Positions 1-64,000 of a DNA stretch of 64,000 nt are shown here, in pieces. This DNA comes from Parasphingorhabdus marina DSM 22363 (GTDB lineage Bacteria > Pseudomonadota > Alphaproteobacteria > Sphingomonadales > Sphingomonadaceae). Under the pieces are notes generated by a model that searched no databases, was not told the DNA's origin, and saw nothing but the letters and a program-made list of their open reading frames with translations. Both the position numbers and the translations under genes were made by a program. Within the stretch, counting starts at the first letter, position 1. Each line of letters opens with the position of its first letter. The DNA is taken from the NCBI RefSeq assembly GCF_900128895.1, contig NZ_FSQW01000002.1, positions 1,364,001 to 1,428,000 of the forward strand. The letters run 5' to 3'.

Positions 1-209
1 GCCGCATCGTCGACCGCGACTATGCCGGCCAGCCCGAGCGGGTCATGACAATTTCACTCGAAGCCTATGACTGGAACTGCCCGCAACATATCATTCCGCG
101 CTACACCAAAGACATGGTCGACCAGGCCGCCAAACCGCTGCAGGACGAGATCGCGCGGCTGACAGCCGAGAATGAAGCGCTGAAAGCGCGACTGCAAGGC
201 GATGCGTGA
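1..209 (+). CDS. PNPOx-like FMN-binding family protein, C-terminal fragment
   Basis: This is the last 68 codons of a gene that begins before the window. The reading frame starts at base 3 and stops with TGA at 207-209. The motif EAYDWNCPQHIIPRY is typical of the C-terminal part of a subgroup of pyridoxamine 5'-phosphate oxidase-like, FMN-binding split-barrel proteins. After it comes a short heptad-like helix (about 25 residues, rich in Glu, Ala and Leu) that could form a coiled coil. Members of this subgroup are mostly uncharacterised flavoproteins and should not be taken as the vitamin B6 enzyme PdxH. The family call rests on one motif in a fragment. Confidence 0.6.
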   Translation, partial: RIVDRDYAGQPERVMTISLEAYDWNCPQHIIPRYTKDMVDQAAKPLQDEIARLTAENEALKARLQGDA

Positions 210-222
210 GCGCAACCCTAGC

Positions 223-291
223 CGTCATGCTGAATTCATTTCAGCATCCATCTAGCCCAGCCATGGATCCTGAACCAAGTTCAGGATGACG
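223..291. repeat. Dispersed intergenic palindromic repeat (two hairpins in one larger inverted repeat)
   Basis: The outer arms CGTCATGCTGAA (223-234) and TTCAGGATGACG (280-291) are inverted with one mismatch. Each half is itself a hairpin: GCTGAA/TTCAGC in the left half, and CCTGAAC-caa-GTTCAGG (269-285, perfect) in the right half. Elements of this sequence type are common between genes in sphingomonad genomes (recalled from general knowledge). It lies between two genes that point toward each other, so it could also act as a bidirectional transcription stop. No second copy was noticed in this window. Confidence 0.6.
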
Positions 292-308
292 ATGTCCGCT
301 AAATCACG

Positions 309-641
309 CTAGTGCCGACAGGATTGCGGGTCGATTTTAATCACATGCCCATTCGATTCCGCTTCAACTGAATCCCCAACCCGACACTGTCGGAGCAGTA
401 CAATTGGTACGCGGGTACGCATGATCACTCCTTCCCCGGTTTTGACCATGACCACCATGTTGTCAGCGCCCCGGGCACTGTACCCAGCCGATGATCCGAA
501 ACTCACTATAGTGGCTTCAGTTGCCGTGAAGGGGCCCATTTCTGCTCTTTGTTCGATCCCGTACGAATAGACCAGAGCCGCTACAATCATCGCCACGATG
601 GCAATTGCGCTCCACTCCCTTGACAACCAGTGCCGAAACAT
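309..641 (-). CDS. Hypothetical protein with one N-terminal membrane segment
   Basis: This 110-residue protein is of no family I recognise. Residues about 11-28 (SAIAIVAMIVAALVYSYG) form a single hydrophobic segment after a basic start, so it is probably an inner-membrane anchor with the rest in the periplasm. The remainder is a small beta-rich soluble domain with two cysteines (near residues 85 and 108) that could form a disulphide. It ends 31 bases short of the dispersed repeat and lies just downstream of the oxidoreductase gene ending at 651, on the same strand, so it may be the last gene of that unit. No function is proposed. Confidence 0.55.
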   Translation of the reverse strand: MFRHWLSREWSAIAIVAMIVAALVYSYGIEQRAEMGPFTATEATIVSFGSSAGYSARGADNMVVMVKTGEGVIMRTRVPIVLLRQCRVGDSVEAESNGHVIKIDPQSCRH

Positions 642-650
642 ACCGACCCT

Positions 651-1787
651 TTACAGTGTCGGATTCACCAGCACTTTCTCGCCCGTCGCTTTCTTCTCAT
701 AGGCCTTGGCGGTTTCGGGATCGATCATGTCCATCAGGCTGATTTCACTGGAATAGTCGCTGTGGAAAATGCCATTGCGTTCCTCGACCGTATACATCCG
801 CATTTCCATCATGCGTTCCATGCCAACCTCTTCGAGATGCGGGGTCAGCAGCCAGCCGCCGACACCCCAGTAGAGACCGTAACCCGCGCCGAGAATCGTG
901 TCGCCGGTATCGAGACGTCCATAGATATAGACCTGCTTGTTGACGGTGGAGCCATAGACACTGAATTCCGCGCCGCGCTTGGCCGCAGCCTGTTCCATGG
1001 CGGTGAGGATGTAATTGGCCATTTTGCCACCGCCAATGGCATCAAAGCCCAGCGTCGCACCGGTTTCGGCCAAAGCATCGACAAGCTTCGGCATGAAGTC
1101 GTCCTTTGATGAATCCAGCACATGTCCCTCCGGCAGACCGATATCTGTCAGGATTTTCTTCTGCGCATCGCTCCGCACAATGGCGACCAGCGGAATATTT
1201 TCCTTCAGGCACAGCTTCGCGAGCATCTGGCCGAGATTAGAGGCGGCCGCGGTGTGGACCAGCGCCTCATGACCTTCGGAGCGCATCGTGTTGACGAAAC
1301 CCTGCGCGGTCATCGGATTGACGAACAGGCTGGCGCCTTCTTTCGCCGGCGCGCCTTCCGGGAGCGGCACACACATCATCGCGGGCATTACGCGGTGGGT
1401 GCGATACATTTCTCCGCCAACGATGGTGACGGTCTTGCCAAGTAGTGCCTGTGCCGCGTCAGAGGCTCCGGCAGCCACCACCTTGCCTGCGCCTTCGTTT
1501 CCTGCCGGCAGCTTCTTGCCCTTGCGACCGGCGAAAATGCGCATCATCGCCGGATCGATATCCGCAACCAGCGCCGGGTGACCGTCGACCGTCTCGCTGC
1601 GCACCGTATCCATCTGGGCGGGTGCGGTCAGCAGGCCGAGATCGGACGGATTGATTGGCACGGCTTCCATCTCGACAACCACCTCGTGGTCAGCCGGCTC
1701 CGGCACATCATAGGGCTCAATTGAAAGCACCAGCTTGCCGTCGTCGGTTACGGTGGTGAAAAGTTGTTTGGCGTTGTCGATGCTCAT
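651..1787 (-). CDS. Zinc-type MDR superfamily oxidoreductase (quinone reductase-like)
   Basis: This 378-residue medium-chain dehydrogenase/reductase has an N-terminal GroES-like domain (EVVVEMEAVPINPSDLGLL, residues about 35-55) and a C-terminal Rossmann domain for NAD(P)H. The catalytic-zinc Cys/His set of alcohol dehydrogenases is not evident, which fits a quinone or enone reductase. The start is an ATG with GAGGAA ten bases upstream. It is the downstream member of a same-strand trio with the flavoprotein gene at 1816 and the aldo/keto reductase at 2784. The substrate cannot be told from sequence. The trio may handle reactive carbonyls, quinones or nitro compounds (inference). Confidence 0.75.
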   Translation of the reverse strand: MSIDNAKQLFTTVTDDGKLVLSIEPYDVPEPADHEVVVEMEAVPINPSDLGLLTAPAQMDTVRSETVDGHPALVADIDPAMMRIFAGRKGKKLPAGNEGAGKVVAAGASDAAQALLGKTVTIVGGEMYRTHRVMPAMMCVPLPEGAPAKEGASLFVNPMTAQGFVNTMRSEGHEALVHTAAASNLGQMLAKLCLKENIPLVAIVRSDAQKKILTDIGLPEGHVLDSSKDDFMPKLVDALAETGATLGFDAIGGGKMANYILTAMEQAAAKRGAEFSVYGSTVNKQVYIYGRLDTGDTILGAGYGLYWGVGGWLLTPHLEEVGMERMMEMRMYTVEERNGIFHSDYSSEISLMDMIDPETAKAYEKKATGEKVLVNPTL

Positions 1788-1815
1788 CAGATGTTCCTCT
1801 TTTAATATGCTGATT

Positions 1816-2751
1816 TCAGAATGTCTTTGCGGCGTTCAGGGCGCCCATACGTTCGGTAATGGCGAAAAACTCTTCCACCGTTTCGTCAATAATCTGTCTG
1901 GCAGTTTTTACCTCGTCAATCAAACCGGAAGACTGTCCGGCCAAACCAACAGCCGCTTCCATGTCCCCGCCGAAATAGACATCCAATATGCCCTTGAACG
2001 TATCTGGCGGCATTAAGCCATCTTCATGGATTTTCGCGGTCCGCTCGGTTTTCAGCGCGCGAATGCAGGGCGTGGCTTTCTTGTTCAGCACATAGGTGCC
2101 GGTTTCCTTGGCATCCAGAATTGCCTGCTTGTAATTCATGTGTACCGGGCTTTCCGCGCTCGATACAAAGCGCGTACCCATCTGGATCGCTTCCGCACCC
2201 AGCGCAAAGGCCGCTGCCATGCCCTTGCCATCGGCAATCCCACCTGCCGCGACCATCGGAATATCGGTCTGCTTGCGGATCGCCTGCAACAGGACAAGAG
2301 TCGAAACTTCTTCGGGATTCTTGAAACCTCCGCCTTCCGCGCCTTCCACGACCAGACCGTCCACCCCGGCATCTACGCAGTTCATGGCGGCATCCACAGT
2401 GGGGACGGCATGATACACCGTGATCCCGGCTTCCTTCAACGGCCCGATAAATTTGCGGGGGCTGCCCGCAGAGGTCGTGACAAATTTCACCCCGCTGTCG
2501 CAAATATGCTGCAAAAGGCCGGGATCCTTGAGAAACATGATTGGCAGATTCACACCAAATGGCGCCTCGGTCAGATCCTTCATCTTTTCGATTTCCGCGA
2601 GACAATTCTCCGTCTCTCCGGAAGAGGTCTCGATGATGCCCATTCCTCCGGCATTGCAGACGGCGGACGCCAATTGCGAACGCGCGATCCAGCCCATCGG
2701 GGCCTGGACAATCGGATATTTCGCGCCCGTATGTTGCAGAAATCGGTTCAT
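1816..2751 (-). CDS. Nitronate monooxygenase / NPD-like flavoprotein
   Basis: This 311-residue FMN TIM-barrel protein belongs to the 2-nitropropane dioxygenase-like family. It begins with YPIVQAPMGW (residues 12-21) and has AAGGIADGKGMAAAFALGAEAIQMGTRF-type phosphate-binding segments near residues 170-200. At the position where authentic nitronate monooxygenases carry a catalytic His (usually ExGGH), this protein reads EGGGF, with Phe at residue 143. It may therefore be an NADH:quinone reductase or enoyl-ACP reductase-like relative. The ATG at 2751 was chosen because GAGGGA lies at the right distance. An in-frame TTG at 2769 overlaps that ribosome site. It sits between an aldo/keto reductase and an MDR reductase. 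Confidence 0.75.
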   Translation of the reverse strand: MNRFLQHTGAKYPIVQAPMGWIARSQLASAVCNAGGMGIIETSSGETENCLAEIEKMKDLTEAPFGVNLPIMFLKDPGLLQHICDSGVKFVTTSAGSPRKFIGPLKEAGITVYHAVPTVDAAMNCVDAGVDGLVVEGAEGGGFKNPEEVSTLVLLQAIRKQTDIPMVAAGGIADGKGMAAAFALGAEAIQMGTRFVSSAESPVHMNYKQAILDAKETGTYVLNKKATPCIRALKTERTAKIHEDGLMPPDTFKGILDVYFGGDMEAAVGLAGQSSGLIDEVKTARQIIDETVEEFFAITERMGALNAAKTF

Positions 2752-2783
2752 GCTTTTGTTTTCCCTCAATTGTGTCCGGACCG

Positions 2784-3800
2784 TCAGCCCATTGGATACA
2801 TGATCTCGCGGCTGATCTTGTAGATCCGTTTCATCATATCCTTGTCGAGTTCCAGATCTGCGGCGGCAAAAATGTCGGGCAGCTGGTCGCTATGGGTCGC
2901 ACCGACGATGGTGGACGCGACAAAATCATGCTGTTTCGACCAGGCCGTCGCCAATGTGACCGGTGAGACGCCCAGCTCCGCTGCAATCTCCATATAGCGC
3001 TTGGTCGATTCCTCGCTCTTCGGATTGACGAAACGTTCCGCCATTTTCTTCTGCCGGCCACCCATTTTCAAATAACTGGAGAATCTCGCGCCCTCCGGGG
3101 TCGCGCCATCATTATATTTGCCCGACAGCGCACCTCCCGCTAGCGGGGAATAGGGTATCAGGCTCACCCCTTCTTTCTCGCACACCTGAGCAAGTTCGTC
3201 CTCGAACCGCCGGTTGTTCATGCTGAAATTATTCTGGATGGTGCAATAGCGCGCTACCCCAAGACGCTCGGAGGCTTCCAGCGATTTCATCAGACCCCAG
3301 CTGGTTTCGTTGGAACAGCCGATCGCGCGGATCTTTCCCGCCCGGATCTGCTCGTCGAGCACTTCCATGGTTTCGTCATAGGCAGTACCATGGTCCGGCC
3401 AGTGGGTCTGATACAGGTCGATATAGTCCGTACCGAGCCGCTTCAGGCTCGCATCCAGAGCACGGACAATATTGTGCCGGTCCATCGCCGTCATGCCCGC
3501 CCGCTGCGACGACCGGATCCAGCCATGGCTGGGGCCCGAGACCTTTGTTGCGACAATGATGCTGTCGCGGTCCTTGTCCTTGAGCCAGCGCCCGAAAATC
3601 TTTTCGGTATCCCCTGCCCATTCCGGTTTCGGCGGTACCGGGTAATTTTCTGCCGTATCGAAAAAGTTGATCCCGGCATCGAGCGACTGGTCGAGGATTT
3701 TCCGGGACATGGCTTCGTCCGCCGCACTGCCAAAAGTCATCGTGCCCATACAGATTTCGGACACATAGATGGGGCTCTTGCCCAAACGGCGTTGCTTCAT
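2784..3800 (-). CDS. Aldo/keto reductase (Tas-like)
   Basis: This 338-residue NADPH-dependent (alpha/beta)8 aldo/keto reductase resembles the Tas and YghZ group. The barrel starts at RRLGKSPIYVSEICMGTMTFG. The catalytic Asp and Tyr are in FFDTAENY (residues about 46-53), the catalytic Lys in IIVATKVSG, and the His in the LYQTHWPD motif of strand 4. The start codon is preceded by GGAG eight bases upstream. It is the first gene of the leftward three-gene unit and lies directly behind the palindrome at 3818-3835. Substrates are likely aldehydes or ketones, but this cannot be narrowed from sequence. Confidence 0.85.
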   Translation of the reverse strand: MKQRRLGKSPIYVSEICMGTMTFGSAADEAMSRKILDQSLDAGINFFDTAENYPVPPKPEWAGDTEKIFGRWLKDKDRDSIIVATKVSGPSHGWIRSSQRAGMTAMDRHNIVRALDASLKRLGTDYIDLYQTHWPDHGTAYDETMEVLDEQIRAGKIRAIGCSNETSWGLMKSLEASERLGVARYCTIQNNFSMNNRRFEDELAQVCEKEGVSLIPYSPLAGGALSGKYNDGATPEGARFSSYLKMGGRQKKMAERFVNPKSEESTKRYMEIAAELGVSPVTLATAWSKQHDFVASTIVGATHSDQLPDIFAAADLELDKDMMKRIYKISREIMYPMG

Positions 3801-3817
3801 GCCAAGACTCCGGGAGG

Positions 3818-3835
3818 TTTAATCAGATGATTAAA
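3818..3835. promoter_or_regulatory. Perfect 18-bp palindrome, candidate repressor operator
   Basis: TTTAATCA-GA-TGATTAAA is a perfect inverted repeat with 8-bp arms and a 2-bp spacer, 17 bases upstream of the aldo/keto reductase start. Size, symmetry and position suit a TetR- or MarR-family operator controlling the 3800-651 unit. No regulator gene lies next to it, so the cognate protein must be encoded elsewhere. Confidence 0.6.
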
Positions 3836-3893
3836 GATGCCAGAATCCGTGCAAGTTGCAAGGCTTTAAATCACCGGATTGAGACAGTCAGAG

Positions 3894-4808
3894 CTATCCG
3901 GCCTGCCCCACCACCAGACAGGCGAGAAACATCAGAAAACCGGCGAACCGGTTCGACCGGAACTTGTTCAGCGCATCGTCGCCGTCACTGCTTTTGAGCG
4001 TGCCGACCTGCCACAGCAGGTGACAGGCCAGCGGGATCAGCGCGGCAAGCGCCAGATAATCTGGCCGCACCATCCAGAAAGCGCCCACCCATCCGGCAAG
4101 TGCGAGCAGATAAAAGCCCAGGACACCCGGTCGCACATTGTCCCCCAACCGCAGCGCGCTAGACTTGATACCGACCAGCGCATCATCTTCACGATCCTGC
4201 AACGCGTAGATCGTGTCATAGCCGATCACCCAGAAAATGGTGCCGCCATAGAGCAGGAGCATGGCCAGACTCCCGTCCGGCGCAATGGCTAACCAGCCGA
4301 CCAGCGCGCCCCAGCTGAACACCAGACCAAGCCAGAGCTGCGGCCACCAGGTGATACGTTTCATAAAAGGATAGGCAGCAACAAGCGCCAAACTGCAGAG
4401 CGCAACGATCTTGGCGGTCAGATTGATCTGAAACCAGACGACAAGTCCCGCCAGGCACAGCAGGAGAAGCCAGATCCAGGCCGACCGCAAAGAAACCACT
4501 CCGCTGGCCAGCGGTCGGCTTCGGGTACGCTCCACCTTGCGGTCCAGATCGCGATCCACAATGTCATTATAGACGCAACCTGCTCCCCGCATCGCCACGG
4601 AACCGAGCAGCAACCAGAGAAGGAGGTCCCAGCGCTGGATCGCTCCACCTGCCAGCGCCACGCCCCAGGCACAGGGCCAGAATAGCAGCCACCAGCCGAT
4701 CGGCCGGTCCAGTCGGGCGAGCAACGCATAGGGTCGGGCCGCGGATGGCAACAGGCCGATCAGGCCGGTATTTTCCGTATCCGGAACGATCTGTGATTCA
4801 CTGGACAT
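3894..4808 (-). CDS. ubiA: 4-hydroxybenzoate polyprenyltransferase
   Basis: This 304-residue integral membrane prenyltransferase attaches the polyprenyl tail to 4-hydroxybenzoate in ubiquinone synthesis. Both aspartate-rich motifs are visible: NDIVDRDLDRKVERTRSRPLASG near residue 95, and DREDDALVGIKSSALRLG near residue 215. These bind the Mg-polyprenyl diphosphate. Eight or so hydrophobic segments and the motif RLDRPIGWWLLFWP fit UbiA. An in-frame ATG exists at 4928, but the one at 4808 has AGGGGAG just upstream, matches the usual length and avoids overlap with the divergent rsmE, so it was chosen. Confidence 0.93.
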   Translation of the reverse strand: MSSESQIVPDTENTGLIGLLPSAARPYALLARLDRPIGWWLLFWPCAWGVALAGGAIQRWDLLLWLLLGSVAMRGAGCVYNDIVDRDLDRKVERTRSRPLASGVVSLRSAWIWLLLLCLAGLVVWFQINLTAKIVALCSLALVAAYPFMKRITWWPQLWLGLVFSWGALVGWLAIAPDGSLAMLLLYGGTIFWVIGYDTIYALQDREDDALVGIKSSALRLGDNVRPGVLGFYLLALAGWVGAFWMVRPDYLALAALIPLACHLLWQVGTLKSSDGDDALNKFRSNRFAGFLMFLACLVVGQAG

Positions 4809-4917
4809 CGCTCCCCTATAAGCCAGTCCGTTTTTTTCGTCATGCGGAACTTGATTAAGCGTCCAGAGCGTCCATAATCCGACAGCAATTCCTGCACTCC
4901 GGGAGAAAACCGACCCC

Positions 4918-5691
4918 ATGCCTGCCACACCCGCTTATCCGCCGCGCAGCGCACCACGCCTGTTTGTTGATGTGGAACTGACCGATGGTGCAGAAGTCAG
5001 GCTGGATGGCAGCCATGCACATTATCTCCTCAAGGTCATGCGGATTCGCGAGGGCCAGCCAGTCAAGCTGTTTGACGACCGCTCCGGCGAATATCTGGCG
5101 CATGTGACGACATTGGGAAAGCGGGACCTCATCCTTCTTGTTGACGGGCTGACCCGTCCTCGCGAACAGGTGCCCGATCTGTGGCTTTGTGCGGCACCGA
5201 TCAAAAAGGACCGGTTCGCCTGGATTGCCGAAAAGGCCACCGAACTCGGTGTTGCAAGGATGATCCCGGTGCAGACAGAGCGGACGCAGAACCCGATGGG
5301 CAAGCCGGAGAAGCTGCGCGCGCACATGATCGAGGCCGCCGAGCAGTGCGAAAGGACATCGCTGCCGGAGCTCGAGGAAACGACAAAACTCGACGCATTG
5401 TTGAAGGCCTGGCCAGCGGACAGGCACCTGTTCTTCGCGGATGAACGGATTTTCGAGAGCGGGGAAGGCAGCTTTCGCAAGGCACTTGTAGCCCATGAAG
5501 GACCCGCGGCCATTCTCATCGGTCCGGAAGGCGGGTTTTCCGATGCGGAAAATGCTGCGATCCGGGCCCTTTCCCAGACCGTGCCGGTTTCGCTGGGACC
5601 GCGAATATTGCGTGCCGACACGGCAGCGGTTGCCGCGATCAGTCTGTGGATGGCCGGTCGCGGAGACTGGAATGGTCCTCCCACCGGGTAA
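4918..5691 (+). CDS. rsmE: 16S rRNA (uracil(1498)-N(3))-methyltransferase
   Basis: This 257-residue SPOUT-fold methyltransferase modifies U1498 of 16S rRNA using S-adenosylmethionine. It has an N-terminal PUA-like domain (residues about 1-75: PRLFVDVELTDG, HAHYLLKVMR) and a C-terminal knotted domain with the signature motifs IGPEGGFSDAEN and LGPRILRADTA. The length is normal. It is transcribed divergently from ubiA, with 109 bases between the two starts. Confidence 0.93.
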   Translation: MPATPAYPPRSAPRLFVDVELTDGAEVRLDGSHAHYLLKVMRIREGQPVKLFDDRSGEYLAHVTTLGKRDLILLVDGLTRPREQVPDLWLCAAPIKKDRFAWIAEKATELGVARMIPVQTERTQNPMGKPEKLRAHMIEAAEQCERTSLPELEETTKLDALLKAWPADRHLFFADERIFESGEGSFRKALVAHEGPAAILIGPEGGFSDAENAAIRALSQTVPVSLGPRILRADTAAVAAISLWMAGRGDWNGPPTG

Positions 5692-5805
5692 ACGCGGGAG
5701 CGGCCCGGAAAATCAGCAGATTTCGGAAATTGTAAAATTTCATTAAGTGCGTTTGGGCAGCGATTTTTTTACCAAATATTCAGTCTATTCCCCTACCGGT
5801 GAACC

Positions 5806-7797
5806 ATGTTTGTGGGGACATGTGATAGCGGATGGACCAGATCCGGCGCACAATCCTGTGTGAGATACCTGGCGCAACTGTTGCTGGGCCTGATCACGCT
5901 CGCGCTTTTTCCGGCGATTGCACAGGCGCAAACCACCACCCAATATACGATCACGGATCCCGGCGTCGCCGACGATATCACCGGATCCCAGATCTGTAGC
6001 AGTCCGCTTGTTCAGAATTTTTCGGTGCCGGACAATTTCACGGTTTCGGACGTCGATATCGGTGTCATCGCTACCCATAGCTGGCGCGGCGACATGCGGA
6101 TCACGCTGGAATCTCCGCTAGGCACCAGGGTCCGGGTGGTAAATGGCAGTGGCGGGGATTCCGGCGACAATTTTGATGTTCGCCTGAATGACGGCGGAAC
6201 CCAGCTGGTCAATACAGATCCCGCAACCGGCAATCACAACACCGGGCTGCCACTCTACGAAAATAATTTCATTCCCGATAATGCACTCTCTGCATTTAAC
6301 GGTGAGAATAGTACCGGGACATGGCGGCTGGAAATCTGCGATATCTTCCCGTCGGAAGATGACGGCAATTTCCTTCGCGCCGACCTGTTTCTGACCGACA
6401 CGCCGCCATTTGCCGATCTGTCTGTCAACAAAACGGTCAACGACAGCAGCCCGAATAACGGCAACAATGTTACCTACACCATCACTGTGACCAACGCCTC
6501 CAGTTCCCCCTCGACCGCCACCGGCATCGTCGTCAATGATCAGCTTCCGCTGGGTGTTACCTATGTCAGCGATACCGGCGGAGGGGCTTATAATAGCGGG
6601 ACTGGCAACTGGTCAGTCGGCACGCTGGCTCCGGGAGGCAGTGCAACGCTCAATATCGTCGCGAATGTGACGGCCACTTCGGGGGCAACGGTCACCAATG
6701 CCGCGGAAGTGACAGTCTCGTCGATATTTGACCTCGACTCCACGCCTGGCAACGGCGCAACGGGCGAGGATGATTATGATGATGCCAGCTTTACGGTTGC
6801 TGGCACACGCATCGCTGGCACACCGCCGAGCCTGTCGACAATCTGTTCGCCGGCCAACCAGATCCTGTTCGACTGGAACGGCAAGGCCTGGACAACAGGA
6901 TCTACCAACAACAATTTCACAGTGGCCGGGATCGGGGTCACGAATTACGCGATCACCACCGATGTGGCTTTCGTCACCGGTTCTCCGGCGATCAACTCGA
7001 CCAATACAGGCGGACAGGGGGCGACGGAACAATCCCTTTTCCTCAACATGAACAACAATACCCGTTCCGACACGTCAACGACCGTGCTCACACTGCCCAC
7101 CGCAGTTCCCGGCCTGCAATTCACTTTGTTCGACGTGGATTTCGGCGCCGGACAATGGGCGGACAAGGTCACCGTGACGGGCACGTTCAATGGCACAACG
7201 GTGATTCCCACGCTGACCAACGGGACCGCCAACTATGTGATCGGTAACACCGCGATCGGAGATGTCGGTTCTGACGGCCCGGATCCGGACGGAAACGTGG
7301 TGGTTACATTCCTGGCCCCCGTCGACACGGTCACGATTGTTTATGGCAATCATACCACGGCCCCGGTTAATCCCGGCAACCAGTTCATGAACATCCATGA
7401 CATGAACTATTGCCAGCCCGACACCACATTCAGCGTGACCAAGATCAGCAGCGTGATCAGTGATCCGGTCAGTATCGTTGATGGCACATCTATTCCCAAA
7501 TCCATCCCCGGAGCCATCGTGCAATATTGCATCCTGATCAGCAACAGCGGCAGCGCGACCGCGACAGACATCGTTGCGACCGACAATCTGGTGGGCAACT
7601 ACACCTATACTGCCGGATCGATGCAGAGCGGGACCAATTGCAACGCTGCGGGAACGCCCGAAGATGATGATGCCAGTGATGGCGCCGAAAGCGACGGGGT
7701 CACGGCTTCCGTCATTGGCACTGTTCTAACCGCCAATATCGCTTCTCTCGGACCATCAGCCAGTACCGCCCTGACGTTCCGGGTGACGGTTGATTAA
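5806..7797 (+). CDS. Secreted protein with P/Homo B domain and DUF11 repeats
   Basis: This is a 663-residue exported protein. A signal peptide is clear (LLLGLITLALFPAIAQA, cut near residue 41). Next comes a proprotein-convertase P-domain-like beta sandwich (about 45-195; SWRGDMRITLESPLGTRV, GTWRLEICD). A DUF11 repeat follows (about 200-330; NVTYTITVTNAS), then an Asn/Thr-rich unassigned beta region (340-540) and a second DUF11-like repeat at the C-terminus. No protease domain, autotransporter barrel or sorting tail is visible, so how it is held at the surface is unclear. The ATG at 5806 leaves a long n-region. A GTG at 5860 would give a textbook signal peptide but lacks an obvious ribosome site. 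It probably has an adhesive or matrix role (inference). Confidence 0.8.
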   Translation: MFVGTCDSGWTRSGAQSCVRYLAQLLLGLITLALFPAIAQAQTTTQYTITDPGVADDITGSQICSSPLVQNFSVPDNFTVSDVDIGVIATHSWRGDMRITLESPLGTRVRVVNGSGGDSGDNFDVRLNDGGTQLVNTDPATGNHNTGLPLYENNFIPDNALSAFNGENSTGTWRLEICDIFPSEDDGNFLRADLFLTDTPPFADLSVNKTVNDSSPNNGNNVTYTITVTNASSSPSTATGIVVNDQLPLGVTYVSDTGGGAYNSGTGNWSVGTLAPGGSATLNIVANVTATSGATVTNAAEVTVSSIFDLDSTPGNGATGEDDYDDASFTVAGTRIAGTPPSLSTICSPANQILFDWNGKAWTTGSTNNNFTVAGIGVTNYAITTDVAFVTGSPAINSTNTGGQGATEQSLFLNMNNNTRSDTSTTVLTLPTAVPGLQFTLFDVDFGAGQWADKVTVTGTFNGTTVIPTLTNGTANYVIGNTAIGDVGSDGPDPDGNVVVTFLAPVDTVTIVYGNHTTAPVNPGNQFMNIHDMNYCQPDTTFSVTKISSVISDPVSIVDGTSIPKSIPGAIVQYCILISNSGSATATDIVATDNLVGNYTYTAGSMQSGTNCNAAGTPEDDDASDGAESDGVTASVIGTVLTANIASLGPSASTALTFRVTVD

Positions 7798-7809
7798 GTC
7801 AGGAACCGG

Positions 7810-8277
7810 TTAGCCGGCTCGCTTGAGCCGGACGAGAATTTCATCCAGCGCTGACAAAAATCGCGACCGGTCCTGTTTGCCAAAGGGCGGCGGCCCTCCA
7901 ATATTCTCTGTCCCCATGCCGGCGCGCAGATCATTCATGATCGCGCGAGTTGCCACTGCCGCTCCGATGGAATCGATGGTGAACGGCTTGCCATTGGGTG
8001 CCAGCACCAGAGAACCCGCCTTCAGGCAACGCTCGGCGAGCAGGATATCGCTGGTGATGACGACTGAACCGGCGCCTGCCTGCTCCGCAATAAGGTCATC
8101 AGCGGCGTCAAACGCATCGCTGACCACCACACGGCTCACCAGTGGATGCTGCGGGATCCGGAAATGGCTGTTGCTGACTATGAGTACGGGTATTTCGTGA
8201 CGATAGGCGACCCGGTAGATTTCTTCCTTTACCGGGCAGGCATCCGCATCAACCAAAATCTGGACAGGTTCCGTCAC
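7810..8277 (-). CDS. YaiI/YqxD family protein (DUF188, PIN-like)
   Basis: This 155-residue member of the UPF0178/DUF188 family opens with VDADACPVKEEIYRVA and carries SNSHFRIP and the ITSDILLAERCL segment. The acidic residues are arranged as in a PIN-like nuclease fold. The biological role of the family is not established. The start is GTG, supported by a strong GAGGAG nine bases upstream. That ribosome site lies in the 8-base gap and end of the helicase gene upstream on the same strand, suggesting co-translation. The last codons form a GC-rich hairpin (7814-7831) that may help stop transcription between this gene and the converging secreted-protein gene. Confidence 0.88.
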   Translation of the reverse strand: MTEPVQILVDADACPVKEEIYRVAYRHEIPVLIVSNSHFRIPQHPLVSRVVVSDAFDAADDLIAEQAGAGSVVITSDILLAERCLKAGSLVLAPNGKPFTIDSIGAAVATRAIMNDLRAGMGTENIGGPPPFGKQDRSRFLSALDEILVRLKRAG

Positions 8278-8285
8278 TTCGCTCC

Positions 8286-10244
8286 TCAGTCTCTGCGCGG
8301 TTTGCCTTCAAAAGGCCGCTTGCCGCGATGAGGTTTCTTCTTTTTTCCGCCAAACGGACCTTTTGCTCCCTTTTTTCGATCACCGGTATTTTTTCCCGAA
8401 CCGGAACCGTCAGAGGCTCCTTCATTGGCATATTTCTGCCGCGCCTCAGGCTTGCCGGGTCCGCCTCTCTTTTTCCCCGCATTAGATTTGCCGTCAAAGT
8501 CTTTGCCGCCAGCCTTGCTTTCCGCGCGCTTGCGCTTGCCGAATTTCTTGCCTCCGAATTTCTTGCTGGCATTGCTGTAGTCCCGGCCGCCGCCGGCATT
8601 GTCCCGGCGTCCCTTGCGGTTCCGCTTCGCCGCATCGCGTGGTGTGCCTTCGAACCGGGTGATCACAATGTCATCCGTGTCATCACCGCCATCCCGTTTT
8701 TGCGCAATGGCCTTGGTGAACTTGCCTTCCACCGCCCGGGGAATTTCGAACAGTGTATCATTGCCGTTGATGCGAATGGCCCCGATTTCGTTTTTGGTGA
8801 TATGTCCACGCCGACAAAGGACAGGCAGGATCCAGCGCGCGTCCGCCCGCTGATTGTGACCGACATCCATCTTGAACCAGACAGTATCCTCAAATCCGGG
8901 ACGCGGACCACCCGGTGCCGGCTTTGACTGAGCGCCCCGGTCGAGCATCTGCTCCGGCGCCGGCAGTTTTGCGCGGTGGGACTGGACCAGCATGGCGGCG
9001 ATATCCTCTGGCGTCTTTTCGGCCATGAGCCGGGTCGCCAGCTCGCGATCATCCTCGTCAATTTCAACCGGCTGACGCAGCATTTCGATCAGGCGTTCGG
9101 CATCGTTTTTCCGGATGTCCGCACGCGACGGTGCGTCTTTCCATTCCGCACTGATCTTTGCCCCGCGCAACATCGATTCGACCCGCTTCCGGCGCTGGAA
9201 AGGCACGACAAGAACCGCCGTGCCCTTCTTGCCCGCCCGGCCAGTCCGACCCGAGCGATGTTGCAGGGTTTCGGCGTCCCGCGGGATCTCGACATGGATA
9301 ACCAGCGACAGGGTCGGCAGATCAATCCCGCGCGCCGCAACGTCGGTGGCGACGCATACCCGCGCTCGCTTGTCACGCAGTGCCTGCATCGCCTGATTTC
9401 GCTCGCTTTGCGTATGTTCGCCCGACAAGGCGACGGCGCTGAACCCGCGATCCACCAGACTGGCGTGCAAACGGCGCACGCTTTCCCGCGTCGCGCAGAA
9501 CAACATTGCCGATTCCGCTTCATGAAAACGGAGCAGGTTGACCACCGCATTTTCCGTATCGGACGGCGCGACTGCCACCGCCTGATAGGCAATATCTCCG
9601 TGCCCGCGATCTTCACCCACGGTGGATATCCGCAAGGCATCCGTCTGGTAGCGCTTCGCCAGCGCGACAATCGGCCTGGGCATGGTGGCCGAGAATAGCA
9701 GCGTGCGGCGCTCTTCGCCCGTTGCGTCGAGGATTTCTTCCAGATCCTCCCGGAAACCCATGTCGAGCATTTCGTCCGCTTCATCGAGGACGACCGCCCT
9801 GAGCTTGCTCAAGTCCAGCGCCCCGCGTTCCAGATGGTCGCGTAGACGCCCTGGGGTCCCGACAATCACGTGCGCGCCGCGCCGCAGCGTCCGCCGCTCC
9901 TTCGAAGCATCCATGCCGCCGACACAGGTGGCGATCTGCGCCCCCGCCTTGGCATAGAGCCAGCTCAGTTCCCGGCTGACCTGCAGAGCCAGTTCACGGG
10001 TGGGTGCAATGACCAGTGCCAACGGTTCAACGAGGAACGGGAACCGGCCGCTGTCTTCGAGCAACTGTGGCGCCATCGCAAGACCGAACGCTACCGTTTT
10101 TCCGGATCCGGTCTGAGCCGAAACGATCAGATCACGCCCTTCCGTTTCCGGTTCCAGAACGGCCGCCTGCACCGCTGTCGGCTGGTCATATTCGCGCTCG
10201 CTAAGGGCTTCGGCGAGAAGCGGGGAAACTGTATTGAATGACAT
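8286..10244 (-). CDS. DEAD-box ATP-dependent RNA helicase with DbpA-like domain
   Basis: This is a 652-residue RNA helicase. Visible motifs are the Q-motif region, motif I AQTGSGKT (about residues 40-50), Ia PTRELALQ, II DEAD, III SAT and VI HRSGRTGRAGKKG. After the two RecA domains comes an RNA-binding domain like that of DbpA/CsdA (VGHNQRADARWILPVLCRRG). A long Lys/Arg/Gly-rich tail follows, typical of alphaproteobacterial homologues and probably disordered and RNA-binding. It likely acts in ribosome assembly or cold-related RNA remodelling. The ATG at 10244 gives the usual MSFNTVSPLL start. Starting at 10364 would run into the upstream gene. Confidence 0.9.
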   Translation of the reverse strand: MSFNTVSPLLAEALSEREYDQPTAVQAAVLEPETEGRDLIVSAQTGSGKTVAFGLAMAPQLLEDSGRFPFLVEPLALVIAPTRELALQVSRELSWLYAKAGAQIATCVGGMDASKERRTLRRGAHVIVGTPGRLRDHLERGALDLSKLRAVVLDEADEMLDMGFREDLEEILDATGEERRTLLFSATMPRPIVALAKRYQTDALRISTVGEDRGHGDIAYQAVAVAPSDTENAVVNLLRFHEAESAMLFCATRESVRRLHASLVDRGFSAVALSGEHTQSERNQAMQALRDKRARVCVATDVAARGIDLPTLSLVIHVEIPRDAETLQHRSGRTGRAGKKGTAVLVVPFQRRKRVESMLRGAKISAEWKDAPSRADIRKNDAERLIEMLRQPVEIDEDDRELATRLMAEKTPEDIAAMLVQSHRAKLPAPEQMLDRGAQSKPAPGGPRPGFEDTVWFKMDVGHNQRADARWILPVLCRRGHITKNEIGAIRINGNDTLFEIPRAVEGKFTKAIAQKRDGGDDTDDIVITRFEGTPRDAAKRNRKGRRDNAGGGRDYSNASKKFGGKKFGKRKRAESKAGGKDFDGKSNAGKKRGGPGKPEARQKYANEGASDGSGSGKNTGDRKKGAKGPFGGKKKKPHRGKRPFEGKPRRD

Positions 10245-10321
10245 GAAAATTCCGTCAGCGGCAAAGTTGAAAGCACACCGGGAATGCCAGTCACCGGTGG
10301 TTTGAAAGGATTGTCGTATGA

Positions 10322-11506
10322 TTACAGAGCTTGTGCCGCCGCGTAACCGCTTGCCCAGGCCCATTGAAAATTATAGCCACCAAGCCAGCCGGTGACATCA
10401 ACGGCCTCGCCGATAGCATAGAGTCCGGGCATCTGCCTAGCTTCCATATTTTTCGACGAGAGACCGGCGGTACTGATGCCGCCTGCGGTGACTTCGGCCT
10501 TGGCAAAGCCTTCGGTACCATTGGGCATGAACCGCCAGTCGGCCAGGCGTCGTGCCGCATCCTCCAGCTTGCGATCGGCCAGGTTTCCCAGATCCCCGGT
10601 GAGCGCAATCCGATCGATCAGGGTTTCGGACAAGCGTGCAGGCAGACATTCTGCAATCGCTTTTTTAAGCTGCATCCGCGGCTGTGCGCGTTTGAGGTCC
10701 ACCAGCCAGCCGATCGCCCGATCAGGCAGGAAGTTGACCGTTACTGGCAACCCGTGTTGCCAGTAGGAAGATATCTGCAAAATCGCAGGACCCGAAAGGC
10801 CCTTGTGGGTGAACAATGCGGCTTCCCGGAACGCCGTCTTGCCGCAGCTGGCGATGACCGGCGCGGAAACTCCGGACAATGACCGGAACAGCGTTTCTTC
10901 CCCGCCAAGTGTCAGTGGCACCAGCGCCGGACGCGGTTCTACGATTTTCAAACCGAACTTCCGGCCCAGTTCATAGGCGAATCCCGTCGCACCCATTTTG
11001 GGAATGGATGGCCCGCCGGTTGCTATGACCAGAGACGAGGCCTTCGCCGTACGATCGCCACATGTCACACAATATTCGCCATCTGCGTGGCTCACATCGG
11101 AAATCGGCATCCCAAGTGACAGTTTGACATGGTTCTCCGGACATTCCGCGAGCAGCATGGCGACAATCTGTTTCGCCGAACCGTCGCAAAACAACTGGCC
11201 AAGGGTTTTCTCATGCCATGCAATATTGTGCCGGTTGACGAGATCAACAAAGTCGGTGGCGGTATATCGGCTCAGCGCCGATTTCGCGAAATGCCGGTTT
11301 TCGGACAGAAAACGATCCGGCGCCGTGTGAATATTCGTGAAATTACAGCGCCCGCCGCCGGAGATGAGGATTTTTTTCCCGGGCTCCGCAGCATGATCGA
11401 TGACCAAAATATTTTTGCCGCGCTGCCCGGCAATGGCCGCGCACATCAGCCCCGCGCCTCCGGCGCCGAGGATGATTGCGTCATAGGCGGTTACAGGTTT
11501 TGTCAT
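10322..11506 (-). CDS. NAD(P)/FAD-dependent oxidoreductase, HI0933/BaiN family
   Basis: This is a 394-residue flavoprotein of the HI0933 (BaiN-like, TIGR00275/TIGR03862) family. The N-terminal dinucleotide-binding motif AIILGAGGAGLMCA (residues about 6-19), the family signature SGGGRCNFTN (about 50) and the FAD-contacting C-terminal YAIGEAVDVTGWLGGYNFQWA segment are all present. Family members are poorly characterised apart from BaiN-type reductases. ATG 11506 is preferred over a TTG four codons upstream, though neither has a strong ribosome site. It lies upstream of the helicase on the same strand, 77 bases away. Confidence 0.85.
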   Translation of the reverse strand: MTKPVTAYDAIILGAGGAGLMCAAIAGQRGKNILVIDHAAEPGKKILISGGGRCNFTNIHTAPDRFLSENRHFAKSALSRYTATDFVDLVNRHNIAWHEKTLGQLFCDGSAKQIVAMLLAECPENHVKLSLGMPISDVSHADGEYCVTCGDRTAKASSLVIATGGPSIPKMGATGFAYELGRKFGLKIVEPRPALVPLTLGGEETLFRSLSGVSAPVIASCGKTAFREAALFTHKGLSGPAILQISSYWQHGLPVTVNFLPDRAIGWLVDLKRAQPRMQLKKAIAECLPARLSETLIDRIALTGDLGNLADRKLEDAARRLADWRFMPNGTEGFAKAEVTAGGISTAGLSSKNMEARQMPGLYAIGEAVDVTGWLGGYNFQWAWASGYAAAQAL

Positions 11507-11629
11507 GGGAAGGGCCAATTCACAAATATCAGAAACGGAATTTGAGAAGATGGCCCGTTCCAGGCCCTTGCTTGCGCTGCGGGAATTTTCAGGGCGCCGA
11601 TCACTAAGATCGGTTCTGTTCCAGAAAAT

Positions 11630-11705
11630 TGGTGGAGCCTAGGAGGATCGAACTCCTGACCTCTTCGCTGCCAGCGAAGCGCTCTCCCAGCTGAGCTAAG
11701 GCCCC
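11630..11705 (-). tRNA. tRNA-Ala (anticodon GGC)
   Basis: On the minus strand the 76-base sequence begins GGGGCCTTAGCTCAGCTGGG and ends GGCTCCACCA with an encoded CCA. The acceptor stem GGGGCCT pairs with AGGCTCC (one G-T pair). The anticodon arm is CTTCG-CTGGCAG-CGAAG with anticodon GGC. The T arm contains GTTCGATCC. All cloverleaf arms pair. Confidence 0.97.
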
Positions 11706-11772
11706 GTTAGCGGCGCCTTTAATGCAGATGCGCCGCCTTTTGCAAGCCCTAACAGGGCCTGCCGTATCAAAA

Positions 11773-12099
11773 TTACGTTTCGTCGTCTTCGTCGTCGCCC
11801 TTGCCCTTGCTGACGCCGAGGTCATCGTCACCACCGAGGTCGACTTCATTATCCGGAGACGGCTCATCATCGTCGATGTTGATGTCCAGATCATCATCGT
11901 CGATCGTATCTTCTTCTTTTTTCGCGTCTTTCTTCGGCGCTTCTTCAAACGGCATCGGCTGCTTGGACTTCAGGCCCGGCTCCGGGGTCCAATTTTCACC
12001 GCATTCAATGCAGGACACGGGATCTTCCTTGCCGAGATCATAAAAGCGTGTTCCGCATTTCGGGCATGTACGTTTCGTGCCCCATTCTGGTTTGACCAT
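11773..12099 (-). CDS. FYDLN acid family protein (TIGR02300)
   Basis: This 108-residue protein is typical of alphaproteobacteria. The N-terminal part has a zinc-ribbon pair (TCPKCG and SCIECG, residues about 11-34) around the name-giving FYDLG/FYDLN segment. The C-terminal half is very acidic (runs of Asp and Glu) and is probably disordered. Function is unknown; the family is widely conserved. ATG 12099 was preferred to an in-frame TTG at 12111 that directly abuts the AAGGA site. A small hairpin (GCCCT-aac-AGGGC, near 11746-11758) lies just after the gene and before tRNA-Ala. Confidence 0.9.
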   Translation of the reverse strand: MVKPEWGTKRTCPKCGTRFYDLGKEDPVSCIECGENWTPEPGLKSKQPMPFEEAPKKDAKKEEDTIDDDDLDINIDDDEPSPDNEVDLGGDDDLGVSKGKGDDEDDET

Positions 12100-12270
12100 G
12101 GCTGGTTCCAAATCCTTGTTTGTCAGGTTTCCTGGTGATGCCCGACTCTGTCAAAAATGAATCGTTCATCCAATCGGGGCGCGCCTTGCCATAGCTTGGT
12201 CGCGCTGTCAAAAGCCGTTTCACATAAGGGCACGAATCAATTGTGCTTTACCGGATTGCAAAGTTGACAA

Positions 12271-13629
12271 ATGACCCAGAATTCCTCTGCCAGCAAAACC
12301 AGTAAGCGATTTTCTCCAGCTGGGCCCCTGTCCGGAAAAATCACCGTTCCCGGCGACAAATCGATTTCCCACCGAGCCCTGATCCTGTCTTCCCTCGCGA
12401 TTGGCAAAAGCCGCATAACCGGGTTGCTTGAGGGTGAGGACGTTCTCGCCACCGCAGAGGCGATGCGCGCCATGGGCGCCAAAATCGAAAAGAACGACGA
12501 TGTCTGGACGGTCCATGGCGTTGGTACTGGCGGGCTAATGCAACCCGAGGCTGCGATTGAGATGGGCAACAGCGGGACATCCACCCGTTTGCTCATGGGT
12601 CTGGTGGCCTCGCATGACATCTCCACCACCTTCACCGGTGATGCATCCCTGACTGCTCGGCCAATGGGCCGCGTCATCGATCCTCTGTCCGAAATGGGTG
12701 CAAATATTCAGGCGAGACCATCGGGTGATGGAAAGTCCTGCCTGCCGCTGACAGTGCGCGGCATTTGCCCGGCCGTTCCGATTGCATATCGCCTGCCAGT
12801 GGCCTCTGCGCAGGTCAAATCGGCCATATTGCTCGCGGGGCTCAATACTCCTGGCATAACCAGAGTCATGGAACCGATCCCGACTCGCGACCATAGCGAA
12901 ACCATGTTGCGGGGTTTCGGCGCCGAACTGGCGGTTGAAACCAATACAGATGGTGTCCGTACCATTTCATTGACAGGCGAAGCAGAACTGAATCCCCAGA
13001 ACATCAAGGTTCCGGGTGACCCCTCTTCCGCAGCCTTTCCGGTGGTCGCCGCCCTGCTGGTTCCGGGATCGGACATTGTCGTTCAGAACGTGGGAATCAA
13101 TGCTACCCGGGCCGGGCTGTTTCAGGTGCTTCAGAACATGGGGGCCGACCTCACATTCAAGCGCAAGCGAACAGTCGGAGGCGAACCGGTGGCCGATATT
13201 CACGTCCGCCACAGTGCATTGACCGGCATTGAGGTTCCATCCGGAATTGCGCCGTGCATGATCGATGAATTCCCCGTGCTGTTTGTCGCGGCATCGCTGG
13301 CCGATGGAGTAACCCGAACAACCGGATTGCAGGAATTGCGGGTCAAGGAATCCGATCGCCTGAGCCAAATGGCACGGGGACTCGAAACACTCGGTGTGGA
13401 AGTCACGGAACAAGCTGACGGCCTGACCATTCAGGGAACGGGTGGCAAGCCGCTCACCGGAGGGCGCAACAAACCGGTGATTGAAACCGCCCTTGACCAC
13501 CGGATCGCCATGAGTTTCGCAGTCGCGGGCCTCGTCACCAAGGGAGGGCTGGCTCTGGATGACATGACCCCGGCGCAAACCAGTTTTCCGGGATTTGTCG
13601 AAATGCTGAAGGGACTGTCAAAGGCATGA
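12271..13629 (+). CDS. aroA: 3-phosphoshikimate 1-carboxyvinyltransferase (EPSP synthase)
   Basis: This 452-residue enzyme makes EPSP from shikimate-3-phosphate and phosphoenolpyruvate, the sixth step of the shikimate pathway. It carries the four motifs used to define class II enzymes: GDKS (28-31), SAQVK (179-183), RDHSE (206-210) and NATR (277-280). It resembles the Agrobacterium CP4 type overall. The phosphoenolpyruvate-site loop reads GNSGTSTR, so Gly102 is the ordinary residue, not the Ala found in CP4. The gene begins an operon aroA - small membrane protein - cmk, joined by four-base overlaps. No strong ribosome site precedes the ATG. Confidence 0.96.
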   Translation: MTQNSSASKTSKRFSPAGPLSGKITVPGDKSISHRALILSSLAIGKSRITGLLEGEDVLATAEAMRAMGAKIEKNDDVWTVHGVGTGGLMQPEAAIEMGNSGTSTRLLMGLVASHDISTTFTGDASLTARPMGRVIDPLSEMGANIQARPSGDGKSCLPLTVRGICPAVPIAYRLPVASAQVKSAILLAGLNTPGITRVMEPIPTRDHSETMLRGFGAELAVETNTDGVRTISLTGEAELNPQNIKVPGDPSSAAFPVVAALLVPGSDIVVQNVGINATRAGLFQVLQNMGADLTFKRKRTVGGEPVADIHVRHSALTGIEVPSGIAPCMIDEFPVLFVAASLADGVTRTTGLQELRVKESDRLSQMARGLETLGVEVTEQADGLTIQGTGGKPLTGGRNKPVIETALDHRIAMSFAVAGLVTKGGLALDDMTPAQTSFPGFVEMLKGLSKA

Positions 13630-13886
13630 TTTCAGACCTTTCCGCCAATGTCATCGGAATATTGGGAAGCATCCTGATCGTCGCAGCCTATGCCTATAAT
13701 GTCTATGCCACCAAAGTTGACCCCTTTGTCTACAATGGCGCGAACCTTGCCGGTGCCGGGCTGTTGACGATCTCGCTCACTGTACATTTTAATCTGGCTT
13801 CGCTGTTGCTCGAGATCGTCTGGATCGCCATTGCTCTTGGTGGATTATGGAAAGCATGGCGGCAGCCGGCGGAGCGGCAACCATGA
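13626..13886 (+). CDS. Small membrane protein (CBU_0592-like)
   Basis: This 86-residue protein has about three hydrophobic helices (residues 8-27, 38-54, 57-75) and the motif AAYAYNVY, reminiscent of the CBU_0592-type membrane domain found in many proteobacteria. Its function is unknown. Its ATG overlaps the aroA stop (ATGA), and its own stop overlaps the ATG of cmk in the same way. It is therefore almost certainly co-translated between the two essential genes. The family name is a resemblance, not a firm assignment. Confidence 0.7.
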   Translation: MISDLSANVIGILGSILIVAAYAYNVYATKVDPFVYNGANLAGAGLLTISLTVHFNLASLLLEIVWIAIALGGLWKAWRQPAERQP

Positions 13887-14527
13887 TTATCGCTATCGAC
13901 GGCCCCACCGCATCCGGGAAAGGCACGATTTCAAGGGAACTGGCCGCGCATTTCCAGTTGCCCTTGATGGATACCGGGCTGCTGTACCGGGCCGTAGGCT
14001 GGACCGTGAGGGAAATGGGCGGTGATCCGGACAGCGAAGAAGATGCACTGAAAGGCTGCATCTTCGAAGGAGCTCTATTGAGCGATCCGGTTTTGCGAAA
14101 CGAAGGTGTTGGCGCATATGCCAGCAAGGTTTCGATACATCCGGCGGTCCGACAGACGCTGAACAAGCGGCAAAAAGACTTTGCCACCCAACCTGGAGGC
14201 GCCATTCTGGACGGACGGGACATAGGCACGGTGATTGCACCAGATGCCGATGTGAAGCTGTTTGTCACGGCATCCGCGGAAGCCCGGGCGGTGCGGCGGT
14301 TTGAGGAAATGATTGGCCGAGGCGAGAAAGTCAATTTTGACGACATACTTGCGGATATCATGAAGCGGGACGAGCGGGACATGAACCGGTCTGCGGCACC
14401 GCTCAAACCCGCGGAAGATGCAGACTTGCTAGATACAACAGATTTGACTATAGGCGACGCCGTTCAACAGGCGATTGCTCTGGTGAATGCGAAGATAAGC
14501 AGCCGGCGCGACAAAGATCCGGCATAG
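13883..14527 (+). CDS. cmk: (d)CMP kinase
   Basis: This 214-residue cytidylate kinase phosphorylates CMP and dCMP. The P-loop IDGPTASGKGT is at residues about 5-15, followed by LMDTGLLYRAV and the ILDGRDIGTVI segment. The start at 13883 gives the common MIIAIDGP beginning and an ATGA overlap with the preceding gene. An in-frame ATG at 13847 lies inside that gene and is less likely. The order aroA-cmk-rpsA is a conserved neighbourhood in alphaproteobacteria. Confidence 0.95.
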   Translation: MIIAIDGPTASGKGTISRELAAHFQLPLMDTGLLYRAVGWTVREMGGDPDSEEDALKGCIFEGALLSDPVLRNEGVGAYASKVSIHPAVRQTLNKRQKDFATQPGGAILDGRDIGTVIAPDADVKLFVTASAEARAVRRFEEMIGRGEKVNFDDILADIMKRDERDMNRSAAPLKPAEDADLLDTTDLTIGDAVQQAIALVNAKISSRRDKDPA

Positions 14528-14698
14528 CAAAAATATGAAACGCAGGACGGACTGATCCAGGATCATTCCGGCTCGGGCGTTTCTTTTGCTGTTTTGTGCT
14601 CGGTCCCGCATTTCACGAAATGGCAGTTTTCTGGGGGATACGCTAATCACATGCGGTGATTGGCGTGTTTTGGTCCAAGACCAGCGGAACCAACCGCT
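14526..14698 (+). promoter_or_regulatory. Structured leader between cmk and rpsA
   Basis: Three hairpins can be drawn. The first pairs AGCAAAA and GAAACGC (from 14526) with GCGTTTC and TTTTGCT (14577-14590), and its loop contains several GGA triplets. The second is a 10-bp stem with a 5-base loop (CGCTAATCAC / GTGATTGGCG, 14641-14665). The third is AGCGG-aaccaa-CCGCT (14683-14698). The first may act as the cmk terminator. The set may form an rpsA leader bound by S1 itself, as is known for E. coli rpsA. Both roles are inferences. Confidence 0.45.
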
Positions 14699-14732
14699 TG
14701 GCCCGAAAAAACATTTGTTAAGGAATACACAC

Positions 14733-16436
14733 ATGGCCTCAACGGCATTTCCAAGCCGCGACGATTTCGCGGAACTTTTAAACGAATCTCTCGGTGGTGA
14801 AGATCAGGGCTTTGAAGGCCGCGTGGTCAAAGGCACCGTCACCGCCATCGAAAATGACATGGCTGTCATCGATGTAGGGCTGAAATCCGAAGGCCGCGTA
14901 GCATTGCGTGAATTCGCAGCACCAGGCCAGAAAGCCGAACTCAGCGTCGGCGACGAAGTCGAAGTCTATGTCGATCGTATCGAAAATGTGAATGGCGAAG
15001 CCATGCTGTCCCGCGATCGCGCTCGCCGCGAAGCGAGCTGGGACAAGCTGGAAAAAGAATATGACGAAGGCAATCGTGTCGAGGGTATTATCTTTGGTCG
15101 CGTCAAGGGCGGTTTCACCGTTGACCTTGACGGCGCCGTGGCCTTCCTGCCCGGCAGCCAGGTCGATGTCCGCCCCGTGCGTGATGTCACCCCGCTGATG
15201 GACATCAAACAGCCCTTCCAGATCCTGAAAATGGACCGCAAGCGCGGCAACATCGTCGTTTCGCGTCGCGCCATTCTCGAAGAGACCCGCGCCGAACAGC
15301 GTTCCGGCCTCATTGAATCGCTCGCCGAAGGTCAGGTTACCGAAGGTGTGGTCAAGAATATCACCGACTATGGTGCGTTTGTTGACCTTGGCGGCATTGA
15401 CGGCCTGCTCCATGTCACTGACCTGAGCTACAAGCGCGTCAATCACCCGAACGAAATGATCAACATCGGCGACACGCTGAAAGTTCAGATCATCAAGATC
15501 AACAAGGATACCCAGCGTATTTCGCTCGGCATGAAACAGCTGGAAAGCGATCCCTGGGACACAGCGTCCGAAAAATATGCCGTTGGCACCAAGCTCACGG
15601 GTTCGGTTACCAATATCACGGAATATGGTGCGTTTGTTGAGCTCGAACCAGGCATTGAAGGTCTTGTCCACGTTTCCGAAATGAGCTGGACCAAGAAGAA
15701 CGTTCACCCCGGCAAGATTGTTTCGACATCTCAGGAAGTCGATGTGCTGGTTCTCGAAGTCGACACCGACAAGCGCCGGATTTCTCTGGGTCTGAAGCAG
15801 GCTCAGTCCAATCCCTGGACCGACTTTGCTGACAAACATCCGGTTGGCAGCACCGTCGAAGGCGAAGTCAAGAATGCCACCGAGTTCGGTCTTTTCGTCG
15901 GTCTCGAAGGCGATGTGGATGGCATGGTTCACATGTCCGACATTGCCTGGGGCATTTCCGGCGAAGATGCTCTGAACCTCCATCACAAAGGCGAGCAGGT
16001 CAAAGCGGTGGTTCTCGACATTGATGTCGAGAAGGAACGCATTTCCCTCGGCATGAAGCAGCTGGAAAAAGGCGCTCCTGCGGTTGGCGGTGCAGATACT
16101 GGCGGAATGAAGAAGGGCGCAGTGGCAACTGTCACCGTTCTCGAAGTCCGCGACGGTGGCCTCGAAGTGCAGGTTGGCGACGATGGAGCAACCGGCTTCA
16201 TCAAGCGTTCCGACCTTGGCCGGGACCGCGACGAACAGCGTCCGGACCGTTTCCAGGTCGGCCAGAAAGTCGATGCCATGGTCACCGGTTTCGACCGCAG
16301 CAAAAAGCCGAACTTCTCGATCAAGGCGCATCAGCTGGCCGAAGAGAAGCAGGCTGTCGAGCAATTCGGTTCGACAGACTCCGGCGCGAGCCTTGGCGAT
16401 ATTCTTGGCGAAGCGCTCAAGAAAAAGGACGACTGA
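14733..16436 (+). CDS. rpsA: 30S ribosomal protein S1
   Basis: This 567-residue protein is made of consecutive S1 (OB-fold) RNA-binding domains. Examples are VVKNITDYGAFVDLGGIDGLLHVTDLS (from about residue 205) and VTNITEYGAFVELEPGIEGLVHVSEMS (from about 290). It binds mRNA on the small subunit and promotes initiation. ATG 14733 has AAGGA nine bases upstream and gives the usual MASTAFPSRDDFAELL start. The frame is open upstream, but there is no reason to extend it. A strong terminator follows at 16471. Confidence 0.96.
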   Translation: MASTAFPSRDDFAELLNESLGGEDQGFEGRVVKGTVTAIENDMAVIDVGLKSEGRVALREFAAPGQKAELSVGDEVEVYVDRIENVNGEAMLSRDRARREASWDKLEKEYDEGNRVEGIIFGRVKGGFTVDLDGAVAFLPGSQVDVRPVRDVTPLMDIKQPFQILKMDRKRGNIVVSRRAILEETRAEQRSGLIESLAEGQVTEGVVKNITDYGAFVDLGGIDGLLHVTDLSYKRVNHPNEMINIGDTLKVQIIKINKDTQRISLGMKQLESDPWDTASEKYAVGTKLTGSVTNITEYGAFVELEPGIEGLVHVSEMSWTKKNVHPGKIVSTSQEVDVLVLEVDTDKRRISLGLKQAQSNPWTDFADKHPVGSTVEGEVKNATEFGLFVGLEGDVDGMVHMSDIAWGISGEDALNLHHKGEQVKAVVLDIDVEKERISLGMKQLEKGAPAVGGADTGGMKKGAVATVTVLEVRDGGLEVQVGDDGATGFIKRSDLGRDRDEQRPDRFQVGQKVDAMVTGFDRSKKPNFSIKAHQLAEEKQAVEQFGSTDSGASLGDILGEALKKKDD

Positions 16437-16470
16437 TCACCTCGATCACGTCCTGTCCAAACTGATCTGG

Positions 16471-16505
16471 AAAGCCCGTCTTCCGAAAGGAAGGCGGGCT
16501 TTTCC
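16471..16505 (+). terminator. Rho-independent terminator of rpsA
   Basis: AAAGCCCGTCTTCC - GAAA - GGAAGGCGGGCTTT forms a 14-bp stem with one G-T pair and a stable GAAA tetraloop, followed by T residues. It lies 34 bases after the rpsA stop. Confidence 0.92.
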
Positions 16506-16580
16506 GTTTTTGGGAGGAAGAATCACTGGCCAGCAGCATCCCGGAATAAGGCACACCCTGTTCTGAAAATCCAAAGCCCA

Positions 16581-16609
16581 TTGAAAACATGTAAATTTTC
16601 TGGCATCAT
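16581..16609 (+). promoter_or_regulatory. Possible sigma-70 promoter for ihfB
   Basis: TTGAAA (16581-16586) and CATCAT (16604-16609) are separated by 17 bases and lie about 90 bases before the ihfB start, downstream of the rpsA terminator. The match is only moderate. Confidence 0.35.
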
Positions 16610-16698
16610 CCTGCTTATCCGTGAAGAATGGAATGGCCTCTTGGCAAAGACGCCTTCCATGAATGGCAAGACTGCCTCTGACACCGAAAGGCAAGCCG

Positions 16699-16983
16699 AT
16701 GATACGTTCTGAATTGCTTGAAAAACTGGCCAACGAAAATCCGGAGCTGAAACCGGATGAGATTGAGAAGATTGTGGATCTGTTTTTTAACCAGATCACT
16801 CAGAAACTGGCAGAGGGTGGACGTATCGAATTGCGGGGATTTGGCGCGTTTTCCACACGCCAGCGCAAACCGCGCATCGGACGAAATCCGCGAACAGGTG
16901 AATCCGTGGAAGTTCCCGCAAAACGGGTGCCCTATTTTAAACCGGGCAAGGAAATCCGGGAGCGATTGAACAAAAACCGCTAG
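16699..16983 (+). CDS. ihfB: Integration host factor subunit beta
   Basis: This 94-residue DNA-bending protein of the HU/IHF family contains the beta-arm signature RGFGAFSTRQRKPRIGRNPRTGE (residues about 46-68) and ends YFKPGKEIRERLN. These are typical of IhfB. It pairs with IhfA, which is not in this window. The start MIRSELLEKL at 16699 is the conserved one; a start at 16663 would add 12 atypical residues. The rpsA-ihfB order is widely conserved. Confidence 0.93.
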   Translation: MIRSELLEKLANENPELKPDEIEKIVDLFFNQITQKLAEGGRIELRGFGAFSTRQRKPRIGRNPRTGESVEVPAKRVPYFKPGKEIRERLNKNR

Positions 16984-17106
16984 AACAGATTGCTCCCGTA
17001 CATATAGCTCACAAGAAAAACATGGATTTGGTTGCTCCGCACTTGACCCGCGGCGTGCAATGATGCTTGTCCAGAGACATTCGGCAACTCAGCCGGATCT
17101 ACCGGT

Positions 17107-17193
17107 GCGGACGTGGCGAAATGGTAGACGCAGCAGACTTAAAATCTGCTATCCGAAACGGGTGTGCGGGTTCGAGTCCCGCCGTCCGCACCA
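17107..17193 (+). tRNA. tRNA-Leu (anticodon TAA)
   Basis: This 87-base class II tRNA has acceptor GCGGACG/CGTCCGC, an anticodon arm AGCAGA-CTTAAAA-TCTGCT with anticodon TAA, a variable arm (ATCCGAAACGGGTGT region), T loop GTTCGAGTC and an encoded CCA. It stands alone between ihfB and the tetR-type gene. Confidence 0.97.
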
Positions 17194-17228
17194 GTTGATT
17201 TTTGGGATGGGAACACGAGCCGGAAGCA

Positions 17229-17801
17229 CTATTTCCCGGTTCGGCGCAATCGGGATCGCAAGAGCTTCACCGCGTTGTCATAATGGGTAACATCATTATG
17301 GAGCCGGGCGGAGACCAAAGCTCCGTCTATTAGCGAGAGGCAGGCCGCGGCTTCCGCCTTCGGGCTGCCCACATTTTTGATGCTGTTGTCACGCAATCCG
17401 GCCTTGAAGGATTGCGCTAGCCATTTCACATTGCGTTTCTGAAAGATCCGAACCTCGTCGACTAGCTCATCCTGCAAGCTTTCCTGCTCAACACAAAGCA
17501 CTATCGACAAGCAAATTGAGTCCCCGTCTTGCAAAATATCGCGTGTGAGGTCCAGATACCGGGAAACGCGCTCGCCACCAGTGACCTGTTTTTTGTCGAG
17601 GTCATCAAACCAGAGATAGATTTCCTGGGAGTATCGCTCGAACACCGCGTCCAGCAAATCCGGCTTGCTGGGAAAATGATGGAACATGCTGGCCTTCTGA
17701 ATACCCACGGACTTGGCGAGACGCCCGATGCTGAATCCGTTGGAGCCTTGCTGCCGGGCAGCATCTTCCGCCAGATCGAGGATTGCCGTGCGTGTATTCA
17801 T
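17229..17801 (-). CDS. TetR/AcrR family transcriptional regulator
   Basis: This 190-residue regulator has an N-terminal helix-turn-helix domain (residues about 5-50; FSIGRLAKSVGIQKASMFHHFPSKPDLLDAVF), which is the standard TetR signature. The remainder is a helical ligand-binding domain with no recognisable specificity. It is transcribed away from the MarR-type gene at 18034, and the shared intergenic region holds an 18-bp near-palindrome within a promoter, probably its operator. A plausible target is that gene and, perhaps, its own promoter. Confidence 0.9.
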   Translation of the reverse strand: MNTRTAILDLAEDAARQQGSNGFSIGRLAKSVGIQKASMFHHFPSKPDLLDAVFERYSQEIYLWFDDLDKKQVTGGERVSRYLDLTRDILQDGDSICLSIVLCVEQESLQDELVDEVRIFQKRNVKWLAQSFKAGLRDNSIKNVGSPKAEAAACLSLIDGALVSARLHNDVTHYDNAVKLLRSRLRRTGK

Positions 17802-17889
17802 GCCCCTCCCTTAGCATCGACCTGACAAATTGCAATGCGGAGGATATGATCGCCACATGTAAAATCGCTGGAAAACCCGGGTGTTGGCA

Positions 17890-17918
17890 TTGACTACCAT
17901 CCGGTTGGTAGATAGCAT
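17890..17918 (+). promoter_or_regulatory. Sigma-70-like promoter with embedded TetR-type operator
   Basis: TTGACT (17890-17895) and TAGCAT (17913-17918) have a 17-base spacing and point toward the MarR-type gene. The 18-bp sequence CTACCATCCGGTTGGTAG (17894-17911), a palindrome but for one mismatched pair, fills the spacer. Binding there would block RNA polymerase. It lies 92 bases upstream of the divergent tetR-type gene start. Confidence 0.65.
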
Positions 17919-18033
17919 CTGGCCGAGCGAAGAAGGATAACCGGGGGCAGATACCATATCCGATCAGGATCGTTCCGGACCAAAAAACAAGTTTGCAGAA
18001 AGTTCGGACAGGACGGTTTCTGACGAGGAAGAT

Positions 18034-18441
18034 TTGCCCTGGATGTTATCTGGTTCGCCGGAACTACCGGAAACCGGGCCTCAAGAAAATTCGCGCAATA
18101 TTGCGGCTCTGTTGCTCAAAATCTGGTCAATCAGAGCGAATGACTTCAAATATTTTGCGGAGGACTTCGGGGAAGTCCCGTGGAATATCATGCTGGACCT
18201 GACCTGTTCGGCACATCACGGCAAAACCGTGGTGGCCTCGGATCTCGCTATCACATATGATGTCCCCAAGACGACGATGAATCGCTATGTCGATTATCTC
18301 CACAATATTGGTCTGGTCGAAAAGAAAAGGGATGCGGACAACCGGGTTCGCGTGCTGCTGTCGCTGACTGACGAGGCGAACGATATGATGACGCAAACAT
18401 TATCGAAAATAGCCGCCGAAATGGGGAAGGCCCCGGTCTGA
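18034..18441 (+). CDS. MarR-type winged-helix regulator
   Basis: This protein of about 135 residues has a winged-helix domain. VASDLAITYDVPKTTMNRYVDYL (residues about 70-92) is the recognition region, and KKRDADNRVRVLLSLTDEA is the wing, as in MarR proteins. The start is uncertain. TTG 18034 has GAGGA four bases upstream, while ATG 18043 is further from it. The frame stays open back to 17941 without a usual start codon. It converges on the acyl-CoA dehydrogenase-like gene, ending 13 bases before that gene's stop. Confidence 0.7.
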   Translation: MPWMLSGSPELPETGPQENSRNIAALLLKIWSIRANDFKYFAEDFGEVPWNIMLDLTCSAHHGKTVVASDLAITYDVPKTTMNRYVDYLHNIGLVEKKRDADNRVRVLLSLTDEANDMMTQTLSKIAAEMGKAPV

Positions 18442-18454
18442 ACCGGTCTGACTT

Positions 18455-19639
18455 TCACAGCATCGCCATGTCCACCTGCTGATCCAGCAGCACCTTGCCT
18501 GCAAGCTCGAATACTGCCGGTGCTGTTGCGATATGCTGCGTCGCTACATGCGCGTCGCGGAACCGGCGCTGCAGAGTGCTTGACGCATAGACCGCGGCAC
18601 CACCGCCAAGCATGTAGGCAGTCTTGCAAACATCTGCAGCAGTTTCGGTGGCATGGGCACAAGCCAGCCGCAACTGGCCCCGCCCGCGCGCTGAAATCTG
18701 CGCTTCACCATTGGCTTCCTGCCAGGCAGCTTCGACGGCGGTCTCCAGAAAGGCAAACGCACCACTCAGCTGCGCTTCTGCCCTTGCCAGCTCCACCTGT
18801 ACGACAGGTCGCTGGGCCATGGTGCGGCCACCACCGGGCGTTTTCTTGGTGATCGCGATATTCCGTATCTCTTCGAGCGCAGCCCGCGCATTACCCAAAG
18901 CAACGGCGCATACGCCAAGCGCCAGCAATCCAAAAAGCGGGAACTTGTACAGCGGTCCGCCATCCTGCGGTTCGTCCGCGATGAAGGATATGCTCCGTTC
19001 CTTGGGAACCGTCAGCGCTTCGACTGCAAAATCCCCGGATCCCGTCCCCTTCATTCCGGCGACATGCCAGCTGTCGATCAGGCGCGCCTGATCAGCCGGG
19101 AAAAACAGCATCCGGTGATAGGGCGCCCCATTTTCAAATTTCAACAACTCGCCATCCTTGAAAATCATGGCGCCGCCGCCAAGCCAGCTGCAATTCGGAG
19201 AGCCGGAACCCCATTGCCACTGTCCCGAGAGGATATAATTGTCGCCCTTGTCTTCCGCTTTGCCCATGGGCGCGAACACTCCGCCCGTGATGACATCCTG
19301 CGGACCAAAAATCTCCTCTGCCACCGGCTTGTCGAGATAGGCTGCGCCGAGTGTGGACGTGACCGCTATCATGGCGCACCAGCCGGCGCTGGCGTCCGCT
19401 TCTGAAATGGTCGAGATGATTTTCAGAAAATCCAGCGGCGGGAGTTCCAGTCCGCCTATGGCTGAAGGCTTTGACAGGTTGTAAGCACCGGCCTCAGCCA
19501 TTTTGCGCGCGAGATCAGCCGGCAGCTGGCGCGATTGCTCAATTTCTTCCGCACGTGCCGCAATCTCGGGCAAGAGCTCGAGAATGGCCTGCCCGGTCGA
19601 ACCGCCTATTGATTGAATATCATATTGCAAACCGGCCAT
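18455..19639 (-). CDS. Acyl-CoA dehydrogenase-fold flavoenzyme (HsaA-like monooxygenase group)
   Basis: This 394-residue protein has the acyl-CoA dehydrogenase fold. The N-terminal helical domain contains ARKMAEAGAYNLSKPSAIGGLELPPLDFLKIISTISEAD, the middle beta domain GSGDFAVEALTVP, and the C-terminal helical domain a GG-rich DAHVATQHI segment. This arrangement, with SAGWCAMIA, resembles two-component flavin-dependent hydroxylases such as HsaA more than true acyl-CoA dehydrogenases. A partner flavin reductase is not seen nearby. ATG 19639 is chosen because GGAG lies just upstream and a longer start would overlap the divergent lipoprotein gene. The substrate is unknown. Confidence 0.75.
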   Translation of the reverse strand: MAGLQYDIQSIGGSTGQAILELLPEIAARAEEIEQSRQLPADLARKMAEAGAYNLSKPSAIGGLELPPLDFLKIISTISEADASAGWCAMIAVTSTLGAAYLDKPVAEEIFGPQDVITGGVFAPMGKAEDKGDNYILSGQWQWGSGSPNCSWLGGGAMIFKDGELLKFENGAPYHRMLFFPADQARLIDSWHVAGMKGTGSGDFAVEALTVPKERSISFIADEPQDGGPLYKFPLFGLLALGVCAVALGNARAALEEIRNIAITKKTPGGGRTMAQRPVVQVELARAEAQLSGAFAFLETAVEAAWQEANGEAQISARGRGQLRLACAHATETAADVCKTAYMLGGGAAVYASSTLQRRFRDAHVATQHIATAPAVFELAGKVLLDQQVDMAML

Positions 19640-19714
19640 TCTTTCGTCTCCATGTTCCCGGCAAGCATAAGAGTAACTGTTCCTTGATCCAGCAAAAACA
19701 TCTACGGTTGGGCC

Positions 19715-21259
19715 ATGCGTCTGATTTTTCTGTTCAGCCTGTTGCTTGTCCTGACCGGGTGCGGTGGCGCCGCTGACGAAACTGTTTTGCCGGGTCCGGA
19801 TCAAATCGTCCGGTTGTCGGATTCCGAAATCAAGGGTCTCGATCCGCAAGGGGTGTCTGATCTGTCCTCGCTCAGGGTTCTGGCTGACCAGTATGAAGGC
19901 CTGACCAGACTGGATGCCCGCGGTGAGGCAGAGCCCGGTCTCGCAAAGAAATGGACGGTATCCGCAGACGGTTTGCGGTGGATTTTCGAATTACGGCCGG
20001 ACCTGGAATTTTCTGACGCCACGCCGATCAACGCGCACCTGTTTCCCGATGTCCTGGCCAGGTTGCGAGCGGAGGAAACGGCCGCACCAACACGGACGCT
20101 CTTTGACAATATCTCCACAATTGTGGCGCTCGACGCACAGATGGTGGAGATCCGCCTCAAATCGCCGTCGCCGGCCCTGCCGGTGCTGCTTGCCCATCCG
20201 GCATTGTCCGCCATACCGCTGCACCGAATCAGGGAAGCGGGAAACAGATGGACCGCCGATCGCCCTGTGGTGACCAGCGGACCCTATCGGCTCACTCATT
20301 GGCTTCTCAACAATCATGCGCGCCTGGAACGCAATCCGAACTGGCATGATGACACGAAGATCACCGGGAATATCATCTGGAAACCCATGGATGACAGTCT
20401 TGCGGGGATGCGGCTGATACTGGCCGGAGGGGCGGACATCGCCTCTGACTATCCGGTCAGTCGCCACCAGTGGCTCGAAGACAATCATCCCGGTCTGGCC
20501 CACAGCACGCCCTATCTTGGCAGCTACTATTTTGTGTTCAATACCCGCAAGCCGCCATTTGATGATGCGCGGGTTCGAACCGCCCTGTCGATGGCCATCG
20601 AGAGACAATGGATTGCCGACAAGGTCATGGCGATCGGCAACAGTCCCTCCTGGAGCGTCTTGCCGCCGGGATTGAACGGCGGGTCAGCATACCGCCCTGT
20701 CTGGGCCACGTGGCCGCGGGAACGGCGACTGCGTGAAGCTGAAGGGATCCTGCGGGAAGCGGGATATGATGCCGACAATCCGCTCACATTTGAAATACGT
20801 TTCAACAGCTCCGCTGAACATCGTCGGGTATCGGTGGCACTGGCCGCCATGTGGCAACCGCTGCCAGTCCGTACGACCCTGTTCAACAGCGAGGCGGCCT
20901 TGCATTTTTCGGCCTTGCGCCAGCATGATTTCGCCCTCGCCCGTTCCGGCTGGATCGCAGACATTCCGGTTCCGGAAAACTTTCTCATGGTGCACCAGCC
21001 CGCCAACGGACCGGGCAATTATTCGGGATACAGCAACCCGGCTTATGACAGGCTCGTCAACGATGCCCGGCAAAGTGCAGATGCCGGGAAACGTGCGGCT
21101 CTGTTCGCACAGGCCAACCAGTTGCTGACCCGGGACATGCCAATCCTTCCGCTCTACTTTTATGTGACGCGCTCGCTGGTCGCATCGCGGATTGACGGCT
21201 GGGACGATAATATTTCCAATGTTCACCCCAGCCGCACATTGCGTATAAGGACGCCATGA
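19715..21259 (+). CDS. Family 5 solute-binding lipoprotein (peptide/nickel type)
   Basis: This 514-residue extracytoplasmic binding protein resembles OppA/DppA. Its signal ends in the lipobox LTGC, so it would be lipidated at Cys16; the next residue is Gly, which fits outer-membrane sorting rather than Asp-mediated retention. The family pattern is clear: LVYEGLTRLD-like QYEGLTRLD near residue 60, LAKKWTVSADGLRWIFELRPDLEFSDATPI, SGPYRLTHW, and ARVRTALSMAIERQWI. No ABC permease or ATPase gene is adjacent. It overlaps the next, related gene by four bases. Ligand unknown. Confidence 0.85.
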   Translation: MRLIFLFSLLLVLTGCGGAADETVLPGPDQIVRLSDSEIKGLDPQGVSDLSSLRVLADQYEGLTRLDARGEAEPGLAKKWTVSADGLRWIFELRPDLEFSDATPINAHLFPDVLARLRAEETAAPTRTLFDNISTIVALDAQMVEIRLKSPSPALPVLLAHPALSAIPLHRIREAGNRWTADRPVVTSGPYRLTHWLLNNHARLERNPNWHDDTKITGNIIWKPMDDSLAGMRLILAGGADIASDYPVSRHQWLEDNHPGLAHSTPYLGSYYFVFNTRKPPFDDARVRTALSMAIERQWIADKVMAIGNSPSWSVLPPGLNGGSAYRPVWATWPRERRLREAEGILREAGYDADNPLTFEIRFNSSAEHRRVSVALAAMWQPLPVRTTLFNSEAALHFSALRQHDFALARSGWIADIPVPENFLMVHQPANGPGNYSGYSNPAYDRLVNDARQSADAGKRAALFAQANQLLTRDMPILPLYFYVTRSLVASRIDGWDDNISNVHPSRTLRIRTP

Positions 21260-22761
21260 CAAACCGGAACTCATCCCGTCTGGCCTCTTTCATCGCGCCA
21301 GTGATCGCTGGTCTGTTGCTGGCATCATGCAGTTCGTCAGGCGATGAAGACCGGGCCCGTGTTACAGTGATTTCCGAAAGTGGCGGGAAGGTCAATCCGA
21401 TCGGGATTAATCTGAATCACGTCTCCGCAACAGCCCGGATGGCCGTGGCCAAAGGTCTGATCGGGCTGGACGAACAGGGCCGGATTGTGCCCTCCATCGC
21501 GGCACGCTGGATTGTGACCGACGACGGCCTGAGCTACATTTTCCGCCTGAACGAGGCCAGATGGAACGACGGCCGCCAGATCACGGCCGAACGAATCGCC
21601 ACTTTACTGAGAGAGCGTATCGCAGAGCTGGCCGGCAGCCGGCTGGGACGTGACCTAAGGGTCATCGATGAAATCGTCTCCATGACCGGCCGCGTGATCG
21701 AAATACGCCTCGACTCTCCGCAGCCCAATTTCCTCCAGCTGCTGGCCCAACCTGAACTGGGCCTGTTCCGTGCAGGCCATGGCGCGGGCCCGATGGTGGA
21801 AATCTCGACGGAGCCGACGCTCGTTCTTGGTCCTTTGCTGCAACCGGATGAGGAGGCTGACGACGAGGAGACCGATGAGAGCTCTGTGGAGGATGATCCA
21901 CGGCGGGTGTTTCTGCGCGGCGAAAGCGCGGCGCTCGCCATCGCCCGGTTCGATGCCGGTCATATCGATGTCGTGCTCAACGGAAAGTTTCATCATCTGC
22001 CGCTGATCGATGCGTCGGGAATCGATACCGGCAATTTGCGCCTGGATCCGGTGGCCGGACTGTTCGGGCTGCGTTTTGTGCGCGCGGATGGTTTCTGGGC
22101 GATACCCGACAATCGCGAAATACTCTCGATGGCGATCGACCGACCGGCATTGCTGACCTCCTTCCCCAATGTAACCGCATGGAAAAGCCGGCAGAAGATC
22201 ATTCCCGAAGCACTGGATGTTGAAGGCATCAACACCCGGCCGGACTGGGCGACCATGACCATGCAGGATCGTATCGAATTCGCCCGTACCATGGTAGCCA
22301 GGTGGAAGGCCTCTGACGGGTATATTCCGCCCCTCGTTATCGGCCTGCCCGATGAAGCCGGGGCGGACATTTTGTTCCTGCGTGTCCAGTCGGATTTGCG
22401 GAGGATCGGACTGGATGCAAAAAAAGTGGGGATTGACCGCGTGGCAGATGTGCGCCTGATTGACGAAATCGCGCCTTATGACAGCCCGCAATGGTTTCTG
22501 ACCCAGCTCACCTGCGATCTGACCGCTGTCTGCCTCAACGATGCCGATGCCAGGATCGCGGATGCCGATGCCGCCACCAATCTGGAGATCAAGGCCCGCC
22601 TCTATGCCGAAGCCGAACAGATGCTGGTCAATCATTACAACTATATTCCGCTCGGCACCCCCGTTCGCTGGTCGATCGCAAGGCCGGATCAGCGCGGGTT
22701 TGCGGTCAATCCCCGCGGGTGGCATCCATTGAATTCGCTGGTCGGCATACCTATATCATAG
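21256..22761 (+). CDS. Second family 5 solute-binding lipoprotein
   Basis: This 501-residue protein is related in layout to the preceding gene product. The lipobox LASC gives a lipidated Cys25 followed by Ser, again suggesting outer-membrane localisation. The binding-protein pattern is present: IAARWIVTDDGLSYIFRLNEARWNDGRQI near 80-110, and a later NREILSMAIDRPALL. A strongly acidic insertion lies at about residues 198-214 (QPDEEADDEETDESSVED), unusual for the family and probably a surface loop. Its ATG overlaps the stop of the upstream gene, so the two are co-translated. No transporter partner is present in the window. Confidence 0.8.
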   Translation: MTNRNSSRLASFIAPVIAGLLLASCSSSGDEDRARVTVISESGGKVNPIGINLNHVSATARMAVAKGLIGLDEQGRIVPSIAARWIVTDDGLSYIFRLNEARWNDGRQITAERIATLLRERIAELAGSRLGRDLRVIDEIVSMTGRVIEIRLDSPQPNFLQLLAQPELGLFRAGHGAGPMVEISTEPTLVLGPLLQPDEEADDEETDESSVEDDPRRVFLRGESAALAIARFDAGHIDVVLNGKFHHLPLIDASGIDTGNLRLDPVAGLFGLRFVRADGFWAIPDNREILSMAIDRPALLTSFPNVTAWKSRQKIIPEALDVEGINTRPDWATMTMQDRIEFARTMVARWKASDGYIPPLVIGLPDEAGADILFLRVQSDLRRIGLDAKKVGIDRVADVRLIDEIAPYDSPQWFLTQLTCDLTAVCLNDADARIADADAATNLEIKARLYAEAEQMLVNHYNYIPLGTPVRWSIARPDQRGFAVNPRGWHPLNSLVGIPIS

Positions 22762-22765
22762 GTGT

Positions 22766-23251
22766 ATGACTAATATAGCACAGGGAGGACCGAAATTGGC
22801 CATCTCCGAAGAGCAGTTAAAGCGTCTCGCGGAACAATTGCCGGATGTAAGCCGCGACCCGCAGGCGGTCCGGCAGCGTGTCGAGGCCATGGAAAAGGTT
22901 CTGGAACGGGTTTTCGTGATTCCCGGGATAAATCGCCCTGTCGGGCTTGATTCCCTCGTTGGCCTCATTCCCGTTGTCGGGGATATCGCAACGGCCCTGA
23001 TGGGCGCCTATATCGTCTGGGAGGCCCGTAATCTGGGCATGTCCAAATGGCAATTGTCACGGATGGCGGCCAATGTCGGCATCGACACCGCGCTGGGTGC
23101 CGTCCCGCTCGCCGGTGACCTGTTCGACTTCTTGTGGCGGTCCAACACCCGCAATCTGAAGATCATTCGCAAGCATCTCGACAAGCACCACCCGGGTACC
23201 CGTACCATCGATAACGACCCGGCTCTTTTCGGGACGGACAAGCGCACCTGA
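22766..23251 (+). CDS. DUF4112 domain protein
   Basis: This 161-residue protein has the DUF4112 pattern: a helical start, then IPGINRPVGLDSLVGLIPVVGDIATALMGAYIVWEA (about 52-90). A second hydrophobic stretch follows around NVGIDTALGAVPLAGDLFDFLWRSN. Two to three membrane helices are likely. Function of the family is unknown. It begins four bases after the second lipoprotein gene, so the three genes probably form one transcript. Confidence 0.85.
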   Translation: MTNIAQGGPKLAISEEQLKRLAEQLPDVSRDPQAVRQRVEAMEKVLERVFVIPGINRPVGLDSLVGLIPVVGDIATALMGAYIVWEARNLGMSKWQLSRMAANVGIDTALGAVPLAGDLFDFLWRSNTRNLKIIRKHLDKHHPGTRTIDNDPALFGTDKRT

Positions 23252-23268
23252 TCTCAGGCTGAATAGCG

Positions 23269-23973
23269 TCAGGCGCCCCGCCAGATCTTGATTGCCGTGT
23301 CGTCTTTGGCCCGCCGCATCCGGGCCGGGCAGCGGGTGGGCCGAAAATTCTCTGCAAGACACAGGCGCACTTCCTGCAACCAGCCCCGCCGATTGATTTT
23401 CAGCCGGATCATCTCGCTGGTGAGTCCGTCATTGGCCGCGGCAAAGGCCGTGCGAAAGGCTCCCGCCGTCAGCGGTTTGCGTGACAGTCGGTCCATGTCC
23501 GGAAACCGGACCGCGCCGAACATGATCCGCGAAATCCGGAAATAGGTTTCAGGCCGCCGGGCCATGCAGCTGCCATGCTTGGCCCATTGCCGCGCCATCA
23601 GCCGCGTATCCGGCATCATGCAGAAATTCCGCCGTGTCGCAGCGGGAGACAGGAGACGGGTCGCCCGGCACCATTGCGGATAGGTGGCACCCTGCGCGTC
23701 CGGCCAGAGACCGTGCAGGATGAACCCGAAACTGCCGTCATCACCGCTGCACTGGGTCTTGTGGCGGGAACTGTCCTTGCGGGTCCGGCAGAATTCCGGC
23801 GACCAGCTCAGCGCCAGCGTATAGCCGGATACCGGCAGTGGGCGCCGCGGTTCGCTGGCGGGTTTGGATACTGGTGATGCGGGCTGCAGGACCGAGGGTG
23901 CGCGGCATTGGTAGGCCTGGGCGTGGGCCAGTGATGGAACCACAAGCATGAGATGCAAACTGAAAATTCTCAT
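23269..23973 (-). CDS. Ribonuclease T2 family protein
   Basis: This 234-residue protein has a probable signal peptide (cut after about residue 18, SLAHA) and both conserved active-site boxes of RNase T2: FILHGLWP with His87, and QWAKHGSC with His133. Cysteines at about 62, 75, 102, 118 and 136 suit disulphides. It should be a periplasmic, broad-specificity endoribonuclease like E. coli RNase I. A Pro/Ser-rich linker (residues 26-48) precedes the domain. Its start overlaps the stop of the membrane-protein gene upstream by four bases. Confidence 0.9.
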   Translation of the reverse strand: MRIFSLHLMLVVPSLAHAQAYQCRAPSVLQPASPVSKPASEPRRPLPVSGYTLALSWSPEFCRTRKDSSRHKTQCSGDDGSFGFILHGLWPDAQGATYPQWCRATRLLSPAATRRNFCMMPDTRLMARQWAKHGSCMARRPETYFRISRIMFGAVRFPDMDRLSRKPLTAGAFRTAFAAANDGLTSEMIRLKINRRGWLQEVRLCLAENFRPTRCPARMRRAKDDTAIKIWRGA

Positions 23974-24419
23974 TCAAACACATCCGACAATTGGTCGCCA
24001 TTCTGGATCACGGCACCTTTTGACCGAAACCAGATCTGGGAAGGTTTCAAAAACAGGCAAATCGCTGCACCAAATGACAAAATATTGGCAACGGCGCTAA
24101 CAACAAGATCAGGCCCGGTCATTTGGAGAAAAATACCTCCCAGCATTTCCGATCCAAGGCCTTTTGCCGCCATTGCGAGCAGAAAAAACCCCAGTCCCAA
24201 AAACGCAAGAACGGAATATATCCATTTGAACACATTGCTGGCGCGACGCGCTATGAGATCCCAAAGCAGGAACAGTAATCCAAAAAAGACCGCATTGATC
24301 AAAACAATCTCAAACAATGAGCCTTCTGTATCAAGATCGGTTGCAAAACTCACAAATGCCGAAATCCAGAACAGCCGCTCAAACCAGATGATCGATGTTG
24401 GACGGGCAGGTTTCATCAC
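23970..24419 (-). CDS. Hypothetical four-helix membrane protein
   Basis: This 149-residue protein has about four hydrophobic segments (residues 12-28, 36-56, 66-88, 100-122) and no family I recognise. The N-terminus starts MMKPARPTSIIWFERLFWIS. It is the upstream partner of the RNase T2 gene, with a four-base overlap, and begins 15 bases after nadC on the same strand, so all three may be co-transcribed. No function is proposed. Confidence 0.6.
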   Translation of the reverse strand: MMKPARPTSIIWFERLFWISAFVSFATDLDTEGSLFEIVLINAVFFGLLFLLWDLIARRASNVFKWIYSVLAFLGLGFFLLAMAAKGLGSEMLGGIFLQMTGPDLVVSAVANILSFGAAICLFLKPSQIWFRSKGAVIQNGDQLSDVFE

Positions 24420-24434
24420 TAACCGCGTCTGATA

Positions 24435-25283
24435 TCACACTTGTTCAAAGTCGAGGCCGATATCTGCCGCTGGTGCCGATTGTGTCAATCGGCCGACCGA
24501 GATGAAATCTACTCCGGTTTCCGCCTTGTCCCGGATGGTTTCCAGGCTGATCCCGCCGCTGGCCTCGGTCGCTGCGCGGTCTCCGATCAGCGTTACCGCC
24601 CCGCGCAAGGTCGCCGGGTCCATATTGTCGAGCAGCAAATGGGTGCCGCCAGCGGCCAGTGCGGGTTCGATCTGGTCGACGCGGTCCACCTCGACAATGA
24701 TCGTTTCGATCTTTGCGTCCACTGCCCGTCGTACCGCCTCGCCGATATCGCCGGCGACGGCAACATGATTGTCCTTGATCATCGCGGCATCCCACAGGCC
24801 CATGCGGTGGTTCTGCGCCCCGCCCATCCGCGTCGCATATTTTTCCAGCACGCGAAGCCCGGGAATGGTTTTGCGCGTGTCGAGCAAAGTGCAACCCGTC
24901 CCCGCAATCTTGCGGACATATTCGTCGGTCATGCTGGCGATACCGGTGAGATGCTGCACCGTGTTGAGTGCGCTGCGCTCGGCCGTCAGCATCGCGCGTC
25001 CTCTGCCCTTCAATCGCATGATATCGGCGCCTGATGCGACAGTCGCTCCCTCTTCGGCCAGAATTTCGATCTCGACTGCCGGGTCCAGCGCACGGAAAAA
25101 AGCCTCCGCAATGGGCAATCCAGCAATCACCGCTTCGTGGCGGCTGTCCATGACACCGGTGAAGATGGCATCGGCTGGAATCACCGCCTCGGATGTGACA
25201 TCCCGTCCTGTTGGGCCGAGATCTTCCGCCAGAGTGGATTGCACAAAGGCATCAAGGTCGAAGCGGTCAAGCGAGAATGTCAT
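24435..25283 (-). CDS. nadC: Nicotinate-nucleotide pyrophosphorylase (carboxylating)
   Basis: This 282-residue enzyme converts quinolinate and PRPP to nicotinate mononucleotide with loss of CO2, in de novo NAD synthesis. Typical segments are EDLGPTGRDVTSEAVIP (about 16-32), the PRPP/quinolinate site TVQHLTGIAS, DTRKTIPGLRVLEKYA and MGAQNHR-type MGGAQNHRMGL, then IKDNHV. ATG 25283 is chosen over a TTG two codons upstream. nadA lies 1 kb upstream on the same strand, separated by a CPBP protease gene. Confidence 0.95.
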   Translation of the reverse strand: MTFSLDRFDLDAFVQSTLAEDLGPTGRDVTSEAVIPADAIFTGVMDSRHEAVIAGLPIAEAFFRALDPAVEIEILAEEGATVASGADIMRLKGRGRAMLTAERSALNTVQHLTGIASMTDEYVRKIAGTGCTLLDTRKTIPGLRVLEKYATRMGGAQNHRMGLWDAAMIKDNHVAVAGDIGEAVRRAVDAKIETIIVEVDRVDQIEPALAAGGTHLLLDNMDPATLRGAVTLIGDRAATEASGGISLETIRDKAETGVDFISVGRLTQSAPAADIGLDFEQV

Positions 25284-25361
25284 CGTCAATATCTAGCGCC
25301 AACCAAGTCATTTAGAAAGCGGCTATTCTCGGCAGAGCTGATGCAGGAACATGGCGGTTGA

Positions 25362-26228
25362 TCACTTGCCGCCTTCCTGCCGAAGGAAGGCTCGGTGATA
25401 GGCCAGAACGAGAATGCCCGTTACGGCCAGAGCAACAATGCCAGATAGTCCTGCTTCCGGTCCGTAAGCGCCACCGGTCCAATAGTCCGGCCCGGCCTGT
25501 TCCGCAGATAACAACGATGAGGCGGATTCATTGCCGCTCATGGAAAATCCGAAAATTTTGCTTTGCGAAAAATTCCAGGCTGCGTGCAATCCAATCGACA
25601 TTCCTAACCGTCCTGTGAGAATGACCGGCAGACACCAGATTGCCCCGTTCAAAGCCAGTATGAAAAAAGCGGCCCACGAGAAATTGTCAGTCGCACCATG
25701 CACCGAGGCGAAAATTACGGAAGTGAGTAGCACCGACATCGCCAAACCAGGTCTGGCTCCCAGCTTCATTCCAAACCATTCGCGAAAACTGGTCAGGAGG
25801 AACCCTCGGAAGATCAGTTCTTCCCAATAGGCGACAAGCAACATTCTGAACAGAAACATCCAGAAAGCGCCATCGACGGCGGCGGAACTGATCATAATTG
25901 CACCCGGCACGCTCCAGGGCACGGACACAGCAAAAATTAATCCGATCACCAAAACGCCGAAAACCATTCCCACAAAAAACTCAATACCGAAAAATAGGTC
26001 GCGACTTAGCCCGTAGTCGCTCAATGTTTTTTGCTCGATTCTGGCAGCCCAGAATCCCAGAAACACCGTCAGGAGAATGACCGCCAGCATGAGCTGCAAC
26101 CATTGCGGTGAAACCAGAAAGAGCGGGCTCAAGATGGCAAACAGCGAAAATGCAAATATGGGCAGGCGCCAGAGAAGGCGAAGTCTTCCTGAACTGTCAG
26201 TGAAAACACTCACCACAGGCTCCAGCAT
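25362..26228 (-). CDS. CPBP family intramembrane metalloprotease
   Basis: This 288-residue multi-pass membrane protein has the three CPBP (CAAX protease/Abi) motifs. They are EELIFRG (catalytic Glu pair, about residue 136), FASVHG (about 174) and HAAWNF (about 216). Seven or eight hydrophobic segments are visible. Bacterial members are thought to be intramembrane proteases, but substrates are mostly unknown. It sits between nadA and nadC on the same strand, with 93 and 78 bases on its sides. Confidence 0.88.
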   Translation of the reverse strand: MLEPVVSVFTDSSGRLRLLWRLPIFAFSLFAILSPLFLVSPQWLQLMLAVILLTVFLGFWAARIEQKTLSDYGLSRDLFFGIEFFVGMVFGVLVIGLIFAVSVPWSVPGAIMISSAAVDGAFWMFLFRMLLVAYWEELIFRGFLLTSFREWFGMKLGARPGLAMSVLLTSVIFASVHGATDNFSWAAFFILALNGAIWCLPVILTGRLGMSIGLHAAWNFSQSKIFGFSMSGNESASSLLSAEQAGPDYWTGGAYGPEAGLSGIVALAVTGILVLAYHRAFLRQEGGK

Positions 26229-26322
26229 GGATATAACTCCCTCGACATCACCGAGAGATCATTGCACCAGTTGCCTGGCGAAAGCGGCATTTTGCAGACA
26301 GTTGTCAGGTTTGGCCAGATGC

Positions 26323-27336
26323 CTAGCCCTCATGCGCCAGGTCGGTCGGTCCCAGGTCGCCCTGCCCCACCGTCGCGCTGGCCATTTCCAGCATGCGGTC
26401 GAGCGACTTTTTCGCCTGCAGCCGCAGCTCTTCGTCCATCTCGATCCGCGGTTCGAGATCGCGCAGCGCAACGTAGAGTTTTTCCATCGTGTTGAGCGCC
26501 ATATAGGGGCAGATATTGCAGTTGCAGTTGCCGTCCGCGCCGGGAGCACCGATGAAATTTTTCTCGGGCACCGCCTTTTCCATCTGGTGGATGATATGCG
26601 GTTCGGTCGCGATAATGATCGTGTCGCCGTCAAATTCCTTGGCATATTTCAGGATCGCGCTGGTCGAACCGACCATGTCCGCATGATCAACAATATAGGC
26701 CGGACATTCGGGATGTGCGGCAACCGGAGCGTCGGGGTGCTGCTGCTTCAGCTTGAGCAGCTCGGTCTCGCTGAACGCTTCATGGACAATACACACACCG
26801 GGCCAGAGCAGCATGTCGCGGCCGGTCTGGCGGGCGATATAGCCGCCGAGATGCTTGTCCGGGCCGAAAATGACCTTCTGGTCGAGCGGAATCTGTTTCA
26901 GGATATGTTCCGCCGACGAGCTGGTGACGATGATATCGCTCAGCGCTTTCACCTCGGCCGAACAGTTGATGTAGGTCAGCGCGATATGGTCCGGATGCTC
27001 TTCGCGGAACGCCTTGAACTTGTCCGGAGGACAGGAGTCCTCGAGGCTGCAACCCGCGTCCAGATCAGGCAGCACGACAATCTTCTCCGGCGACAGGATC
27101 TTTGCCGTCTCCGCCATGAACTTCACGCCGCAAAAGGCAATGACGTCGGCATCGGTTTCCGCCGCCTTGCGGGACAGTTCCAGACTGTCACCGACAAAAT
27201 CCGCAATATCCTGGATTTCGGGTTTCTGGTAATAATGGGCGAGGATGATCGCATTGCGCTCCTTGCGCAGCCGGTTGATTTCCTCGATCACGTCCACCCC
27301 GGCCAGAGAGCCGCCAATTCCACCACGTGCGTCCAT
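26323..27336 (-). CDS. nadA: Quinolinate synthase
   Basis: This 337-residue [4Fe-4S] enzyme condenses iminoaspartate with dihydroxyacetone phosphate to quinolinate. It has the three-fold repeated architecture with AIILAHYYQKPEIQDIADFVGDS near residue 30, AGCSLEDSCP near 95, and conserved cluster cysteines including that in NCNICPYMALNT near 275. The start has AAGGA ten bases upstream. The aspartate oxidase gene nadB is not in the window. With nadC it supplies de novo NAD. Confidence 0.95.
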   Translation of the reverse strand: MDARGGIGGSLAGVDVIEEINRLRKERNAIILAHYYQKPEIQDIADFVGDSLELSRKAAETDADVIAFCGVKFMAETAKILSPEKIVVLPDLDAGCSLEDSCPPDKFKAFREEHPDHIALTYINCSAEVKALSDIIVTSSSAEHILKQIPLDQKVIFGPDKHLGGYIARQTGRDMLLWPGVCIVHEAFSETELLKLKQQHPDAPVAAHPECPAYIVDHADMVGSTSAILKYAKEFDGDTIIIATEPHIIHQMEKAVPEKNFIGAPGADGNCNCNICPYMALNTMEKLYVALRDLEPRIEMDEELRLQAKKSLDRMLEMASATVGQGDLGPTDLAHEG

Positions 27337-27404
27337 TTTTTATTCCTTGTTTTCCGGCCATTTGGCCAACTTGATCCGGCTATGCCATGCGGCGCCCGAA
27401 AAGA

Positions 27405-28529
27405 TCAATCATCGATGCGGAATTTTGCCACATCTGCGATGACCGCCTGGTCGGCGTTCATGCCCCCCATGATATAGTAATCCTGCCCGGATTTTGCGAG
27501 GCCGCGATGGTCCATGCTGGCAGATTGCAACCTGCCGAGCGCCGTCCAGCTGTCCGTCTCGAGATCATAGCCCATGATCCGGTCGGAGGGTTTGGCGGGT
27601 TCACCGTCATATCCGATCCCGTTGTAATTATAGGGATTGTCGCCGCCGCCAGCGAAGATCACCTGCTTGCGTTGCGGATCGCCAACCGCCGCCATCCTGT
27701 AGAGCGGACCGCCCGGCATCGGATCGACAGGACGCCAGGAAATTCGCAAGGGATCGGCGGGATCAATATCCCCGCGCCAGGTGAAAGGGGCGGCAACAAA
27801 TTTGCGCTTGCCGTCCACCAGTCCGGCGACCGCGACGCCGTCCGTAACGATCATGCTGTTTCCGACAAGCCCGCCGGCATGCCCGAAGACGGCCAGTCCC
27901 GGGAATTCGGTTGCCTGGGACCAGCTATCCGTCCGGGTGTCGTAGAGCTGAACCAGGCTGACATTGCCCTGATCATGCCAGCCGGAAACGAGATAGATCC
28001 AGCGGTCCCGATAGGGCAATGCGACCATGTCATCGACCGGCGTCGGCATGTCCGCCACCCGCACATAGCTGTCATCGTCCGTATCATAGGCGAAAACTTC
28101 CGGCGTCGAGACTTCGTCCCCGTTTTCGGCGACGGTATAGCCGCCAAACAGGTAGATTTTTCCGTCAACGGTAACCGCTGCACTTGCCAGCCGCCCCTGC
28201 TCGACCGGAACCGGGCTGATCGCTTCACAGGCTTTGATCTCGATGACGCAGGCAAAAGCATCCTGACTGGTATCCTGCCAGCCCTTGCCCGCTTTCAGGC
28301 CATTAAAGCTGTATAGTGTCGGTCCGTCCGGTCCGGTCGCCAAGGCAACCGCATTGTTCGTCATCGGGACCGGAAGGGAGAAAACGGCCGCCCCGGAGCG
28401 CGGTTCCGTGCCGCCAGCGGCCGGTTCACTATTCTTTTCCGGCCATAGCATGAAGCCGATGACTGCCACCGCCAGAACAACAAAAAAAACAGCGAGGCTA
28501 CCGGCACGGTTCACGACACCAGCGCCCAT
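27405..28529 (-). CDS. Membrane-anchored Kelch-repeat protein
   Basis: This 374-residue protein has one N-terminal membrane segment (about 8-28) and then repeated Kelch-type blades: GKIYLFGGYTVAENG, DRWIYLVSGWHDQGN, DYYIMGGMNADQ, each followed by a YDT/YDLETDSW-type strand. It should fold as a beta-propeller in the periplasm. The function is unknown. Its first 19 bases overlap the end of the upstream metallo-hydrolase gene, so the two are probably co-translated. Confidence 0.8.
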   Translation of the reverse strand: MGAGVVNRAGSLAVFFVVLAVAVIGFMLWPEKNSEPAAGGTEPRSGAAVFSLPVPMTNNAVALATGPDGPTLYSFNGLKAGKGWQDTSQDAFACVIEIKACEAISPVPVEQGRLASAAVTVDGKIYLFGGYTVAENGDEVSTPEVFAYDTDDDSYVRVADMPTPVDDMVALPYRDRWIYLVSGWHDQGNVSLVQLYDTRTDSWSQATEFPGLAVFGHAGGLVGNSMIVTDGVAVAGLVDGKRKFVAAPFTWRGDIDPADPLRISWRPVDPMPGGPLYRMAAVGDPQRKQVIFAGGGDNPYNYNGIGYDGEPAKPSDRIMGYDLETDSWTALGRLQSASMDHRGLAKSGQDYYIMGGMNADQAVIADVAKFRIDD

Positions 28530-29389
28530 ATCTCGTCATTTTCGTGAACGATATTCCGGTTCCGGAGATCCAGAAGATGCGCCAGAACCGAACGTCCGGC
28601 CGCACCAAACAGGCGCGGGTCGAGGCCTTTGTACATTTTCTGGACCATGTCGGGGATGGCCGCTTCCCGCTCCTCCAGGATTTTCAAAATTTGGCGCTCG
28701 CGTTGCTTGCGGTGCCCCATCATCCCGCGCACCAGCTGCCGCGGCTTGTCCACCGGTTTGCCATGGGCCGGGTAATAGACCTTGTCCTCCCGGTCATAGA
28801 TTTTCTGGAGGCTCGCCATATAGTCGGCCATGTCGCCGTCCGGCGGTGATATCACGCTGGTCGACCAGGCCATGACATGGTCACCGGTAAACATCGCACC
28901 GGACTCCTGCACCGCGAGACAGAGATGATTGGAGGTATGTCCGGGAGTGGCCACCGCTTCGATGGTCCAGCCATCGCCGGACAGGGTTTCACCATCAACC
29001 AGCACCCGGTCGGGCCGGTAGCTTTGATCAAAGGCCTCGTCCGCCCGCGGCCCATCATCTTCCAGCACCAGCGCTGCGCATCCGATAATGGGCGCACCGG
29101 TTCTTTCTGCCAGCGGCGCCGCCGCCGGGCTGTGATCACGGTGGGTATGGGTACACATGATGGCTGATATCCTGGCATCGCCCGCGGCGGCGATGATTGC
29201 ATCGATATGCGCATCTATGGCCGGGCCAGGGTCTATCACGGCCCGGTCCGACCGGTTCCCGACAAGATAGGTCTGGGTCCCGGTATAGGTATAGGGGCTG
29301 GGATTGCCCGCCAGCACGCGCACAACCAGCGGTTCAAGCTGCTCAGCCAGGCCGGTCGGGAAACTGGCGGGATCGAATTTCTCATCCAT
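28511..29389 (-). CDS. MBL-fold metallo-hydrolase (LACTB2-like)
   Basis: This 292-residue metallo-beta-lactamase-fold hydrolase has the metal motif THTHRDH (about residues 80-86), then the later ligands in ATPGHTSNH, FTGDHV and PAHG. The C-terminal winged-helix-like part (RGMMGHRKQRERQILKIL onward) matches the BLACT_WH extension of LACTB2-type proteins, a group that includes endoribonucleases and thioesterases. It is not a beta-lactamase by this architecture. It is co-transcribed with the downstream Kelch gene. Confidence 0.87.
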   Translation of the reverse strand: MDEKFDPASFPTGLAEQLEPLVVRVLAGNPSPYTYTGTQTYLVGNRSDRAVIDPGPAIDAHIDAIIAAAGDARISAIMCTHTHRDHSPAAAPLAERTGAPIIGCAALVLEDDGPRADEAFDQSYRPDRVLVDGETLSGDGWTIEAVATPGHTSNHLCLAVQESGAMFTGDHVMAWSTSVISPPDGDMADYMASLQKIYDREDKVYYPAHGKPVDKPRQLVRGMMGHRKQRERQILKILEEREAAIPDMVQKMYKGLDPRLFGAAGRSVLAHLLDLRNRNIVHENDEIWALVS

Positions 29390-29480
29390 CCGGTGGATGT
29401 CGCATATTCAGCCGGTAAAACAAGCCAAAATCAGGTTTTGCCGGGGGAGCGGCTCGAAAGCGGGGCTCTGAAGGATTGGT

Positions 29481-31562
29481 TCAGATCGTTTCGAGTCCGG
29501 CTTCGAGCTCCTTGATTTCGCGATCATAGTTGCGAATCTTGCGACGCAAATCGGCATCCGGATTGTTACAGGATTTCGCCGCTGCATCCCGCCGCTGTTT
29601 CAGCGTTTGCAACGTCAGCTTCATCATCTTCTTTTCGTCGATCCTGGTAGTGAAGCTGCCGCATCCGGCTACGACGGCCCAGGTCTGGCTCTCGAGATCA
29701 CCGGGTTTGCCGGCAAACGCGATTTTCTTGTTCATCGCCTCGCAATCGATATCCACTTTGACGGATTTCGGTTTGACGGGCAGTCGCGGTGCGTAGGAGA
29801 TTTCGACCACCTGATTGGCGATGCTCCACACCCTGCTTGTCTGGCGGGCAGTTCGTCGCGAAGTCTGGTTGCTCTCGTTTTTGCTCTCGCTCGCCTCTTC
29901 CATGGCTTCGCGCAACGCTTCCCGGGCTTCACGCTTTGCCTCTCTCGCAGCTGCTCTGGCTTCCCGTTGCGCTTCCCGCACTTCGCGGGCCGCCTCGCGC
30001 AGGGCTTCCTCTCTTTCACGTTCGGCCTCGCGCAGCTGGATCCGGACCATCTGCTGGTGTTCGCGCATCTCGCGCTCACGTTCTTTCAATTCCTGCCGGT
30101 GCTCGCGCAATTCTGCTTCAGACTCGCGGCGCGACTCCTCTGCCTCAGCCACCATTTCCCGAACCTTTTCCTTGCTCAGTTTCTGGTTGGTACGCAAAAT
30201 AATCGTGCGTCCGTCATGCTTGATCTTGTGGACATATTGCTTGTCGCGGGCAAAATCCTTCGACCCGTTCAGCATGGTGATGTTCACAACCTTGTCATCA
30301 TCAGCAAAGGGTTCGGGTGCCGGCGGTACAGCAGGCGCGGGAGGTGCAGGAGGTACAGGCAGGCTGGTCTTCTTGTAAGAAGGCACCATCCGCCCAAGTT
30401 TTTCGTCAACCTCACTCCGTTTCAACTTGCGTTGCGATTCAAACTCAAATGTCCCGCGCTTGTTGCTGACGGTATATTTGTAACCGTCCCGGGTTTTTTC
30501 GGTGACCAGCACACCCTTGTCACCGACGTCGACCGTGGTGCCGGCGCTCTGAACCTGAACGCCGTCAAACGCGTCGTCGGGATGTGCATCATCCGCCATT
30601 TCTGCTTCCGCAATATCTGCCTCGGCATAGACCACCGTAGCCGTCAGCGGGAGCGCAGCGAATGTGGAGGCGCCGACCATGAGCATGCCGAGTTTTTTCC
30701 TCATGCCGGATTTCTCGGTTTGACCCAGCATCTTGAGCCGGTCCTTGATCTTGTTCTTCTGATTGAGCGGACTGGCCAGCCCAAGCTTGTGACCGGAAGC
30801 AGACTTGGCAATTGTCCGTCCGTATACCGCACGCATGGAACGCCCGCTTTTCTTGAGGATGCGCGCATCGCATGCCGTTTCCTGATCCTGACGGAATGCG
30901 ACCCATGCAAACCAGGCCACCGGATTGAACCAGTGGAGAGACAGGATCAGCAGGCCGACAAAATTGGCGGCCAGATCACCGGACTCGTGATGGGCAATCT
31001 CATGGTCCAGCGCCAATTCGCGTTCCTGCGGCGCATAATTCCGGAAAAAATCGGCAGGTACCGCAATATATTTGTCAAACAGTCCAAAGGCCAGGGGACC
31101 GTTGACGGCCGCCGTTTCCAGAATCTTGATATTGCCATGCCGGCCGACCAGCTGACCATCAGCCAATATGTCTTCACGGAACTGGAAATAGCCTGCCAGT
31201 TTGCTCAAAAACAGCAAGCCCGCACCACCCAGCCAGATGATCACGGCGACCATCAGCCAGTCCACCGAAGCAAAGGCGCTGACAGCGACCTGTTGGGCGG
31301 CCGAGGATTGCACCAGCTCGGATCCGATCACAGCTGAAGCGATCGGTTCTGCAGGTGTTGGCGGCGGAGCTGCGACCGTCAGCGTCGGCATGAACAGGCG
31401 CGCCAGTGGCAATATCCAGAGAAGATAGGCGATGTGCGGGCCAAAGAAATGGCTCACCGGTCGGCGTAGCAGGAGGACCAGGGCCATCAGCAATGTCATT
31501 GAGACCATCGTATCGAGGGTCCAGATGGCCAGGATTCCGTCGCCGAATATCTCGCTGCTCAT
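29481..31562 (-). CDS. BlaR1-like M56 family metallopeptidase with long charged C-terminus
   Basis: This 693-residue protein has several N-terminal membrane helices (about 18-34, 45-62, 100-122). The cytosolic-facing zinc protease motif HEIAH is at 187-191, with ETACDA at 228-233 providing the remaining ligand. A further helix lies at about 290-313, after which the chain should be periplasmic. Instead of a penicillin-binding sensor it has a small beta-rich region (335-395), a Pro-rich linker (401-417), a second small region, and a 95-residue stretch dominated by Glu, Arg and Ala (about 466-562). In BlaR1 the protease cleaves BlaI on signal; here the signal is unknown. Its start overlaps the blaI-like stop. 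Confidence 0.85.
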   Translation of the reverse strand: MSSEIFGDGILAIWTLDTMVSMTLLMALVLLLRRPVSHFFGPHIAYLLWILPLARLFMPTLTVAAPPPTPAEPIASAVIGSELVQSSAAQQVAVSAFASVDWLMVAVIIWLGGAGLLFLSKLAGYFQFREDILADGQLVGRHGNIKILETAAVNGPLAFGLFDKYIAVPADFFRNYAPQERELALDHEIAHHESGDLAANFVGLLILSLHWFNPVAWFAWVAFRQDQETACDARILKKSGRSMRAVYGRTIAKSASGHKLGLASPLNQKNKIKDRLKMLGQTEKSGMRKKLGMLMVGASTFAALPLTATVVYAEADIAEAEMADDAHPDDAFDGVQVQSAGTTVDVGDKGVLVTEKTRDGYKYTVSNKRGTFEFESQRKLKRSEVDEKLGRMVPSYKKTSLPVPPAPPAPAVPPAPEPFADDDKVVNITMLNGSKDFARDKQYVHKIKHDGRTIILRTNQKLSKEKVREMVAEAEESRRESEAELREHRQELKEREREMREHQQMVRIQLREAEREREEALREAAREVREAQREARAAAREAKREAREALREAMEEASESKNESNQTSRRTARQTSRVWSIANQVVEISYAPRLPVKPKSVKVDIDCEAMNKKIAFAGKPGDLESQTWAVVAGCGSFTTRIDEKKMMKLTLQTLKQRRDAAAKSCNNPDADLRRKIRNYDREIKELEAGLETI

Positions 31563-31927
31563 GCCTTCAACTCCCTCAAAAGCTCTTCAATTTCCCGGAT
31601 ATCCTCGTCACTCAGCTCATCGGCATCGGCCAGGTGTGCAACCAGCGGCGTAACCTTGCCGCCAAAGAGACGATCGACAAACTTGCGCGAAACGCCGGCC
31701 AGATAGGCGTCGCGTTCCACCAGAGGTGTATAGAGAAATTTGCGGCCATCACGCTGGGTGCCAAGCACCGCCTTCGCGGCCAGCCGCGAGAGCAATGTCT
31801 TGACTGTCTGGAGAGACCAGCCCTTTGATTCCACGACCCGATCGGCGACCTCAGTTGCCGTCAGCGGCGACTGTGTCCAGAGAACTTCCATGATTTCATG
31901 TTCTGCATCACTGATGCGCTCGACCAT
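31559..31927 (-). CDS. BlaI/MecI/CopY family repressor
   Basis: This 122-residue winged-helix repressor has ISDAEHEIMEVLWTQSPLTATEVADRV (residues about 5-31) and WSLQTVKTLLSRLAAKAVLG as the recognition region. A C-terminal helical dimer domain follows. It is the promoter-proximal gene of a two-gene unit and overlaps the M56 protease gene by four bases. Two 16-bp dyads lie over the -35 and -10 of its promoter, so it very likely represses its own operon until cleaved. Confidence 0.93.
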   Translation of the reverse strand: MVERISDAEHEIMEVLWTQSPLTATEVADRVVESKGWSLQTVKTLLSRLAAKAVLGTQRDGRKFLYTPLVERDAYLAGVSRKFVDRLFGGKVTPLVAHLADADELSDEDIREIEELLRELKA

Positions 31928-31977
31928 GACCTACTCCCCAATGTCCAAGCCAGCCAGATTCTGGCCGATCCCAAATC

Positions 31978-32014
31978 GACTACAACCGTAGATTAAACGA
32001 CTACGCATGTAAAC
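31978..32014 (-). promoter_or_regulatory. Promoter of the blaI-type operon with two BlaI operator dyads
   Basis: Dyad 1 is GACTAC-AACC-GTAGAT (31978-31993) and dyad 2 is GACTAC-GCAT-GTAAAC (31999-32014). Their starts are 21 bases apart, two helical turns. On the minus strand TTTACA (32008-32013) and TACGGT (31985-31990) form a -35/-10 pair with 17-base spacing. Dyad 2 therefore covers the -35 and dyad 1 the -10. The TAC-N4-GTA core is the kind bound by BlaI-family repressors. Confidence 0.7.
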
Positions 32015-32192
32015 ACTGGATTTTACATTTTGATGACCAGGCTGGATTTTATCGGTTGATCCGAAAGCCCTGCCATGTCGAGTTATTTTACATCTCGACA
32101 CAGGTTAACAGCACAGTAACCAGCTAAACCGTTGAAAATTTTCACCAGAGCAAAACTGGCACGGTCAATGCATGGCTATTGGCGTTCCTATT

Positions 32193-32315
32193 GTTTCACA
32201 CCCACGAAACACGAATGAGGGGGACAGCGAACTGGTCTCCGTTGTCCCCCCTCATTGAAATTACTGACAAACCTACCCAAGTCACAGCGGCCCGGAACTC
32301 CTAATCCGGGCCGCT
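32193..32315. other. Structured non-coding stretch, possible small RNA
   Basis: The 451 bases between the blaI-type gene and grxD hold no credible gene. Three hairpins follow each other. They are GTTTC/GAAAC (32193-32210), a 13-14 bp stem AATGAGGGGGACA / TGTCCCCCCTCATT with one bulged base (32214-32256), and a perfect 11-bp stem AGCGGCCCGGA / TCCGGGCCGCT with loop ACTCCTAA (32286-32315). No T-run follows the last one on either strand. It could be a small RNA, or the 3' end of the grxD transcript read leftward. I found no convincing promoter for it. Confidence 0.4.
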
Positions 32316-32378
32316 CTTGATTCGGGCCAGCCGATTCTGTTTTTCGGCCCGTGTCTGTCTATTTTGTTCGCCGTTTGC

Positions 32379-32711
32379 TCAGCTGGCAGGAGCGACTTTC
32401 TTTTGGGCCATCAGCTCGCCAAGTTCACCGGCTTCGTACATTTCCATCATGATGTCCGAACCACCGATAAATTCGCCTTTGACGTAGAGCTGAGGAATGG
32501 TGGGCCAGTCGGAAAATTCCTTGATCCCCTGACGGACTTCCATGTCCTGCAGGACATCAACCGATTCAAAGCCAACGCCGAGATGTTCGAGGATCGCGAC
32601 CGCCTTGCTGGAGAATCCGCACTGCGGAAACAGCGGAGTGCCCTTCATGAACAGGACAACATCATTGGATGTCACCATGGAATCGATTTTTGCGTGGATA
32701 GCATCTGTCAT
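32379..32711 (-). CDS. grxD: Monothiol glutaredoxin (Grx4 type)
   Basis: This 110-residue glutaredoxin of the CGFS class has PQCGFSSKAV at residues about 29-38 and GTPLFP before it. SDWPTIPQLYVKGEFIGGSDIMMEM forms the glutathione-binding part. CGFS glutaredoxins bind a [2Fe-2S] cluster with glutathione and pass it on, often together with BolA proteins. The bolA-type gene is immediately upstream, one base away, which supports that partnership. Confidence 0.94.
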   Translation of the reverse strand: MTDAIHAKIDSMVTSNDVVLFMKGTPLFPQCGFSSKAVAILEHLGVGFESVDVLQDMEVRQGIKEFSDWPTIPQLYVKGEFIGGSDIMMEMYEAGELGELMAQKKVAPAS

Positions 32712-32712
32712 T

Positions 32713-32955
32713 CTAATTCTCCTTGGAGGGAACCCCGGTGGTCAGCTGCAGCGCATGCAGTTCGCCGCCCATTTTCCCTTTAAGTGCGGCATAGACCGCG
32801 CGTTGCTGGCTCACCCGGCTCATCCCTTCGAAAGCCGAAGACAGCACTTTGGCGGCATAATGATCCCCGTCGCCGGCGAGATCCTGAATCTCGACAATCG
32901 CGTCCGGGAAGGCTTCGCGGATCATGGTCTCGATATCTGCACTTGCCATGGGCAT
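32713..32955 (-). CDS. BolA family protein
   Basis: This 80-residue BolA protein has the class II KH-like fold. It includes GDGDHYAAKVLSSAFEGMSRVSQQRAVYAAL, with the conserved His in HYAAKV (about 34) and the C-terminal His in GELHALQL (about 69). These residues can bind a [2Fe-2S] cluster shared with a monothiol glutaredoxin. The gene sits between the DUF1476 gene and grxD. The first ATG and one two codons later are both possible starts. Confidence 0.93.
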   Translation of the reverse strand: MPMASADIETMIREAFPDAIVEIQDLAGDGDHYAAKVLSSAFEGMSRVSQQRAVYAALKGKMGGELHALQLTTGVPSKEN

Positions 32956-32966
32956 CGTGGATGATC

Positions 32967-33293
32967 CTACTCGGCTTCTTCGATAAACTGGCGGCGCGCT
33001 TCTACCAATTTGTCGGCGAGAGCGGTACGAATGCCGGCATCATCCACATCGACACCTGCGGAAGTCAGATCACCGAGCAGTTTGCGGATCACGTCCTCGT
33101 CACCGGCTTCCTCGAAATCCGCCTGCACAACGGCCTTGGCATAGGCATCGGTTTCTTCATCGGTCAGACCCATTTTTTCCGCCGCCCATTCACCCAGCAG
33201 GCGATTGCGGCGTGCCGTGATCTTGAACTGCATTTCTTCATCGCGCGCGAATTTCGTTTCAAACGCTTTTTCGCGATCTTCAAAATTGGCCAT
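32967..33293 (-). CDS. DUF1476 protein, F1-ATPase zeta-subunit homologue
   Basis: This 108-residue, mostly helical acidic protein has the DUF1476 pattern MANFEDREKAFETKFARDEE and RRNRLLGEWAAEKMGL. In Paracoccus denitrificans the member of this family is the zeta subunit, an N-terminal-helix inhibitor of the F1Fo-ATPase that stops wasteful hydrolysis. The same role is likely here by homology, though some alphaproteobacterial homologues inhibit only weakly. The start has AGGGAAG upstream. It leads the unit zeta - bolA - grxD. Confidence 0.88.
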   Translation of the reverse strand: MANFEDREKAFETKFARDEEMQFKITARRNRLLGEWAAEKMGLTDEETDAYAKAVVQADFEEAGDEDVIRKLLGDLTSAGVDVDDAGIRTALADKLVEARRQFIEEAE

Positions 33294-33340
33294 GTTCTTC
33301 CCTTACAATGATATTGCTAGTCTTGTGACATTGAAAATAG

Positions 33341-33368
33341 GCACTCTGGCAGTCCGCCACAAGAGTGC
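33341..33368 (-). terminator. Probable terminator after the quinone oxidoreductase gene
   Basis: Read leftward, GCACTCT and AGAGTGC (33362-33368 with 33341-33347) pair in a 7-bp stem, with an inner GGC/GCC pairing. The sequence CTATTTTC follows. It lies just after the stop at 33377 and before the zeta-homologue gene. Confidence 0.5.
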
Positions 33369-33376
33369 AGCCCCGA

Positions 33377-34378
33377 TCAATCGGAAACTTTGACAACCAG
33401 CTTCCCGATAGCTCCGCGATCCGCCATTTTCTGGATTGCCTTGCCGGCATCTTCAAAAGCGAAGACTTCGGAAACCCGCGGCTGGATCATGCCCTGATCC
33501 CAGAGCTTGAACAGGCGGTTGATATGCGAGCGATTTCCGGCCGGGTCCCGGGCGGCATAGGCGCCCCAGAAAACGCCACATACATCGCACGACTTGAGCA
33601 GTGTCAGGTTGAGCGGCAATTTGGCAATTCCCGCCGGAAATCCGACAACCAGAAAACGCCCTTCCCAGGCAATCGACCGCACGGCAGGCTCGCTGTAATC
33701 ACCACCCACCGCGTCATAGACCACGTCAGCGCCGTTCGGGCCCACAGCTGCCTTGAACTGGCCAGCCAGCGCCTTGGACGCTTCCTTGTCAAATGGTGCG
33801 CGGCCATAGACAACGGTTTCGTCGGCACCTGCTTCTTTTGCAAAAGCCGCTTTTTCTTCTGACGAAACAGCGGCAACAACCCGGGCGCCAAATGCCTTGC
33901 CAAGCTCAACCGCTGCAATGCCGACACCGCCGGACGCGCCGAGTACGAGGAGCGTGTCACCTTCCTTGATATGTCCGCGATCGACCAGGGCATGGATTGA
34001 CGTCCCATAAGTCAGGATCAGCGCCGAGGCATCTTCGAACGAGACGCTGTCCGGAATTTTGAACACGCTGTTCTGGTCGACAGCCACCTGCTCAACCAGC
34101 CCGCCGTGGCCGGTGGTCGACGCCACCCGGTCACCGACTTTCAGGCCCGTGACGCCTTCTCCGACTTCGGCAATCACGCCGGCCACTTCTCCGCCAGGCG
34201 CAAACGGACGCGGCGGCTTGAACTGATACATGTCCTGAATGATCAGCACGTCGGGATAGTTGATGGAACAGGCTTTCACATCAATCACCACCTGACCTTT
34301 TCCGGCAGCCGGATTGTCGACCTCGATCATTTCGAGTGTCTCCGGACCGCCAACTTGCACGGACATCAATGCTTTCAT
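33377..34378 (-). CDS. NADPH:quinone oxidoreductase family protein (MDR, zinc-free)
   Basis: This 333-residue member of the quinone-oxidoreductase branch of the MDR superfamily has ACSINYPDVLIIQDMYQFKPPRPFAPGGEVAG (about 36-67). The nucleotide-binding motif VLGASGGVGIAAVELGKAFGA is at about 144-164. No zinc-binding cysteines are seen, as usual for this branch. It would reduce quinones or activated enones with NADPH. It follows leuD on the same strand after 34 bases and is followed by a probable terminator, so it may be the last gene of the leu transcript. Confidence 0.87.
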   Translation of the reverse strand: MKALMSVQVGGPETLEMIEVDNPAAGKGQVVIDVKACSINYPDVLIIQDMYQFKPPRPFAPGGEVAGVIAEVGEGVTGLKVGDRVASTTGHGGLVEQVAVDQNSVFKIPDSVSFEDASALILTYGTSIHALVDRGHIKEGDTLLVLGASGGVGIAAVELGKAFGARVVAAVSSEEKAAFAKEAGADETVVYGRAPFDKEASKALAGQFKAAVGPNGADVVYDAVGGDYSEPAVRSIAWEGRFLVVGFPAGIAKLPLNLTLLKSCDVCGVFWGAYAARDPAGNRSHINRLFKLWDQGMIQPRVSEVFAFEDAGKAIQKMADRGAIGKLVVKVSD

Positions 34379-34412
34379 CTGTTCTTCCTCTTCCCCAACA
34401 CGGATAGGCCGG

Positions 34413-35006
34413 TCATGCCGCCTGTGGACGAATCCAGGGCCGGGCAGAATCGGTCTCTTGTTCGTGACGCTCTATGGCATCGGACTGGGTCATTGTCAGG
34501 TCTATTTCGTCGAGCCCTTCCATCAGGCAATTCCGGCGGAACGGATCCATTTCAAATGCAAAGCGATCCTGGAACGGCGTGGTCACGCTCATGCTTTCCA
34601 TGTCGATCGAAACCGGGTCGGTTTTCGCCACTTCCATCAGACGGTCAATTGCCTCCTGTGGCAAGGCAATGGCCAGCAGGCCGTTCTTGAAGGCATTGCC
34701 CGAAAAAATATCGGAAAAGCTGGGTGCAATGATCGCCTTGATCCCCATGTCATCCAGGGCCCAGGCCGCATGTTCCCGGCTGGATCCACAGCCAAAATTG
34801 TCGCCCGCGATCAGGATCGGCGCACCGGCAAATTCCGGATCGTCGAAGATATTGCCTTCCTTTTGCCGGATGGACTCAAACGCGCCGGCACCCAGGCCTT
34901 CCCTGGAAATCGTTTTCAGCCATTCCGCCGAAATAATGACATCAGTATCGACGTTTTTCTGACCGAAGGGAATCGCCCGTCCCTCGACCTTGCGGACCGC
35001 CTTCAT
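34413..35006 (-). CDS. leuD: 3-isopropylmalate dehydratase small subunit
   Basis: This 197-residue swivel domain of isopropylmalate isomerase has [19 protein letters not shown] (about 13-31) and the substrate-loop signature [17 protein letters not shown] (about 68-84). With LeuC it interconverts 2- and 3-isopropylmalate in leucine synthesis. It overlaps the small membrane-protein gene upstream by four bases. Confidence 0.95.
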
Positions 35007-35263
35007 TTGCCGTCATCCTCATCCTGGTCGTCATCCACCGGTTCGTTCTCATAGCGCGTTCCCGGCTGGGGTTTGGCAGATTTGAACTCGTCCAGCTTGC
35101 GCATCTTGTGCCGTCCGGCATAGATCAAGGCTGCTGCGACTGCAGCAGAACCGACTGCGGCGCCAACTTTTGCTCCGGTCGACCATTTTCCGGTTTTCTT
35201 TTCGCCATTGCCTTTTTCGTTTTCAGTGGCATCGGCTTCCGGTGTTTTCTTGTCATCAGTCAT
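35003..35263 (-). CDS. Small single-helix membrane protein between leuC and leuD
   Basis: This 86-residue protein has a charged N-terminus rich in Lys, Glu and Asp. One small-residue hydrophobic segment follows ([21 protein letters not shown], about 29-49), then a basic patch and an acidic tail ([10 protein letters not shown]). I do not recognise a family. It starts three bases after the leuC stop and overlaps leuD, so it is translated from the leu transcript. The Gly/Ala-rich helix could be a single membrane span. Whether it has any role in leucine synthesis is unknown. Confidence 0.65.
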
Positions 35264-35266
35264 GGT

Positions 35267-36703
35267 TCAATCCTGTTTTGTCAGTTCACGAACGTCGGTC
35301 AGCTTTCCAGTCACGGCAGCGGCAGCCGCCATGGCCGGCGAGACAAGATGAGTTCTTGCACCCGGCCCCTGCCGTCCCACAAAATTGCGATTGGATGTGG
35401 ATGCACAGCGCTCACCCGATGGCACCTTGTCCGGATTCATGCCGAGGCAGGCCGAACAGCCCGGCTCGCGCCATTCGAATCCGGCATCGAGAAAGATGCG
35501 ATCCAGCCCTTCGGACTCGGCTTGCGCTTTGACCAGGCCGGAACCGGGAACAACGATCGCCCACTTCACGCCATCGGCCTTGCGCCGGCCCTTGAGCACG
35601 CCAGCGGCTGCACGCAGATCCTCAATGCGACTGTTGGTGCAGCTGCCAATGAAGATATTCTCGACCGGCACATCCGACATTTTCTGACCGGCCTCCAGTC
35701 CCATGTAGTCCAGAGACTTACGGGCGGCATCCTGTTTCGAAGGATCGGCAAAACTGGCGGGATCGGGAATGACGCCAGTGACGGGCACGACATCTTCGGG
35801 GCTGGTACCCCAGGTCACCGACGGTGCGATATCCGCGGCATCAATGATGACGCTCTTGTCAAATACGGCCCCTTTATCGGTTGGCAGTGTTTTCCAGTAC
35901 GCAACGGCTGCATCCCATTCCGCTCCCGAGGGAGCCATCGGCCGCCCCTTGAGATAGGCAAATGTGGCTTCATCCGGCGCGATCAGGCCGGCCCGTGCGC
36001 CGGCTTCAATCGACATGTTGGATACCGTCAGCCGGCCTTCGATCGACATTTTCTCGAAGACTTCGCCACGATATTCGATCACATGTCCGGTGCCGCCAGC
36101 AGCGCCGATAACGCCGACAATATGGAGGATGAGATCCTTCGGACTGACACCCGGACTGAGCTTGCCATTGACCCGGATTTCCATCGTCCTGGAGCGCTTC
36201 AGGAGCAATGTCTGCGTGGCCAGGACATGCTCGACTTCACTCGTGCCAATGCCGAAGGCCAGTGCGCCCAGCGCGCCATGCGCCGCCGTGTGGCTATCAC
36301 CGCAGACCATGGTCGTGCCAGGCAATGTAAAGCCTTGCTCCGGACCAATCACATGCACAATGCCCTGCTTGATGTCGGTGGCATCGAAATAGGGAACACC
36401 GAATGCTGGCGCATTGGCCTCGAGAGCGGCCAGTTGGGCGGCGCTCTGCGGGTCGGCAATCGGGATCTTGTTGCCTTGTGCATCCAGACGCGGGGTTGTG
36501 GGCAGGTTATGGTCGGGTACGGCCAGGGTCAGGTCCGGCCGGCGGACCTTGCGACCAGCCTTGCGCAATCCTTCAAAGGCCTGCGCACTGGTCACTTCAT
36601 GGACCAGATGGCGATCGATATAGATGAGTGACGTGCCATCGTCGCGCTGGTCCACCACATGTGCGTCCCAGATCTTTTCATAAAGGGTGCGTGCTTTTGT
36701 CAT
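35267..36703 (-). CDS. leuC: 3-isopropylmalate dehydratase large subunit
   Basis: This 478-residue [4Fe-4S] aconitase-family protein carries [12 protein letters not shown] at the start and [28 protein letters not shown] near 130-158. The cluster cysteines lie in [11 protein letters not shown] (about 348) and CSACLGMN (about 411). It is the first gene of the leftward leuC - small protein - leuD unit. No leader peptide or attenuator could be seen in the 103 bases before it. Confidence 0.96.
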
Positions 36704-36806
36704 ATTATCCTGTCTTCCCGATATGGTGCTTCGTTTAGCCAGATCAATTGCCCGTGCAAGCAGGAAGTGACTTCAAAAGCCCGGCAGAAAGGCCTATCTT
36801 CGCCAG

Positions 36807-37322
36807 ATGACCATTTTTGCGATCCTTGGAACCATCATGATATCCGTTGTCGGGATGGAATTTGTCGCATGGGCGTCGCACAAATATATCATGCATGGAT
36901 TTGGCTGGAACTGGCACCGGGATCATCATGAGCCCCATGACAAGACACTGGAAAAGAACGATCTTTACGGCATTGCTGGCGCGATTATGAGTATTTCGAT
37001 GTTCGCGATCGGAAGCCCCATGATCATGGGGACCAGCGCCTGGGAACCGGGAACCTGGATCGGTCTTGGCATATTGATCTACGGGATTATCTACACGCTC
37101 ATACACGATGGTCTCGTTCATCAGCGCTATTTCAAATATGTGCCGAAAAAGGGTTATGCCAAACGTCTTGTCCAGGCGCACAAGCTCCACCATGCCACCA
37201 TCGGCAAGGAAGGCGGCGTCAGCTTCGGTTTCGTATTTGCCCGCGATCCGGCGAGGCTGAAAGCCGAGCTTCGCGCCCAGCGCGAGGCTGGGATTGCAAA
37301 GGTGCGGGACTCGGTGGGCTAG
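36807..37322 (+). CDS. crtZ: Beta-carotene hydroxylase
   Basis: This 171-residue membrane di-iron hydroxylase of the fatty-acid hydroxylase superfamily adds 3-hydroxyl groups to beta-ionone rings (zeaxanthin synthesis). The histidine clusters are clear: HKYIMH (25-30), HRDHH (37-41) with H44, HDGLVHQRY and HKLHHAT near the C-terminus. Three or four membrane helices separate them. No other carotenoid gene is in the window, so this is a detached member of the pathway. It is divergent from leuC. Confidence 0.92.
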   Translation: MTIFAILGTIMISVVGMEFVAWASHKYIMHGFGWNWHRDHHEPHDKTLEKNDLYGIAGAIMSISMFAIGSPMIMGTSAWEPGTWIGLGILIYGIIYTLIHDGLVHQRYFKYVPKKGYAKRLVQAHKLHHATIGKEGGVSFGFVFARDPARLKAELRAQREAGIAKVRDSVG

Positions 37323-37361
37323 CTCTCGACCATCAACCAGGGCGTCGCCTGCGCAACTGCC

Positions 37362-38309
37362 CTATTCCCGTTTCCGGACTTGTCCGGATGCCTTGATTAC
37401 CAGCCCGATGCCGGCGAAGATGATCGCTGCCCCGACAATCAGCCGCACCGTCAGCACCTCGTCCAGAAGCACAATTCCGCCCACCGCAGCAATGGCTGGT
37501 ACGGACAATTGCGACACAGCGGCACTGGTAATCGAAATCCGGGCCAGCACCTGATACCAGAGAATATAACCGAGCGCCGAGGTTATCGCGCCGGAGACAA
37601 CAGCCAGCAAAACACCGCGACCGCTGATCATGTCGGGATCAACCCATGGCAGCAGGAACAAGGCCAACAGGCCGGCCCCCAAAAAATTGCGTGCCGTCGC
37701 CAGTTCCGCATTTTCCGCCAGCTTCCCGGTCCAGCTGTAAAATCCCCAGGCAATGCCCGCGCTGGTCATCAACAGTGCACTCCATAGCGGCGGTGCGCTG
37801 GCGCCAGGTGCCATCAGGTAAATCAGGCCGCCCAGGGCGATGGCGGCACCAGCTATCTGGCCGCGAGACGGCACGATCCCGCGCAACAACCCGATCAGTT
37901 GCATGCTGATCTGTCCGGCAGGGAACAGGATCAGCGCGCCGATGCCGGCATCCAGCTGAATATAGGCCGCGGAAAAGGCGGCCGCATAGGCAAAGAGTGA
38001 GGCGGCACCAATGACGTCCGCACGCTTCGGAATGATCGCCACGCCGTGACGGATGCCGAACAGCAGGCTGAGCAACAGGGCGCCGGCGACCAGGCGGATG
38101 ATGGTGAAGCTTGCCCAGTCAATCTGCCCGTCAGCCAGCGCCGCGCGGTTGAGCAGGGAGTTTCCGGCAAAGGCCAGCAAAGTCAGGATCAGCAGGATCA
38201 GCGTGACAATCTGCCCGCGCCACCTGTTTTCAGACGCGATTTCGGAATTGGCCGGTGGAACTACGGTTCTAGCCTCCCAGGGATGGAACCACGGGCCCGC
38301 CCAGCTCAA
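37362..38309 (-). CDS. DMT superfamily transporter (EamA type)
   Basis: This 315-residue protein has ten hydrophobic helices in two EamA halves (about 35-160 and 175-305), a drug/metabolite transporter layout. The only plausible start is TTG 38309, with AGGAAGG a few bases upstream. It lies 41 bases inside the upstream GST gene, so the two would be translationally coupled. The first 30 residues before the first helix are unusual for the family, and a non-standard start nearer helix 1 cannot be excluded. The substrate is unknown. Confidence 0.75.
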   Translation of the reverse strand: MSWAGPWFHPWEARTVVPPANSEIASENRWRGQIVTLILLILTLLAFAGNSLLNRAALADGQIDWASFTIIRLVAGALLLSLLFGIRHGVAIIPKRADVIGAASLFAYAAAFSAAYIQLDAGIGALILFPAGQISMQLIGLLRGIVPSRGQIAGAAIALGGLIYLMAPGASAPPLWSALLMTSAGIAWGFYSWTGKLAENAELATARNFLGAGLLALFLLPWVDPDMISGRGVLLAVVSGAITSALGYILWYQVLARISITSAAVSQLSVPAIAAVGGIVLLDEVLTVRLIVGAAIIFAGIGLVIKASGQVRKRE

Positions 38310-38901
38310 TCGCCTTCCTGTAGCCGTCCCGCGCCATCATGCGCTTGCCATAATCGGCACAGGCCGGCCGATTGGCCAGCATCCCTGCGGCCATGGCGAG
38401 CTCGATCACATACATGATATTGATGTCCGCCCCGGAAAAGCTGTCGCCGACAATATATTCGCGGTTGTCGAGATGATGTTCGACATAGTCGAGCAGTTTG
38501 ACCACTTCCCCTTCGACGAAGGGCGCATAGCCTTCGCCCAGTCCACCGAAACGCGGGGCCAGCATCTGCACGATCACCGGATTGGCCAATGTGCCTTCGG
38601 CGAAATGCAGCCATTCGAGAAACTCGGCGCGGTCATTTGACCCCGGTGCAGGTGCCAGCTTGCCTTCGCCATATTGCTCCAGAATATATTCGATGATCGC
38701 GCCGGATTCCATCATCAGATTGCCGTCGATGATCGCTGTCGGCGCCTTGGCCAGCGGATGGATCGCGGCCAGATCGGCTTGTGCTCGCATGGTTTCCGGA
38801 TGCCGCTGGTGACGGACCATCTCATATTCGACGCCCAGTTCTTCCAGCAACCAGATGATGCGGGTCGATCGGCTATATTCGAGATGGTGCAGAGTGATCA
38901 T
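38269..38901 (-). CDS. Glutathione S-transferase family protein
   Basis: This 210-residue GST has an N-terminal thioredoxin-like domain beginning MITLHHLEYSRSTRIIWLLEELGVEYEM. The glutathione-contacting motif is PTAIIDGNLMMESGAIIEYI (about 54-73), and the C-terminal helical domain contains FSGADINIMYVIEL. The Ser in EYSRSTRI is a candidate catalytic residue. It is upstream of and overlaps the DMT transporter gene. The substrate is not predictable. Confidence 0.87.
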   Translation of the reverse strand: MITLHHLEYSRSTRIIWLLEELGVEYEMVRHQRHPETMRAQADLAAIHPLAKAPTAIIDGNLMMESGAIIEYILEQYGEGKLAPAPGSNDRAEFLEWLHFAEGTLANPVIVQMLAPRFGGLGEGYAPFVEGEVVKLLDYVEHHLDNREYIVGDSFSGADINIMYVIELAMAAGMLANRPACADYGKRMMARDGYRKAIELGGPVVPSLGG

Positions 38902-38983
38902 GAGAGAGGCCCTTCAAAATGGAATTGCGAATCAGGAGTTTACTGAACGCGCACCATAACGGACTTCCCATCGGCAGGGAAAA

Positions 38984-40471
<1,488 letters not shown>

Positions 40472-40583
40472 ATAGCAGGCCTCGATCGAGAGTTGCGGGA
40501 AGAAAAATGCTGCAATGCAGCATCGATGAGGCCGCCTTTGGACGAACCCGGCGCGCTAATCAACCGCGAATTTCAGAACCCGT

Positions 40584-41285
40584 TCAAACAGGAACCCGGA
40601 AATCCTCGAGAACGCTGGCTGTTTGGGCGATTTCCTCCTCATGCCCCTGCTCCCGATGGGGCTCGGCCAGTGCCTCTGCTTCCCACTCCTGCATGGCAGG
40701 ATGGGCGAGAATATGGTCGACCCATTGCCGGCCCGCCGGACCAATATCGAGATCAAAGGTCCGGGTGCGATAGGCCACCGGCGCGTAAAAGGCATCCACC
40801 GCAGAAAATTCGTTTCCTGCCAGCCAGGGACCACCAAATTGTTCCAGACCCTGCGCAAACAATTCTCCAATCCGGTCGATATCCCTTTGCAATGGCTGGT
40901 CAATTTTATGGAGGCGCGCCCGGACACCCACGTTCATCGGACACTGGTTGCGCAAGGCCGAGAACCCGCCATGCATTTCGGCGGTTGCACATCGGGCCCA
41001 CATCCGGGCCTTGCCGTCTACTGGCCAGCAGCCATCATGGCGTTCGGCGAGATACTCAATAATTGCCAGCGAGTCCCAAACCGTGCTGGCCCCGCTGCCC
41101 CTGCTCCCGTCCTTCAGACACGGCACCTGCGCATTGGGTGCAAACTCGCGGAATCGCTGATAATTTTCGGCTTCGAAATAGACGATCTCATCCTCGAACG
41201 GGATACGTAGCGCCTTCATCAGCAGCCATGGTCGCAACGACCAGCTCGAATAATTCCGGTTGGCAGTGATCAAGGTGTAGGTCAT
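40584..41285 (-). CDS. Glutathione S-transferase family protein
   Basis: This 233-residue GST has the N-terminal pattern TLITANRNYSSWSLRPWLLMKAL, with a Ser-rich glutathione site, PCLKDG and VWDSLAIIEYLAERH (about 70-84). The C-terminal helical domain contains FSAVDAFYAPVAYR. SSWSLRPW is typical of the YfcF/maleylacetoacetate isomerase-like branch. It is the last gene of a leftward unit and overlaps the epimerase gene by four bases. Whether it acts on an isomerisation substrate is unknown. Confidence 0.88.
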   Translation of the reverse strand: MTYTLITANRNYSSWSLRPWLLMKALRIPFEDEIVYFEAENYQRFREFAPNAQVPCLKDGSRGSGASTVWDSLAIIEYLAERHDGCWPVDGKARMWARCATAEMHGGFSALRNQCPMNVGVRARLHKIDQPLQRDIDRIGELFAQGLEQFGGPWLAGNEFSAVDAFYAPVAYRTRTFDLDIGPAGRQWVDHILAHPAMQEWEAEALAEPHREQGHEEEIAQTASVLEDFRVPV

Positions 41286-42244
41286 GTACGCCCCTTGGGG
41301 GAAAGATAATCAGGGTCATGCTGAAAGGGCATTTCGCCTTCGTTTTTCAAGGCCTCCAGAACAGATGAGAAGTCTGTGGCCGGTCGAAAACCCAACAGTC
41401 TTTCGGCTTTGGCCGGATCATAAACACGGTCGATATAGTCGGGGAGCACCCAACCCTTTTTGGCGTATAGCGCTTTCGCTTCGGGATAGTAGCTTTCAAT
41501 TACTGTGGGCAGATCCGCGATCAGCCTTTCACGATCATCCCGCGAGAATGGCGGCGGAGCAGACAGGATGAATGTCTCGCAACCCAGCCCGGAGATCTTC
41601 TCCAGCGCGGCAATATGCGCGTCGGCAGCGTCTTCCACGGTCAGACGGCGATTGAGAAACTCATTGGCCTTGAGGTTCGGACCGCTGGGGTCGGAGAGCG
41701 TATCGTCATCTTCCGGAAAGAACCTTCCGGTGCGCAGGATGGCGACATCCAGCCCGTGCTGGTCCGACCAGAGCCGGCACAAATGCTCGGCTGCGAGTTT
41801 GGTCACGCCATAAATGTTGCGCGGCTTCAGCGGACCAAAGTCCTCATCCAGCCAATAAGCTGACGTCGCGCCGCCGCTTTTGCCGGCCCGCACATCGGCC
41901 GAGATCATCAGCGAGGTTGTGGATGTAAAGACAAAGCGGTCATGCCCGGCATCGCGCGCCGCTTTGAGCAGATTCAGCGTGCCAGTGACATTGACATCTA
42001 CAAAAGCCTGCGCCGGATAGCGAACAATATCCGGCTTGTGCAGCGCCCCGGCATGGATGATCGCCTCAATCCCCTTCTCCGACACGGTCTGGTCGATCAA
42101 CACCTTGTCCGCAACAGACCCGACCACATCGGTGTAACAACCGTCCACCACGTCCAGTCCGACCGTTTCGTAGCCCTTCGCCTGCAACCGCGGCGCCAGA
42201 AACCGCCCCAGCCAGCCCGAGGACCCGGTGAGGAGGATTTTCAT
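41282..42244 (-). CDS. NAD(P)-dependent epimerase/dehydratase (extended SDR)
   Basis: This 320-residue extended short-chain dehydrogenase has the Rossmann motif MKILLTGSSGWLGRFLAP at residues 1-18, the catalytic YGVTK (about 145-149) and a preceding STTSL strand supplying Ser/Thr. The C-terminal part binds the sugar or other substrate. The substrate is unknown. Both ends overlap neighbours by four bases (barstar-like gene upstream, GST downstream), so it belongs to the isovaleryl-CoA dehydrogenase transcript. Confidence 0.88.
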   Translation of the reverse strand: MKILLTGSSGWLGRFLAPRLQAKGYETVGLDVVDGCYTDVVGSVADKVLIDQTVSEKGIEAIIHAGALHKPDIVRYPAQAFVDVNVTGTLNLLKAARDAGHDRFVFTSTTSLMISADVRAGKSGGATSAYWLDEDFGPLKPRNIYGVTKLAAEHLCRLWSDQHGLDVAILRTGRFFPEDDDTLSDPSGPNLKANEFLNRRLTVEDAADAHIAALEKISGLGCETFILSAPPPFSRDDRERLIADLPTVIESYYPEAKALYAKKGWVLPDYIDRVYDPAKAERLLGFRPATDFSSVLEALKNEGEMPFQHDPDYLSPKGRT

Positions 42245-42657
42245 TTTAGCCGAAACCTGTCGGGCAGCTTGTTTGCCCGCTTTTTTCGTTCCGCGACATA
42301 GCCAGGCGAAGAATAGGCCGCTTGAAAGCTCGACGCATCCTGATTTTCTTCTGAATCAAAGACCAGTTCCAACCCTATAAAATGATCAGGATCACGCTGT
42401 TGGGCAAAGAATAGGACACCTAGAATTTTCGTGATTTCAGAATAACCACTCCAATCAGAGCTTTCGGCGCGGTGCCAGATAACTTTGAACGGCCCACAAC
42501 AAAAAGGGATTTGCAAAGCCAAATCTTCGTCCAACGCGTCGAGATTAGGCACGAGATCAAGATCGGTTGCTATGCTGAGATCTCGGAAGAAGTCCTCCCT
42601 TGATTGCAGCTTCGTTCCATCGAGTTCAATGACGTAAATGTCTTTTTCCGACATCAT
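42241..42657 (-). CDS. Barstar-like protein
   Basis: This protein of about 138 residues has the barstar pattern: IYVIELDGTKLQSREDFFRDLS (about 7-28), then a Leu/Asp-rich region ending NLDALDEDLALQIP, and FKVIWHRAES as a central strand. Barstars inhibit barnase-type ribonucleases. No barnase-like gene is adjacent. The C-terminal 40 residues (basic, KKRANKLPDRFRLK) extend beyond the domain. Two ATGs overlap (ATGATG); the second, at 42654, is better spaced from GGAGG. It overlaps isovaleryl-CoA dehydrogenase upstream and the epimerase downstream. Confidence 0.7.
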   Translation of the reverse strand: MMSEKDIYVIELDGTKLQSREDFFRDLSIATDLDLVPNLDALDEDLALQIPFCCGPFKVIWHRAESSDWSGYSEITKILGVLFFAQQRDPDHFIGLELVFDSEENQDASSFQAAYSSPGYVAERKKRANKLPDRFRLK

Positions 42658-43820
42658 CCCCCTCCGATCAACTCCCGGCCAATCAGCATCCGGCGGATTT
42701 CGTTGGTGCCTGCGCCGATGTCGAGCAGCTTGCTGTCCCGCCAGTAGCGTTCAACCGGCCAGTCGGTGGTGTATCCTGCGCCGCCCAGCGCCTGGATCGA
42801 CTCCTCTGCGACCCGGACGCTGCTTTCGGAGGCGTACATGACGGCGCCAGCCGCATCGAAACGCGTCGTTTGCCCGGCGTCGCACGCCTTGTTGACATTA
42901 TAGACATAGCTGCGGGCGCTGTTCAGGCGGACATACATGTCAGCAATCTTGCCCTGCATCAGCTGGAAGGTGCCGATCGGTTTGCCAAACTGCTTGCGCT
43001 CGCGGACATAGGGGATGACCGTATCGAGACAGGCCTGCATCAGGCCCAGCGGAATCGCGGCCAGTACCGCGCGTTCATAGTCCAGCCCCGACATCAGCAC
43101 GCCAACACCGCCGTTTATTGGCCCCATGACATTTTCTTCCGGAACCTCGCAGTCGTCAAAGACCAGCTCCGCCGTGGGGCTGCCCTTCATGCCGACCTTC
43201 TCGATCTTCTGGCCGATGGAAAAACCCTTCATGTCCTTTTCGATCAGGAAGGCGGTGATGCCACCAGAACCAGCATCCGGCCGGGTCTTGGCATAGACCA
43301 CCAGCGTATCGGCATCGGTGGAATTGGTGATCCAGAATTTGGTGCCGTTGAGCAGATATCCGCCTTGCACCGCTTCGGCCTTGAGTTTCATCGATACGAC
43401 ATCGGAACCGGCTCCGGCTTCAGACATCGCCAGCGATCCGACATGTTCTCCGGATATCAGTTTCGGCAGATATTTGGCTTTCTGTTCCGGTGAGGCCCAG
43501 CGGCGAATCTGGTTGACGCACAGGTTGCTGTGCGCGCCGTAGCTGAGGCCCAGGGCGGCGCTACCGCGGCTGACTTCTTCCACAGCGATGGCATGTTCCA
43601 GATAGCCCAGCCCGAGACCGCCATCCTTTTCCTCGACCGTGATACCGTGCAGGCCGAGCTCGCCCATTTGCTCCCATAGTTCGCGCGGGAACCAGTCCTC
43701 GCGGTCCATTTTTTCGGCCAGCGGCATGATTTTCTCTTCGGCAAAGCGCCGGGTTGTGTCGCGGATCTGGTCCGCCATTTCGCCAAGCTGAAAATCAAAA
43801 TCTGGTGTTGCTGTCATCAT
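42654..43820 (-). CDS. Isovaleryl-CoA dehydrogenase
   Basis: This acyl-CoA dehydrogenase of about 388 residues has the isovaleryl branch signature LGLSYGAHSNLCVNQI (about 83-98), LAMSEAGAGSD, and GLDYERAVLAAIPLG. The Glu of GLDYER occupies the catalytic base position of isovaleryl-CoA dehydrogenase. The C-terminus GAGTNEIRRMLIGREL is typical. It would oxidise isovaleryl-CoA to 3-methylcrotonyl-CoA in leucine breakdown and pass electrons to ETF. GAGGAC directly precedes the ATGATG start, so 43820 or 43817 applies. Methylcrotonyl-CoA carboxylase genes are not in the window. Confidence 0.88.
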   Translation of the reverse strand: MMTATPDFDFQLGEMADQIRDTTRRFAEEKIMPLAEKMDREDWFPRELWEQMGELGLHGITVEEKDGGLGLGYLEHAIAVEEVSRGSAALGLSYGAHSNLCVNQIRRWASPEQKAKYLPKLISGEHVGSLAMSEAGAGSDVVSMKLKAEAVQGGYLLNGTKFWITNSTDADTLVVYAKTRPDAGSGGITAFLIEKDMKGFSIGQKIEKVGMKGSPTAELVFDDCEVPEENVMGPINGGVGVLMSGLDYERAVLAAIPLGLMQACLDTVIPYVRERKQFGKPIGTFQLMQGKIADMYVRLNSARSYVYNVNKACDAGQTTRFDAAGAVMYASESSVRVAEESIQALGGAGYTTDWPVERYWRDSKLLDIGAGTNEIRRMLIGRELIGGG

Positions 43821-43941
43821 GTCCTCGTCTTTCCGTGCCGAGCGCATATCATATTTGATTGCATCTGCGACCATATTTTCGGGACGTTTGTCGATAGCAA
43901 ATGGATTGCCGTGCGGTTCAGGCAATGCCATAGGCGCGGCC

Positions 43942-44985
43942 ATGCTCTATGATCTTGTCCGCCCGCTGATATTTTCCCTGGAAGCCGAAAAGGCACATGG
44001 CCTTTCCATAGCGGGCCTGAAAACCGTGCCGATGGGGCCGGCGCCCAAATCTGATCCTGTTCTGACAACACAACTGGCCGGGCTGACCTTTCCCAATCCC
44101 GTCGGGATGGCGCCCGGATTCGACAAAAATGGCGAAGTGCCCGACGCGCTGATCCGCATGGGCTTTGGTTTTGCCGAAGTGGGCACGCTGACACCCCGCC
44201 CGCAAGCCGGCAATCCCAAACCCCGCGTGTTCCGCCTTCCGGCAGATGAAGGCGTGATCAACAGGCTGGGCTTCAACAATGATGGCCAGCAGAATGCGAT
44301 ACCCCGTCTCACGCGGATCCGGCGGCGCATGGGCAAAGGCATTTTGGGGATCAATATCGGCGCGAACAAGGACAGCGAGGACCGGATCGCCGACTATGTA
44401 ACGGGCGTGAAAAACATGGCGCCGCTGGCAGATTATCTCACGGTGAATATCAGCTCACCCAACACGCCCGGACTGAGGGCACTGCAGGACAAGCAGGCGC
44501 TGGAACAGCTGCTCACCGCCGTGATGGAGGCGCGCGGAGACCATGCCATGCCGGTATTCCTGAAAGTGGCACCGGATCTCGAGCCGGCCGATATTGACGA
44601 TATCGTCGATGTCACAATGACCCATCAATTACATGCGCTGATTGTGTCCAACACAACCATCAGCCGGCCGGATTTGCGATCTTCCAATCGCGACCAACAG
44701 GGCGGGCTGTCGGGTGCACCACTAAAGGACCTCGCACTGCAGCGCCTTCGCGATTTCCGGTCTGCCAGTGAAGGGAAAATCCCGCTGATTGGAGTAGGCG
44801 GCATATCTTCAGCTGAAGAGGCCTATGAACGGATCCGCGCCGGGGCTTCCCTCATTCAGCTGTACACGGCCATGATCTACAAAGGGACGGGCATAGCCAA
44901 AACGATGAACCGCGATCTCGCTCGCCTGCTGAAACGCGACGGATTCACCTCTGTCGCCGAAGCCGTCGGCAGCGCAGACAAATGA
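43942..44985 (+). CDS. pyrD: Dihydroorotate dehydrogenase (quinone), class 2
   Basis: This 347-residue FMN enzyme of the inner membrane oxidises dihydroorotate to orotate with quinone as acceptor. An N-terminal amphipathic helix (LYDLVRPLIFSLEAEKAHGLSI) marks class 2. The FMN/substrate segments are GMAPGFDKNGE (about 55-65), GVINRLGFNN, INIGANKDSE and TVNISSPNTPGLR, where Ser is the catalytic base. The start at 43942 is the conserved one; an upstream in-frame start would overlap the divergent dehydrogenase gene. Confidence 0.95.
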   Translation: MLYDLVRPLIFSLEAEKAHGLSIAGLKTVPMGPAPKSDPVLTTQLAGLTFPNPVGMAPGFDKNGEVPDALIRMGFGFAEVGTLTPRPQAGNPKPRVFRLPADEGVINRLGFNNDGQQNAIPRLTRIRRRMGKGILGINIGANKDSEDRIADYVTGVKNMAPLADYLTVNISSPNTPGLRALQDKQALEQLLTAVMEARGDHAMPVFLKVAPDLEPADIDDIVDVTMTHQLHALIVSNTTISRPDLRSSNRDQQGGLSGAPLKDLALQRLRDFRSASEGKIPLIGVGGISSAEEAYERIRAGASLIQLYTAMIYKGTGIAKTMNRDLARLLKRDGFTSVAEAVGSADK

Positions 44986-45022
44986 TTTGCCAAAGACCCG
45001 GGGCAATCATAAAACCCGGTCC

Positions 45023-46708
45023 ATGAAAAAACTCCTGACTTTCTTCGCGTTTTTGCTTCTCATCCCGGTCGCGCTCCCGGCGCAGGCCCAGAATGTCGGC
45101 ACCGCCGCTTCGGCTCATCCGGAAGCCACCAAAGCCGGATTTGAAATTTTGCAGGCCGGCGGGTCTGCCGCCGATGCAGCCATGGCGATGATGCTCGCAC
45201 TGACCGTGGTGGAACCACAATCCAGCGGCATTGGCGGCGGCGGATTCCTGCTCCACCATGATGGCAAACGCGGCTGGATCGAGACGATCGACGGACGCGA
45301 AATCGCGCCATCTTCGGCCAGGGCGGATCGCTTTCTGGACAAGGATGGAAAACCCGAAGGTTTCCGCGCATCGGTACCGGGCGGCAAGTCCGTCGGTGTG
45401 CCAGGCAATATGCGACTGATGGAGATGGCGCATCGCAAATGGGGCAAACTGCCCTGGGCGAAGCTGTTCGAACCGGCGATCCGGCTGGCGGAAGAAGGCT
45501 ATGCCGTCAGCAATCCGCAAGCCGACTGGATGGAGCGACTGGCGCCAATCTGGGCCAATTTCCCGGACATGCAGGCGCTCTACTGGCGCGAAGGTGCACC
45601 CGCAACACCGGGTACGAAAATCACCAATCCGGAACTGGGGAAACTGTTGCGTGATCTGCAGGCTGGCGGGGCAGATACCTTTTACAGTGGAGAAACCGCG
45701 GCGGCGATTTCGGCCGCGGTTGCCAACGCGCCGGCCAATCAGGCGGTGATCACAGCCGAAGATCTGGCCGGTTACAGCGCAAAGCTCCGTCCGGCAGTCT
45801 GTTCGACTTATCGCGCCTACAAAATCTGCGGCATGGGTCCGCCCTCATCCGGCGCAACCACGGTCCAGCAGATATTGGGTATGCTGGAACGGTTCGACAT
45901 GAGTGCGCTCGGGCCGGACAATGCACGAAGCTGGCACCTGATTTCCGAAGCCATGCGCCTCGCCTATGCCGATCGGGAAAAATATCTCGCGGATCGCGAT
46001 TTCGTATCGGTTCCGGTCGCAGGTCTGATCGACCGGGCCTATCTGACCAGGCGCTCGAAGCTGATCTCCGCCCGAACAGCACGCGGCAGCTATCTTGCCG
46101 GCAATCCGCCTGGCGCCACCCCGCGAACGGCGGCCATATCCTCGGAAGTCGCGGGCACCACGCATTTCACGGCGGTCGATGGCGATGGCAATATCGCCAA
46201 TATGACTTCCACAGTGGAAGGCCCCTTTGGCAGCCAGCTGCTCGCCCGCGGCATGGTGCTCAACAACGAGCTGACAGATTTCACTTTCGCTCCGGAAAAG
46301 AATGGGGCCCCGGTGGCCAATCGCGTGGAACCCGGCAAGCGCCCGCTTTCGTCGATGTCGCCGACCATTGTGTATGATGCCAATGACCAGCCCGTTCTGG
46401 CGCTGGGTTCGGCCGGCGGCAAGCGTATCATCATGCATGTGACCAAGACACTGATCGGCGTCATCGACTATGGCCTGACACTGGAACAGGCGATGGCCCT
46501 GCCGAACATCTATTTCCGCAGGGACAAGGTTTTGATCGAACGGGACAGCGATCTGGTCAAGCTGCAGGACGCCATTGGTGCTTTTGGGCATGAAGTCGAC
46601 ACCTCGGGCCTGCCTTCGAAACTGGCCGGAGCCCAGAAAACCGGGCGTGGCTGGGTCGGCGCTGTTGATCCGAGGTCCATCGGCGAAGCGGTCAGCGAAC
46701 TTCCCTGA
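45023..46708 (+). CDS. ggt: Gamma-glutamyltranspeptidase
   Basis: This 561-residue periplasmic enzyme has a signal peptide (MKKLLTFFAFLLLIPVALPAQA). It self-cleaves into two chains at the conserved Thr of VAGTTHFTAVDGDGN (about residue 380), which becomes the nucleophile. Further family motifs are QSSGIGGGGFLLHH (near 70) and the later PLSSMSPTIVYD. It hydrolyses or transfers the gamma-glutamyl group of glutathione. ATG 45023 gives a clean signal peptide; a TTG at 44987 is less likely. It follows pyrD by 37 bases. Confidence 0.93.
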   Translation: MKKLLTFFAFLLLIPVALPAQAQNVGTAASAHPEATKAGFEILQAGGSAADAAMAMMLALTVVEPQSSGIGGGGFLLHHDGKRGWIETIDGREIAPSSARADRFLDKDGKPEGFRASVPGGKSVGVPGNMRLMEMAHRKWGKLPWAKLFEPAIRLAEEGYAVSNPQADWMERLAPIWANFPDMQALYWREGAPATPGTKITNPELGKLLRDLQAGGADTFYSGETAAAISAAVANAPANQAVITAEDLAGYSAKLRPAVCSTYRAYKICGMGPPSSGATTVQQILGMLERFDMSALGPDNARSWHLISEAMRLAYADREKYLADRDFVSVPVAGLIDRAYLTRRSKLISARTARGSYLAGNPPGATPRTAAISSEVAGTTHFTAVDGDGNIANMTSTVEGPFGSQLLARGMVLNNELTDFTFAPEKNGAPVANRVEPGKRPLSSMSPTIVYDANDQPVLALGSAGGKRIIMHVTKTLIGVIDYGLTLEQAMALPNIYFRRDKVLIERDSDLVKLQDAIGAFGHEVDTSGLPSKLAGAQKTGRGWVGAVDPRSIGEAVSELP

Positions 46709-46811
46709 GCAAAAGGCGACTAAAAGAATTGCCGGACTTCGGGAACCGCGCTAGCCTGCACGTCAGAATAAAAATCGCCGTGCAGGCAAGGCTGGATGAG
46801 AGGGTGTGATC

Positions 46812-48632
46812 GTGGCAGCAAAAAAGTCTCAGGACAGATATCTTGAGTTCGACAATTACTCCAACCTGGTGTCGATGTTCTTTGCCCGGGCAGAAGAAGG
46901 CGGTGACGAGCCGTTCCTGAGCGCCAAGATAGATGGCGAATGGCGGGCAACAAGCTGGGCCGAGGCGGCGCGGCAAGTGTCAGCCCTGTCAAAATCTCTC
47001 AAGAAGCTGGGTTTGAAACCGGGCGACCGGGTGATGCTGGTATCCGAAAACCGGCCGGAATGGTGCATCGCTGATCTCGGCATCATGGCCGCGCAATGCA
47101 TCACGGTTCCCACCTATGTCACCAACACCCCGGGAGATCATCAGCATATTCTCGACAATAGTGGCGCGCGGGCGGTGATCGTTTCCGATCAGAAGCTGGC
47201 GCAGAATCTTCTGCCCTCGATTATCAGTTCCGCAGATGCCGACATCGTGATCGGCCTGTCCGATTTGCGCATTGGTCAATCCGGAGAATTCAGCATCCAT
47301 AACTGGCAGGATATGGTGCAGGGAACCGACCAGGATGTCGCCGAAGTCGCCGGAGAGGTTCAAACAATTACGCGCGATGATACCGCCTGTATTATCTACA
47401 CCAGCGGCACTGGCGGAAAGCCGCGCGGCGTGATGCAGCATCACGGTGCCATATTACATAATGTCAAAGGTCCGGCCGAAGTCATCGAAAACGACTTTGG
47501 CTGGGACGACGAAGTTTTCCTGTCCTTCCTCCCGCTCAGTCATGCCTATGAACACAGCGCAGGCCAGTTTTTCCCCATCGGCCTCGGCGCACAGATCTTT
47601 TACTCGGAAGGCCTGGAAAAACTGGCGTCCAATATCGAGGAAGTGCGCCCAACCATCATGGTCGTGGTCCCGCGCCTTTTCGAAGTCCTCCGCCAGCGTC
47701 TGATCAAGACGGTCGAGAAACAGGGCAAGATGGCAAATTACTTGCTCGGCAAGGCACTGACCATTGGCGAGCGCGAAGCAGAAGGCCATAAACGCAAACG
47801 CGACAAGCCGATGGAGCTGTTCCTCAACCGGACCTTGCGACCAAAAGTCCAGAAACGGTTTGGCGGTCGCATCAAGGCCATGGTCTCCGGTGGCGCCCCG
47901 CTCAATCCCGATATTGGCGTCTTTTTCCAGGCGCTGGGTCTGACTTTGCTGCAAGGCTATGGGCAGACCGAGTCCGGTCCGATCATCGCCTGCAACCGTC
48001 CCCGCACCGGCCTGAAAATGGATACGGTCGGCCCGCCGATGATCGACACCGATGTGAAGATTGCCGAAGACGGCGAGATTCTGGTTCGCGGCGAGCTGGT
48101 GATGAAGGGCTATTGGCGAAACCAGCCGGAAACCGATCGCGTCATAAAGGATGGCTGGCTGCACACCGGCGATATCGGCCTGATTGACGAAGCTGGCCGG
48201 GTCGCCATTACGGACCGCAAGAAAGATCTGATCGTCAATGACAAGGGCGAAAATGTCGCCCCCCAGAAACTGGAAGGCATGCTGACGCTGCAGCCAGAGA
48301 TTCTCCAGGCGATGATTGTCGGGGACAAGCGACCCTATATGGTCGGCTTGCTGGTGCCCGATCCCGAATGGGCGCTGGAATGGTCACGGCAGGAAGGCAT
48401 GGCCTATGATTTTCTGAAGCTGCAGGCCAATCCGGCATTCAAGTCGGCGATGCGCGAAGCCGTGGACCGAGTGAACGAGAACCTGTCCGTAACGGAAAAG
48501 GTCCGCCGGTTTGAATTTGCCGACGAACCCTTTGCGATTGAAAACGAGGAACTGACGCCGAGCATGAAAATCCGGCGCCATGTCATTCGCGAACGCTATG
48601 CCGACCGTCTGTCGGCGCTGTACAAGAAATAG
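46812..48632 (+). CDS. Long-chain fatty acid-CoA ligase
   Basis: This adenylate-forming enzyme of about 606 residues has the ATP motif IIYTSGTGGKPRGVMQHHGAI (about 195-215), the GYGQTESGP signature near 385, GWLHTGDIG and DRKKDLIVNDKGENVAPQKLE near 470. It belongs to the FadD15/FAA-type long-chain acyl-CoA synthetases. The start is most likely GTG 46812, seven bases after GAGAGGG; a GTG at 46806 is too close. The acyl specificity is inferred from family resemblance only. Confidence 0.9.
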   Translation: MAAKKSQDRYLEFDNYSNLVSMFFARAEEGGDEPFLSAKIDGEWRATSWAEAARQVSALSKSLKKLGLKPGDRVMLVSENRPEWCIADLGIMAAQCITVPTYVTNTPGDHQHILDNSGARAVIVSDQKLAQNLLPSIISSADADIVIGLSDLRIGQSGEFSIHNWQDMVQGTDQDVAEVAGEVQTITRDDTACIIYTSGTGGKPRGVMQHHGAILHNVKGPAEVIENDFGWDDEVFLSFLPLSHAYEHSAGQFFPIGLGAQIFYSEGLEKLASNIEEVRPTIMVVVPRLFEVLRQRLIKTVEKQGKMANYLLGKALTIGEREAEGHKRKRDKPMELFLNRTLRPKVQKRFGGRIKAMVSGGAPLNPDIGVFFQALGLTLLQGYGQTESGPIIACNRPRTGLKMDTVGPPMIDTDVKIAEDGEILVRGELVMKGYWRNQPETDRVIKDGWLHTGDIGLIDEAGRVAITDRKKDLIVNDKGENVAPQKLEGMLTLQPEILQAMIVGDKRPYMVGLLVPDPEWALEWSRQEGMAYDFLKLQANPAFKSAMREAVDRVNENLSVTEKVRRFEFADEPFAIENEELTPSMKIRRHVIRERYADRLSALYKK

Positions 48633-48658
48633 GATTGGCCGGAGCCGGTCGATACAGA

Positions 48659-49075
48659 TTATTCGGCGTTCTTTGTGTAGGGAACAAAATCCCCAAAAGA
48701 GCAGCTTCCGCGGAAGGTTCCGGTTGTCGAATCCACCACTTCGGCGATCTCGCCGCTGCAGAGATTTGACGTAAACCGCCGGGTAACCAGCGTATGGCGA
48801 TCAGCGTCCTGGCAACCGCCGCGCGGCTCGTTGACATAGATGGTCTTGGCATTGCGGCTGCGGCCGTAGATCAGATATTTGTCGCCGACCACAGTCAGGT
48901 TTTCCTGCTGGGTCCGGCCGATGCACTTCAGCGGTTCGCCAGCCGTCCGCCCTTCGATCGCCTTGTCGAATTTGGCCTGCTCTTTTTCGCTCAGCTGGAC
49001 TTCCTTTGTCCCGCCGATCGCCGCGGGAGCCGCCAGCAGTGCTGCCATGGGCAGCGCGAACATCAGTTTACGCAT
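48659..49075 (-). CDS. Hypothetical secreted protein
   Basis: This 138-residue protein has a signal peptide (MRKLMFALPMAALLAAPAAIGG). The mature part is small, with cysteines near residues 52, 87, 105 and 118 that suit two disulphides, and contains RTAGEPLKCIGR and PRGGCQDADRHTLVTR. Similar unnamed periplasmic proteins are frequent in sphingomonads (general impression). ATG 49075 is strongly supported by AAGGAG nine bases upstream. No function is proposed. It converges on the acyl-CoA ligase gene and follows gloB on the same strand. Confidence 0.7.
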   Translation of the reverse strand: MRKLMFALPMAALLAAPAAIGGTKEVQLSEKEQAKFDKAIEGRTAGEPLKCIGRTQQENLTVVGDKYLIYGRSRNAKTIYVNEPRGGCQDADRHTLVTRRFTSNLCSGEIAEVVDSTTGTFRGSCSFGDFVPYTKNAE

Positions 49076-49143
49076 CACAATTCTCCTTTTGCCCCCATCA
49101 ATGAACAATGTACCATAATGGACTGAAAAACTGAAATAGCTCT

Positions 49144-49866
49144 TCAAAAATTATCCTTGGCTGAACGGCGTTCCGCCAGTTCAGCGGCGGATGTGGCGCG
49201 CATGAACGGGTTTGTCGCCTGTTCCAGCGCGATCGTCGTCGGAACGGTTGCTTCTCCCCTCGCCCGCGCTGCGACGACTTCGTTCATCCGGTGCCGCAAC
49301 GCCTCATTATCAGGCTCCGCGACCAGTGCATATTCGCCATTGCTCTGGGTATATTCATGTGCGCAATATACCGAAGTTTCGCCGGGCAGGCGCGACAGTT
49401 TCTGCATATTTTCAAACATCTGCTCGGCTGTCCCCTCGAACAATCGGCCACAGCCCATGGCAAACAGGGTGTCACCAACAAAAACAACATTCTCGGAGGC
49501 GATGTGGAAGGCGATATGGCCGGCAGTATGGGCCGGAACGTCGAGCACTTGCGCTTCGACATCTCCCAGTTTCACGCTGTCCCCTCCGCGCACCTTGCTG
49601 TCCAGCGTCGGTATCCGCTCCTGCTCCGCTTTCGGGCCGGTAATATGGCAGCCCGTTGCGTCTTTTATCGCCTGGTTGCCGCCCGTATGATCCGGATGCC
49701 AGTGGGTGTTCCAGATCTGGGTGATCTGCCAGCCCCGCTTTTCGGCTTCCGCCAGCACGGGATCGGCGACCGCAGGGTCAACGACCATGGTCTCCTGCGA
49801 TTCTGGTTCGTGAACCAGCCACACATAGTTGTCAGACAGTACGGGAATTCGGACAATTTCAAGCAT
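49144..49866 (-). CDS. gloB: Hydroxyacylglutathione hydrolase (glyoxalase II)
   Basis: This 240-residue metallo-beta-lactamase-fold thioesterase has THWHPDHTGGN (about 55-65) and the further metal ligands in PAHTAGHIAF, FVGDTLFAMGCGR and the C-terminal YCAHEYTQSN. It hydrolyses S-lactoylglutathione to lactate and glutathione. Its partner glyoxalase I gene lies 1.8 kb away beyond the GGDEF gene. Confidence 0.94.
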   Translation of the reverse strand: MLEIVRIPVLSDNYVWLVHEPESQETMVVDPAVADPVLAEAEKRGWQITQIWNTHWHPDHTGGNQAIKDATGCHITGPKAEQERIPTLDSKVRGGDSVKLGDVEAQVLDVPAHTAGHIAFHIASENVVFVGDTLFAMGCGRLFEGTAEQMFENMQKLSRLPGETSVYCAHEYTQSNGEYALVAEPDNEALRHRMNEVVAARARGEATVPTTIALEQATNPFMRATSAAELAERRSAKDNF

Positions 49867-49975
49867 GAAACCGGTTTTAGAAGCTAATCGAAAACCTGTC
49901 GATGGTTAACGGAAAAATAGCGAATTTACATTAGGTCACATCGACTTGATGAGGGTCATACGGGAGGAAGGCAGT

Positions 49976-51700
49976 TTGCGCTTACTGGTCGCAATCGTGG
50001 CATTTTTTTGCCTCTGTGCGCCCGCGTCTGCGGCCGTCCCTCTTTCTCACGAATTGTGCACGCTTGGAACCGGCTCGGAAGCCCGAATATCCGACGTTCT
50101 GGCCCAGTCGCAAAAGTTCGATTGCTCGGAAGACAAATATCGATTTTCTGGCGCCAAACTCTGGGCGAAAATTCCGTTCCGCGCGGCTGATTTGCCCGAC
50201 GGCGCAATTGAAGTTCAGGGAGACAATAACGGCCTGACGACAATGGAGGTACACTCCGTTCTGGACGACGGCAGCGTGCGGTCAGCGACATTTTCCGAAC
50301 GGGAGGTCGTGGATAGCTGGCGCCCCAAGGGCCATTATGGCCTGGCGATTCCAGGGTCGGACAATCCGGAGATCCGGAACAGGATCGAAACTGTCTACGT
50401 CGCCCTCGACCGGCCGCGTGTGGCCAGCTCCCTGACGCTGCTTCAGCTGGCATCAAAGGAGCGGTGGGACAATCTCAAACTGCCCCTGTCTGCCATGTTT
50501 GCCCTTTTGTGCGGCATGGCAATCATGCCCTTCTTCTACAATGCCTTCTTCTATGGCGCCCTGCGCTACAGTTTCATGCTGTGGCACAGCGTGATGATCA
50601 TGGGGACAGTCGTCTACACATTCAGCTCGTCGGGCCTGATCTTTCTGGTGTTTCCGGACACGACCCTGACCACCAAATTCCTTCTGAACTACTGGACGCT
50701 GGCCATCTGCATCGCCGCCAGCGGGTTTTTTCTCGACCGGTTTCTCGAACCCGGAAAGATCGCGAAGTGGCTGCGCCCCATATTGCTGACAACCGCGGTC
50801 CTGCCTGTCTTTGTCACCGCCTATATCTTTCAGGTCATTGAAGGTTACGACACCAGCATACGCAATTACTATCACGCATCGTTCCTGCCTTACATGGCTG
50901 TCGTCCTTTACACGATGTGGCACGCGGCCCGGCGAGGCAGCCGGGCGATCTGGTTCCAGATCGCTGCATGGACGCCAATCATTGCGCTCAGCCTCGACCG
51001 GATTGCGCGGGGAATGGACCTCTATATCGGTATTCATGAACTGGATTATGGCCTCTATTTCGCGCTCGTGCTCGAGACAATCATTCTGGCCTTTGGCGTT
51101 GCGACACGGATCATGAAACTCCGGCGAAATCACGAAAGCACCTTGCGCAAGCAAGTGGAACTCACGCTGCTCGCCGAGACAGACGGGCTAACCGGCATCG
51201 GCAACCGACGGGCATTCGAGAAACGGTTTCAGAGAAACCGGGCGACCAGAGAATATTCCCACCTTGCCATATTGGACATCGATTTTTTCAAGCAGGTCAA
51301 TGACGCCTACGGACATGAAGTCGGTGACAATGTGCTGCGAGCCGTCGGGCAAACGCTGGCGCAAACCGTCCATTCCCCTGCCCGGATCGGTGGCGAGGAA
51401 TTTGCCCTGCTCATTCGTCAGGAGGATCTGGACCAGAACGGGCAGTCTCCGTCCGCGATCATGAGCCGGATATGCGAAAGCCTGATCCGCGTTGTCCACG
51501 AGTCGGTGCCGGAAATTGGTCAGCCCGTCACCTTTTCCGCCGGGATTGCGGCCATTCCGAAACGGGCTTCGCTGAAGTCCGTCATGGCAACAGCTGACCG
51601 GCGGCTCTATGACGCCAAGAATAATGGCCGCAATCAGATCGTCGGGTTTGACATGTCCCGAACACCGGCTTTACGCGGTGGCGACACCGCTCAGGCCTGA
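49976..51700 (+). CDS. 7TM sensor diguanylate cyclase (7TMR-DISM / GGDEF)
   Basis: The start is taken as TTG 49976, six bases after GGAGGAAG, which gives a 574-residue protein with a clean signal peptide (MRLLVAIVAFFCLCAPASA). A periplasmic domain of about 150 residues is followed by seven hydrophobic helices (about 165-380), the 7TMR-DISM layout. A GGDEF domain completes the protein, with RIGGEEF near 470. The upstream inhibitory I-site RxxD is absent (QTVH there). It should make cyclic di-GMP in response to an unknown outside signal. An ATG at 49949 exists but spoils the signal peptide. Confidence 0.9.
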   Translation: MRLLVAIVAFFCLCAPASAAVPLSHELCTLGTGSEARISDVLAQSQKFDCSEDKYRFSGAKLWAKIPFRAADLPDGAIEVQGDNNGLTTMEVHSVLDDGSVRSATFSEREVVDSWRPKGHYGLAIPGSDNPEIRNRIETVYVALDRPRVASSLTLLQLASKERWDNLKLPLSAMFALLCGMAIMPFFYNAFFYGALRYSFMLWHSVMIMGTVVYTFSSSGLIFLVFPDTTLTTKFLLNYWTLAICIAASGFFLDRFLEPGKIAKWLRPILLTTAVLPVFVTAYIFQVIEGYDTSIRNYYHASFLPYMAVVLYTMWHAARRGSRAIWFQIAAWTPIIALSLDRIARGMDLYIGIHELDYGLYFALVLETIILAFGVATRIMKLRRNHESTLRKQVELTLLAETDGLTGIGNRRAFEKRFQRNRATREYSHLAILDIDFFKQVNDAYGHEVGDNVLRAVGQTLAQTVHSPARIGGEEFALLIRQEDLDQNGQSPSAIMSRICESLIRVVHESVPEIGQPVTFSAGIAAIPKRASLKSVMATADRRLYDAKNNGRNQIVGFDMSRTPALRGGDTAQA

Positions 51701-51709
51701 ACCCTCCTG

Positions 51710-52153
51710 CTACCACTCGCCCACATTTTCCATGCTCGCCCAGGGTTCCTGGACGGGCAAATTGTCGCCCGCCTGCAGCAACTCGACCGACACATTGTCC
51801 GGCGTCCGGACGAAAGCCATATGCCCGTCCCGCGGTGGCCGGTTTATCGTGATGCCGGCATCCATCAGTTTCTGGCACAGCGCATAAATGTCATCGACAC
51901 GATAGGCGAGATGTCCAAAATTCCGGCCGCCGTCATATTGCTCCGGCTCGCTCCCGTCTTCGGGCGGCCAGTTATGGGTCAGCTCGACTTCCGCTACACC
52001 ATCCTGACCCGGCGCAGCCATGAAGATCAGCGAGAACCGCCCCTGCTCGATGTCATAGCGGCGAACTTGCTCCAGTCCCAGCAGGTTAAAAAACCGGATC
52101 GTCGCATCGGGATCTGTGACACGCAGCATTGTGTGCAAATACTGGATGGGCAT
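51710..52153 (-). CDS. gloA: Lactoylglutathione lyase (glyoxalase I)
   Basis: This 147-residue protein has the vicinal-oxygen-chelate fold, with two beta-alpha-beta-beta-beta modules. It begins IQYLHTMLRVTDPDATIRFF (metal His in LHTMLRV) and has ELTHNWP, GHLAYRVDDI (second metal His) and VSVELLQ (C-terminal Glu). It isomerises the methylglyoxal-glutathione adduct to S-lactoylglutathione. ATG 52153 with GGAG nine bases upstream is preferred over an ATG at 52168. It converges on the GGDEF gene. Confidence 0.88.
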   Translation of the reverse strand: MPIQYLHTMLRVTDPDATIRFFNLLGLEQVRRYDIEQGRFSLIFMAAPGQDGVAEVELTHNWPPEDGSEPEQYDGGRNFGHLAYRVDDIYALCQKLMDAGITINRPPRDGHMAFVRTPDNVSVELLQAGDNLPVQEPWASMENVGEW

Positions 52154-52263
52154 AATATCAAACTCCATTCATCGCTATTCAGAAACGGTTCATCGCAGCA
52201 AGCGCAAAGCCGAACCGGGTTGTCGAAACAGTCTAGAAGGCAAGAGAGGGAAGGGAAACACTT

Positions 52264-52998
52264 ATGGCAGAAAATGGTGACAGCGGGAAAATCCTGGGCG
52301 GCAGAAACAGTGTCTGGCTGGCCAGCGCCGGCATATTGACCATCGGGCTGATCGTTGGCGGATATTTGCTCGGAGACGGTCTGCTTCGGGCGAAAATGGC
52401 CGATCGCAGCGTGACCGTTCGCGGGCTGGCCGAACGGGAAGTCACGGCGGATCTGGCCACCTGGACCATCGCCTATTCGGCGCAAAGCACGAGCCTGCAA
52501 GGGGCGCAGGCCGATATGGACCAGGATACGACAGCGATCCGCACCTTCTTCAAGGAGCTGGGCTTTGAGGCGGATGCGCTCAAACCGACAGGCGCCAATG
52601 TCAACCAGTATCGCAGCAACGGCATCCCCCAATATACGATCCGCCAGCGCATGTCGCTGCGCACCAACGATATCGAAAAGGCACAGGCGGCGGTCGCCCG
52701 GCAGTTTGATCTTGTCCGTCGCGGCGTCGTTCTCGAAGACGGCTCGGGGATGAGCTACACCTTTACCAAGCTCGACGAAATCAAACCGGAAATGGTGGCC
52801 GAAGCCACCAAGGATGCGCGAAAATCTGCCGAGCAATTTGCAGAAGACAGCGGAACGGATGTCGGTGGCATCAAGTCCGCTACACAGGGCTATTTCTCGA
52901 TCAACAGCCGGGACGGCGATGCCGGCGGCTATGGCGTAACCGACACACCCTACAAAAAGGTCCGGGTCGTCACGACTGTGAATTTCTACCTCGACTGA
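52264..52998 (+). CDS. SIMPL domain protein
   Basis: This 244-residue protein of the SIMPL (DUF541) family has an N-terminal membrane anchor (about 16-38) and the domain from about 45. Its pattern is RSVTVRGLAEREVTADLATWTIAYS and later EATKDARKSAEQFAEDSG. It ends with KKVRVVTTVNFYLD. SIMPL proteins are periplasmic or membrane-anchored, and their role in Gram-negatives is poorly known (stress, oxidative damage). A GC-rich hairpin follows the gene. The next gene, ccoN, has its own promoter region. Confidence 0.87.
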   Translation: MAENGDSGKILGGRNSVWLASAGILTIGLIVGGYLLGDGLLRAKMADRSVTVRGLAEREVTADLATWTIAYSAQSTSLQGAQADMDQDTTAIRTFFKELGFEADALKPTGANVNQYRSNGIPQYTIRQRMSLRTNDIEKAQAAVARQFDLVRRGVVLEDGSGMSYTFTKLDEIKPEMVAEATKDARKSAEQFAEDSGTDVGGIKSATQGYFSINSRDGDAGGYGVTDTPYKKVRVVTTVNFYLD

Positions 52999-53021
52999 GA
53001 AGTTCCAATGACCTGATTGCT

Positions 53022-53051
53022 GCGGGCCGTTGCAGCCTTGCTCCGGCCCGC
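53022..53051 (+). terminator. GC-rich hairpin after the SIMPL gene
   Basis: GCGGGCC (53022-53028) and GGCCCGC (53045-53051) are perfect inverted 7-bp arms with a 16-base loop, 24 bases after the stop at 52998. No T-run follows, so an intrinsic terminator role is only possible. Confidence 0.35.
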
Positions 53052-53122
53052 CAGCCTCGTTCTCCATTTCCAGCCCTGCAATAACGGCATAAACTGCTTT
53101 TCCGACAGACTGTTTCCGGAAA

Positions 53123-53136
53123 TTGACGCAGATCAA
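53123..53136. promoter_or_regulatory. FNR/FixK-type box upstream of ccoN
   Basis: TTGAC-GCAG-ATCAA differs from the TTGAT-N4-ATCAA consensus of FNR/FixK (CRP-FNR family) at one base, and the C variant is accepted by alphaproteobacterial FnrL and FixK. It lies 75 bases before the ccoN start. Induction of cbb3 oxidase by such regulators under low oxygen is well established in alphaproteobacteria. Confidence 0.82.
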
Positions 53137-53211
53137 TGTTTTGGTTCTCCGGTCGGGGCAATGCCTTCCCGTGGATAGCGATTTCTTGTCGCCGAAACGG
53201 GGAAGGAAAAC

Positions 53212-54882
53212 ATGGATACTCTTTTGATGAAGGCCGGCGGCTGGCTGGTACTCGCATTCGTTGCATTCGCTGCGATGGTTCTGGCTGCGGACAGCGGCTT
53301 TGCCTTTCACATGGCGATCATTGCCATCGCCTGCCTGATCACTCTCTGGGTGACCATCAGCAAGGCCGACTATGTTGCCATCGGGCGCGGCATTTTGAAA
53401 GCGCCGCCCGATCAGGGCCTGTATGACGATGATCCCATCCGCTGGGGCGTGATCGCCACGATCTTCTGGGGCATGGCCGGTTTTCTGGCCGGACTCTATA
53501 TCGCGCTGCAACTGGCATTCCCGGTTCTCAATCTGGGATTTGAATATACGACATTCGGACGTCTGCGTCCGCTTCACACCTCTGCTGTCATTTTTGCATT
53601 TGGAGGCAATGCGCTGATCGCGACGAGCTACTATATCGTCCAGCGCACTTGCAGGGCGAGGTTGGCCTTCCCCGGCCTCGCCCGCTTTGTTTTCTGGGGC
53701 TACCAGCTGTTTATCGTGCTGGCGGCCACCGGTTACCTGCTCGGCATCACACAATCGAAGGAATATGCCGAGCCGGAATGGTATGTCGACCTCTGGCTGA
53801 CTATTGTCTGGGTCAGCTATGCCGCCGTGTTCATCGGCACGATCGCCAAACGTTCGGAACCGCATATCTATGTCGCCAACTGGTTTTTCCTGGCGTTCAT
53901 CCTGACCGTCGCCATGCTGCATCTTGTCAATGGCCTGACCATGCCGGTCAGTCTGCTGGGTGCGAAAAGCTACAGCGCCTTTGCCGGGGTTCAGGACGCC
54001 CTGACCCAGTGGTGGTACGGACATAATGCGGTCGGCTTCTTCCTGACCGCCGGATTCCTGGGCATGATGTATTATTTCGTGCCGAAACAGGCCGAACGAC
54101 CGGTGTACAGCTATCGCCTGTCGATCATTCACTTCTGGTCGCTGATCTTCCTGTATATCTGGGCGGGTCCGCACCATCTCCACTATACGGCTCTGCCCGA
54201 CTGGGCGCAGACGCTGGGCATGGTCTTCTCGATCATCCTGTGGATGCCGAGCTGGGGCGGCATGATCAACGGCCTGATGACGCTCAACGGCGCATGGGAG
54301 AAGATCCGCACCGACCCGATCATCCGGATGATGGTTCTCAGCCTCGCCTTCTACGGCATGAGCACCTTCGAAGGGCCGATGATGTCGATCAAGGCGGTCA
54401 ACAGCCTGTCCCACTATACCGACTGGACCATTGGTCATGTGCACAGCGGTGCGCTGGGCTGGAACGGCATGATCACCTTTGCGGCGATCTACTATCTGGT
54501 GCCACGTCTGTGGGGCAAGCAACGCCTGTACAGCCTGCGGATGATCAACTGGCACTTCTGGCTCGCGACCATGGGTATCGTTCTCTACGCCGCTTCGATG
54601 TGGGTTGCCGGCATCATGCAGGGCCTGCTGTGGCGCGAATATGGAGATGACGGCTATCTCGTCTACTCGTTCAGCGAAGTCGTCAGCGCCATGCTTCCGA
54701 TGTACCTGATCCGGGCCGTCGGCGGCTTGCTTTACCTCGCTGGTGCCTGTGTGCTGGTCTACAATGTCTGGATGACGATCGCCGGCCATCAGCGCGATGA
54801 GAAACCGATGACCGAAACTCCGCATGATCCGGAAGCCGACAAACCTCTGGCTGGTCAGCCAGCTGCGGTTCCGGCCGAGTAA
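53212..54882 (+). CDS. ccoN: Cytochrome cbb3 oxidase subunit I
   Basis: This 556-residue catalytic subunit of the high-affinity terminal oxidase has twelve or more membrane helices. The metal ligands can be placed. His122 (RPLHTSA) and His411 (HVHSG) should bind the low-spin heme b. His409 should bind heme b3. His271 (GHNAVGF), His321 and His322 (PHHLHYT) should bind CuB. The ribosome site GGAAGG is near ideal. It opens the locus ccoNOQP-GHIS and is preceded by an FNR/FixK box. Confidence 0.97.
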
Positions 54883-54894
54883 GGGAGACACAAC

Positions 54895-55629
54895 ATGGCC
54901 AATTTTGCTGACAAACACAAAAAGCTCGAAAAAAACGTCACCCTGCTCGCCGTATGCTCCCTGGTTGTGGTGATCATCGGCGGTATCGTGGAAATCGCTC
55001 CCTTGTTCTGGATCGACAACACGGTCGAGGAAGTCGAAGGGGTCCGGCCATATACGCCGCTGGAACTCGCCGGACGCAATATCTACATCCGGGAAGGCTG
55101 CTACACCTGCCACAGCCAGATGATCCGGCCGTTCCGCGACGAAGTGGAGCGCTATGGCCATTATTCGCTGGCTGCGGAGTCGATGTATGACCATCCGTTC
55201 CAGTGGGGTTCCAAACGGACCGGACCTGATCTCGCCCGCGTCGGTGGCCGCTATTCCGACGAGTGGCATGTCCAGCATCTGGTGGATCCGCGTCAGGTCG
55301 TACCGGAATCGATCATGCCACCCTATGCCTTCCTGAAGGACCGCGACCTCAATGCCGGTGACATGTCAGGCCATTTGCGGGCTCTGTATCGGGTTGGCGT
55401 CCCCTACACGGAAGAAGCCATTGAAAAGGCCAATGAAGACCTGCTCACCCAGGTTGATCCATTTGCCAGTACGGCGGAACTGGAAGAGCGCTACCCCAAG
55501 GTCCAGGTACGCGATTTTGACGGCAACCCGGACAGGCTGACCGAAATGGATGCACTGGTGGCCTATCTGCAAATGCTGGGGACATTGGTCGACTTTGAGG
55601 CCGGTGAAGCACAGGAGCAGCCGCGATGA
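54895..55629 (+). CDS. ccoO: Cytochrome cbb3 oxidase subunit II (monoheme)
   Basis: This 244-residue membrane-anchored c-type cytochrome has an anchor at about residues 16-40 and one heme site CYTCH (Cys69, Cys72, His73). A distal Met lies in the SIMPPYAF-type segment later. It passes electrons from CcoP to CcoN. It starts 12 bases after ccoN and overlaps ccoQ by four bases. Confidence 0.96.
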
Positions 55630-55787
55630 ACTACGAGGAACTGCGCCATTTCGCCGATAGCTGGGGATTGCTGTTCATGGCCCTGCTGTGGCTCGGCTTT
55701 GCGCTCTGGACCTTTCGTCCGGCCGCCAAGGACATGCACGATGATGCCGCCAACATGATTTTTGATGAGGACAAGAACGATGTCTGA
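55626..55787 (+). CDS. ccoQ: Cytochrome cbb3 oxidase small subunit (CcoQ)
   Basis: This 53-residue protein begins [17 protein letters not shown], has one membrane helix (about 13-31) and ends in an acidic tail. Size, sequence type and position between ccoO and ccoP identify CcoQ, a subunit that stabilises the complex. Its ATG overlaps the ccoO stop by four bases, and its last eight bases overlap ccoP. Confidence 0.9.
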
Positions 55788-56706
55788 GCACAAATATGTC
55801 GATAAAGCCACCGGCACCGAAACGGTTGGCCACGAATGGGACGGCATTGTGGAGCTGGATACGCCGATGCCGCGCTGGTGGGTCTGGACCTTCTATGCGA
55901 CCATCGTCTGGGGCATTGCCTACATGATTCTCTATCCGGCCTGGCCGCTGGTCAACTCCGCCACGGAAGGCGTGCTCGGATGGACCAGTCGCGGCGAATT
56001 GCAGAAGGAAATGTCGGCCCGGGAACAACAGCTCGAGCCGATCCGGGCAGCGCTGGTGGCAAATGACATAAACAGCGTGGCCGCCAACGAAAACCTGAGG
56101 AACCAGGCCATTAATGGCGGCGCATCGGCATTCAAGGTCCATTGCGTCCAGTGTCACGGATCCGGGGCGTCGGGATTCAAGGGATATCCCAATCTCAATG
56201 ACGATGACTGGCTCTGGGGCGGCGACCTCGAGGCGATCGAATACACGCTGGTCCACGGTATCCGCCAGCCCGACCATCCCGACACGCGGTTCTCGCAAAT
56301 GCCGGCCTTCGGTCGGGACGGGATCCTCCAGCCGAACGAAATCCAGGACGTTGTGTCCTACGTGCGCACAATCTCTGGTGACGAGAGGCCCAGCCCGGCA
56401 TCAGAGCGCGGCGCGGTTTTGTACGAGGCCAATTGCACGATCTGTCATGGCGCTGACGGCAAGGGCGACCGCTTTCAGGGCGCCCCCAATCTGACCGACC
56501 GGATCGCGCTTTATGGTCGTGACCGGGCGTCGCTAACCGAAACCATCACCAACAGCCGCTATGGCGTCATGCCAAGGTGGAGCGAACGTCTGGATCCTGC
56601 TACAATCCGCATGCTCGCCATTTATGTCCACTCGCTTGGCGGCGGGGAAGCGGCACCACAGCCCGACGAAACGGCGGAAACAGGCACAGGTGATGAACAA
56701 TCCTGA
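55780..56706 (+). CDS. ccoP: Cytochrome cbb3 oxidase subunit III (diheme)
   Basis: This 308-residue membrane-anchored cytochrome c has the start [22 protein letters not shown], a membrane helix at about 33-55, and two heme sites CVQCH (122-126) and CTICH (219-223). It takes electrons from cytochrome bc1 or soluble cytochrome c. The start is set by GAGGA within the ccoQ end. The last 14 bases overlap ccoG. Confidence 0.96.
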   Translation: MSEHKYVDKATGTETVGHEWDGIVELDTPMPRWWVWTFYATIVWGIAYMILYPAWPLVNSATEGVLGWTSRGELQKEMSAREQQLEPIRAALVANDINSVAANENLRNQAINGGASAFKVHCVQCHGSGASGFKGYPNLNDDDWLWGGDLEAIEYTLVHGIRQPDHPDTRFSQMPAFGRDGILQPNEIQDVVSYVRTISGDERPSPASERGAVLYEANCTICHGADGKGDRFQGAPNLTDRIALYGRDRASLTETITNSRYGVMPRWSERLDPATIRMLAIYVHSLGGGEAAPQPDETAETGTGDEQS

Positions 56707-58144
56707 TGAAATCCTTGATCCCGAGCTGAAGCTCTACGAGGCCAGGAAGGCCGTCCATCCCCAGCGGATCGACGGAACCTTCCGGCGGCTCAAATGGGCG
56801 ATCATGATCGTCACACTCGCGATCTATTACATCACGCCATGGATCCGCTGGGATCGCGGACCCTATGCCCCCAATCAGGCCGTGCTTGTCGACCTGGCCA
56901 ACCGGCGCTTCTACATGTTCGGCATCGAAATCTGGCCGCACGAATTCTATTATGTCGCCGGACTGCTGGTCATGGCCGGCATCGGCCTGTTCCTGGTCAC
57001 ATCTGCCGTCGGACGTGCCTGGTGCGGTTATGCCTGCCCGCAGACCGTCTGGACCGACCTGTTCCAGCATGTCGACCGGTTTGTTGATGGCGATCGCAAT
57101 GCCCGCATGCGAATGGACAAGGCGCCCTGGACAGCCAAGAAAACGGTCCGCCGCCTGTTCAAATGGGGCATCTACCTGTTTATCGCCTTCTGGACCGGCG
57201 GCGCCTGGATCATGTATTTTGCCGACGCGCCGACGCTGGTGGTGGACTTCTGGACCGGTGAAGCGGCTTTTGTGGCCTATGCCACCGTCGGCATTTTGAC
57301 CGCCACCACCTTTATATTTGGCGGCTTCATGCGCGAGCAGGTCTGTGTCTACATGTGCCCCTGGCCCCGCATTCAGGCGGCGATGATGGACGAAAAATCC
57401 TTGCAGGTAACCTACAAGGACTGGCGCGGCGAAAAGCGGGGCAGCATCAAAAAGGCCCAGAAAGACCCGGCAGCTTTTGGTGATTGCGTCGACTGCAACC
57501 AGTGTGTCGCGGTTTGCCCGACCGGGATTGATATACGCGAAGGACCGCAAATTGGCTGTATCACCTGCGCACTGTGCATAGACGCTTGTGACCGGGTCAT
57601 GGGTGAAGTCGGCCGTCCGCGCGGGCTGATTGACTATATCACGGCGGATGATGCCGAAGCAGAGAAAGCCGGGAAAGAAACCGGGCCAGCCTGGAAGAAC
57701 CTCCTGCGCCTCCGGACCCTGGTATATTTTGGCGTCTGGGCGGGCATCGGGCTGGCCATGCTGTTTGCACTGGGCAATCGCACACGGCTTGACCTTGCCG
57801 TGCAGCATGATCGCAATCCGGTCTATGTGCAGCTCTCCAACGGGGATATCCGCAACGCCTATACCGCGAAAATCCGCAATATGGAGAACCGGCCTCGGCA
57901 GATGAATGTATCGATTACGGGACTGCCGGGAGCCACGCTCTGGGAAGGCGGAACCAGCCGGCCGGACCAGCAAACCGCGCTGGAGGTCACGGTCCCCGCC
58001 GACTCTGTCGCCAATTTGCGGCTCTTCATTGCGGCGCCAGAAACCACATCCGAACGCGATGAATTCGTCATGACGATTGAGGGCGCCGGAGAAAATGCGG
58101 AAAGCGACAGCGAAGAGCTGTTTTTTGAACGGCCCAAAAACTGA
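56693..58144 (+). CDS. ccoG: Cytochrome c oxidase accessory protein CcoG
   Basis: This 483-residue membrane protein (FixG/RdxA family) has about five helices and two cysteine clusters of the [4Fe-4S] ferredoxin type. They are at Cys265/268/271/275 (CVDCNQCVAVCP) and Cys289/292/295/299 (CITCALCIDAC). The C-terminal Ig-like domain follows from about 375. CcoG is a cupric reductase needed to supply copper for cbb3 assembly. ATG 56693 gives the conserved start; the frame is open upstream inside ccoP, but this is not used. Confidence 0.94.
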   Translation: MNNPDEILDPELKLYEARKAVHPQRIDGTFRRLKWAIMIVTLAIYYITPWIRWDRGPYAPNQAVLVDLANRRFYMFGIEIWPHEFYYVAGLLVMAGIGLFLVTSAVGRAWCGYACPQTVWTDLFQHVDRFVDGDRNARMRMDKAPWTAKKTVRRLFKWGIYLFIAFWTGGAWIMYFADAPTLVVDFWTGEAAFVAYATVGILTATTFIFGGFMREQVCVYMCPWPRIQAAMMDEKSLQVTYKDWRGEKRGSIKKAQKDPAAFGDCVDCNQCVAVCPTGIDIREGPQIGCITCALCIDACDRVMGEVGRPRGLIDYITADDAEAEKAGKETGPAWKNLLRLRTLVYFGVWAGIGLAMLFALGNRTRLDLAVQHDRNPVYVQLSNGDIRNAYTAKIRNMENRPRQMNVSITGLPGATLWEGGTSRPDQQTALEVTVPADSVANLRLFIAAPETTSERDEFVMTIEGAGENAESDSEELFFERPKN

Positions 58145-58158
58145 CTGAGGATGAGAGC

Positions 58159-58626
58159 ATGAACCGAACCAGAAAGAAAATCACCGGTTTTCACGTGACA
58201 TTGATGTTTGTCGCCTTTTTCGGTGTGATAGCCGCGGTCAATTTTCTGATGGCCGGGCTGGCGGTATCTTCCTTTGGCGGCACGGTTGTCGACAACAGCT
58301 ATGTGGCCAGTCAGAAATACAATCAGTGGCTCGAAGAAAGCCGCCGCGAAGCCGCGCATGGCTGGACTGTTAGCACTCCGGTTCGCGCCGACGACCGTCT
58401 CCAGATTGCCGTGCGCAACGCCCAAAATACCGCATTGAGCGGCGCCCGGGTATCAGCAGTCGCCGAACATCCCGTGGGGCGCACGGACTCTTTGAAACTG
58501 GAATTCAGCGAAGCAGCGCCCGGCCAGTATCTGAGCAATCAGTCACTACCAGCAGGCCGGTGGAAGCTCCGGATTTCGGTTGCCGAAGGTGGCCGCAATC
58601 TCGACATGGTCAGTGAAATCAGATGA
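58159..58626 (+). CDS. ccoH: FixH family protein (CcoH)
   Basis: This 155-residue protein has one N-terminal membrane helix (about 12-34) and a FixH-type periplasmic beta domain (QIAVRNAQNTALSGARVSAVAEHP). It is required for cbb3 assembly and interacts with the complex. It starts 14 bases after ccoG and overlaps ccoI by four bases. Confidence 0.9.
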   Translation: MNRTRKKITGFHVTLMFVAFFGVIAAVNFLMAGLAVSSFGGTVVDNSYVASQKYNQWLEESRREAAHGWTVSTPVRADDRLQIAVRNAQNTALSGARVSAVAEHPVGRTDSLKLEFSEAAPGQYLSNQSLPAGRWKLRISVAEGGRNLDMVSEIR

Positions 58627-60752
58627 ACGCCACGGTCGCCCTCGATGATCTGGAACCCGTCCGGCAGTGCGAAGACAGCCGCTTTGCCGTCCCGACCATG
58701 CGCTGCGCGGGCTGCATTGCCAAAATCGAGCGCGGGCTGGGAGAATTGCCGGGCGTGGTGACCGCCAGGGTGAATTTCTCGACCAAACAGGTGGCTGTTT
58801 CACACACACCGGAACTGACCGAAGACAAGCTCAAAAGCGCGATCGCAGAACTGGGTTTCGAAGCCCAGATACTGGCGGACAATCCATTGTCCGAAGATCG
58901 TGGCGACACAAGGCGCCTGCTGCGGGCCCTGGCTGTGGCGGGCTTTGGCATGATGAACATCATGCTGCTGTCGGTCAGCGTCTGGTCGGGTGCCGTGGGC
59001 GTCACGAAAGACCTGTTCCACTGGCTCTCGGCTTTGATCGCCATCCCGGTCATCGCCTATTCCGGGCGACCGTTTTTCGCATCCGCCGCCATGGCCCTGC
59101 GATATCTAAGGACCAATATGGACGTGCCGATCAGCATCGGAATCCTGCTGGCCACCGGGCTCAGCCTTTATGAGACGGCCACCAGTGGTCCCCACGCCTA
59201 TTTTGATGGCGTGGTGATGCTGATCTTCTTCCTGCTTTCGGGGCGTGTCCTCGACGGCATGATGCGGGACCGGGCACGCGAGGGTATTTCCGCCCTGCTC
59301 CGGCAAACCGCGCCGGGCGCGATGGTGATCCAGCCGGATGGAACAACGGCCTGGACCAAGGCCACGGATATCCGGCCCAATATGGTCATGCAGGTTGCCG
59401 CCGGCGAAAATCTCGCGGCCGACGGTGTGATCATTGAAGGATCCAGCGGCTTTGACTTTTCGATGCTTACCGGTGAAAGCGACCCCCGACTGCGCCAGAA
59501 AGGCGATGACGTTCTCGCCGGAACCACGAACCTGACTGCTCCTGTCCGGGTGCAGGTAACGGCTGCGGGTCAGGATACCAGCATTTCCGACATCGCGCGC
59601 CTGATGGATGAAGCAGGGCAGCACCGCTCTTTCCATGTCCGGGTCGCCGACCGGGCCGCGCGCTACTACGCCCCGGCCGTCCACTGCCTCGCACTTCTGG
59701 CCTTCATCGGCTGGATGCTGGCAGGCGCCGGTGTGCACCAGTCGCTGCTGATTGCCGTTGCGGTGCTGATCATCACCTGCCCCTGCGCCTTGGGGCTGGC
59801 TGTGCCGGCTGCCCAGGTGGTGGCGTCTGGCGCGTTGATGCGAAAGGGGGTTCTGGTTAAGGATGGCAGCGCCCTCGAACGGCTGGCGGAGGCGGATCGG
59901 ATCATTCTCGACAAGACCGGTACAGTGACCATGGGCCAGCCGGTCCCGGACAATCTCGACCAGCTGTCTGATGACCAGAAAGCGGTAACGCTGGCCTTGG
60001 CCCAATCCAGCAGGCATCCCGTGAGCAAAGCCATTTGCACAACCTTGAACGCCAAGAACATTGCGCCTGCAGACGTTGAGGACCTGACCGAAACCGCCGG
60101 CGAAGGCATGTCGGCGATCTGGAATGACCAGCCGGTTTCCCTCGGACGACCGGAGAAAGGCAACGCCAGCCTCGCGACCCAATTGGTGATCGCGAACGAA
60201 ATCACGCACATCACTCTCACCGACGCCATCCGGCCAGATGCCCATGCAGCCATCCGGGAACTGGACGAGCTGGGCCTGCCTGCATCGCTCTTGTCCGGAG
60301 ACAGCCTGGAAGCCGTCGGCCCGGTTGCCAGGGAGCTGGGGATAATCGCCCAGGCCTGTGCCCGCCCGGAAGACAAGGTGCATGCCATCGGTCGCCTCAG
60401 CGATCAGGGACACAAGGTGCTGATGATCGGCGACGGTCTCAATGATGGTCCGGCCCTGGCCGCCGCACACGTGTCCATCGCACCGGGATCGGCCAGTGAC
60501 GTCGGCCAACAGGCCGCCGATGCCGTGTTTACCAGCGACAGTTTGATGCCGGTGGCATTGTCCGTCAAAGTTGCCCGCCGGACAATGCAGACGGTCCGCC
60601 AGAATTTTGCCCTGGCCATTGGCTATAACATCCTTGCCGTGCCGCTGGCTCTTGCCGGACTGGTCACGCCGCTGATCGCCGCCATAGCCATGTCGACATC
60701 CTCGCTGATTGTCGTGGGCAATGCCTTGCGGCTTTACGGGTCAGCCAAATGA
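58623..60752 (+). CDS. ccoI: Copper-transporting P1B-type ATPase for cbb3 assembly
   Basis: This 709-residue P-type ATPase has an N-terminal heavy-metal domain with CAGC (28-31), eight membrane helices and TGES (283-286). The membrane copper site CPC is at 386-388, the phosphorylated Asp430 in DKTGT, the HP pair at 465-466 and GDGLNDG at 603-609. These mark the CcoI/FixI (CtpA) group, which exports copper for CuB insertion. It is coupled to ccoH and ccoS by four-base overlaps. Confidence 0.95.
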   Translation: MNATVALDDLEPVRQCEDSRFAVPTMRCAGCIAKIERGLGELPGVVTARVNFSTKQVAVSHTPELTEDKLKSAIAELGFEAQILADNPLSEDRGDTRRLLRALAVAGFGMMNIMLLSVSVWSGAVGVTKDLFHWLSALIAIPVIAYSGRPFFASAAMALRYLRTNMDVPISIGILLATGLSLYETATSGPHAYFDGVVMLIFFLLSGRVLDGMMRDRAREGISALLRQTAPGAMVIQPDGTTAWTKATDIRPNMVMQVAAGENLAADGVIIEGSSGFDFSMLTGESDPRLRQKGDDVLAGTTNLTAPVRVQVTAAGQDTSISDIARLMDEAGQHRSFHVRVADRAARYYAPAVHCLALLAFIGWMLAGAGVHQSLLIAVAVLIITCPCALGLAVPAAQVVASGALMRKGVLVKDGSALERLAEADRIILDKTGTVTMGQPVPDNLDQLSDDQKAVTLALAQSSRHPVSKAICTTLNAKNIAPADVEDLTETAGEGMSAIWNDQPVSLGRPEKGNASLATQLVIANEITHITLTDAIRPDAHAAIRELDELGLPASLLSGDSLEAVGPVARELGIIAQACARPEDKVHAIGRLSDQGHKVLMIGDGLNDGPALAAAHVSIAPGSASDVGQQAADAVFTSDSLMPVALSVKVARRTMQTVRQNFALAIGYNILAVPLALAGLVTPLIAAIAMSTSSLIVVGNALRLYGSAK

Positions 60753-60919
60753 GCGGCCTTGCGATCCTCATTCCCGTGGCCCTGTTCATGGGCCTCGCAG
60801 GTCTGGCCTTTTTCTTCTGGGCGATGCGCAATGACCAGTTTGAAGATCTGGAAGGCGCAGCGCATCGCGTGCTGATTGATGACGACGAGAAACCGGATTC
60901 CGATGATAGAGAAGTTTAG
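60749..60919 (+). CDS. ccoS: Cytochrome oxidase maturation protein CcoS
   Basis: This 56-residue protein has one membrane helix (ILIPVALFMGLAGLAFFFWAM, about 6-26) followed by RNDQFEDLEGAAHRVL, the CcoS signature, and an acidic end. CcoS is needed for cofactor insertion into CcoN. Its ATG overlaps the ccoI stop (ATGA). Its last 17 bases overlap the next small gene. Confidence 0.92.
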   Translation: MSGLAILIPVALFMGLAGLAFFFWAMRNDQFEDLEGAAHRVLIDDDEKPDSDDREV

Positions 60920-61151
60920 AACCGGCGGTGCAGCCAGCCTGCCCGCGCTGATAGCGATCTGGAGCATGGCGCTAATGCCCGCTGCTCCAGCCAGTGGAAT
61001 GATGACCATTGAACTGTGCAATGCCGACGGGGTTGTGCGATCGGTCAATATCCCGCTGGAGAAGGAAGGCGGTGGCGACGAAAACTGCGCCACGCCATGC
61101 CATGCTTGCCTCTCCCGGCAAAAGCATACCGGCAAGCCGGACCGCAGCTAG
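60903..61151 (+). CDS. Small secreted cysteine-rich protein after ccoS
   Basis: This 82-residue protein has a likely signal peptide (about 1-31). The mature part is short and contains ELCNADGVV and [14 protein letters not shown], four cysteines and two nearby histidines that could bind a metal. It resembles DUF2946-type proteins but not closely enough to name. Its ATG lies within the end of ccoS, so it is read from the cbb3 assembly transcript. A role in periplasmic copper or redox handling would fit but is an inference. Confidence 0.55.
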
Positions 61152-61339
61152 TCGGGCCCGGTTCCACTGCCTTTTTCAGCCAGATTCTGCATGCGATCCG
61201 GCAAGACGGCCAGAATCTCGCTTTGACGCGCCTCGGTCGCTGACGCCCATTCCGCGATTTCTGAAAGCGTCCGTCCGCACCCGGCACAGAGGCCGGTCGG
61301 TCCGTCAATCGTACAGATGTTGATACAGGGGGATTCCAT
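61148..61339 (-). CDS. DUF1289 protein
   Basis: This 63-residue protein has the DUF1289 signature [27 protein letters not shown], with four cysteines that probably bind a metal or iron-sulphur cluster. The function is not established. ATG 61339 is used; a GTG six codons upstream is possible. Its stop overlaps the end of the small cysteine-rich gene on the other strand by four bases. Confidence 0.88.
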
Positions 61340-61412
61340 GTCCGGCCTGTTGAGCACGTTTGGGCCCGTGGAACAAGAACGAGATTCTCAACAGGATTTT
61401 CCCCGTGTTGTT

Positions 61413-62330
61413 CTAGCTATCAGCGATCAGCCGGCCAGCCGTGTCCGCTATCAGTTCCGGCTCCTCCAGATCGGGAAAATGGCCCAGATCATCGCGCTCG
61501 ATGTAGATTGCATCCGGTGCATAGCGCAAAACCGAACGCTTGTCGGTTGCCTGATGAGACTGGTCGGTCAATCCCCAGATCACCGCAGTCGGTACCTTTG
61601 GTGCAAATTCCGGCAGCTGATCCATCGCGCCGAATTTCTGGATCTGAGATGCCAGTGCATAGGAACAGCCACAGCGCAGGACTTTCCGCGCTTCTTCCTG
61701 AAACTCTTCCAGCGGCAGTTTCGGCCCCGCGACAAAGGCCGCCCACCAGTCGACGGTCGCACGTTCGCGGGCCAGACGGAAACTGATCTGGCCTTCATAA
61801 GGCTTTGCCAGATTGCCATGGGTATCGATGCCGCTCTGTGTCCAGGCAACTTCCCCGGCAAAATCTGCAGTCTGGGCAATGATCAGGCCCGCCAGCTGAC
61901 TGTCCAGTATCTCCGCAATCCGCGCCGCGATCAGGCCCTGAATACAGGGGCCCACCAGGACCGCTTGCGGAAGAGCGAGATCGGCAATCGCCTGCGCCAT
62001 GATCTGGCAGGTGGATTCGAATTCCATCGCCTGCGTGTCCTTCGCCCAGGAAAATCCAAAACCCGGAATCTCCATGACAGCGATGTTGAACCGGTCAGAC
62101 AGAGCGTCGATAAAGCCGTCGTAGCTTTCCAGCGTGGCCGGACCGTCCGGCAGGATGATCAGGCTGGGCAGATCCGGAGAATTCCGGATGACTCGCCGGC
62201 GCACGAAACTGAGCTCATGCTCGAACAGGTCTGTATCGCTGCGGGATTCAAGCGCCCGTCGGCACATTTCTTCCGGGTCGAGCCCGGCAAAAGGGAGCGT
62301 GTCGATGACACAGGGGTCGGGAGAGGCCAT
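61413..62330 (-). CDS. Alpha/beta hydrolase with a Cys at the nucleophile position
   Basis: This 305-residue alpha/beta hydrolase has an oxyanion-hole strand (SLIILPDGPA), FGFSW after the second core strand, and a nucleophile elbow that reads VGPCIQG, so Cys129 replaces the common Ser. A candidate acid is in VIWGLTDQSH and the His in DDLGHFPDL. The Cys could be a real nucleophile, as in dienelactone hydrolase, or the protein could be inactive. Upstream of it lie a SnoaL-like gene and an amidohydrolase gene, all leftward and closely spaced. The ribosome site is AAAGGAC. Confidence 0.75.
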   Translation of the reverse strand: MASPDPCVIDTLPFAGLDPEEMCRRALESRSDTDLFEHELSFVRRRVIRNSPDLPSLIILPDGPATLESYDGFIDALSDRFNIAVMEIPGFGFSWAKDTQAMEFESTCQIMAQAIADLALPQAVLVGPCIQGLIAARIAEILDSQLAGLIIAQTADFAGEVAWTQSGIDTHGNLAKPYEGQISFRLARERATVDWWAAFVAGPKLPLEEFQEEARKVLRCGCSYALASQIQKFGAMDQLPEFAPKVPTAVIWGLTDQSHQATDKRSVLRYAPDAIYIERDDLGHFPDLEEPELIADTAGRLIADS

Positions 62331-62333
62331 GAT

Positions 62334-62729
62334 TCAGTCCTTTGAATTATCTGGGGAGGAAACGGGTTGCCAGGCTGTCGCACTGTCGTAGACGAAACGT
62401 TCTCTGGCGATCCGGTCGCCCCGCCATTCCTGCAAAGCAACTTCATGAAGTCGCCGGGTCACGCCGTCCTTGCCGACAGAATCGAAGGTCCAGGCAATGG
62501 CGACGTGATCGCCGTCAACCAGCACCGCTTCCGGTTGATGGGTAATCATGGATTGAATCCGCCGCATCCCGGCTTGCTCATGCACGATCAGCTGGTCACG
62601 TCCCTCGCGCGGCGGTTCGCGGTTTTCCTGCATGCTGGCATCCGGATGATAGAAATTGGCTATGGCCTCCCCGTGATCACCGTTGACGACGGCATCTACA
62701 AAGGCTTCGACTCGCTTACGGACTGGCAT
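62334..62729 (-). CDS. SnoaL/NTF2-like protein
   Basis: This 131-residue protein has the NTF2-like cone fold: RVEAFVDAVVNGDHGEAIANFYHPDASMQEN (about 6-36) and HVAIAWTFDS, LHEVALQEWRGDRIARERFVYD. Such proteins may be small enzymes or binding proteins. The gene has AAGGAACAACC before its ATG and lies three bases before the hydrolase start. It may assist the same pathway (inference). Confidence 0.8.
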   Translation of the reverse strand: MPVRKRVEAFVDAVVNGDHGEAIANFYHPDASMQENREPPREGRDQLIVHEQAGMRRIQSMITHQPEAVLVDGDHVAIAWTFDSVGKDGVTRRLHEVALQEWRGDRIARERFVYDSATAWQPVSSPDNSKD

Positions 62730-62750
62730 GGTTGTTCCTTTCCATTGCGG

Positions 62751-63563
62751 TTATAGCTTGAACACTCGGCGGGCATTGCCTGACAAAAATGCGTCCTGCT
62801 GAACATCGGTAAGCTGCAGGTCGTCCAGTCGCTGCAGGCAACCGGCAGGGGAGAGCATCGGCCAGTTGGTTCCGAAGATGACGCGGTCCTGCCCCAGCCC
62901 CTTCATGTAAGCGACAAAATCGGGCGGCAGCCGGTGCACGGCATAGGCAGATGTATCGACATGAAAGTTCGGGAACTTGATCGTCAGCGAGATCAGTTCA
63001 TCGATCCACGGAAATCCGACATGACCGCCAACTACCACCAGCTCCGGAAAGTCGAGCAGCACGTCTTCCAGATAGGGAATGGGACGCCCCGTTTCGGATC
63101 GCATCAGCGGACCGGTATGGCCAACCTGCGTACAAAACGGCACGCCGAGATCGACGCAGGCAGCGTAAACCGGATAATAGCGGCGATCATTCGGCGGCAG
63201 ATCCCAGAGCCAGGGGACGACCCGGACGCCAACAAATTTTTTCCCGTCGACCCACCGGCGAAGTTCGCGAACCGCTTCCATGGGCTGCGACAGGTCGACC
63301 GTTGCCAGGCCGCGAAAACGGTCCGGAGCCGTATCAATCTGGGCACTGACTTCTTCATTCGAGATCAGCGAACCCGCCGGGCCGTGCCAGGCGGACAGCA
63401 GGCTGATGTCGACATTGGCGGCGTCCATCGCCGCCAGAGTCACTTCGGTTGATGGCACCTGCGGAGCGCCGGTTTGCCCCGTCCAGCGGAGCAAAGTGGC
63501 GAGCCACGGAGCCTCGGCCATGCGCTGCGTTGTCATTTGTGACCAGACGTCTATTGCACCCAT
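62751..63563 (-). CDS. Amidohydrolase family 2 protein
   Basis: This 270-residue protein has the metal-dependent amidohydrolase barrel of the amidohydrolase_2 (PF04909) type, including decarboxylases. Visible segments are AIDVWSQM at the start, FVGVRVVPWLWDLPPND, VVVGGHVGFPWIDELI with a metal His, and VIFGTNWPMLS with a final Asp/Asn-type ligand position. The usual HxH is not evident at the N-terminus. It is the first gene of the leftward unit, behind the MarR-type operator, with GAGG upstream of its ATG. Confidence 0.82.
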   Translation of the reverse strand: MGAIDVWSQMTTQRMAEAPWLATLLRWTGQTGAPQVPSTEVTLAAMDAANVDISLLSAWHGPAGSLISNEEVSAQIDTAPDRFRGLATVDLSQPMEAVRELRRWVDGKKFVGVRVVPWLWDLPPNDRRYYPVYAACVDLGVPFCTQVGHTGPLMRSETGRPIPYLEDVLLDFPELVVVGGHVGFPWIDELISLTIKFPNFHVDTSAYAVHRLPPDFVAYMKGLGQDRVIFGTNWPMLSPAGCLQRLDDLQLTDVQQDAFLSGNARRVFKL

Positions 63564-63583
63564 ATTGATTCCCGCCTCTTGAG

Positions 63584-63603
63584 ATACTTCATATATGTAG
63601 TAT
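63584..63603. promoter_or_regulatory. 20-bp near-perfect palindrome, candidate MarR operator
   Basis: ATACTTCATATATGTAGTAT has one mismatched pair over 20 bp and lies between the divergent amidohydrolase and MarR-type genes. Rightward, TTGAGA (63579-63584) and TATTAG (63601-63606), 16 bases apart, could be a promoter overlapped by it. Size and place are typical for MarR binding. Confidence 0.65.
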
Positions 63604-63639
63604 TAGGAAGGTGCCGGGAATGTCAATAGGGAGACAGGC

Positions 63640-64000
63640 ATGTCTGCGAAAGATCACAAGCTCTATTTCCTGCTGCAACGGGTGGCCCATCGCCTGAAAA
63701 AGGAGGCAGATGCAGCCCTGCTGGACTCCGGTGGCATGTCGACAGCTCAGGCGGCGGTCATGACGATTATCGCCGAGGAGGATGGCGTGTCGCAGAAATA
63801 TCTGGCCGAACGGCTCATGCAGCGGGAAAGCGCTATTACCACGATGGCCAACCGGCTGCTGAAGGCCGGCTATATCACCCGCACAAGATCGGACACCGAT
63901 GCCCGGGCATGGGTGCTCAAACCCGCACCGGCCGGCATGGCAGCGTTACGGTCGATCCGTAGCCCGTTCGGCGAAATCAACCGCCTGCTGGACGAAGCTT
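63640..64000 (+). CDS. MarR family transcriptional regulator, N-terminal part
   Basis: The gene runs off the window after 120 codons. The winged helix is clear: MSTAQAAVMTIIAEEDGVSQKYLAERLMQRESAITTMANRLLKAGYI, then the wing TRTRSDTDARAWVLKPAPAG. It should bind the adjacent palindrome and control the divergent amidohydrolase - SnoaL - hydrolase unit, with release by an aromatic or similar ligand (family knowledge). The ATG has AGGGAGA upstream. Confidence 0.9.
   Translation, partial: MSAKDHKLYFLLQRVAHRLKKEADAALLDSGGMSTAQAAVMTIIAEEDGVSQKYLAERLMQRESAITTMANRLLKAGYITRTRSDTDARAWVLKPAPAGMAALRSIRSPFGEINRLLDEA

Follow-up and report, generated by a model that had tools for sequence, protein, structure and literature searches.

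Two tandem lipoprotein genes, described in an earlier note as an orphan pair of outer-membrane binding proteins, separate into two distinct cases: what appears to be an ordinary receptor whose importer is split, and a widely conserved SBP-fold lipoprotein that would have outlasted its permease. The explanation that we judge best, and likely to be right, combines a split Opp importer, with P0001 as its OppA, and an old OppA paralog (P0002, hereafter SBP2) that is tied to a DUF4112 membrane protein. Only SBP2, and not P0001, is a real puzzle.

In the window, the whole 64-kb stretch of DNA analysed here, the open reading frames give two lipoprotein genes of the SBP_bac_5 family with a DUF4112 gene 3' of them (Table 1), and this arrangement, as the earlier note had described it, is real: the Pfam matches bear it out, and the first two frames share 4 bp (ATGA). 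Each of the two proteins begins with a signal peptide and a lipobox (LTG^CGG in P0001, LAS^CSS in SBP2), and Pfam SBP_bac_5 matches P0001 over its full length (1.1e-65) and SBP2 over residues 77-170 only (7.2e-14). The third product matches DUF4112 (PF13430) at 8e-34 and, like that family, has two hydrophobic segments; reading from its TTG start yields the N-terminus conserved in relatives (MAISEEQL...), with AGGGAGGA upstream, and we rejected the ATG at 22766 as the start because it adds ten residues that relatives do not conserve. The OppA-SBP2-DUF4112 run is likely one transcription unit; a scan for promoters and terminators gave nothing usable, and literature searches found no study of the locus. 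The host genome measures 3.55 Mb in two contigs, and its close relatives are Parasphingorhabdus and Sphingorhabdus of the Sphingomonadaceae.

Table 1. Coordinates of the locus and of the Opp permease genes; locations without a prefix are positions in the window
Feature	Location	Strand	Description
OppA (P0001)	19715..21259	+	predicted lipoprotein peptide-binding protein, 514 aa; lipobox LTGC, +2 Gly, D416
SBP2 (P0002)	21256..22761	+	divergent OppA paralog, lipoprotein, 501 aa; lipobox LASC, +2 Ser, docking Asp lost
DUF4112 protein	22796..23251	+	two hydrophobic segments; TTG start at 22796 conserved in relatives
oppB-oppC-oppDF cassette	G000:C2:1211104-1214365		complete, SBP-less, on the other contig (whole-genome search); oppB 306 aa, oppC 266 aa, fused oppD-oppF 515 aa
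Fused OppD-OppF	L003:10319-11866		515 aa

Whole-genome searches showed that P0001 and SBP2 are the sole SBP_bac_5 genes of the genome and that all BPD_transp_1 matches lie outside the window. The statement that no permease is near thus holds locally but fails for the genome as a whole, where the other contig carries an oppB-oppC-oppDF cassette whose genes overlap head to tail and which no binding-protein gene adjoins. P0001 is most similar to OppA (2.5e-90 against the NCBIfam model, 2e-89 against the Salmonella protein), its score of 303.7 against an equivalog cut-off of 947 marking it as an OppA homolog rather than the enterobacterial equivalog, and its D416 aligns with Asp419 of S. enterica OppA, the residue at which the N-terminus of a bound peptide docks (PMC5736914). 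As judged from its full-length match, its retained docking residue and the presence of cognate OppB, OppC and OppD-F genes, P0001 is very probably OppA, the receptor of a split but otherwise ordinary oligopeptide ABC importer, and the matching cassette rules it out as an orphan. It differs from the known OppABCDF system in that its gene lies apart from the permease cassette here and in most relatives, in that it is a lipoprotein, and in that the two ATPases are fused and show no oligo_HPY match, a domain for which the entire host genome gave none. Single full-length matches to the fused OppD-OppF also occur in three other genomes (G037, G053 and G103).

The distribution of these genes was followed in 120 family genomes, each at least 95% complete, with ortholog cuts of >400 bits for P0001, >330 bits for OppB and >150 bits for SBP2, the cuts and the transfer of handles being made by hand. 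Genomes with a P0001 ortholog and genomes with an OppB ortholog form identical sets of 29 each, a count that comes from related genomes and not from independent events. All 29 have OppA beside SBP2, and just 3 have oppA and oppB linked, so the family as a rule keeps receptor and permease genes apart. Uninterrupted oppA-SBP2-oppB-oppC-oppDF operons are found in G103, G107 and G091, and an oppA-oppB-oppC-oppDF operon in G037, which belongs to a different family within the order. A linked permease operon in relatives, the very result that the earlier note had named as refuting its proposal, is therefore found (L108, L225, L226, L227).

SBP2 behaves differently. All 120 genomes contain a match to it, in a few of them only a weak match to other family-5 proteins, and 101 contain a clear ortholog; 68 of these 101 have no OppB match. 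One such genome (G033, 100% complete) encodes just three BPD permeases, namely PstA, PstC and one that carries, as a fusion, a betaine-binding domain of its own, which leaves no importer for SBP2; another importer serving it in Opp-less species was thus considered and found no candidate in this one complete genome checked. A cognate permease does not, then, accompany SBP2 wherever it occurs; to judge by gene content, SBP2 is truly orphaned in most members of the family, and its role is likely not import. What the earlier note had said of both proteins, that they are orphans and may do something other than classical import, accordingly survives for SBP2 and falls for P0001. OppA relatives encoded away from a permease are known from E. 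coli (MppA) and Treponema pallidum, the latter protein having no discernible cognate transporter (PMC5736914). SBP2 resembles both in this respect; it differs in being family-wide and paired with DUF4112, and SBP2 itself lacks the docking Asp.

Despite its partial Pfam match, SBP2 is predicted to adopt the SBP cluster fold: an AlphaFold model drawing on 58 relatives (pLDDT 89.5, superseding one of pLDDT 69 from a shallow alignment) superposes on OppA (6dtf_A) with Z 31.7 and rmsd 4.2 over 447 aligned residues. The peptide-docking Asp, kept in P0001 and 12 other OppA rows of the alignment, gives way to P, A, R, H, T, Q, N or G in every one of the 29 rows on the SBP2 side, those from operons among them, although the loss of one Asp leaves room for SBP2 to bind N-terminally blocked peptides or other ligands. 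Three OppA-side rows also lack it (G081, which adjoins an Opp cassette, G041 and G047). The G041 protein (L115), from another family of the order, is OppA-like with Thr at this column in a genome without an OppB match, and is possibly another permease-less SBP. In the tree the OppA rows form one group (support 100/99) and all SBP2 rows fall outside it, both the operon-borne copies of G103, G107 and G091 and the single, non-operon ones; from this tree, whose root is not set by the data, we infer that the oppA-SBP2-oppB-oppC-oppDF operon is ancestral. SBP2 is under purifying selection, with dN/dS of about 0.03-0.15 whether or not oppA lies next door.

Its most constant neighbour is the DUF4112 gene, which adjoins SBP2 on the 3' side in 78 of 80 named loci, whereas oppA lies 5' in only 30; SBP2 therefore belongs with DUF4112, and OppA with OppBC-DF. 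The linkage of SBP2 and DUF4112 could in part reflect conserved synteny. On the 3' side of DUF4112, at 23269-27336 of the window, lie genes for ribonuclease T2 and for what we take from sequence to be nadC and nadA, found beside SBP2-DUF4112 in 46, 46 and 40 of the 80 loci, respectively. In freshwater Sphingorhabdus loci, about 22 of the 80 and among them L165:4252-7913, the place that oppA has in Parasphingorhabdus is taken by genes for a PBP1-type transglycosylase/transpeptidase and a trypsin-like protease, both with the orientation of the SBP2 gene that follows them, which hints at a cell-wall context. The literature searched contained neither a function for a bacterial chromosomal DUF4112 member nor a description of DUF4112 paired with an SBP-fold lipoprotein.

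The earlier proposal, that both lipoproteins are sorted to the outer membrane and capture ligand there without a permease, drew on the Gly and Ser at +2 of their lipoboxes, and it gains something from the genus-wide SBP2 rows, in which +2 is Gly in 24, Ser in 18 and Thr in 2 of 44 and never Asp. Among 30 congeneric OppA orthologs, however, a tally by eye gives Gly 10, Asp 7, Ser 3, Thr 3, Ala 3, Asn 2 and Glu 2, and the OppAs of intact operons themselves carry Gly at this position (CGPS in G107, CGGH in G091, CGGP in G037). Alpha-proteobacteria are without LolB and the +2 rule is merely a guide (PMC4623201), Asp at +2 is rarer outside enterics, and the Pseudomonas inner-membrane lipoprotein MexA has Gly there (PMC6469965). 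With the residue variable among relatives and the rule unreliable outside enterics, localisation is not readable from these sequences and we set aside the outer-membrane prediction made from +2. As OppA, moreover, comes and goes with OppB, an outer-membrane pair working without a permease is improbable.

A stronger competitor has OppA and SBP2 as alternative receptors of a single OppBC-DF, peptides entering through OppA and another ligand through SBP2. Such sharing is documented, for instance for MppA with OppBCDF in E. coli (PMC5736914), and would fit the invariable adjacency of the two genes in Opp-positive genomes, the position of SBP2 between oppA and oppB in three of them and the SBP fold that the model predicts for SBP2. 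Yet SBP2 is kept in the 68 genomes without an OppB match, and G033 offers it no plausible importer, so a shared permease could at most be its role in Opp-positive species; we consider this reading rather unlikely. That SBP2 is instead a decaying duplicate, kept by chance beside housekeeping genes, might be suspected from its divergence and partial Pfam match, but the low dN/dS leads us to reject decay, and matches in every family genome together with a confidently modelled full fold make it hardly credible.

Under the favoured explanation, a split importer plus an old paralog tied to DUF4112, D416 of P0001 would dock the peptide N-terminus and P0001 would presumably hand the peptide to OppB-OppC, encoded far off on the other contig and powered by the fused OppD-OppF ATPase. 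SBP2 would be an OppA paralog of long standing, whose gene in some relatives has kept its place as the second receptor gene in the five-gene operon; having lost the docking Asp and gained a close gene partnership with DUF4112, it would have taken a role free of the Opp permease and presumably binds something other than free peptides. Most likely it would be a lipoprotein that binds ligand on the periplasmic side and, in concert with the two-helix DUF4112 protein, serves as a sensor or accessory instead of an import receptor, where both the SBP2-DUF4112 interaction and the membrane holding the lipid anchors are presumed. For Opp-less species, we give about even chances to SBP2 being such a lipoprotein that acts with DUF4112 and is not an import receptor. 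Somewhat more tentatively, SBP2-DUF4112 may be an envelope module present almost throughout the Sphingomonadaceae: an OppA paralog would have persisted after its transporter was lost and turned into a ligand-binding sensor or accessory lipoprotein that acts through a two-helix membrane protein. A conserved SBP that is under selection, has no transporter and keeps DUF4112 as a fixed partner would offer a way into the function of DUF4112 and into the repurposing of import receptors.
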